A stretch of 27,205 bases of DNA from a virus: IMG/VR virus record IMGVR_UViG_3300045996_000288, positions 1 to 27,205 of that record. One strand, written 5' to 3'. The position numbers were made by a program, and so were the translations under genes. Shown piece by piece: positions 1 through 27,205 of the stretch; the first letter of the stretch is position 1, and each line of letters starts with the position of its first letter. The notes beneath the pieces were generated by a model. It did no database searches and was not told the origin of the DNA. It saw only the letters and a program-made list of their open reading frames with translations.

Positions 1-56
1 ATTATAATGACGCCTATGAGGGCATCTCGGGCGAACTTGTTCGGGTCGTGCGTCAT
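1..56 (-). CDS. Partial gene, N-terminus only (unknown)
   Basis: The first 18 codons of a gene that leaves the window: MTHDPNKFARDALIGVII and onward, with no stop. The ATG (54-56) overlaps the TGA of the upstream phosphoesterase gene as ATGA, the same overlap used by several real gene pairs here, so translational coupling is likely. Too little is present to assign a function. Confidence 0.6.
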   Translation of the reverse strand, partial: MTHDPNKFARDALIGVII

Positions 57-775
57 CCGTAAGTCTTCCGAAGCCAGTTCATCGGTCGAAAGGCGTATCC
101 GCCGATTTGCCCGTCGAATATCTCTAGATCAGAAATAGCCCACGACCAAGTGGTTGTTGTCTTGAGGGCGTATTTTTCCACGTGGCCGTGTGGTAGACTG
201 CACGGCACGTTGAGGATCGTGAAGCCGCCGCCAATCTTCCTAGCCGTCTTTACGTTCTGCTCGTGGCTATGGCCGTAGACGATAGGCCATTTGGCCTCAC
301 GGGCTACCGCGTCGATATTGGCGTAGGGCCGTCTCATGATGTTGAGGGGAACATGAGTGAAGCGAACGCCGCCGAGGTTCAGGAAGTCCCCATAACCCGT
401 TACAGAGAAGCCATAGGCTTCGAAGGTTCGGGTGAGGCGTGGCCAGATGGAACCGGAGAGCCGGGCATCGTTCTCTTCGTACCGCTTGAGGCGCTCCTCG
501 TGATTGCCAAGGGTGACGTAGAGGCTCGGCGTGAGGCCGTCGAGACGTTCGAGCGTCTCCTCAAGAGCCTCCATGTCCTCGGAAATGGACGGTTGGGTTT
601 TAGCCGCGATACTCCCCAAGGGATCGTGCGTGCTGACGCTATCGAAGGTGCAAACGTCCCCGATGAGCACGACCGCATCGGGTGACGTGGCCTCGATGTG
701 CGAGGCGATATGATCGACGTGGGATAGGTTCATTCCGGGGGCTGCGTGAAGGTCGCCGACGACACAGACCCTCAT
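53..775 (-). CDS. Calcineurin-like metallophosphoesterase
   Basis: 240 residues with the ordered metal-binding motifs of the calcineurin-like phosphoesterase superfamily: GDLH (D8, H10), GD (D40), GNHE (N91, H92) and GHSH (H169, H171). All residues expected for a two-metal centre are present, so the enzyme is probably active on a phosphoester. The substrate (nucleotide, nucleic acid or other) cannot be read from sequence. No signal peptide or membrane segment is visible, so it is probably cytoplasmic. The ATG at 775 follows a TAGGGG ribosome-binding site formed partly by the stop codon of the upstream gene, and its own stop overlaps the next gene as ATGA. Stand-alone phosphoesterases are common in phages but usually sit with nucleotide-metabolism genes; here it closes the lysis end of the late operon. 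Confidence 0.9.
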   Translation of the reverse strand: MRVCVVGDLHAAPGMNLSHVDHIASHIEATSPDAVVLIGDVCTFDSVSTHDPLGSIAAKTQPSISEDMEALEETLERLDGLTPSLYVTLGNHEERLKRYEENDARLSGSIWPRLTRTFEAYGFSVTGYGDFLNLGGVRFTHVPLNIMRRPYANIDAVAREAKWPIVYGHSHEQNVKTARKIGGGFTILNVPCSLPHGHVEKYALKTTTTWSWAISDLEIFDGQIGGYAFRPMNWLRKTYG

Positions 776-780
776 GGCCC

Positions 781-1197
781 CTACCCGTTCTGCGGGTAGT
801 AGAAACAGCGCGGCGTTTCCGACCGGCTGTCGCCGCTGCCATAGACCCCGATGCAGATGTGGGCGTCGCCCCTCAGATCAGGTGGCAGCGTCATAGGGTC
901 AATGCGCTGGTCGTCGGAAAAGAACCACCGTCCCACGAGCCATCCCGAGACGCCGTTGCGAACGTGCTTGACGGGCGGCGGGCCGTTCCAGGGAGTGCAA
1001 TCCGTTCCGTGGCAGCAGTTGTAGCGTGACCCGTACGCGCCGGGGAAAGTCGTCGCCTTGGCGTAGGGGTCGGGAGCACCCGCCATCGGGTGCTGGCCGC
1101 GGTGTGCCTCGTGGGCATCCTGGGCCATGACGAACAGCGGATAGAAGTAGACGGCAAGAACCGCCAAGACGACGAGAACGAGCCCCCAGGGTTTCAT
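781..1197 (-). CDS. Exported or membrane-anchored small Cys-rich protein
   Basis: 138 residues. Residues 4-24 form a strongly hydrophobic N-terminal segment ending near VMAQ, so it is an exported protein or an inner-membrane-anchored protein facing the periplasm. The mature part has a CCHGTDC motif (C61, C62, C67) plus C115 and C131, suggesting disulfides or a small metal site, and a WLVGRWFF core. Small exported proteins with CC-x-x-x-x-C motifs are familiar from alphaproteobacterial genomes, which supports but does not prove that host group. The ATG overlaps the upstream TAA by one base (TAATG). Placement after the holin and lysozyme genes hints at a role in the envelope during lysis or superinfection control; this is inference. 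I do not recognise a named family. Confidence 0.75.
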   Translation of the reverse strand: MKPWGLVLVVLAVLAVYFYPLFVMAQDAHEAHRGQHPMAGAPDPYAKATTFPGAYGSRYNCCHGTDCTPWNGPPPVKHVRNGVSGWLVGRWFFSDDQRIDPMTLPPDLRGDAHICIGVYGSGDSRSETPRCFYYPQNG

Positions 1198-1532
1198 TAG
1201 ACCCTCCAGCCGTATATCCGGCGCAGAATTACTTTATATCCGTCTTCTGGGATGTCAAGTTTAGCGCAGATTGCTCCGTCTTTGCCCACAGCCACAAACA
1301 AAGACCCGTCAGGCGCAAGGCCCACAACAGCAACGTCCCACCCGGAGTTCTCAGCCCCGGTGGCCTCATCAACCATCGCAGCAGCAGCGCGCGTGCGAGC
1401 GACTGTAAGGACGTCATGAGAAATGCCCTGCACGTCGAGCATGGCCCGGAAAGCATCCAGCGCCATGCAGCCCTGCGCGGCGGCTGGAAACGAAAAGACC
1501 GCCATTGCGGCGGCCAACAGAAACCGGACCAT
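1197..1532 (-). CDS. Secreted small protein, unknown function
   Basis: 111 residues when started at the ATG at 1532. The reading frame continues upstream, but this start is preferred: it follows TAAGGGGGCACAC and opens a classic signal peptide (MVRFLLAAAMAVFSFPAAAQG, cleavage expected after AAAQ-like residues about position 19-20). The mature domain of about 90 residues has one segment reading like a beta hairpin (GWDVAVVGLAPDGSLFVAVG) and ends in a basic IYGWRV tail. Its stop overlaps the next ATG as TAATG. It and the following gene form a pair of exported proteins after the lysis genes. No spanin lipobox is visible, so I do not call it an Rz-type protein. Confidence 0.75.
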   Translation of the reverse strand: MVRFLLAAAMAVFSFPAAAQGCMALDAFRAMLDVQGISHDVLTVARTRAAAAMVDEATGAENSGWDVAVVGLAPDGSLFVAVGKDGAICAKLDIPEDGYKVILRRIYGWRV

Positions 1533-1534
1533 GT

Positions 1535-1542
1535 GTGCCCCC
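1535..1542 (-). promoter_or_regulatory. GGGGGCAC ribosome-binding leader box (copy 1)
   Basis: GGGGGCAC directly precedes the ATG of the secreted protein gene (TAAGGGGGCACAC-ATG). The same eight bases sit just before the ATGs at 3565 and 3974. It probably serves as a G-rich Shine-Dalgarno element, and here it decides the start. Confidence 0.5.
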
Positions 1543-1794
1543 TTAGAGCTTCCTGAGAAGCAGACCCCCCACCGTCGCAAGACCGCCGATCCAAGCCGTC
1601 ACGATGGCCCAGACCGCCTTGCGCTGGTTCATTTCCAGGCTGTCCACGCGAGCCGATACGCCCGCCATGTCGCGGGTCGTCGCGTAGCCGTCGAACTTCA
1701 TTTCGATGTTGCGAACGCGGTGCTGGATGTTTTCGGTGCGCTCATCGATCCGCGCCAGGAGCGCCGAGGCCGAGCGGTCATTATCGGCCGACAC
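1543..1794 (-). CDS. XhlA-like coiled-coil protein with C-terminal membrane segment (lysis-associated)
   Basis: 83 residues. Residues 8-58 are polar and predicted helical with heptad-like hydrophobics (RIDERTENIQHRVRNIEMKF and following), then residues 61-80 (VWAIVTAWIGGLATVGGLLL) form one membrane helix and the protein ends in RKL. A helical soluble region with a single C-terminal transmembrane segment, encoded beside lysozyme and holin, matches the architecture of XhlA/hemolysin-type phage lysis accessory proteins. The gene overlaps the holin-like gene by 14 bases, so the two are probably translated together. A holin or pinholin role is possible; membership of a named family is inference from architecture. 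Confidence 0.75.
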   Translation of the reverse strand: MSADNDRSASALLARIDERTENIQHRVRNIEMKFDGYATTRDMAGVSARVDSLEMNQRKAVWAIVTAWIGGLATVGGLLLRKL

Positions 1795-1975
1795 TGCCGA
1801 TCCCCGAGCGGAGAGCGCCGAGGCCGAGCCCGTTCAGCATGAGCGCAACGAACGTGTTCCAATCGTGCAAGCCGAGAAAAACGCCCGCAATCGCGTAGAC
1901 GATGTGTGCGATGGCGACGATGAAGGTCTTCCTCCCGGCGAGCAGGCCGAAGAGCCACAGAAACACGGACAGCAT
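1781..1975 (-). CDS. Holin-like small membrane protein
   Basis: 64 residues with two hydrophobic segments (about 3-13 and 17-36) and a third weakly hydrophobic stretch (about 42-56), ending in a short RSGIGSVGR tail. Size, hydrophobicity and position immediately after the endolysin are those of a holin. The start at 1975 follows TAGGGGGTAACA, a strong G-rich ribosome-binding site, and is separated from the lysozyme gene by a 124-base structured gap that could time its expression. The overlap with the next membrane protein gene suggests a two-component hole-forming unit. The assignment rests on context and topology, not on a recognised motif. Confidence 0.7.
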   Translation of the reverse strand: MLSVFLWLFGLLAGRKTFIVAIAHIVYAIAGVFLGLHDWNTFVALMLNGLGLGALRSGIGSVGR

Positions 1976-2099
1976 TGTTACCCCCTACGAAAGATGTTAG
2001 ACGATACGGGGCGCGGCGGCGCTGCCGTATGGTTGCCGTCGAAAGTCAGGCTTTAGCGCAAGCGCCGGTGGATCACCGGCAACGAGCCGGTTCCGCGCC
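1976..2099 (-). promoter_or_regulatory. Structured lysozyme-holin intergenic leader with alternative hairpins
   Basis: This gap has no ATG-started ORF on the minus strand. It holds a perfect 7-bp stem (2064-2070 with 2074-2080, loop of 3) that overlaps a 6-bp stem (2075-2080 with 2086-2091, loop of 5), so only one can form. It also holds a hairpin pairing 2004-2009 with 2025-2030, whose interior can pair further. None is followed by a U-tract. A leader controlling holin translation is plausible; no promoter consensus was seen. Confidence 0.4.
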
Positions 2100-2597
2100 C
2101 TACCTCCCGAACAAGGATTTGAGCCACGCCACGAAGCCGGTCGGCTGTGGGGTGGGAGCAGGCACGGACGACCACTTGGCCGCCTCCGCGGCGCGACGGT
2201 TGACGAGCCCCTGCAAAACTTTCCCGCCCGCCCGCGTCCAGCGCATGAGTTGGGCGGGCACAGCGGCATAGTCGCCGCGGTTCAGCACCTTGAGGAGCGT
2301 GGTGTCCTCAAGCCTGCCGGTGTTGAAAACGAAGCTGACGAGCGCGTCGAACTGCGCTTGCGAGAGCGGAACCTTGACGGCTTTGTTAACCCGCGCCTCG
2401 AACGCCGACACGTCACGCGAGAGGATCATCTCAGCCTCTCGCGCCGTAATCGTCATGCCCTCTCGAACGAGGGGAGCCCCGGCGCGTGACGTGTGCCCGT
2501 AACCGATAGTCAGGATGCCCGCCGCGTCACGATAGGCAGCCGTCCGCAGCCCCTCAAACCTCTTGATGAGGGCGAGGCCAGCCGCGCTCGTTCTCAC
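2100..2597 (-). CDS. Endolysin, GH24 T4-type lysozyme (muramidase)
   Basis: 165 residues. It cleaves peptidoglycan between N-acetylmuramic acid and N-acetylglucosamine to release progeny. The catalytic triad spacing of phage GH24 endolysins (Glu, 8 residues, Asp/Cys, 5 residues, Thr) is exact: E15, D24, T30, inside a FEG...AYRD...LTIGYGHT signature. The LSQAQFDALVSFVFNTG and RRAAEAA stretches are also typical. The start is GTG at 2597 just after the stop of the fibre gene. No signal-anchor-release segment is visible at the N-terminus, so release through the neighbouring holin is expected. The C-terminus carries a proline linker and a short amphipathic VAWLKSLFGR tail that is not part of the core fold and could bind membrane or envelope. 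Confidence 0.95.
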   Translation of the reverse strand: MRTSAAGLALIKRFEGLRTAAYRDAAGILTIGYGHTSRAGAPLVREGMTITAREAEMILSRDVSAFEARVNKAVKVPLSQAQFDALVSFVFNTGRLEDTTLLKVLNRGDYAAVPAQLMRWTRAGGKVLQGLVNRRAAEAAKWSSVPAPTPQPTGFVAWLKSLFGR

Positions 2598-2599
2598 GG

Positions 2600-3565
2600 T
2601 CAGCCCCGCAGGCCGTAAAGCCGATAAGTGCCGGTCGCGAACGACGTGCCGTCGTGATACATGAGCCGGATATGCGTCGGCGTGACGGTGGACGAGCCGG
2701 ACACGAAGCCGCCATCGTACGCAACCAGATAGCCGCTCGTGTCGATCATCGTGCCCTTGTAGTGTCCGGTCGTGTTCTTCGAGGCGAGCTTGGTGATAAG
2801 CACCTCGACTTGGCTGCTGTTGGACGCCGATGTTGACGACTGACTGATCCCGATACCGGCATAAGTCGCCGCGACCCCGACACTTGCCGTCACGGCCGCG
2901 GTGCCGCTCGTCACCAACGTTGTGGCGTAGGTGTAGCTCGTAATCGCGTAGGTCGAGCCGCTGTCATAGGAGAACCGACAGACAAGGCTCTTGCCGCCCG
3001 ACGCGGACGGGAGCGGATGGACGACGATCAGCCGATAGGCCGTAAATCCCGTGGTGAGCGCAATATCGGTCGCCGTCGAGGACAGGCTGCCCGCAGCAAG
3101 AAGCACGTCGCCGCTTCCCGTTGACGGGTTGAGAAGGATGTATGCCCCCGTTCCGCTGTCCGCGGCGCTGTCGTATTGGAACAGGTAGTGCCCCGAGGCG
3201 AGCATCGCGTTCGCCGTAGGGTCGCCCTCCGCGCCCGACTGAAACACCTTGATCTTTTTGGACGAGAACGCCGCGCCGCCGTTCGGAGTGACGGTAAGCG
3301 TGGTCGAGCCCCCGGTCGCTGCGGTCGCGCAGGTGGCCGAGAACGCAAGCCCATCGGTGAGCGCCGCGGGCGTGGTGTTGAGCGTCAGAGTATAGTCGGT
3401 CGCGGTGCCGCCGAGCGTGAGCGAGCCGCCGCCGTCGAGTTCGAGCTTCTTGATCTCGGCTTGAACCTCGCGCATCCCGTCGTTGACGGCGTTCGGGTTC
3501 ATGTTCTCGGGGAACAGGCTCGTGTTCGACGCGGGCGTCGTGCTGTAGTCGCGGATACTTGTCAT
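2600..3565 (-). CDS. Tail fibre / receptor-binding protein
   Basis: 321 residues. The N-terminus (MTSIRDYSTTPASNTS, then NPNAVNDGMREVQAEI at about 24-39) follows the virion-anchoring pattern seen at the start of many phage fibres, where a WSTT.ASN-like stretch precedes P..VND.MR. The middle is Ser/Thr/Gly/Ala rich and probably beta-structured. The C-terminus (about residues 225-321) alternates hydrophobic residues and ends GTYRLYGLRG, like the jelly-roll tips of fibres that report a sugar- or receptor-binding domain. The ATG at 3565 follows a GGGGGCAC box. The first seven residues are repeated at the start of the micro-ORF at 3912-3974, across the oppositely oriented alpha-CTD gene. Receptor specificity cannot be read. 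Confidence 0.75.
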   Translation of the reverse strand: MTSIRDYSTTPASNTSLFPENMNPNAVNDGMREVQAEIKKLELDGGGSLTLGGTATDYTLTLNTTPAALTDGLAFSATCATAATGGSTTLTVTPNGGAAFSSKKIKVFQSGAEGDPTANAMLASGHYLFQYDSAADSGTGAYILLNPSTGSGDVLLAAGSLSSTATDIALTTGFTAYRLIVVHPLPSASGGKSLVCRFSYDSGSTYAITSYTYATTLVTSGTAAVTASVGVAATYAGIGISQSSTSASNSSQVEVLITKLASKNTTGHYKGTMIDTSGYLVAYDGGFVSGSSTVTPTHIRLMYHDGTSFATGTYRLYGLRG

Positions 3566-3566
3566 T

Positions 3567-3574
3567 GTGCCCCC
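3567..3574 (-). promoter_or_regulatory. GGGGGCAC ribosome-binding leader box (copy 2)
   Basis: CACGGGGGCACA-ATG precedes the 321-residue fibre gene. With the upstream AGCACAC stretch it resembles the leader of the micro-ORF at 3974 and is part of the duplicated segment flanking the plus-strand gene. Confidence 0.5.
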
Positions 3575-3594
3575 GTGATGGGATAGGTGTGCTT

Positions 3595-3921
3595 ATGCGA
3601 ATTGTGATTGACGGCGACGGAGCGAATTGGGTTGCCCGGTGCAAGGAGCGCGGGTTGTCCGTCAGTGGGCGCTCTGCCGCGTCGGCGTTCGCCCGCTTGA
3701 TGATGGATATGCGCGACCCGCCCGAACCCAGGACAGCCGAGCCTTGGGGACTGTCCGTGCGGACCACGCACGTTATGAAGACGGCCGGGGTCGAAACCCC
3801 GGAGGATGCGGCGCAGTTCACGCGGCAGGAGTGGCTACAGAAACCGAACTTCGGGCGGAAGTCGCTGCGCGAATTGGAAGAGTGGCTGGCGGGCCACGGG
3901 ATGACATTGCCTCAACGATAA
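3595..3921 (+). CDS. Stand-alone RNA polymerase alpha C-terminal-domain-like protein
   Basis: 108 residues and the only convincing plus-strand gene. Residues 53-108 match the C-terminal domain of bacterial RpoA, the helix-hairpin-helix domain that binds UP elements and activators: LSVRTTHVMK, a GVET...FT spacer, then PNFGRKSL and an amphipathic ELEEWLAGHGMTL helix. Against E. coli alpha, R265 corresponds to R56, G296 to G87, K298 to K89, S299 to S90 and E302 to E93. N268 is replaced by H59. The first 52 residues (RIVIDGDGANWVARC and a polar linker) are not alpha-like and I do not recognise them; there is no alpha N-terminal assembly domain. The ATG at 3595 is chosen for its AGGTG five bases upstream; a TTG at 3559 would add 12 residues. 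It may compete for UP elements or activators or bind phage DNA. That function is inference; the fold call is strong. Confidence 0.85.
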   Translation: MRIVIDGDGANWVARCKERGLSVSGRSAASAFARLMMDMRDPPEPRTAEPWGLSVRTTHVMKTAGVETPEDAAQFTRQEWLQKPNFGRKSLRELEEWLAGHGMTLPQR

Positions 3922-3974
3922 GTGTCCCCATCGGCCAATCCGCCCCAGCCGCCGTAGTCGCGGATTGAAGTCAT
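3912..3974 (-). CDS. Chimeric 20-residue micro-ORF
   Basis: ATG to TGA encodes MTSIRDYGGWGGLADGDTYR. The first seven residues equal the start of the 321-residue fibre, and the last thirteen match the C-terminus of the 836-residue virion protein (GGWGGVSDGDTYR) at 11 of 13. It has its own strong leader (CTTGGGGGCACC-ATG). Similarity extends into DNA: 16 identical bases ACGGCGGCTGGGGCGG are shared with the end of the 836-residue gene. It converges with and overlaps the end of the plus-strand alpha-CTD gene by 10 bases. It may be a translated peptide or the scar of a recombination event. Confidence 0.5.
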   Translation of the reverse strand: MTSIRDYGGWGGLADGDTYR

Positions 3975-3975
3975 G

Positions 3976-3983
3976 GTGCCCCC
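3976..3983 (-). promoter_or_regulatory. GGGGGCAC ribosome-binding leader box (copy 3)
   Basis: CTTGGGGGCACC-ATG precedes the 20-residue micro-ORF. Together with AGCACAC upstream it is a second copy of the leader found before the 321-residue fibre gene. Confidence 0.45.
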
Positions 3984-4005
3984 AAGAGGAGTGTGCTAGA
4001 AGAGT

Positions 4006-4108
4006 GGCGAGGCGCGGTGATCCATTTCGTGTGGGCTGGTACGCGATCAATTGAGCGGCAGACGCACGCCCTAACAGATGCGTTCAAACCAAGCGGCCGC
4101 GCCTCGCC
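4006..4108. repeat. 12-bp perfect inverted repeat enclosing possible structured RNA
   Basis: GGCGAGGCGCGG at 4006-4017 is the exact reverse complement of CCGCGCCTCGCC at 4097-4108. Inside, TGATC (4018-4022) can pair with GATCA (4045-4049), and ACGCA (4062-4066) with TGCGT (4079-4083), giving a three-way-junction-like fold. The right arm abuts and overlaps by one base the TAG of the 836-residue gene. The 3975-4107 gap has no supported gene. It could be an mRNA end structure, a small RNA or a recombination site; the fold is drawn by eye. Confidence 0.45.
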
Positions 4109-6618
4109 TATCTGTAAGTGTCGCCATCCGAGACGCCGCCCCAGCCGCCGTCAAATCTGCTGTCCCCGCCGCCGTATGGGCCTGAATTCCCATCATATAC
4201 GCTTCCTCCGGAATATCCTCCCGGCCCACCTTCGCCCCAGCCCATGCCCCACCCGCCCGTGAACGAGCTGTCGGGGCCGTAGCCGAGGCCGGACAGAACG
4301 CTGTCGCTCAGACCGCCGAACAGGCTGTTGCCTGCCACCGAGAACGAGGCTGCAATCGGGTTCGAGTAGTCCATGCCGAACAGGTTGCCGATGCCGGGCG
4401 TGAACCCGGTCCAACCGCCGAACGTCTCCTCGAACGAGGGTCGCGCGGTCGGCACCGACGCGAAGCTCTTGGGAGCCGTGACGGGCGGGGCGGCGGGGCG
4501 CGGCGATGGTGGCACCGCAATCCGGTCAACAGTGCGCGTCCGCTGCGGCACCATGCGAGGTGTCTCGCGCTGGGCCTGTTGCTTGGGCGGCGTCAGACCG
4601 GGGACCGGCTTGTCGGTCGAGACCGGGCGTTCCGGCACGATCCCGCCGAACATGCCGAACGAGCCAAGCGGGACGCCTTTGCTCACGTTCGCCTTGCTGA
4701 ACGAAGGCGCGGGAACGTCAAGGATCTCCTTGGCCTTCTCGGGCACCATCTTGGTTTCGTAGCGAACGCGCTCCGTGAATTGCTGCACCGGGGGCGGCTC
4801 GAACCGCGGGGTGGCGGGGGCTGCCGGTGGTGCCGCTGCGGCACTGACGCCGAATTTTTCGGTCAGGCCAGAGATTAACCGATCCCGCGCCGTCTCCATT
4901 GGATCGCGCGCATAGCCCGGCGTCATGTAGTCCGAACCGTACCCGTCTGGGGTGTTCAACCGATCCGCGACCGCGCCGCCGATGTTCATGCCCGCGAGGA
5001 GTGAGGGCGGCGCTGTGTAGTCACGCTGCGGGGCGGGCGGGTTATAGCCGCCCTTCGGGGGTGCCCCGAGGTGGTCGTAGCCGGGGAAACTGTCGAGCGT
5101 CTGTTGCGCCCATTCGGGGACGTGCGGGGTGAATTCGGGCGTGATCTCCGATCCGAGCCGCGCCGGTCCCGCCATCGGGGTCGTGCGGCTTCCCGCCATC
5201 GCGGTATCGAGGCCGAAGGACGGGCCGTAGAGGCTCGGCTCCGCAAGCCGGTCGCTGAACCAATCGGGGGCTGCCGTGGGCGCGAACGGATCGGGAGCCG
5301 TCTCGAAGTTGAGCCCGTAGGCCATCGAGGCGGGGCCGACCATCGGAGCGGCTTGGGAACCGAACTCCCACTCCCCGATGGGGCGACCGAACGCCGCCGA
5401 GTTCATCGGCAGCCCGTCGCCCTCGAAGCGGTCATTAAAAAAGCCCGCCGAAGCGGGCTGTTCCGAGAAGCGGACCGCGGAGCCTTGCTGGCTCCCGTCG
5501 TAGCCGAATATTTTATCAAGGTCGGGATTGGTCGGCGCTCCCTGGAGGAGGCTCCCCATGTATTCAGAAAACATGTCGCCGCCCGGTGGTCCCGAGGGCG
5601 CATAACGGTCATCGAACGACGCTGGCGGCTCGCGTTCGGGGAGAGCGGCGTCGTTCAATACGTCTTGGAAGTTATCAAACGGCTGGATGGGGACGCTCAT
5701 CGGGTCAACCGGAGCGGGCGCGTAGGGGGTTGCGCCCCCCATCTCGGCCCACGGTGCGTTGACCGGATCAATGCCGAGATTTTCGGAGAAGTCCTCGACA
5801 TCGACTGCCGTACGGCCGACCGGGTTAATGTCGTTGCCGTAGTCCACGCCGGGGAACGTCCCGGTGGCGTCAATGACCGACCGCTGCATGGCCGGGATGG
5901 CGGCTGCAATATCGGCGGGCTGCGCGTAGCGTCCTATATCCGCCTGCACATTGTCGGGAATGTCGTACCCGAGCAGCGCAGCCGCCGCCGCGAAGTTGGC
6001 GGCCATTTCCTTGGCGTTGGGCGGGGTCTCGTCGTCGGGAAACGGGCCGAGGCCGTGATAGCCGAAGATAGCTTTGTTGGAGCCGACCCCGGCAACCTTG
6101 TCCTTGCCCTTGGCGAGCGTGCCGTAATTGGTGACGCCCCATCCGAGGTCAATCCCGAACTTCTCCTTGGCCTGGGTTGTCACGTCGAAGGCGAGTTTTG
6201 CCTTTTGGTATCGCTCGGCGTAGGGGCCTAACTCCTTGCGGATGCCAAGCTCCGCGAGCATTCCGGTTCGGAACGCCTTATAGGCATCTCGCGTCTGCGG
6301 AATGTTAAGGGTCGTGCTGTATTGGCGCGCGGTGTTGGTGTTCTTGGGCTGCCGGTTGTTGGCGACCGCCTGTGCCATCGTGCGGCCCGCGTGCGGTGCT
6401 GAGAAGATGTCGCCCAGGTTCGCGGTCTTGGCGGCAAACGCTCCCGGTCGTGCCCCACGGTTCAAGCCGCTGGCGGCGACGAGCGCCATTCCGACGAGGT
6501 TCGACTCCTCGCCCATCAGGACGCCGATGCTCAGCGCGCGCTCAATCGCGTCGTCCGAATAGATGCCCGTATCAATCGACGGGGATCTTGAACGGGAGCG
6601 GGAGCGGGATCGCGCCAT
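4108..6618 (-). CDS. Large low-complexity virion or internal protein, unknown
   Basis: 836 residues from the ATG at 6618, whose TG overlaps the upstream TGA (TGATG). I do not recognise a family. The N-terminus is an Arg-Ser dipeptide run (residues 3-12, then PS). Residues 15-200 look folded and mostly helical. The middle (about 280-760) is Pro/Ala/Gly rich with a recurring F.DR motif (FDDR, FNDR, FSDR), and the last 60 residues are Gly/Trp/Tyr rich, ending GGWGGVSDGDTYR. The terminal peptide recurs in the micro-ORF at 3912-3974. Its place after the nozzle and a series of ejection-type proteins suggests a virion internal or ejected protein, comparable in position to T7 gp16-type genes; no transglycosylase motif was seen. 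A complete intrinsic terminator lies in frame at 5437-5459. Confidence 0.75.
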   Translation of the reverse strand: MARSRSRSRSRSPSIDTGIYSDDAIERALSIGVLMGEESNLVGMALVAASGLNRGARPGAFAAKTANLGDIFSAPHAGRTMAQAVANNRQPKNTNTARQYSTTLNIPQTRDAYKAFRTGMLAELGIRKELGPYAERYQKAKLAFDVTTQAKEKFGIDLGWGVTNYGTLAKGKDKVAGVGSNKAIFGYHGLGPFPDDETPPNAKEMAANFAAAAALLGYDIPDNVQADIGRYAQPADIAAAIPAMQRSVIDATGTFPGVDYGNDINPVGRTAVDVEDFSENLGIDPVNAPWAEMGGATPYAPAPVDPMSVPIQPFDNFQDVLNDAALPEREPPASFDDRYAPSGPPGGDMFSEYMGSLLQGAPTNPDLDKIFGYDGSQQGSAVRFSEQPASAGFFNDRFEGDGLPMNSAAFGRPIGEWEFGSQAAPMVGPASMAYGLNFETAPDPFAPTAAPDWFSDRLAEPSLYGPSFGLDTAMAGSRTTPMAGPARLGSEITPEFTPHVPEWAQQTLDSFPGYDHLGAPPKGGYNPPAPQRDYTAPPSLLAGMNIGGAVADRLNTPDGYGSDYMTPGYARDPMETARDRLISGLTEKFGVSAAAAPPAAPATPRFEPPPVQQFTERVRYETKMVPEKAKEILDVPAPSFSKANVSKGVPLGSFGMFGGIVPERPVSTDKPVPGLTPPKQQAQRETPRMVPQRTRTVDRIAVPPSPRPAAPPVTAPKSFASVPTARPSFEETFGGWTGFTPGIGNLFGMDYSNPIAASFSVAGNSLFGGLSDSVLSGLGYGPDSSFTGGWGMGWGEGGPGGYSGGSVYDGNSGPYGGGDSRFDGGWGGVSDGDTYR
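5437..5459 (-). terminator. Intrinsic terminator motif inside a reading frame
   Basis: On the minus strand AGCCCGC-TTCG-GCGGGCT is followed by an unbroken T tract (six T counting the last stem base). The 7-bp GC-rich stem is closed by the very stable C(UUCG)G tetraloop, as in a textbook rho-independent terminator. It lies inside the 836-residue gene, encoding QPASAGFF, about 390 codons from its start, in the direction of transcription. Some transcripts would be expected to end here unless translation or antitermination prevents it. Confidence 0.7.
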
Positions 6619-6956
6619 CAACGGGCCTCGGGTGGGAGTGTTTTAGGAGGGCCAAGACGGCTTGGCCCTGGCTTGGAGCGCGGTGAAGGCTCGGCGGGCT
6701 TCCACCCGAAGGCTTCTTGCCCGCGCTCGTATTCACGCTGTGCGGCAGCCTTGTCGCCCTTGCCGATGTAGTCGAGAAGACGGTTGGCGGCCTGCCCTTC
6801 GGGGCTCTGGTCCCAATTGTCCTCTTCGACTTCAAGAGGGGCGCTTAGAAGGCCGGGTTTCGCCATTGCTAACGATCCTATAACGATGACAAAGACGAGG
6901 TAGGCGAACTGAACGCCGAGGTAGACGGGCAGACGCTTGAGCAGGAAACGGCGCAT
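6618..6956 (-). CDS. Single-pass membrane protein, unknown
   Basis: 112 residues from the ATG at 6956. This start is chosen because TAGGAG, formed with the upstream stop codon, lies seven bases away, and because it opens a basic RRFLLKRLP segment followed by a hydrophobic helix (about 11-31). The remainder is a charged region (40-85, with DKAAAQREYERGQEAFGW) and a proline-rich tail. The topology is that of a type II membrane protein or an uncleaved signal anchor. It sits between two large ejection-type genes and is coupled to the following one by TGATG. A role in virion assembly or in the channel for internal proteins is possible but not shown by sequence. Confidence 0.7.
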   Translation of the reverse strand: MRRFLLKRLPVYLGVQFAYLVFVIVIGSLAMAKPGLLSAPLEVEEDNWDQSPEGQAANRLLDYIGKGDKAAAQREYERGQEAFGWKPAEPSPRSKPGPSRLGPPKTLPPEAR

Positions 6957-6966
6957 GGCATGGCTC

Positions 6967-8985
6967 CTAGCGGGGACGCTGATCTTCCTTTTGATCCTGT
7001 CCCCCTGAAGCATGACGCATCCCGCCCAATAGTTCCATTGGGTTGATTGCGACACCTAGTTCTTTGCCAATGCGCTCGGCGAACTGCTGTGCGATACGCT
7101 GCAACGAACGCGAGCCCGCGGCGCCGCGGCGTGCCGCTGCCTCATAGGCCCGCGCCCAGCGCACCGCTGCTTGTGCGGTAACGGGGCGGGCCAAGATGCG
7201 CGCCACGAGGTTGCCACCGACCACCTGAGAAAGCGTTGTGATGGGATCGGCCCAGGCCGCGGCACCCATCAGGCCCCCCATGAGGGTGTGCCCTGTGCCA
7301 GACGGATTGGCGTACTGCTGCAATCGTTGGAACCGCTCGGATATAGTGTGGAGGTCTTCGATTGCCTCCGTAAGCCCTTGCCGCCCATGACCGCCGAGGA
7401 GGGCGTGTCGCCCCTCTGCCGACATCTTGTGGATTTGCGTCATAAACCGCTGTGGCGAGAAGTCGGCGTCAGGCGCCGCCCTGCCGAGCGAGGTCACGGT
7501 TGCCGACACAACGTCATCCCACTCCTGCGGGTCGAGAGCACGACGCACGCGCCAAAGCGTTCGTGCATCGGCCTTGCCCCCGCTGCTTGCGAGTTGTCGC
7601 ACCTTCTCAAAGATAGCCTCGTCCGACTTTGCGCCCGCGTTGCGCCCGATGACCTTAGCAAGTTGCTCGCGCCTTGCCGCCGCCGCCCGCTCGAACCGTT
7701 GCGCCCGCTCAAAGGCGCGGAGGGCGTCGGGGCCGCCTGCGTTGCCGACAGAGCGGCGCAAATCCTGCGACAGTGAGCCATAGAGGCGGCGCAGATCCGC
7801 GAGGTTCATATCGGCGGGGAGTGTCGTCGGCTGGTCGATCATTTCGCCCACCGCGGAGCGCAAGCGCCGCAGCCCCGCATAGGTCAGCCCTTCGGGTCGG
7901 GCGAGGGCTTCTTGAACCACCCCGAGAGCAGCGCCGGGCGGTCGAGCGGCGGCTTGGTTCTGCGCGGCGATCTGTTGCGCGAGCCTTTGGGTGTGTTGAA
8001 GCGGGGTCGTGACCTGGGGGTCAACAAGATTGTCGATCTGGGCCTCAAGGGCGTGCGTGCGGGCCGGAAGATCCTGCCGGATGGTGCGAGTGATGCCTTC
8101 ACGCACCGCGCCCCCTGCATCGTCGGCCCGTCCGCGCCCCAGCCCTTGAGCCACGCCGCGGGCAGCATCGTCTATTTGGTTTAGCGCCCGCTCGGAGGCT
8201 TGACGAAGCGGCGTGCCAGCGAGCGGCACATTCCTCGCAACGCCTCCTGCCCATTGGATGGCGGAATTATCGGACGCCGCGGCCAATGGCACTTCGACGT
8301 TGAGGCGACCTGCTGCTTGCGCGAGCGGCGTTGCGCCGCCTTGCGCGGCTCCCTGCGCGCTGCGTTCAAGTCGCCCGGCAATACCCCCGGCAACACCGCC
8401 GACTGCGCCACCAAGAGTGGCGCCGGTCGCGGCGCGGGTGAGCCTGTCCTCCAAGCCATCGCCAGCCCCGAGGCCGTAGGCGGCTCCGTATCCCGCCCCG
8501 GCCAAAGCCCCGCGCGCTAGGCCAGTCGGGCCTGGAAGAAGAAGCCCCCCGGCGAGTTGTCCGCCAATGGATTGAACGGGGCGGTCGGTATCGTCAGCGG
8601 CGTTGTAGCCGCGCTGGCGGTCGAGGTTTTCCTGATAGCTGCGCTCGGGTTGTGTGCCCGCCATGCCGCCGAGCGTGTTCATGCCCGCCGACAGATCATC
8701 CGCGAACGGGATGGCGCGCGAGAGTCCACGTCCGACCGTGCGGGCGAATTGCTCCACCGGCCCTTGGCGGTCGCGCTCGCCGCGCGCTATTTCCTCGTAG
8801 GCGCCCTTCATCTGCTCGCGCGACGGCTCGGCCTCACGCACGGAACGGGGCGCGAAACCCTCCGGGGTCTGCGGGGATGGCGGCCCGCCGAGCGCCGCCA
8901 TCAATTCCTCATCGGGCATGGACGACAGGTCGCCGCCCCCGAGGGCAGCCATAAGATCCGCGTCGGAGAGCGTGGACAGGTCCAT
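6967..8985 (-). CDS. Putative internal virion / ejection protein
   Basis: 672 residues. The N-terminus holds two copies of a short acidic helix motif (DLSTLSDADLMAALGG, then DLSSMPDEELMAALGG at about 19-34), a pattern often seen at the start of large phage and prophage ejection proteins. A glycine/alanine-rich, weakly hydrophobic stretch (about 140-208, GGQLAGGLLL through GGVAGGIAG) could insert in membrane. The rest is largely helical and Ala/Arg/Gln rich, with another hydrophobic Gly/Ala segment near 590-620. The combination and the position after the nozzle suggest a protein carried in the head and injected with DNA. The start at 8985 directly follows the upstream TAA (TAAATG). Confidence 0.65.
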   Translation of the reverse strand: MDLSTLSDADLMAALGGGDLSSMPDEELMAALGGPPSPQTPEGFAPRSVREAEPSREQMKGAYEEIARGERDRQGPVEQFARTVGRGLSRAIPFADDLSAGMNTLGGMAGTQPERSYQENLDRQRGYNAADDTDRPVQSIGGQLAGGLLLPGPTGLARGALAGAGYGAAYGLGAGDGLEDRLTRAATGATLGGAVGGVAGGIAGRLERSAQGAAQGGATPLAQAAGRLNVEVPLAAASDNSAIQWAGGVARNVPLAGTPLRQASERALNQIDDAARGVAQGLGRGRADDAGGAVREGITRTIRQDLPARTHALEAQIDNLVDPQVTTPLQHTQRLAQQIAAQNQAAARPPGAALGVVQEALARPEGLTYAGLRRLRSAVGEMIDQPTTLPADMNLADLRRLYGSLSQDLRRSVGNAGGPDALRAFERAQRFERAAAARREQLAKVIGRNAGAKSDEAIFEKVRQLASSGGKADARTLWRVRRALDPQEWDDVVSATVTSLGRAAPDADFSPQRFMTQIHKMSAEGRHALLGGHGRQGLTEAIEDLHTISERFQRLQQYANPSGTGHTLMGGLMGAAAWADPITTLSQVVGGNLVARILARPVTAQAAVRWARAYEAAARRGAAGSRSLQRIAQQFAERIGKELGVAINPMELLGGMRHASGGQDQKEDQRPR

Positions 8986-9936
8986 TTACTTAATCAATCC
9001 TCGCCTGCGGGCTTCGGCTTCTAGAGCGGCGCGGTCGGGCTTGTTCGCTTTTGGCGGCTGCAAGCCGCCGCCTCTTCCTTGGCGGGCAAGGTCTTGGTAG
9101 CGCGAAAGCTCGGATTGGAGTTGTTTCTGTTTGGAGGCGAGTTTTGCGGCGTCGTCCGTCAATGCGGGCTCGTACCGAGAAACATAATTGTTCGCCTCGG
9201 AAACCGGCATCCCGGCGCCGGTCAGGCTGCGCCGAAGGGCGTCAACGCCGGATTGAATTTGCCGATAGACTTCATTCTTTCGGCCCCACCCGAACTTCGC
9301 TTGAAGGTGGTCAATGGGGCCAGTTATATTGCCCGCCTCTACATCCTTGTTGATGTCAGGCGCGTTGTCGAGATATTCCTCTGTCACCGCGAGCCGCCCC
9401 GTAAGATCGGCGGGGAGCGGTTCAGCCTTCCGGTTTGCCGCGATGGTGGCAGGATCTTGCGGGCCGCCGCTGATAGGACGTAAGGAGCCGTCAGGCGCCC
9501 ACTCGTACCCGGCAGGGGCTTGCCGTTGCGAGCCCTTGGTGTACTTCGACCGCATTAATTCATTCTGAACTTCGGCCGGTTGATTGCGGAGCCATTGCTC
9601 CTCGAACGAAACACGTTCGGGGCTGCGGTTCTTGCGTTCGATCTCCGCGGCCTTCTGCGCCTTGTAGATCCCGAACACCGTCTCGGGGCTTGCCGCCAAT
9701 GCCGGATCAAGCCCCATGCGCTCGGCCATCGCGGCGGCCTGCTTCTTGAGCATTTCCTGTTGAACGCGCTCTTGCCGCTGTTCCTGCATTTTGGCGGCGC
9801 GCATCTGCGCTAAGCCCATATCCTCGCCGCGGCCATAGGCGGCCATCACCGGAGCGGCGTCGCGGATGGTGCGGCCCAAGCCGCCGAGGATGCCGCCGCC
9901 CTCGGTATCCGCGCCGAACAGTCCCAAAAGCCCCAT
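8986..9936 (-). CDS. Putative internal virion protein
   Basis: 316 residues. The start has a small hydrophobic Gly/Leu segment (MGLLGLFG...GGGILGGLGRTI), and residues 45-110 are a charged helix (MRAAKMQEQRQERVQQEM). Next come a YEWAPDGSLRPISGGPQDP segment (about 144-162), a short motif that recurs in many phage internal proteins, and C-terminal helices rich in Gln/Lys/Arg. No enzyme motif is visible. It is coupled to its upstream neighbour by TAATG and lies in the run of ejection-type genes. Role as a minor head or ejected protein is inferred from context and composition. Confidence 0.65.
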   Translation of the reverse strand: MGLLGLFGADTEGGGILGGLGRTIRDAAPVMAAYGRGEDMGLAQMRAAKMQEQRQERVQQEMLKKQAAAMAERMGLDPALAASPETVFGIYKAQKAAEIERKNRSPERVSFEEQWLRNQPAEVQNELMRSKYTKGSQRQAPAGYEWAPDGSLRPISGGPQDPATIAANRKAEPLPADLTGRLAVTEEYLDNAPDINKDVEAGNITGPIDHLQAKFGWGRKNEVYRQIQSGVDALRRSLTGAGMPVSEANNYVSRYEPALTDDAAKLASKQKQLQSELSRYQDLARQGRGGGLQPPKANKPDRAALEAEARRRGLIK

Positions 9937-11039
9937 TAGAAGAAACTCCCCAAGAGCCCGACACCTTCCATGAGCTTTTCAAAGCCCGACCGCTTCGCGG
10001 GCTGTGCGACCGCGGTGGACGTGCCGCCCGCCTTTCCCATGCCCGACAAAGCCCCGACGTATTTCGCTAAGGCATCCCAGCCCGCGGTTCCCGCCTGCTG
10101 GTTCTCGAACCGCTTGATCAGCGCGTCGCGCTCCGTCTGTGTGCGGTCGGTGTAGGCTTGTCCCGCCTGCATCATCTTGTCGGCGCCGAGATATTTCAGG
10201 GCTTCAAGCGACGGCTGCATCCCTGCCGCGGCGAGGCTCGCCGTCCGCGCGCCTTCGTACAGATTGCCCATGCCCTGCGTGCCCTGGAGCTTCTGACCCG
10301 CTCCGGTGTTATAGAGGCTCATCAACTGGCCGCCCGCGTTCATCTTCTGACCGGCGCCGGTCGTGTAGAGGTCGCCGAGCATCCCGCTTGCCTGGAGTTG
10401 GCGGTTGCGGGCCGCCTCGTTGCTTTGGAGCATCAACTCGTCGCCCGCCTCCGCGAGCGAGCGCCCGACGCCCTGGCCGATGGCATTGGAGCCGTAGCGC
10501 CCACCGCCGAACGAGGTCGAGGCGGCGTTCATGGCCCGGCCCTCACGGGCTTTCAGGGCCGCGAGCATCCGCGGATCTTCCTGGTAGTCGCCGCGGGCAA
10601 ACGGGTCCATGTAGCCCGCCGCTTGGCGTTGTGCGCCCGTCAATCCGTCTGCGGAATTGGCGAACTCGTTGAACACGCCTGCCGTGCTGCGTTGTGCGTC
10701 CGTCAACCCGTCTGCGGAGTTGGCAAACTGCCCGAACAGCCCCGCAACGTTGTTGAGGCCCGGCGTCATGCCGCCGTTGTTCATGAGCCCGGTGGTCAAC
10801 CCCTGCGCGGCGTTCAGCCCTGGGCTCGATTGACGCGCGAGGTCGTAGGTCTTCTTGAGCCCGCGCGCTTGCCAAGGGTGCATCGCCCCGAGGACGTTGC
10901 TCGTCCAGGGCTTCGCGTTCTTGGTCTGGTTGAACTGCTGCTGCCCTTCGGCCATCACGTCCTTGAGATACGGCTGCGCCGGTTCCCACGGCTGCGAGGT
11001 CGTATTCGTGATGGTCGGGTTGTCTTTGCTGCTGCCCAT
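9936..11039 (-). CDS. Repeat-containing internal / tail-associated structural protein
   Basis: 367 residues, starting at the ATG at 11039 that shares bases with the upstream TGA (TGATG). The opening (NPTITNTTSQPWEPAQPYLKDV) resembles the start of a common class of podoviral structural proteins positioned after the tail genes. The centre has a tandem 21-residue repeat (EFANSADGLTGAQR-type, two copies) and three shorter LY.TGAGQK/GNLYEG units. Composition is Gly/Ala/Asn/Gln rich and the C-terminus ends hydrophobic (GVGLLGSFF). Order relative to the nozzle and the following large proteins parallels the smallest of the T7-type ejected internal proteins; that equivalence is positional inference. 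Confidence 0.65.
   Translation of the reverse strand: MGSSKDNPTITNTTSQPWEPAQPYLKDVMAEGQQQFNQTKNAKPWTSNVLGAMHPWQARGLKKTYDLARQSSPGLNAAQGLTTGLMNNGGMTPGLNNVAGLFGQFANSADGLTDAQRSTAGVFNEFANSADGLTGAQRQAAGYMDPFARGDYQEDPRMLAALKAREGRAMNAASTSFGGGRYGSNAIGQGVGRSLAEAGDELMLQSNEAARNRQLQASGMLGDLYTTGAGQKMNAGGQLMSLYNTGAGQKLQGTQGMGNLYEGARTASLAAAGMQPSLEALKYLGADKMMQAGQAYTDRTQTERDALIKRFENQQAGTAGWDALAKYVGALSGMGKAGGTSTAVAQPAKRSGFEKLMEGVGLLGSFF
10626..10751 (-). repeat. Tandem 63-bp repeat in coding sequence
   Basis: Two adjacent 63-base units (beginning at 10626 and 10689) encode two 21-residue repeats centred on FANSADGLT.AQR. The first about 40 bases of each unit are nearly identical, including at synonymous sites, which points to a fairly recent in-frame duplication. 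Confidence 0.7.
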
Positions 11040-11437
11040 CAAAGAGCCTTCCCTACGGTAATCCGTTCGATGCGGTAGTCACGGGGGAGGACGCGGGACC
11101 ATCCCTTGCGTCCTGGTATGAAGATCCGGGTACACCCGAGCGAGCGGGCGAACTGTTCGAGTTGCGGGACGATGGCGAGCAAGGCCGCGCCGTTCCCGCC
11201 AGCCCAATTCACTTCAAGGGCGCGTCCGTTTGCTTTGTCGAAAACCCGCGTTCCGCCTGCCCCTACCGTCTTCGCGCCGTGGGCGACGATCAGGTAGACT
11301 TGGCACTCGCCGCTTTCGATTTCGTCAAGGTAGGCTTGGAGCGGGTTGGCGAGCCGCGCCGCGCAGCGCGTAAGGAATGGCAGCCAAAGCTCCGAGGTCT
11401 CGATGGCCTGTGCGGTGGTAAGCGGGATCAACCTCAT
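11039..11437 (-). CDS. Small GNAT-like phage protein
   Basis: 132 residues from the ATG at 11437, which overlaps the upstream stop as ATGA; longer frames start without support. The segment order (helix 1-40, strand QVYLIVAHG, strand with VGAGGTRVF, strand ALEVNWAGG, helix AALLAIVPQLEQFARSLGC, strand TRIFIPGRKGWSRVL) is that of a short N-acetyltransferase-like fold often encoded among podoviral tail genes. A conventional acetyl-CoA pyrophosphate loop (Q/RxxGxG/A) is not clear. It may therefore be a structural or chaperone derivative rather than an active enzyme. Confidence 0.6.
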   Translation of the reverse strand: MRLIPLTTAQAIETSELWLPFLTRCAARLANPLQAYLDEIESGECQVYLIVAHGAKTVGAGGTRVFDKANGRALEVNWAGGNGAALLAIVPQLEQFARSLGCTRIFIPGRKGWSRVLPRDYRIERITVGKAL

Positions 11438-11682
11438 GTCGTGGTGACGTAGCAGGGCGACCAATCGGTCAGCGCGACGTGCGCGACGCCTGTCGTGAGA
11501 CGGGCCCACCCCAGGAGCACCTTGCCCGCCGCGATGGCGGGGGCCGAGTTCCAGACGAAATCACCTGCCTGATAGGTGCCTTCGGTCGGCATGGCGGCGG
11601 ATGAGGTTGTGCGGAAACGAGCCTTGCGCTCGACCTCCTTGACGCGGCGGTCGAGGTCGTGGTTGCTCGGGGGTGCGTTCAT
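11434..11682 (-). CDS. Small tail-associated protein, unknown
   Basis: 82 residues from the ATG at 11682 (ATGA overlap with the nozzle gene upstream). The N-terminus is a charged helix (HDLDRRVKEVERKAR) that could trimerise, followed by a beta-like C-terminal half (YQAGDFVWNSAPAIAAGKV, LLGWARLTTG) resembling short fibre or spike segments of the type GDFVWN. It is probably a small virion protein or fibre attachment piece. It is sandwiched between the nozzle and the GNAT-like gene, coupled on both sides. Confidence 0.6.
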   Translation of the reverse strand: MNAPPSNHDLDRRVKEVERKARFRTTSSAAMPTEGTYQAGDFVWNSAPAIAAGKVLLGWARLTTGVAHVALTDWSPCYVTTT

Positions 11683-13169
11683 CGCATCCCGTCCTGTTGT
11701 TCCGTGGTGCTGATCGCCTGCGCGTATTGCCAATCACCGCCCTCGGCAATGGTCAACTCGAACTCGAAGATCCGCGCGCTGATCCGGGGATACACAATGC
11801 CGGTTTCCGACGACGGCGACTGCGGTGCCGTGTAGGCCGGAACGCCGGTCATCCTCTCGCGGTGCCCAATCCGCACCGAAAGCGCGCTGTCGCCCCACTC
11901 CCCGATGGGCTCGATCTCATTAACGAGCGCCCGCCTGCCGGGGATGAGATAAGCCGGGGCGGTCCTGAACGTCGCCTCAAGAGCGGGACCGTCGAGGAAC
12001 GCCAGTTCCCCGCTAGATGTCACGCCGCCGAGCGTAATGCGGCCGCCGTTGAATTGCCGCGCATCGAGCGACGCCGGAACCGCGTCGAGGTCGGGATACA
12101 GCGCCCCTAACTGCTCCAAGGTAATGCCGGGAATGGCGACCGGCGCCAGGGCATAAGCCCCGAACCCGTCGCCGTGAAACCACCGATCCAAGAGCCAATC
12201 GTAGCCGAGCATCCCGTCATAGACGGTGGAACTCGACGTGGTGTGATACATCCAATAAATGCGGGAGTGCTCGGGATCGGCAATGCCGACAACCTGCTCA
12301 ATCCGGTCCAGGTCAACGGCGTTGGTCCGCAGGAACCACTCGTTGACGCGGGACGTGCCGACCGGAGTATTGGTCCCGTCCGCGCTCAGAGAGTACCAGC
12401 CGTCCTCCGCGAGATAGAACAGCCTTCCCCCGGCTTGGACAACCGAGTTGTGATGCACGTAGCCACGCGCGCCCTCGATCTTCTCGAACCGGAACGCGGC
12501 GACGGGATCGCCGGGTTGCAGCACGACGCGGCGGGCCGCATCATCCGTTTGCAGGCAAAGCCCATATTCCCCGAGCCGCGGCACCGAGATCCCGCCGCCA
12601 TCCGGGGCGATGTACTCGTCACAGAGTTTCGTTCCAATCGTCCACGACGTTGCCGTGTTCGGGCCGTCCGTCGAGCACCACATCAGGCGGCGCTCGTTGG
12701 TCGAGTCGTTGAGAAACACGAAGTCGCCGACGACCGAAATGTCGCTTGCCGTAGGAGGCGAGCCCGCGAGCGCCGCGAAGTTGACCCCGACGCCATCGAC
12801 ATCGAGCACCTGGGGCGCGTCGATGCCGTTGACGAGGATCAGCAGCCCGCCCCATTGGCCCGCCCGCCAGCGGCTTGCCGCTGAGGCAGCATAGTCGCCA
12901 CCCGCGAGCCGGGAATAGTCCGTCCAGGTGCCCGCCACGAGCTTATAGAGTTTCGTCGCGGTGCCCGCGAAGACCTGATACGAGCCCGTCTTGCTCTTGG
13001 CGAAAAACAGCCCGAGACAGGCGCTCGGGAGCGCCGTCGAGCCGTGCTCCGTGAGTGAGCCCATCGGCTCCCATCCGACGCTTGACGGATGGGCGTTGCG
13101 GGCTTCCACGAGCAAGCCGGTGTCGGGTGCCCCGCGGTCGGGCTCCCAATTCCCGAGGGTGAGCATCAT
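11679..13169 (-). CDS. Tail nozzle / packaged-DNA stabilisation protein (P22 gp10 / T7 gp12 type)
   Basis: 496 residues. The sequence follows the beta-propeller pattern of podoviral nozzle proteins: WEPDRGAPD near the start, A.N..P...GWEPMGSL, then AGTATKLYKL...WTDYSR..GGDY (about 68-92), WRAGQWGGLLILVNG...PQVLDVDG, an FAAL.GSPPTASDISVVGDFVFLND strand series, and later VHHNSVVQAGGRLFYLAEDGWYSLS and YDWLLDRWFHG. Such proteins form the distal tube that closes the portal channel and keeps DNA inside. The start is ATG at 13169 (two ATGs in a row) behind AAGGGG. The gene's end couples to the next as ATGA. This is one of the clearest indicators that the phage is a podovirus. Confidence 0.85.
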   Translation of the reverse strand: MMLTLGNWEPDRGAPDTGLLVEARNAHPSSVGWEPMGSLTEHGSTALPSACLGLFFAKSKTGSYQVFAGTATKLYKLVAGTWTDYSRLAGGDYAASAASRWRAGQWGGLLILVNGIDAPQVLDVDGVGVNFAALAGSPPTASDISVVGDFVFLNDSTNERRLMWCSTDGPNTATSWTIGTKLCDEYIAPDGGGISVPRLGEYGLCLQTDDAARRVVLQPGDPVAAFRFEKIEGARGYVHHNSVVQAGGRLFYLAEDGWYSLSADGTNTPVGTSRVNEWFLRTNAVDLDRIEQVVGIADPEHSRIYWMYHTTSSSTVYDGMLGYDWLLDRWFHGDGFGAYALAPVAIPGITLEQLGALYPDLDAVPASLDARQFNGGRITLGGVTSSGELAFLDGPALEATFRTAPAYLIPGRRALVNEIEPIGEWGDSALSVRIGHRERMTGVPAYTAPQSPSSETGIVYPRISARIFEFELTIAEGGDWQYAQAISTTEQQDGMR

Positions 13170-13181
13170 GGCCGCCGCCCC

Positions 13182-15695
13182 TTAGACGAAGTACTTGCGC
13201 GGGTTCACGGGCGACCACCGCGACGGGTAGTCGTATTCGTAGGACGGCGCCGGGGCGATGACCCGAAAGTTGTTCTTGATGGTCACGAATGCTTGGTCGC
13301 CCTTGCGGATGCCGGTAAAGTCCATGCCCGAGTAGGACGCGCCGCCGTTCGCCGTCGAGCGGAAGTACATGCAGAACCCGCTCGTGGACTCGACCACGAA
13401 CGCGCCATAGGTCTGCCATGCCTGACAGATGATCTTAGCCTCGCGCCCGAGGCCGAGTGTGTCGAGGTCTAGGGTCGGGCTCAACTGGATGCGGGTGCCG
13501 CCCGGCACCGTGCCGCTGGTATGAACGTCGAAGGTCTTGGCCGGGGCCGAGACGCCTTGCTGCATCGGCTGGGTGACGTACTGATCGACGCCGAGCGCGA
13601 GCGCGTGCGGAATGAGCCCCGCCGTCAGTTCCTCGGGGAAGATCAGCCCGCCCAAGAGGCAGGCATTGGACGAGCGTCCCGTCCACGGGCCGGGCGACGT
13701 GCCCCCGGAGGGGTCCCACCATCCGGGGCCGTCGAGACGAAACACGCCCATTGCTTCCGTGGTCAGAACCCCGGCCGTGCTGCGCGCCACGCGGTAGAAG
13801 TTGAACAGCCGGTTATAGGGCCGGTCGATGATGATAAGGTGGGCGTCGCGGTCGGGTGTGCCGGTGCTGTCGGCTCCGACAGGAACGTCCGCGGTGCCCC
13901 ATTGGAAGGCGGGCGAGCCCTCGACTGGGCCGAGAACAAGCTGCCGCGGGGAGCCCGCGGCAGGCTCGGAGACGTTGACGGTCCACGACGATTGATTGAG
14001 TTGCAGCCCGTCGAACACCGACAGCGCCGACACGATGGAGGACGAGTTCGAGGCTATCGTCGGGCTTGAGCCAATGGCCGTGTTCCACGGGCTCGACGCC
14101 GAGAAGTAGGTCGAGGTCGTGGGCTCGGGATCGGGGTTCGATCCGCCGCCGTCGCCGCCTGATGCGCTCGGGTTCGGGCACGACACCGAGGTCACGGTGA
14201 TTGAGGCCGACGCCTTGAAGTTGTTCTCGACATAGAACCGGCTTGTCGTGGTCGCGGCAACGAACGTGATCGAATAGGAGCCGGGGCTGTTAATGTATTG
14301 CGTCTCGTAGTCCGCACCCGTGTCGGTGCGCTCGATGCCCCACGCCCACTGTTGAACCATCGTGGAGACGACCATCGTCACGGTGTAGGACAGCCCGACA
14401 ACCGTGGTGAACGACTGCTCGATGCCCTGGGCGTCGAGGTTGCCTGTGATCGTCACCTGTCCTGCCGTGGCGTAGCTCGGCGTCGAGGCGTTGCGCGCCG
14501 TCCAGCCTGCGCCCGCCGCGGTGTCGAACGACGAGTTGGTGATCATCTCGGCAGGGGCCGAGACGTTGACCGTAATGGTGTAGTCCGTGAAATTGGTTGC
14601 CGCGTCGGTGAGTTTGATCGGGCACAGATAGGAATTATTGGTGTCGGTGTCGCTCGGGGCCGAATAGTCCTTGGCGGTCATCGTCAGCGTCGCAGTGGTC
14701 GAGGGGTTCGACACCGTGAGCGTGAACAGGGCGCCGTCGCTGCCTGCGGGCTTGGTCCAGGTGACGGACTCGGACGCCGTGAGGGTTTGCGAGAACGCCG
14801 TCAAATTGGCGAGCGAATAGGTCTGCGACGAGAGCAGGGTCGGCGCGGTAACGTCGGTGCCGTCCGCGACGTTGGTCACGGTCAGGGTGTGCGCCGTCGT
14901 GGACGAATTGCCCGCCGTATCGGTCGCGATAACGCTAAAGTTATAGACGTTGTTGGCGCCGGTATCGAGCGGGTTCTCGTAGTCGAACGGGCCGCCCGTG
15001 ATGACGCCCGTCGAGGCGTTGATCTGAAACCGAGGGCCGTCGTCGCCCGTGAGCGCGAACGTGGCGCTCTCGTCGGCTGTAACGGTATGCGAGAAAGAGG
15101 CGTTCTCGGCGACCGTCAGGGCGGTGCTCGACGTGATGGTCGGTGCCGTGGTGTCGGGGGAGGCTTCCGAAACGTCCGTGACCGTGATGGTGAACGTCTT
15201 GTCGGCATAGCCCGACGCGCCGCCCGTCGTAATGCTGTTCGTGGCGCGGATCGACACCGAATGGCTCGTGGCGGTCTCGTAGTCGAGGAGCGCCGTTGTA
15301 ATCAGGTTGTTACCGGAAATGTCGAACTTGTTGTCGGGATCGGCCGTGATCGTATAAGTGCAAAGCGGGTTGCCGTCGTCGGCAATCGTGGCGACGGTGG
15401 TTCCAATGGCGATGTTTTCCGCGACCGTCGTGCCCGACAGCCAAATGGTCGTGGGCGACACCTGCGATCCGATGATCTGGCTAATGATCGGTTCGAGGTT
15501 CGACACCGACAGCGCATCGGTGATGGCGGACGAGATGGCCGCGGCGATGGTCGTCGTGAGCGCCGTTGCCACCGCGGCCGAAACCGCTGACGAGACCTCG
15601 CTCGTAATCAGTGCGGAGATTGCCGCCGCTGACGACACGTTCGTCGTTGCGTTGCGGTCGCGCCAGCTCGTGATGGTCGAAAAGTTCCCACTCAT
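13182..15695 (-). CDS. Multidomain tailspike / adhesin with cadherin-like repeats
   Basis: 837 residues. Residues 1-75 are Ala/Ser-rich helix, probably a trimeric virion anchor. Three cadherin-like modules follow (about 86-174, 184-275, 283-378), shown by VAEN...TVTADE, F.I...TG.I, DYE and Y.F.V.ATD.AGN...LTVTNV patterns; the first two keep the DYE and acidic residues expected to bind calcium. A GW-containing beta-sandwich (about 384-505) looks like a carbohydrate-binding or discoidin-type module. After a GGDGGG...PDPEP linker (512-525), the C-terminal 300 residues begin with SPWNT and contain DRDAHLIIID, GWWDPSGG, GLIFPEEL and IPHALAL; this block resembles a domain of bacterial secreted proteins that I cannot name. 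Likely role: host surface polysaccharide binding, perhaps cleavage. Its start overlaps the adaptor gene as ATGA. Confidence 0.75.
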   Translation of the reverse strand: MSGNFSTITSWRDRNATTNVSSAAAISALITSEVSSAVSAAVATALTTTIAAAISSAITDALSVSNLEPIISQIIGSQVSPTTIWLSGTTVAENIAIGTTVATIADDGNPLCTYTITADPDNKFDISGNNLITTALLDYETATSHSVSIRATNSITTGGASGYADKTFTITVTDVSEASPDTTAPTITSSTALTVAENASFSHTVTADESATFALTGDDGPRFQINASTGVITGGPFDYENPLDTGANNVYNFSVIATDTAGNSSTTAHTLTVTNVADGTDVTAPTLLSSQTYSLANLTAFSQTLTASESVTWTKPAGSDGALFTLTVSNPSTTATLTMTAKDYSAPSDTDTNNSYLCPIKLTDAATNFTDYTITVNVSAPAEMITNSSFDTAAGAGWTARNASTPSYATAGQVTITGNLDAQGIEQSFTTVVGLSYTVTMVVSTMVQQWAWGIERTDTGADYETQYINSPGSYSITFVAATTTSRFYVENNFKASASITVTSVSCPNPSASGGDGGGSNPDPEPTTSTYFSASSPWNTAIGSSPTIASNSSSIVSALSVFDGLQLNQSSWTVNVSEPAAGSPRQLVLGPVEGSPAFQWGTADVPVGADSTGTPDRDAHLIIIDRPYNRLFNFYRVARSTAGVLTTEAMGVFRLDGPGWWDPSGGTSPGPWTGRSSNACLLGGLIFPEELTAGLIPHALALGVDQYVTQPMQQGVSAPAKTFDVHTSGTVPGGTRIQLSPTLDLDTLGLGREAKIICQAWQTYGAFVVESTSGFCMYFRSTANGGASYSGMDFTGIRKGDQAFVTIKNNFRVIAPAPSYEYDYPSRWSPVNPRKYFV

Positions 15696-16303
15696 GGCGT
15701 CGGACCCTTTATTCTCACAACAGCGTCCGAATACCGCTTGGCTCGGTCGAGTTGGATGATCTCGTTAAGAATGGCGTCGCTGCGCGCGAGCCATGCGGCG
15801 GCCTCCGGGGCGTTCTTGGAAAACGCCCCGAGTTCGCCAAGCGAGGCGAACAGGTAGAGGTCGGGATGATCGGTCAAAAGCCAGTTGGTCGGCGCGTCGT
15901 CGGAGAGCGCGGGGATCTTCTGGTAGTAGTCGAGCGTCACCGTCGAGGCCGTGTCGGGGATGATCTCCATCGACAGGCCGAGGATGGTATAGAAGCGCGG
16001 ATAGGAGCCGGTGCGCTGCGGGTACTCGTCGGCCGCCAGTTTCGGCGGCGCGAGTTCGAGCGTTCCATAGGGCGAGACCTCGACCCGACGCACGCCCAGG
16101 AAGTCGCTCGGCAGATCGATAATGCCGCTCGACGTGGTGCCGGTCGCTTGCGCCTCCATGTCGGACACGCGCAGGACGCGGTTAAAGCGGGCCTCCGCGA
16201 GAGCGATGGCCCGCTCGATGGCCGACAGGATGGTGGTGTCGCCCTCTCGCCCGGCCCATAGGATGATGGCCTCCTTGAGCTGGGTGTAGGTGGATATGGC
16301 CAT
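15692..16303 (-). CDS. Head-to-tail adaptor protein (podoviral, T7 gp11/SU10-adaptor-like)
   Basis: 203 residues. It shows the adaptor pattern: TYTQLKEAIILWAGR at the start, a helix with AEARFNRVLRVSDME (about 36-50), IDLPSDFLGVRRVEV, a central YPRFYTILG..MEIIPDTASTVTLDYYQKIPALSD block (about 100-134), TNWLLTDHPDLYLFASL and a final helix. Adaptors form the dodecameric ring between portal and nozzle. The gene lies upstream of the nozzle, as expected, but the tailspike gene is inserted between the two. It contains a perfect 8-bp hairpin in coding sequence (15807-15829) of unknown meaning. Confidence 0.85.
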   Translation of the reverse strand: MAISTYTQLKEAIILWAGREGDTTILSAIERAIALAEARFNRVLRVSDMEAQATGTTSSGIIDLPSDFLGVRRVEVSPYGTLELAPPKLAADEYPQRTGSYPRFYTILGLSMEIIPDTASTVTLDYYQKIPALSDDAPTNWLLTDHPDLYLFASLGELGAFSKNAPEAAAWLARSDAILNEIIQLDRAKRYSDAVVRIKGPTP

Positions 16304-16306
16304 GCG

Positions 16307-18214
16307 TTACGCCTGCTTGAGAGTGACGATGATGGCGGCGGTCTGGTCGGCAATGGTTCCCGAGAACGACATCGTAGAAGACAAGGCTTCCGTCCCCGTG
16401 AGGATCTTCTTGCCCCATGCAATTCCCGATGCGCTGGTATTCGAATACCCTGTGCGATACGTTGCTTGATGAACAAAGCCGCCCGTCATCGAGACATCGC
16501 TCGTCATGACGCTTACCGAGTCGATACACCAAAACAGCAACGCAACTTCATTTGCTTGCGCCGTGGTTGCCGTTGGCCCGACTGTAAATGAAAATACGTT
16601 TTGGCCGTTCGTGTGCGCTATGGCGCTCTTATCGACCGCCGATGCCGCGAGGCCGGACCACTCCTGCGCGAGGATGGTCGCGCCGTGGTGCTCGACCGTG
16701 CTCGTCGTCGTGAACGAGATAGACTGCTCGCCGCCAACTGCGCGCTTGTGATAGAGCGCCGCGCTGATGCTCGGCCCTGTGGTATGTTTCAGGACTTCCG
16801 TAAACCCGGCCGGGGGCGTAAACGTCGTGTCGGCCTTCTTGTCGATGCCCGCAAACACGATGATGTCGTTGCCCGCGATGGCGGGGGCGTCAAGCGTTAG
16901 GGTGTGCGTGAGCACGGTCCCTGCCGCGGGAATGGTGCCCTGCGCGTAGGGCGGCGTGAACAGTTTCGTCTGCCTGGGCGTGGACGCGTCGCCACCGTCC
17001 GTCAGACCCGCGAAGTAGGTCCACGCGGGCTTTTCGGTGTTGTCATCGCGGATCAGGCCGAAGTGGTTCTCGCGGTCGGTGTTGTCGTTGGTCAACTTGT
17101 CTTTGAGCGAATACGCAAAAATGTATTCGATATAATCCTCGGTCGAACGTGCCCGCTCGAACGCCCGTTGATAATGCACACTGGCTTGCGCAGCTTCGGT
17201 GACGCCGCCGCTCCACGTTGGGGCACCGAACTCGGTCAGCCACATCTTCTTCGCGCTATCGCCCTCCGCGACCATTTTGGACCGCAAGGTGGTCCGCATG
17301 ATGTACCAGGGGTTCCAACTCTCGGTGCCGTCCGGCCCGCTAGGCGAGTCGAACGTATAGGGATGATTGGTTAGGAAGTCGAAATAATTCTTACCGCCAG
17401 CGGAATAGATCCCGTTGAGGAAGGTGGCCGGGGCGATGGTGGAGGCGGTGTCGGCGGCGGGCGCGAACGACCCGGCTCCAACTTGGATCGATGGGCGCAC
17501 CGCCTTGATGGCGTTGTAGGCAGCAATCAAACAAGAGGTGTAATTGGCGGTGTTCGGGGTCGGTTGCCAAAAACCGATATTGGGCTCGTTCCAAATCTCA
17601 ACCGCGTCGATGGACGTGTAACGCCCGACGACGGCGGCGCACCAATCGGCCCAGGCCGTCAGGTTGGTCGGGCTTGCGTGGGTGTGTGAACTCGACCCGG
17701 CCCACGACGGCGCGTCCATCAGGATCGGCAGCATCTTCATGCCGCGCGCGTCGATCTTGGCCATCAGGTAGTCGTAGCTCGACCAGTTCGTCGTGCTGCT
17801 CGTCGGCTGGATCTCGGCCCACCGGAAGTCCGAGCGGACGTACAGGACGCCTGCGTTGTTCAACTTGTCGAGGCGGTAGTCCAGTTCGGCGCCCGCGAGG
17901 ACGTGCCAGCCATAGCCGCCCGCGAGGGCTCGCTTGCCGGACTGCGCCGTCTGCTCGACCGTGGTCGAGCCCGCCTGCATCGAGGCCGTGAGCGTGATGG
18001 TGGCCGCGGCTGCGGTGGCGCCGCCCGTGGCAGATCCGGCCTGCATCGACGCCGTTGCCGTTATGGTAGCCCCTGCCGCCGTGACGTTCGGCTGTCCCGT
18101 GGCAGACCCGCCTTGCAACGACGCGGCGAGCGCAATGATGGCCGGGGGCGCGATCGCATCGCCGACAGGACGGGAGCGGGGGCGCCCGCCGCGAGCCCAG
18201 CGCGGCCGATACAT
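16307..18214 (-). CDS. Tail-associated clan GH-A glycoside hydrolase (GH39/GH5-like depolymerase)
   Basis: 635 residues. Residues 1-92 carry three ATITATASMQAGSATG-type repeats, also found in the 861-residue fibre. Residues about 95-420 form a TIM-barrel glycosidase: YVRSDFRWAEIQP, MKMLPILMDAPSWA, then VEIWNEPN with acid/base E210 behind N209, HPYTF and WLTEFGAPT with nucleophile E328, followed by FAYSLKDK. NEP on strand 4 and TEFG on strand 7 are the clan GH-A hallmarks, and the overall pattern is nearest GH39-type endoglycosidases. Both catalytic glutamates are present, so it is probably active on a host capsule or exopolysaccharide. The C-terminal domain (about 430-635) is a beta module paralogous to the N-terminal domain of the 861-residue fibre. 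Its start shares bases with the upstream stop (TGATG). Confidence 0.85.
   Translation of the reverse strand: MYRPRWARGGRPRSRPVGDAIAPPAIIALAASLQGGSATGQPNVTAAGATITATASMQAGSATGGATAAAATITLTASMQAGSTTVEQTAQSGKRALAGGYGWHVLAGAELDYRLDKLNNAGVLYVRSDFRWAEIQPTSSTTNWSSYDYLMAKIDARGMKMLPILMDAPSWAGSSSHTHASPTNLTAWADWCAAVVGRYTSIDAVEIWNEPNIGFWQPTPNTANYTSCLIAAYNAIKAVRPSIQVGAGSFAPAADTASTIAPATFLNGIYSAGGKNYFDFLTNHPYTFDSPSGPDGTESWNPWYIMRTTLRSKMVAEGDSAKKMWLTEFGAPTWSGGVTEAAQASVHYQRAFERARSTEDYIEYIFAYSLKDKLTNDNTDRENHFGLIRDDNTEKPAWTYFAGLTDGGDASTPRQTKLFTPPYAQGTIPAAGTVLTHTLTLDAPAIAGNDIIVFAGIDKKADTTFTPPAGFTEVLKHTTGPSISAALYHKRAVGGEQSISFTTTSTVEHHGATILAQEWSGLAASAVDKSAIAHTNGQNVFSFTVGPTATTAQANEVALLFWCIDSVSVMTSDVSMTGGFVHQATYRTGYSNTSASGIAWGKKILTGTEALSSTMSFSGTIADQTAAIIVTLKQA
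17945..18088 (-). repeat. ATITATAS repeat block in glycosidase gene
   Basis: Codes for two clear copies of the GATITATASMQAGSATG-type repeat (residues about 43-90); a degenerate copy precedes it. The same repeat forms the long arrays of the gene at 22358-24943. Confidence 0.7.
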
Positions 18215-18582
18215 CAGACGAGGCTCACGCCAACGGTCGCGTCGAGGTCGGTGATAGTGCCGCCCGCGGTCATGATGACCCGGAAGGTTTTGGGGATGAC
18301 ATCGTTGGCGACGAGGTTCGCCGCAGCCGTCAGGCCGGGACCGATGCGGAGCACCGTGGTTGCGGCCGTGTTGAGCGCCGTCGAGGCGAGGATGGTGTAA
18401 TACGACCCCGAGATGGCGTCCTTGCCCTGCACGGTGAACGTGGCGGTTGGCGCGGTGCCGGTGATCGCCGTAATGTTGATGACGACGTGTGCAAAGCGCC
18501 CCCCGAGGTTTTCGAGGTCGTGGCCGTTGGTGGTTGCCGTGACGTTGGTCAGAGCAAGCGCCATGAGGTTTTGGGTTGCCAT
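18214..18582 (-). CDS. Small beta-rich structural protein
   Basis: 122 residues from the ATG at 18582, which overlaps the preceding TAA as TAATG; the longer frame upstream is basic nonsense over the neighbouring gene. The sequence is Thr/Ala rich with alternating hydrophobics (FAHVVINITAITG, TATFTVQGKDAISGSYYTILAS, FRVIMTAGGTITDLDATVGVSLV), typical of a small beta-sandwich virion protein such as a capsid decoration or head-completion component. It lies between the conserved 110-residue gene and the glycosidase. No specific family is recognised. Confidence 0.65.
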   Translation of the reverse strand: MATQNLMALALTNVTATTNGHDLENLGGRFAHVVINITAITGTAPTATFTVQGKDAISGSYYTILASTALNTAATTVLRIGPGLTAAANLVANDVIPKTFRVIMTAGGTITDLDATVGVSLV

Positions 18583-18914
18583 TAGAGCTTGCCTTCCTTC
18601 GTGCGGAACTTGGAAAAGTCGCTGTCGTTCAACAGCTTCTTGATGTATTTGCTGTCGCCGTTCTGGCGGGCCTCGGCCATGTGCTGGAAGTAAAAGTTCA
18701 AGGGCACGGAAGCGGCGACGGCGCCGTCGCCCCATTTCTTGCCCGCGTTCTCGGCGCGGCGTTCGGCGTTCAAGTCCATGAGGTCATCGGACGGGTAGAT
18801 CGTCCTGACCGCAATGTGCGTGCCGAGGTCCATATGCTCGACGGTGCGGCCCGTGATAGGATCGTAGGAAACGAGTTCCCAATCCCCCGTGAGGTAGTTG
18901 TGCGCCTCACTCAT
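18582..18914 (-). CDS. Conserved small phage protein (KWGDG / NDSD type)
   Basis: 110 residues from the ATG at 18914, which overlaps the stop of the 35-residue ORF upstream as ATGA and has GGGAGGG nearby. The later half (AGKKWGDGAVAASVPLNFYFQ, then KYIKKLLNDSDFSKFRTKEGKL) matches a pattern I know from many podoviral genomes, where a protein with WGDG..VASIPLN and LNDSDN..FRT lies close to the capsid gene. Its function is not established to my knowledge. Its place between capsid and tail genes suggests a virion or assembly role. Confidence 0.75.
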   Translation of the reverse strand: MSEAHNYLTGDWELVSYDPITGRTVEHMDLGTHIAVRTIYPSDDLMDLNAERRAENAGKKWGDGAVAASVPLNFYFQHMAEARQNGDSKYIKKLLNDSDFSKFRTKEGKL

Positions 18915-19018
18915 AGGAGAACCCTCCCGAGAAGGGCGCCCATGCCGAGCATGAGCAGCCCCGGAATGACGACGTAAACGACGAACAGCACCCGCATCAG
19001 GCCGGGCGGGAAGTCCAT
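18911..19018 (-). CDS. 35-residue membrane peptide
   Basis: ATG to TGA encodes a peptide of MDFPPG, LMRVLFVVYVV, IPGLLMLGMG and ALLGRVLL. Nearly all of residues 7-35 are hydrophobic, enough for one membrane helix. It starts on the TGATG overlap of the upstream 82-residue gene and ends on an ATGA overlap with the downstream 110-residue gene, so it fills the gap exactly and is coupled on both sides. That packing is strong evidence that it is real despite its size. Function unknown; a small virion or membrane-active peptide is possible. Confidence 0.7.
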   Translation of the reverse strand: MDFPPGLMRVLFVVYVVIPGLLMLGMGALLGRVLL

Positions 19019-19266
19019 CACACGAGATCCCCGTCGATGACGGCAATGCCTTTCCGCAGGATGTCGCGGGCTTCCACGCGCGGGAGCGCGAGCACTTCGC
19101 CCGGCATCCGCTTGTGATAAATCTTGGAAACGAGCACGCGGTCGCCCTGGAGGCTTTCGCGCTCGTCGTATGTCCCATCGAGCGGCACATAACCGCGCAC
19201 GAGACGGACTTCCACGAGGTCTTCCTTCGCGCTGGGCGCACCAGCGACGTCATTGGCCTTCGCCAT
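19018..19266 (-). CDS. Small conserved phage protein, unknown
   Basis: 82 residues. After a polar start (MAKANDVAGAPSAKED) comes VEVRLVRGYVPLDG, then a charged beta-like stretch and EARDILRKGIAVI. Proteins with a VRL.RGY.P motif and an R..L..GIA end are common next to capsid genes of tailed phages. Its ATG at 19266 has AGGTG five bases upstream. The stop is shared with the start of the 35-residue membrane peptide (TGATG). Confidence 0.65.
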   Translation of the reverse strand: MAKANDVAGAPSAKEDLVEVRLVRGYVPLDGTYDERESLQGDRVLVSKIYHKRMPGEVLALPRVEARDILRKGIAVIDGDLV

Positions 19267-19292
19267 GTTTCACCTGTCAAAGAGCGGAATGG

Positions 19293-19320
19293 GGAGGGCA
19301 GGCCCGCGAGCCCGTCCTCC
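19293..19320. other. Stable hairpin between decoration and 82-residue genes
   Basis: GGAGG (19293-19297) pairs with CCTCC (19316-19320), and the stem continues inwards through five more pairs with one mismatch, leaving a six-base loop. No U-tract follows on the minus strand. It could be a weak terminator, a processing site or an mRNA stabiliser in the 60-base gap at 19267-19326. Confidence 0.45.
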
Positions 19321-19326
19321 TGGTTG

Positions 19327-19656
19327 TTACGCGGTCAGGATGGTGTTCCAGGTGCCGTCAACGGCACAGACGAACAGCACCGCTTTGTTGGCGGCGACCG
19401 AATAGACCGCATCGGCAGCAAGCGCATTGATCGCGTCGCCCTTGTCGGGAAACACGCCCATTGCGTTCGCGGCGGCAGCGTTGACGACCACGAGCACGCG
19501 ACCGTTGACCGCTTTCGGGAGCCGGACGGCATCTGCCGCCGAACCGACCGTGGTCACACGATGAATGTCCGAGCCGAGGTCGAGAAGAAGAGCCCCGGCC
19601 TGGGTCTGTGTGGTCGAGGCCGTGAGCCCGCTGAGGGCACGAGCGTTTTGAAGCAT
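19327..19656 (-). CDS. Capsid decoration / head fibre-like protein
   Basis: 109 residues. The pattern RVTTVGSAADAVRLPKAVNGRVLVVVN, AAANAMGVFPDKGDAINAL and VAANKAVLFVCAVDGTWNTIL is a well-known phage beta-barrel module with N.GANA..VFP..GD.IN and a terminal GTW segment, usually encoded just after the major capsid protein. It probably sits on the capsid surface as a decoration or short head-fibre protein. Its ribosome-binding site is the strongest in the window (AAGGAGG, seven bases from ATG), in line with high copy number. A perfect hairpin lies in the short leader. Confidence 0.75.
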   Translation of the reverse strand: MLQNARALSGLTASTTQTQAGALLLDLGSDIHRVTTVGSAADAVRLPKAVNGRVLVVVNAAAANAMGVFPDKGDAINALAADAVYSVAANKAVLFVCAVDGTWNTILTA

Positions 19657-19675
19657 TGGACTTCCTCCTTGGGGC

Positions 19676-19698
19676 GGGGAGAGGGGTTGCCTCTCCCC
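19676..19698. other. Perfect 9-bp hairpin after the capsid gene
   Basis: GGGGAGAGG (19676-19684) and CCTCTCCCC (19690-19698) pair perfectly around a five-base loop. It sits between the capsid stop and the AAGGAGG site of the decoration gene and is not followed by a U-tract. An RNA processing or 3'-end-protecting element, or a leaky terminator, is likely. Confidence 0.6.
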
Positions 19699-19706
19699 TA
19701 TTGGGG

Positions 19707-20711
19707 TTAGGTGGAAGCCGTGGTGCCGTAGAGGTCGGCAATCACGCCGTGAGCCGCCTCGTTCTTCACGATGAGCGTCACCTCGCAGATGAGCACGCCC
19801 GCCTTGGCGTCGGCGTTCGGCACCACTTCCGGGTCCTCGGCGATGGGACGCAGCACGCCGACCTTGAGCTTGCCGGGCTCAAGCAGGTAGGCGTTGCGGT
19901 TGAGCGTAGCGCCCACGCGCGCCCACTGACGGTTCGGAACGACATCGATGTCTCCGAAGTCGGAGATGTAGGTGTCGGCCGCACCATAGATGGTGCCCTG
20001 CTTCTTGCCGCTCATGTTGGTACGGAACGCCGCGACGTTCGAGTCCGACATGAAGGTCGAGAAGACGCGCTTGAGGTAGGGCGACACCATCAGGATCGAC
20101 GGGTTGCCGCCTGCGGTGTAGACCGTCTGGATGTTGTCATCCAGAAGCGCCTTGGTGAACGTGCGCTGCGTGCCGTTGGTGGCAACGGTCACGAGACCCG
20201 CCGAATAACCGCCCGAGGAGCCGCCAGAACCCAGCGAGTCGTTCGTGGCAAGCCACGCACGTAGGCCGCCCATTGCACCCGCGGTCGCAACACCGGACGG
20301 CGCCACAGAGGCTTGGTTCGAGACCATCGTGGCCTCGATGTCGGTGCGAAGCTCGATACCGCGGATCAGCTTGGTGCGGTTGAACTCCGACTTCGGCCCG
20401 GCCTTGGAAACGACTTCCTGGGTCTTGGAGACGACCCAATCCTTACGCATGATCTGCGTGTAGTTCGACACGCGGGTCGTAGCCGTGATGGCCGCGTAGG
20501 TGTACTGATCGCCCTGCACGTACTTGTTGGTCACGGACGGGGTGGCGAGGCTGTCCGTCTGCCACTCGGGGCGAATGCCGTCGATGGACTCGGTGCCGAT
20601 GAGCGAGTAGAGCGGGGTTTCCTCCGGGGTGATCATGCTGATCAGATCGGAGAGGGTTTCGCGGTTGCGAACCGACGTGGACGTCGGGTAGGTGTTTGTA
20701 ATAGCAGCCAT
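19707..20711 (-). CDS. Major capsid protein, SU10-like HK97 fold
   Basis: 334 residues. The N-terminus (RNRETLSDLISMITPEETPLYSLIG, about 15-39) and following blocks (PEWQTDSLATP, NYTQIMRKDWVVSKTQEVVSKAG, ELRTDIEATMVSNQ) fit the SU10-type major capsid family. Further support comes from a long central segment with LRAWLATND and LLDDNIQTVYTAGG (about 149-210), MVSPYLKRVFSTF, DIDVVPNRQW and LLEPGKLKVGVLRPI (about 277-292). It follows the scaffold gene and precedes the decoration gene, the expected order. Oddly, no good Shine-Dalgarno lies near its ATG: GAAGG is 12 bases away, the spacer being CTAAACCCCAAA. It may depend on coupling with the scaffold gene, whose stop is eight bases upstream. Confidence 0.9.
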   Translation of the reverse strand: MAAITNTYPTSTSVRNRETLSDLISMITPEETPLYSLIGTESIDGIRPEWQTDSLATPSVTNKYVQGDQYTYAAITATTRVSNYTQIMRKDWVVSKTQEVVSKAGPKSEFNRTKLIRGIELRTDIEATMVSNQASVAPSGVATAGAMGGLRAWLATNDSLGSGGSSGGYSAGLVTVATNGTQRTFTKALLDDNIQTVYTAGGNPSILMVSPYLKRVFSTFMSDSNVAAFRTNMSGKKQGTIYGAADTYISDFGDIDVVPNRQWARVGATLNRNAYLLEPGKLKVGVLRPIAEDPEVVPNADAKAGVLICEVTLIVKNEAAHGVIADLYGTTAST

Positions 20712-20719
20712 TTTGGGGT

Positions 20720-21694
20720 TTAGCCTTCGAGTGAGTTGAGGATGGAGAGCGCGTCGTCAAACGAGCCCGTGGTCCGCAGCTTTTCGAGACTGCCCTTCAC
20801 CTTTGCCGCCTTGGCCTCGTCGTTCCCGGTGCGACGACCGGGGGGTGTGACGGTGACGGGCGGCACGTTCTTGACCTTTTCCGCAACTTTGGCCTTGTCG
20901 GCCTGGAGCTTGCGGTACGCGATGGCGTCCTTGATGACCCGGAGCGCCCGATGGTCACTGAGTTCCGCCAACTCTTGCGGCGTGAACCCGTATTCCTTCG
21001 GCGCGTAGGTCAGGACTTCTTCCTTGAACGCCTTGAAACCCTCGTCCGTGCGGAGTTCGGGAACGGCGTCCTTGAGGAGTTCCATTTCGCGGGCGACCTG
21101 CTGGCGGGCCTGTTCGGCGCGGTCAGCTTCGGCCTTTTGAGCCTGCACACGTTGGGCGTGGTCGAGCCGACGCCATTCCAATACCGCCTGATCCCGTTTG
21201 TCCTTCTGGATGAAGTACTCAAACGGATCACTGTCCCGCAGGGCAACGTCAGGCTCGGGAGGCATCGACCGCTCTAACAGCGCCTTGGCGTGCTGGACGG
21301 TCTGGGTGAAGAATTGCTCTTGCTGCGCGATTTGCGCCTGCTTGGCCGCGACCTCGTTGGCTTTCGCCTCGTAGTCGGCCTGCTTGGCGCGATAATCCTT
21401 TGCCTCGTCGTAAGCCTTCTTGAGGTCCGCAATAGCGACCACCGTCCCATCCCGCAGGCGGGTCTTGTGGTTGCCGTGTAGGATCTCCTCCTCGGGCTCG
21501 TCGTCGGGCTCTGGGGCCTCGGCCGGTTCGGCTTCGGCGGGTTCCGCTTCCTCAACCTCGGGCTCATCCGCGGATGGCGTCGGTTCAGCGGGTGTCGTGT
21601 CCTCCTGGTCGTTGAGGAGGCCGAGAGCATGGTCGAAAGACGTGTTCTCGGGTTCGCTCTCCCCCGCAGGGGCAGCGTTGAGTTCGGGTTCCAA
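20720..21694 (-). CDS. Capsid scaffolding protein
   Basis: 324 residues, starting with TTG (21692-21694). The TTG is supported because it sits five bases from AAGAGA in a leader identical to that of the 27137 gene. The first 72 residues are very acidic and Pro/Glu/Ala rich, residues 78-250 are highly charged helices with coiled-coil character (YEAKANEVAAKQAQIAQQEQF, QARQQVAREMELLKDA), and the C-terminus is basic (TPPGRRTG, KAAKVKGSLEKLR), as in scaffolds that bind coat protein through a basic tail. The gene lies directly before the capsid gene. No protease motif is visible. Confidence 0.85.
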   Translation of the reverse strand: MEPELNAAPAGESEPENTSFDHALGLLNDQEDTTPAEPTPSADEPEVEEAEPAEAEPAEAPEPDDEPEEEILHGNHKTRLRDGTVVAIADLKKAYDEAKDYRAKQADYEAKANEVAAKQAQIAQQEQFFTQTVQHAKALLERSMPPEPDVALRDSDPFEYFIQKDKRDQAVLEWRRLDHAQRVQAQKAEADRAEQARQQVAREMELLKDAVPELRTDEGFKAFKEEVLTYAPKEYGFTPQELAELSDHRALRVIKDAIAYRKLQADKAKVAEKVKNVPPVTVTPPGRRTGNDEAKAAKVKGSLEKLRTTGSFDDALSILNSLEG

Positions 21695-21706
21695 TGGGAT
21701 CTCTTA
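21695..21706 (-). promoter_or_regulatory. TAAGAGATCCCA leader defining the TTG start of the scaffold gene
   Basis: The 12 bases TAAGAGATCCCA precede the TTG and are identical to those before the ATG at 27137. AAGAGA acts as the ribosome-binding site with five bases of spacing. Conservation of the whole leader at two distant genes supports the unusual TTG start. Confidence 0.6.
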
Positions 21707-21717
21707 AAGTTACCACG

Positions 21718-21736
21718 CCGAGGGATCGGACCTCGG
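21718..21736. other. Hairpin in the scaffold 5' leader
   Basis: CCGAGG (21718-21723) pairs with CCTCGG (21731-21736) around a seven-base loop. It lies between the upstream terminator and the scaffold ribosome-binding site. No -35/-10 pair was found in this 77-base gap, although a promoter is expected after the terminator. Confidence 0.4.
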
Positions 21737-21760
21737 GTGAGCGGACGCACCGCTTCGTGG

Positions 21761-21785
21761 AAAAACTGCCGTCAGGCGACGGCAG
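21761..21785 (-). terminator. Rho-independent terminator
   Basis: On the minus strand CTGCCGTC-GCCT-GACGGCAG is followed immediately by TTTTT: an 8-bp perfect stem, four-base loop and U-tract. The stem overlaps the stop codon (21772-21774) of the 77-residue gene. It separates the fibre genes from the scaffold-capsid genes, so capsid expression probably depends on readthrough or an own promoter. Confidence 0.85.
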
Positions 21786-22005
21786 GCGGCTTCCGGCCTT
21801 CCTGAACGCCGCGAATGACAGCAGCGTCTAGGGCAGTCCGAAACTTGCGAATGGCGAGAATGAACAGCCGCCCGTCGAGCACGTCGCCGGTATCCTTGGC
21901 GGCGAGCAATGCCTCGTAGGCGTCGCGTTCGATCTGTTCGAGGTAAGGGCGTGTGCCCTCAAGAAGGGCTTTGGCCTCTTGCGCGCGGCGCTCGACTTCG
22001 GTCAT
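21772..22005 (-). CDS. Small helical protein, unknown
   Basis: 77 residues, almost wholly helical and charged (EVERRAQEAKALLEGTRPYLEQIERDAYEALLAA, then LFILAIRKFRTALDAAVIRG). Small proteins of this type occur close to portal or scaffold genes in many phages, but I know no function. It is coupled to the gene upstream by ATGA, and its last codons are built into the stem of a terminator. Confidence 0.65.
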   Translation of the reverse strand: MTEVERRAQEAKALLEGTRPYLEQIERDAYEALLAAKDTGDVLDGRLFILAIRKFRTALDAAVIRGVQEGRKPPAVA

Positions 22006-22349
22006 ACGCCGTGCCCACGCTCGATCTGAACGAGGGACGATCCCGACGAGGTGATCGCGGCCATGTAGGTCACGCGGGTCGTCTCGTTGGAGCCCGCTTG
22101 GAACGGGGTCGTGACGATCACCTGCGACGACGGCGGGATGGCGAGGCGGTCGGTGGTCGCCTCGACGGTCACGTCACCGAAGCAGACGTGGACCCACACG
22201 GTTCCTGTGTTGCTGATGATGACCTGATCGCCGGGGGCGCTCGGGAGCGCGACCCGCGACGTGGTGGTCGAGGCCGTCAGGCTCGCCCCGCCCGTGGGCT
22301 CGAACGGATACGGGGTCGCGTAGTCCGACCTGTTGGGAATGGATGCCAT
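22002..22349 (-). CDS. Small beta-rich structural protein
   Basis: 115 residues. A proline-containing start (SIPNRSDYATPYPFEPTGG) leads into Thr/Ser-rich beta strands (ASTTTSRVALPS, DQVIISNTGTVWVHVCFGDVTVEA) and IPPSSQVIVTTPF. The N.GT.W..V.FGD..V.A pattern with a following IPP is frequent in short phage virion proteins. Its leader TAGGGGTTACA-ATG strongly resembles that of the holin-like gene. Probably a minor head or fibre-associated protein. Confidence 0.6.
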   Translation of the reverse strand: MASIPNRSDYATPYPFEPTGGASLTASTTTSRVALPSAPGDQVIISNTGTVWVHVCFGDVTVEATTDRLAIPPSSQVIVTTPFQAGSNETTRVTYMAAITSSGSSLVQIERGHGV

Positions 22350-22357
22350 TGTAACCC

Positions 22358-24943
22358 CTAAGCCGCCATAAGCAGCATCATCACGTCTTCTTCGTCCTCG
22401 TCTTCGAGGATCGCCTCAAGGATCTCGACCGCCTGCGCGGCAAGCGCCTGCATGTCGGCGTCCTGCCGGGCCATCTCGGCGACGACCTGATCCCAGGCGA
22501 CCGCGAGCGCTGGGGCCGAGGGGGCGAGGATGTCCCCGTCCGGTGCCCTGCGAGCCGCCGTGACGGCGGCTTTGGCGGCGGCTGGTGCCGGGGTAGACCC
22601 GTCGTCAACGGGCGCCAGAACCGCCCGGAAGCGGTCCCGCAGGCGTTCTAGGGTCGAGCGCGGGTCTTTGAGCCGCTTGGAGCGGCGCACGTCACCCTGA
22701 GGGGCGTACGAGCCGCCCCGTTTGACGGTGGCGACGGGAACATCGGGAACGACTGTTGCCGTTTCCGTGATATAGTAGCCATCAACGATGTATTGCCGGT
22801 CGCCGGTCTCGTTGAGGTAAGGCGGTCCGACGATGTATTCGCGGCTCGAAGCGGCAGCGGCGGCCGTGGCCGTTCCTGCGACAAGCGACGCCGTGGCAAC
22901 AATTGTAGCCCCGGCTGCGGTGGCGTCCCCTGTCGCAGTGCCCGCGACGAGGCTCGCCGTGGCGGTGATCGTTGCGCCGGGAGCGGTGTCATCGACCCCG
23001 GCCGCCGTGACCGTCTCGATGATGTAGTAGTTGGCGGTGACGTACTGTCTGGCGCCGGTTTCGTTCAGATAGGGCGGGCCGACGATGTATTCGCGGCGTG
23101 AGGCGGGCGCGGAGCCCCCTTCTGCGCTCCCGGCCTGCATCGAGGCCGTGACGGTGATGGTCGAGCCCGCGGCCGTGGCATTGCCCGAGCCTTCGGCTGT
23201 CCCGGCCACCAACGAGGCCGTCGCGGTGATCGTATCCCCGGCCGCGGTCGCATCGCCCGTAGCGGTGCCCGCGACAAGGCTGGCGGTCGCCGTTGGGGTT
23301 GACGCCGCCGCAGAGGCATCGCCCGTCGCGGTGCCAGCCTCTAGGCTCGCCGTGGCAGCAATCGTTGACCCGGCCGCCGTCCCGTCAATCGACGCCGCGC
23401 CAGCGATAAGGCTCGCCGTGGCGGTGATGGTGGCACCGCTCGCGGCGGCGTCGCCCGTGGCGGTGCCCGCCTCCATTGAGGCCGTAGCGGTGATCGTGGC
23501 GCCGGTCGCTGTGCCGTTCGTGCCCGCCAGCGGTGGCGTGGTCTTGTAGGTGTGGCCCGATCCCAGCCCATCGGTCAGGCCGAGGTAGTGCGCGAGCCGC
23601 CCCTCGACCCTCTCCCGGGTGTCCGTCGAGGCATCGTCAATGAAGCCGATAGCTCGGAACGAGCACGCCGCCGGAAGGTTTACGCCGTCATGCGTGCCAA
23701 GCCAGATCGCCGTTGAACCGCTCGGCGTCGTGGTGTTGGATTGCGAGTCAACTTGGGTGCCGTTGATGTAGGCGGCGCTCGTGGTCGCGGTCTTGACGAC
23801 GGTGAGGATCTTGTAGCTCGTGGACAGCGTTGCCCCCGAGAAGATCATGATGCCGTCTGTCGCCGCGTCGCCCCAATCGAAGCGGCTGTCGCCCTCTAGC
23901 CCCATGCGGCTGTTCGTGGACACGTCCCACGAGAACAGCTTCGTTCCCGACGTATAGGCGACGACGGCGTAAAACAGGCCGTTGCCACCGGAGAACAGCG
24001 ACGTGTAGTTGACCGACGACGTGCCGAGGGTGTCCGTCGATCCGTCGAAGACGACGCCGCCCCCGGTATAGGTCGGCTGCTTGGAGCCGGTCGCCTGGGT
24101 AAGGGCGAGCGTGGACAGTGCGCCGCTGTTGTCGACCTGAGAGACGGTTCCTCCCGAGACCGTCACCTTCGAGGCGTCGAAGATGTCCCACTGCGCGGTG
24201 TTTGCCGATCCAAGCTCGCTCGGCGTCCACGCGGACGATGTCGCCACACCGGCCTGCATCGAGGCCGTGACGGTGATGGTCGATCCGTTCGCCGTACCAT
24301 CGACGGCCGCCAGCGGCTCGACAGCGAACGCTTGACTGACCGTTGCGCCGTCAGTCTGCGCCCAGGTGAACGCACCCGTCGAGCCCGCCGTCGCCTGAAC
24401 GAGCCCCTTTAGCGAACAGCCGCAATCGCTCCCGCCCGTCGAGAGCTTTTCGTTCCCTTCCGTTAGCGAGCCGGGGCTTGTGCAGGCCGAGGCCGTAACC
24501 GCGTTGTCGTTGGCGTCGTTGTGAACCGCGAGCCCGACCCAACACCCGTTGACGGTCGGGGTGATGGCGGCGTGCGTTTCGTTCGCCGAGGCGTTGGCCT
24601 CGTGCGAGTATTGGTTGAACGGATCGCCTGACGCCTTGGTGCCGCGCAGAACGACGAGAACGCCCGAGCACGAACCCGTGAACCCGCTCGCCGTGATGGT
24701 CTTGGCCGACGTGCCCGACGTAGCAAACTTGTAGAACAGGCGCCCGCAGCCCGCGACAGACGACTTTTCCGTCCAGGTGTTGCCGCCCGTGTCGTTGTCC
24801 GTGACGGTGGGCGCGGCGTCGGCGTCCCGGTTCGTGGTCGCCAGAATGAGCAGATCCCCGACCGAGACAGTCGGGATTGTGATGGTGAACGATGTTGTCG
24901 GATTGCCGCCTGGGACCGCAGAGCCGACGAATGAAATAGCCAC
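22358..24943 (-). CDS. Large repeat-rich fibre / adhesin with LamG-like domain
   Basis: 861 residues with a GTG start at 24943 behind GGAGG. Residues 1-210 are a beta domain paralogous to the C-terminal domain of the GH-A glycosidase. One TITVTASMQAG repeat (219-235) comes next. Residues about 245-460 read as a concanavalin/LamG-like jelly roll (WDIFDASKVT, VFDGSTDTL, FYAVVAY, AYINGTQVDSQ, RVEGRLAHYLGL). Eight more repeats of about 20 residues (479-611 and 655-697) are split and followed by two REYIVGPPYLNETG modules (617-643, 701-727). The C-terminus is a basic stretch (741-775), then helices and an acidic EDEDEED end. It is probably a long surface appendage; an unusual one, because it lies upstream of the capsid genes. 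Confidence 0.75.
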   Translation of the reverse strand: MAISFVGSAVPGGNPTTSFTITIPTVSVGDLLILATTNRDADAAPTVTDNDTGGNTWTEKSSVAGCGRLFYKFATSGTSAKTITASGFTGSCSGVLVVLRGTKASGDPFNQYSHEANASANETHAAITPTVNGCWVGLAVHNDANDNAVTASACTSPGSLTEGNEKLSTGGSDCGCSLKGLVQATAGSTGAFTWAQTDGATVSQAFAVEPLAAVDGTANGSTITVTASMQAGVATSSAWTPSELGSANTAQWDIFDASKVTVSGGTVSQVDNSGALSTLALTQATGSKQPTYTGGGVVFDGSTDTLGTSSVNYTSLFSGGNGLFYAVVAYTSGTKLFSWDVSTNSRMGLEGDSRFDWGDAATDGIMIFSGATLSTSYKILTVVKTATTSAAYINGTQVDSQSNTTTPSGSTAIWLGTHDGVNLPAACSFRAIGFIDDASTDTRERVEGRLAHYLGLTDGLGSGHTYKTTPPLAGTNGTATGATITATASMEAGTATGDAAASGATITATASLIAGAASIDGTAAGSTIAATASLEAGTATGDASAAASTPTATASLVAGTATGDATAAGDTITATASLVAGTAEGSGNATAAGSTITVTASMQAGSAEGGSAPASRREYIVGPPYLNETGARQYVTANYYIIETVTAAGVDDTAPGATITATASLVAGTATGDATAAGATIVATASLVAGTATAAAAASSREYIVGPPYLNETGDRQYIVDGYYITETATVVPDVPVATVKRGGSYAPQGDVRRSKRLKDPRSTLERLRDRFRAVLAPVDDGSTPAPAAAKAAVTAARRAPDGDILAPSAPALAVAWDQVVAEMARQDADMQALAAQAVEILEAILEDEDEEDVMMLLMAA
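22763..22843 (-). repeat. REYIVGPPYLNETG module, copy 2
   Basis: Encodes REYIVGPPYLNETG followed by RQYIVDGYYITET. It is near-identical to the copy at 23015-23095, and each copy follows a block of ATITATAS repeats. Confidence 0.75.
22853..23509 (-). repeat. ATITATAS repeat array
   Basis: Eight copies of a roughly 20-residue repeat (G.TITATASLVAGTATGDATAA consensus) in two blocks, six then two, interrupted by a REYIVGPPYLNETG module. Copies differ at synonymous and nonsynonymous sites, so the array is not entirely new. A ninth copy is at 24239-24289. Confidence 0.85.
23015..23095 (-). repeat. REYIVGPPYLNETG module, copy 1
   Basis: Encodes REYIVGPPYLNETG followed by RQYVTANYYIIET. Paired with 22763-22843; likely a structural unit that caps each repeat block. 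Confidence 0.75.
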
Positions 24944-24955
24944 GAGTGACCTCCG

Positions 24956-26242
24956 TTAGGCCACCGTCACCTTGGGGCAGACATAAAACGTGCTCGACGG
25001 GAGCGCCGCAAAAATGCGGATCGTAATCGGGCCTTTTTGCTGGATCGTGCCCGTGGTCGCCGACATCTTGAACTTCGTGGTCGAGCCGCCCCAGGTCTCA
25101 GTTGATGACGCATAACTCGATGGCGTCGTGAGAATGGTCGCCACACCGCTCGACACGAACGAGCCCTTGGGCGTTGAGGCGTCGCCGAGATATTCGACCT
25201 CGATCCAGATGTCGTTGTTGTCGGGAACCGCGCCGCCGCCCCAGATGCCCTCGACCGTGATCGTCTTGGCCGAGCCCGAGGTATCGTTCCACACCGAAAT
25301 GGGCATCGACTCGAAAGGAGACACCTGCGAAGCGGTCGCCGCCGTGACAATCTTCCACGCAACCGGGGTCACGCCATCGGAAGCGCCGCCCGTGCGGATA
25401 ATGGTCGTTTCCGTGGTCTGCGTGCCAACCCCGTGGTAACGCTCGTGCCGGTAGTTCGTAGCGCCGTCGTCGCAGCGGATCAGATCAATGCCGTTGGACG
25501 GGAAATAGTTAAGGGCTGTCATAACGGTAACGCCGGTCGCGAGCTTGCAGTCCTTGAGGACCATTTGGCTGTTGGTGATCCACACCGTCGCCAAGTTCTT
25601 GCCGCTCGGGATTGCGCTCAGGTCGAGCCCTTCAAGCAGGACACCCGCTCCAAAGTTCGATGGCTCAATGAGATCTGTCGGGAATACGGCCCCGCTGATC
25701 GCGCTCGCGGTGTCGTGCCACCAGAACCGGGTTCCGCCTGGGCGAACGGATTGACTGTCTGCGCCAAACTGCACTGTGCAGTTTTTCCATGTGGTGACAC
25801 CGGCAGCGTGGATTTGGGCTTCGCTCGTCCCGCCGAGCCTGAAATGGCACCGCTCCGCGGACGCCCAGCGGCAGTCAAACCGGATATTGCCGCTCGATGC
25901 GCCCTCGTCCGAGGTCGAATAGAACGACAGCCCGTAAAAATATTGGCCTTCCCATCCGAGGTAGATATTGTTGGCGCCGGTCGTCTTAATGATGGCGCCC
26001 GTGGTCAGGTCAGCCGCAACGGGTGGCACCGACCCGGCACGGTTGACGCACAGGAATTGCGCCCTGGCGGGCGAGTCGATTGTAACGCTCCCTGCCGTCG
26101 TTTCGCTGTGATCGTGGGCGATATAGAACACGTCGCCCGCCGCCTTGCCGGAAATGGCGGCAACGACCGTCGTATAGGCATCGGCCCATGATGTCCCGTT
26201 AGCAGCCCCGACCGCCCCCGAATACACATAATAGCTCGCCAT
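24956..26242 (-). CDS. Beta-helix tail protein / putative tailspike
   Basis: 428 residues. The opening YYVYSGAVGAANGTSWADAYTTVVAAI then GDVFYIAHDHSET is the common start of phage and bacterial right-handed beta-helix proteins. A series of coil-like strands continues to about residue 260 (IYLGWEGQYFYGLSFYS, GNIRFDCRWASAERCHFRL, TTWKNCTVQFG, MVLKDCKLATG). The C-terminal 150 residues (about 280-428) are a beta-sandwich with TITVEGIWGGG and IWIEVEYLG. It is probably a trimeric spike or fibre; no clear catalytic dyad of a lyase or hydrolase can be identified. The ATG directly follows the upstream TAA. Confidence 0.7.
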   Translation of the reverse strand: MASYYVYSGAVGAANGTSWADAYTTVVAAISGKAAGDVFYIAHDHSETTAGSVTIDSPARAQFLCVNRAGSVPPVAADLTTGAIIKTTGANNIYLGWEGQYFYGLSFYSTSDEGASSGNIRFDCRWASAERCHFRLGGTSEAQIHAAGVTTWKNCTVQFGADSQSVRPGGTRFWWHDTASAISGAVFPTDLIEPSNFGAGVLLEGLDLSAIPSGKNLATVWITNSQMVLKDCKLATGVTVMTALNYFPSNGIDLIRCDDGATNYRHERYHGVGTQTTETTIIRTGGASDGVTPVAWKIVTAATASQVSPFESMPISVWNDTSGSAKTITVEGIWGGGAVPDNNDIWIEVEYLGDASTPKGSFVSSGVATILTTPSSYASSTETWGGSTTKFKMSATTGTIQQKGPITIRIFAALPSSTFYVCPKVTVA

Positions 26243-26716
26243 TTAGGCCCCCGTACTTGCGCGAATGTCGTCTGCAGCTGCGGCTGCGGGGGCGAGCTTG
26301 TTGGTGCGCAGCGTTGTGACCTCTGCACCGGTCAGGTTGAACAGGTTCTGGAGTTGCGTGTTGGTCAGGGTGTTGAGAAAATCCCCGACCATGATCGCCT
26401 CGACCCGCGTGGCCGTGCGGTATGCCTCGCGCAGCGCGGCGCGGTTTTGGGCGACGGTCGAATGAACGAACGTCGTCACCGCAAAGCGCCCCTCGGTGAC
26501 GATGCTGGCGATGTTGGCGGCAATCTCCCGCTCGCGCAGGGACGCTTCGAGCGTGGCGACCCGCGCCAGGAGAGCCGCCGCAGCGTCGAACCCGGCCGCC
26601 GCGAGGTACGCGATGGCGTGAACGATCCCGAGATGGTCCGTATGATGCTCGCGCACCCACCTCCGTCCGTCACGCTGTATCGCGTCCTCGACAATGACGG
26701 AGGAGACAATCGCCAT
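26243..26716 (-). CDS. Conserved small phage structural protein, helical
   Basis: 157 residues from the ATG at 26716; the longer frame overlaps the upstream gene without support. The start (IVEDAIQRDGRRWVREHHTDHLG, then YLAAAGFDAAAALLARVATLEASL) belongs to a small-protein pattern frequent among phage tail or head genes with V.E....DGRR.V.E.H.D..G. The middle is helical (REREIAANIASIVTEG, QNRAALREAYRTATR). No strong Shine-Dalgarno is seen, and the gene begins four bases after the upstream stop. Function unknown. Confidence 0.65.
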   Translation of the reverse strand: MAIVSSVIVEDAIQRDGRRWVREHHTDHLGIVHAIAYLAAAGFDAAAALLARVATLEASLREREIAANIASIVTEGRFAVTTFVHSTVAQNRAALREAYRTATRVEAIMVGDFLNTLTNTQLQNLFNLTGAEVTTLRTNKLAPAAAAADDIRASTGA

Positions 26717-26720
26717 CGGA

Positions 26721-27137
26721 CTAGAACTGTATCCGCAGGGTCGAGGCGTTGAGCGTGAACGTGCCCGCCGTCGAGACCACATCGCCGCCGAAGTCGTTGA
26801 ACGCGATCAACTCGTCCGCGCTCGACGCGCCGCCGCGGGACACGTAGTAGACCGCGCCCGCGGCGGTGATCGTGGACGAGGCCCACGAAGCGCCGCCGAG
26901 CGATATTTCCACCCGGTCGTTCGTGGTGTCGATGGCCGACACTGTGACGGTCGCGGTCGCGCCGCCTGCCGTGTAGTTCGTGCCGACGACCTCGTTGGTG
27001 ATGTCGTCCCGAAAATCATGGTCTTTGTTTTCGGTGTAGGTCGAGGTGACGAGCATCACCTTGAAGGTGAGCGTGTCAAAGTCGAGGTCGCCCTTCACGG
27101 CAGCGTGAAGGCCCTTCATGTAAGCGAGCGAAGCCAT
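26721..27137 (-). CDS. Conserved phage structural protein (small beta-sandwich)
   Basis: 138 residues. The pattern DLDFDTLTFKVMLVTSTYTENKDHDFRDDITNEVVGTNYTAGG followed by alternating strands (RVEISLGGASWASSTITAAGAVYYVSRGG, ELIAFNDFGGDVVSTAGTFTL) is a widespread phage virion module with KVMLV.S.YT...D...RDDVTNEV.GTGYTAGG. It is usually a head or tail surface component; its exact role is not settled to my knowledge. Leader TAAGAGATCCCA is identical to the scaffold's. Confidence 0.8.
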   Translation of the reverse strand: MASLAYMKGLHAAVKGDLDFDTLTFKVMLVTSTYTENKDHDFRDDITNEVVGTNYTAGGATATVTVSAIDTTNDRVEISLGGASWASSTITAAGAVYYVSRGGASSADELIAFNDFGGDVVSTAGTFTLNASTLRIQF

Positions 27138-27149
27138 TGGGATCTCTTA
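27138..27149 (-). promoter_or_regulatory. TAAGAGATCCCA ribosome-binding leader (copy 2)
   Basis: Precedes the ATG at 27137 and includes the stop codon of the upstream partial gene. Identical to the 12 bases before the TTG of the scaffold gene. Confidence 0.6.
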
Positions 27150-27205
27150 CGGTTCAAAGGCGCCAGCGGCGCGGAAAAGGTCGTTGAATTGGTCGAGCGT
27201 CAGTC
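27147..27205 (-). CDS. Partial gene, C-terminus only (unknown)
   Basis: The last 18 codons and TAA of a gene entering from the right edge: LTLDQFNDLFRAAGAFEP. The frame is open to the window edge and its stop forms part of the ribosome-binding leader of the next gene. Too short to identify. Confidence 0.55.
   Translation of the reverse strand, partial: LTLDQFNDLFRAAGAFEP

Follow-up and report, generated by a model that had tools for sequence, protein, structure and literature searches.

Bacteria read UP elements and many activators through the C-terminal domain of the RNA polymerase alpha subunit (aCTD), and the N-terminal domain of the same subunit, RpoA, is the part used for assembly into the polymerase and for dimerisation. 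Production of the aCTD alone would give a phage a simple lever on the strongest promoters of its host. Phages act on alpha by other described means: Rac of phiKMV-like phages leads to cleavage of the host alpha subunit (aCTD), and the T4 proteins Alt, ModA and ModB ADP-ribosylate it (PMC7552054). These precedents make alpha an established phage target. However, they involve enzymes that lead to the cleavage or modification of alpha, whereas the protein described here is a copy of the domain itself, and encoding the aCTD in this manner is a different tactic. The domain itself is not new, and phage genes of this kind sometimes appear in databases under the label 'RNA polymerase subunit alpha'; a description of free-standing or sigma-4-fused phage aCTDs as a class was not found in the open-licence literature.

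Here we analyze a 27.2-kb virus fragment (the window, by which we mean the whole stretch of DNA) in which a gene for a free-standing aCTD had been predicted from the letters of the sequence. We used profile searches, structure prediction and a scan of virus genomes to characterize this gene and its relatives. Detached and sometimes fused aCTDs of this kind suggest a little-noticed viral route to interfering with host transcription, and they turn genes labelled hypothetical or 'RNA polymerase subunit alpha' into a testable class of regulators.

The 108-residue protein and its aCTD

The gene is an open reading frame on the plus strand at 3595-3921 of the window, encoding 108 amino acids, and is delineated by its translation, Pfam and PDB sequence matches and codon usage. 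Among the six frames of this interval, the plus frame is nearest in codon usage to the minus-strand virion genes and shares their pattern of GC content by codon position (0.63/0.53/0.78). Outside this gene, the window is read as virion and lysis genes on the minus strand, with the other long plus-strand ORFs lying antisense to larger minus-strand genes, in agreement with the original prediction of a lone plus-strand gene amid minus-strand late genes.

Residues 52-98 match the Pfam RNA_pol_A_CTD profile (PF03118) with E=2.4e-9 and 37.2 bits, the curated cut-off being 23.8; the other Pfam match of the protein, SAP, is sub-threshold. The NCBIfam rpoA models match the same stretch with scores far under their whole-protein cut-offs, as is expected because the domain is detached. 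The closest sequence of a solved structure is that of the Caulobacter aCTD (9zum, E=9.7e-8), and the nearest solved sequences are alphaproteobacterial. A structure model predicted from an alignment of 50 phage aCTDs has a pLDDT of 87-94 across the domain, and a fold search with this model recovers 1z3e_B as the best hit (Z 10.5, rmsd 1.3 A, 58 residues) and the Caulobacter aCTD 9zum with Z 9.8 at 2.1 A over 60 residues. On the combined evidence of profile, alignment and predicted fold, residues 49-106 (3739-3912, plus strand) are a complete aCTD, which bears out the alpha-CTD pattern that had been noticed in the C-terminal half. A generic helix-hairpin-helix (HhH) repair protein was considered and rejected: no HhH repair family is found among the Pfam matches of the 108-residue protein, and RAD51-type HhH domains rank lower in the fold search (Z 7.3-7.7, whereas aCTDs reach 10.5). 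The aCTD assignment thus stands after both profile and structure were checked for a non-match or a match to HhH domains only.

The aCTD is preceded by only 48 residues, and no alpha N-terminal domain was detected by Pfam in the 108-residue protein, which, lacking this domain, would be unable to assemble into the polymerase as alpha does. The first ~39 residues (3595-3711, plus strand) are predicted with low confidence (pLDDT ~66) to form two short helices, and are followed by a proline-rich linker of residues 40-48 (RDPPEPRTA; 3712-3738, plus strand) that is unstructured in the model and lies at the place of the interdomain linker of alpha. The 48 N-terminal residues have no detectable relatives, as foreseen in the description of an unrelated stretch replacing the alpha N-terminal domain, and no close relatives of the whole protein were found in IMG/VR or in genome contigs. 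A pattern in the N-terminal half (WVARC..RGLSVSGRS..SAF) suggested a HicB-like domain; profile searches returned no match for it, and the two models, both of low confidence here, predict helices rather than strands. Judging from these models, the N-terminal segment is probably helical.

To describe the contact surfaces we placed them on E. coli alpha positions, which we take to mark the DNA contacts and, at 259 and 261, the contact with sigma. The alignment shows that the original residue map was correct, with R56, H59, G87, K89, S90 and E93 corresponding to positions 265, 268, 296, 298, 299 and 302. Five of the seven DNA-contact residues are identical to those of E. coli (R265, G296, K298, S299 and E302), the two changes being N268 to H and C269 to V. 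N268 plays an important part in DNA binding by the E. coli domain, and histidine at this position might weaken the DNA binding of the window's aCTD. Positions 257-262 read AEPWGL, with the acidic sigma-contact 261 patch changed by D259P and E261G. Thus, in comparison to the aCTD of RpoA (PF03118, as in the Caulobacter domain on A/T-rich DNA in 9zum), the window's protein has the same domain, fold and most DNA-contact residues, but is detached from the alpha N-terminal domain and differs in these four substitutions.

Detached aCTDs in other phages

We scanned IMG/VR by motif, using an aCTD alignment, and obtained 187 relatives. The best 80 of these 187 were retained; they are short proteins or fragments, in frames of 77-317 amino acids, a few of which are cut by contig ends, and no full-length RpoA is present among them. 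Removal of near-copies from the 80 left 53, with a median of 155 amino acids, in which the aCTD lies at the C-terminus in 36 cases and at the N-terminus in 15. Isolate phages also possess such proteins: Bacillus phage Goe8 encodes, near its left genome end, a 210-residue 'RNA polymerase subunit alpha' with an aCTD, and Ruegeria phage vB_RpoS-V16 encodes one within a 288-residue 'HTH-domain containing protein'. Like the window's protein, the other phage aCTD proteins (L011-L090, Goe8 and vB_RpoS-V16) are short and have no recognised alpha N-terminal domain; they differ in their partner segments, none is a close sequence relative of the whole 108-residue protein, and the window's gene stands apart in being reversed within a late region. 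The scan and the two isolates answer the earlier question of how widely phages carry this domain: unrelated phages carry detached aCTDs widely.

A shared phage lineage was rejected as the source of this distribution, as a capsid protein of the window's type occurs in 0 of 36 aCTD-bearing records, many of which are fragments. Look-alikes in phage and plasmid collections, where opened, proved to be normal rpoA genes, either full-length or truncated at an end, some of them on mis-binned bacterial contigs. Second aCTD-like domains occur in 12 of 289 alphaproteobacterial genomes, none close to the window's aCTD, and several of these 12 stem from a split rpoA or from a degenerate domain within another protein. 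Two alphaproteobacterial genomes (L228 and L229) have frames of ~604 amino acids with a second aCTD-like domain, and that of L228 also has a sigma-like stretch (TLEETGQRFGGITRERVRQI).

In the alignment of 50 phage sequences, R265 is found in 50/50, N294 in 50/50, G296 in 50/50, K298 in 48/50 and S299 in 49/50, where the stretch around 294-302 belonged to the search pattern used to collect the sequences. R265 is also present in 36 of the 37 sequences recovered through the 294-302 motif alone, the sole exception being L074, in which an insertion shifts the count; hence, its conservation is no product of the search pattern. Histidine at 268 is seen in 8 of 52 phage aCTDs. The acidic sigma-contact residues are less constant, at about 50-62%; they form a functional patch that varies widely among phage aCTDs and is no criterion for membership in the family. 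DNA contact is thus what phage aCTDs retain.

In several phages the aCTD is combined with other domains recognised by Pfam. Sigma-70 region 4 and an aCTD occur in one protein in L024, L032, L067, L030 and L064, and HTH_17 and an aCTD in L068 and L070. The sigma-4-aCTD genes lie at L024:4259-4849, L032:5569-6180, L067:5467-6171, L030:1424-2245 and L064:5257-6207. These sigma-4-aCTD fusions are possible single-protein promoter binders, of a type that we did not find described in the open-licence literature searched.

The aCTD tree is based on 59 columns and hence weakly resolved. In it, L061 and L067 lie beside the RpoA of E. coli, L071 falls within the alphaproteobacterial RpoA sequences, and a group that contains L068, L030, L064 and L077 joins Bacteroidota RpoA, while the window's aCTD sits on a long branch and groups weakly with L039 and L040. 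RpoA neighbours from different phyla suggest that phages took the domain from hosts more than once, and several such captures would be the simplest reading of this weakly resolved tree. The survey thereby removes the window's gene from the status of a one-contig curiosity: unrelated phages, with proteins sharing little else, show several apparent captures from their own hosts.

Where the neighbours of other phage aCTD genes can be named, they include RecE/YqaJ exonucleases, RecT-like proteins, SSB, helicases and terminases, and most aCTD genes with nameable neighbours lie near recombination or packaging genes and are co-oriented with them. Among these the late, reversed position of the window's gene is unusual. 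The aCTD genes of L012, L011, L040, L039 and L074 are near exonuclease/RecT-type genes or the terminase large subunit. It is possible from such contexts that some phage aCTDs serve DNA handling. For the window's protein the corresponding proposal would be an aCTD-derived HhH DNA-binding protein that now functions in recombination, repair or packaging and not in transcription. The proximity of many phage aCTD genes to genes for exonucleases, RecT-like annealing proteins, SSB or terminase and the similarity in fold of RAD51-type HhH domains are in its favor, but we regard it as distinctly unlikely, given that the window's gene sits among virion and lysis genes in the opposite orientation, that in sequence and predicted fold its product resembles genuine aCTDs more than the HhH domains of repair proteins, and that transcription domains (sigma-4 or HTH) are present in several relatives.

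A candidate competitor of the host aCTD

We give a probability of about one half to the window's protein being a DNA-binding transcription modulator, which would bind A/T-rich DNA in trans and compete with the host aCTD at UP-like sites. This reading is supported by the retention of the aCTD with its DNA contacts and by the relatives in which the domain is joined to promoter-binding parts. According to this proposal, the free-standing product of the moron-like gene, in which a probably helical N-terminal segment and a proline-rich linker precede the complete aCTD, would bind A/T-rich, UP-element-like DNA in trans. Occupation of UP-like sites, or a partner brought in via the N-terminal segment, would change which promoters are strongly usable by the host polymerase, and competition with the host aCTD would lower the use of UP- and activator-dependent host promoters. 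Against a role as a modulator stand the N268H change, the fact that no sigma-70-type promoter or terminator was found, the absence of close relatives of this single sequence and the recombination or packaging context of most other phage aCTD genes with nameable neighbours.

The roles first put forward for a detached alpha-CTD were titration of UP elements or activators, bridging of a phage promoter to the host polymerase and poisoning of host transcription. With D259P and E261G the acidic sigma-contact patch is gone, which argues against a bridge to sigma for the window's protein and leaves competition for DNA sites or an adaptor acting through an N-terminal partner as the options. In the latter case, the N-terminal segment would bind polymerase, sigma or a phage protein, with the aCTD tethering it to phage promoters and thereby resulting in their activation. 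Other phages fuse aCTDs to sigma region 4 or to HTH domains, which would suit such recruitment, as does the linker, which on sequence is similar in kind to the flexible linker of alpha. However, this aCTD has lost both sigma-contact residues (259 and 261) and no binding domain is recognised in the N-terminal segment, and we see the adaptor as a somewhat unlikely alternative. Competition with the host aCTD is favoured over recruitment. More generally, we tentatively propose, at a little short of even odds, that detached aCTDs are widespread and repeatedly captured phage transcription regulators, in which the domain that the host polymerase uses to bind upstream of promoters serves as a portable module, alone or fused to sigma-4, HTH or other parts, with the window's version being a sigma-contact-deficient competitor encoded in a late region.

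The phage and the insertion site

The window's capsid protein shares 57% identity with one in a Hyphomicrobiales MAG and 56% with its counterpart in Rhizobium phage RHph_N3_2, with Sinorhizobium/Ensifer prophages being the next relatives, which points to a host that is probably a Rhizobium-like alphaproteobacterium. A related rhizobial phage encodes, near lysis-type genes, a 67-residue protein (L169:1498-1701) with a remote aCTD/HhH resemblance, which is under the cut-off for aCTD and without an equivalent of R265.

The aCTD gene lies between gene A, coding for an 837-residue proline-rich virion-region protein (4108-6621, minus strand) upstream of the insertion, and gene B, coding for a tail-fibre-like protein (2600-3565, minus strand) downstream of it. 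Over 3542-4160 the A/B boundary is duplicated, with two direct repeats, D1 and D2, around the aCTD gene. One copy of D2 covers the start codon and leader of gene B (3542-3574) and the second, 82% identical, the start of a mini-ORF (3951-3983); one copy of D1 lies beside the aCTD stop codon at the end of this mini-ORF (3919-3955) and the other, 84% identical, at the 3' end of gene A (4115-4151). The mini-ORF (3912-3974, minus strand) lies tail to tail with the aCTD gene, which it overlaps, and encodes 20 residues, MTSIRDYGGWGGLADGDTYR, in which the start of gene B is fused with the end of gene A. Such a fusion is the junction expected from a tandem duplication of the A/B boundary and, if the boundary was so duplicated, the aCTD gene would now occupy one of the two resulting spacers. 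The other A/B spacer (3984-4114) has a 17-nt inverted repeat and unusually good predicted RNA folding (z -3.8); no Rfam family was detected in 3400-4300. We rejected the idea that this spacer retains part of a second aCTD gene, as a 16-column local match was no better than shuffles.

In the related phage L172, genes A and B are adjacent with no aCTD gene between them, and none of 50 records with related capsid proteins has an aCTD over the cut-off. In its opposite orientation, sporadic presence and empty site in a relative, the gene resembles phage morons, which are insertions in late operons, and it looks like a moron-like insertion; a promoter and terminator of its own, as in morons, were not recognised in a scan for the sigma-70 consensus, which covers the sigma-70 type only, and for terminators. 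These features also bear on whether the gene is a passenger, a host-captured aCTD fragment that would be functionless and possibly unexpressed. The outcome of the promoter scan, the absence of the gene from the related phages checked and its location at a duplicated, rearranged junction are compatible with this idea, but the open frame has phage-like codon positions and the DNA-contact residues are kept even though the aCTD is only ~41% identical to alphaproteobacterial RpoA, which is unexpected for a decaying fragment; we accordingly rank it as the least likely of the explanations. Elsewhere in the window, the minus-strand gene at 13182-15695 encodes a virion-region protein with cadherin-like repeats.
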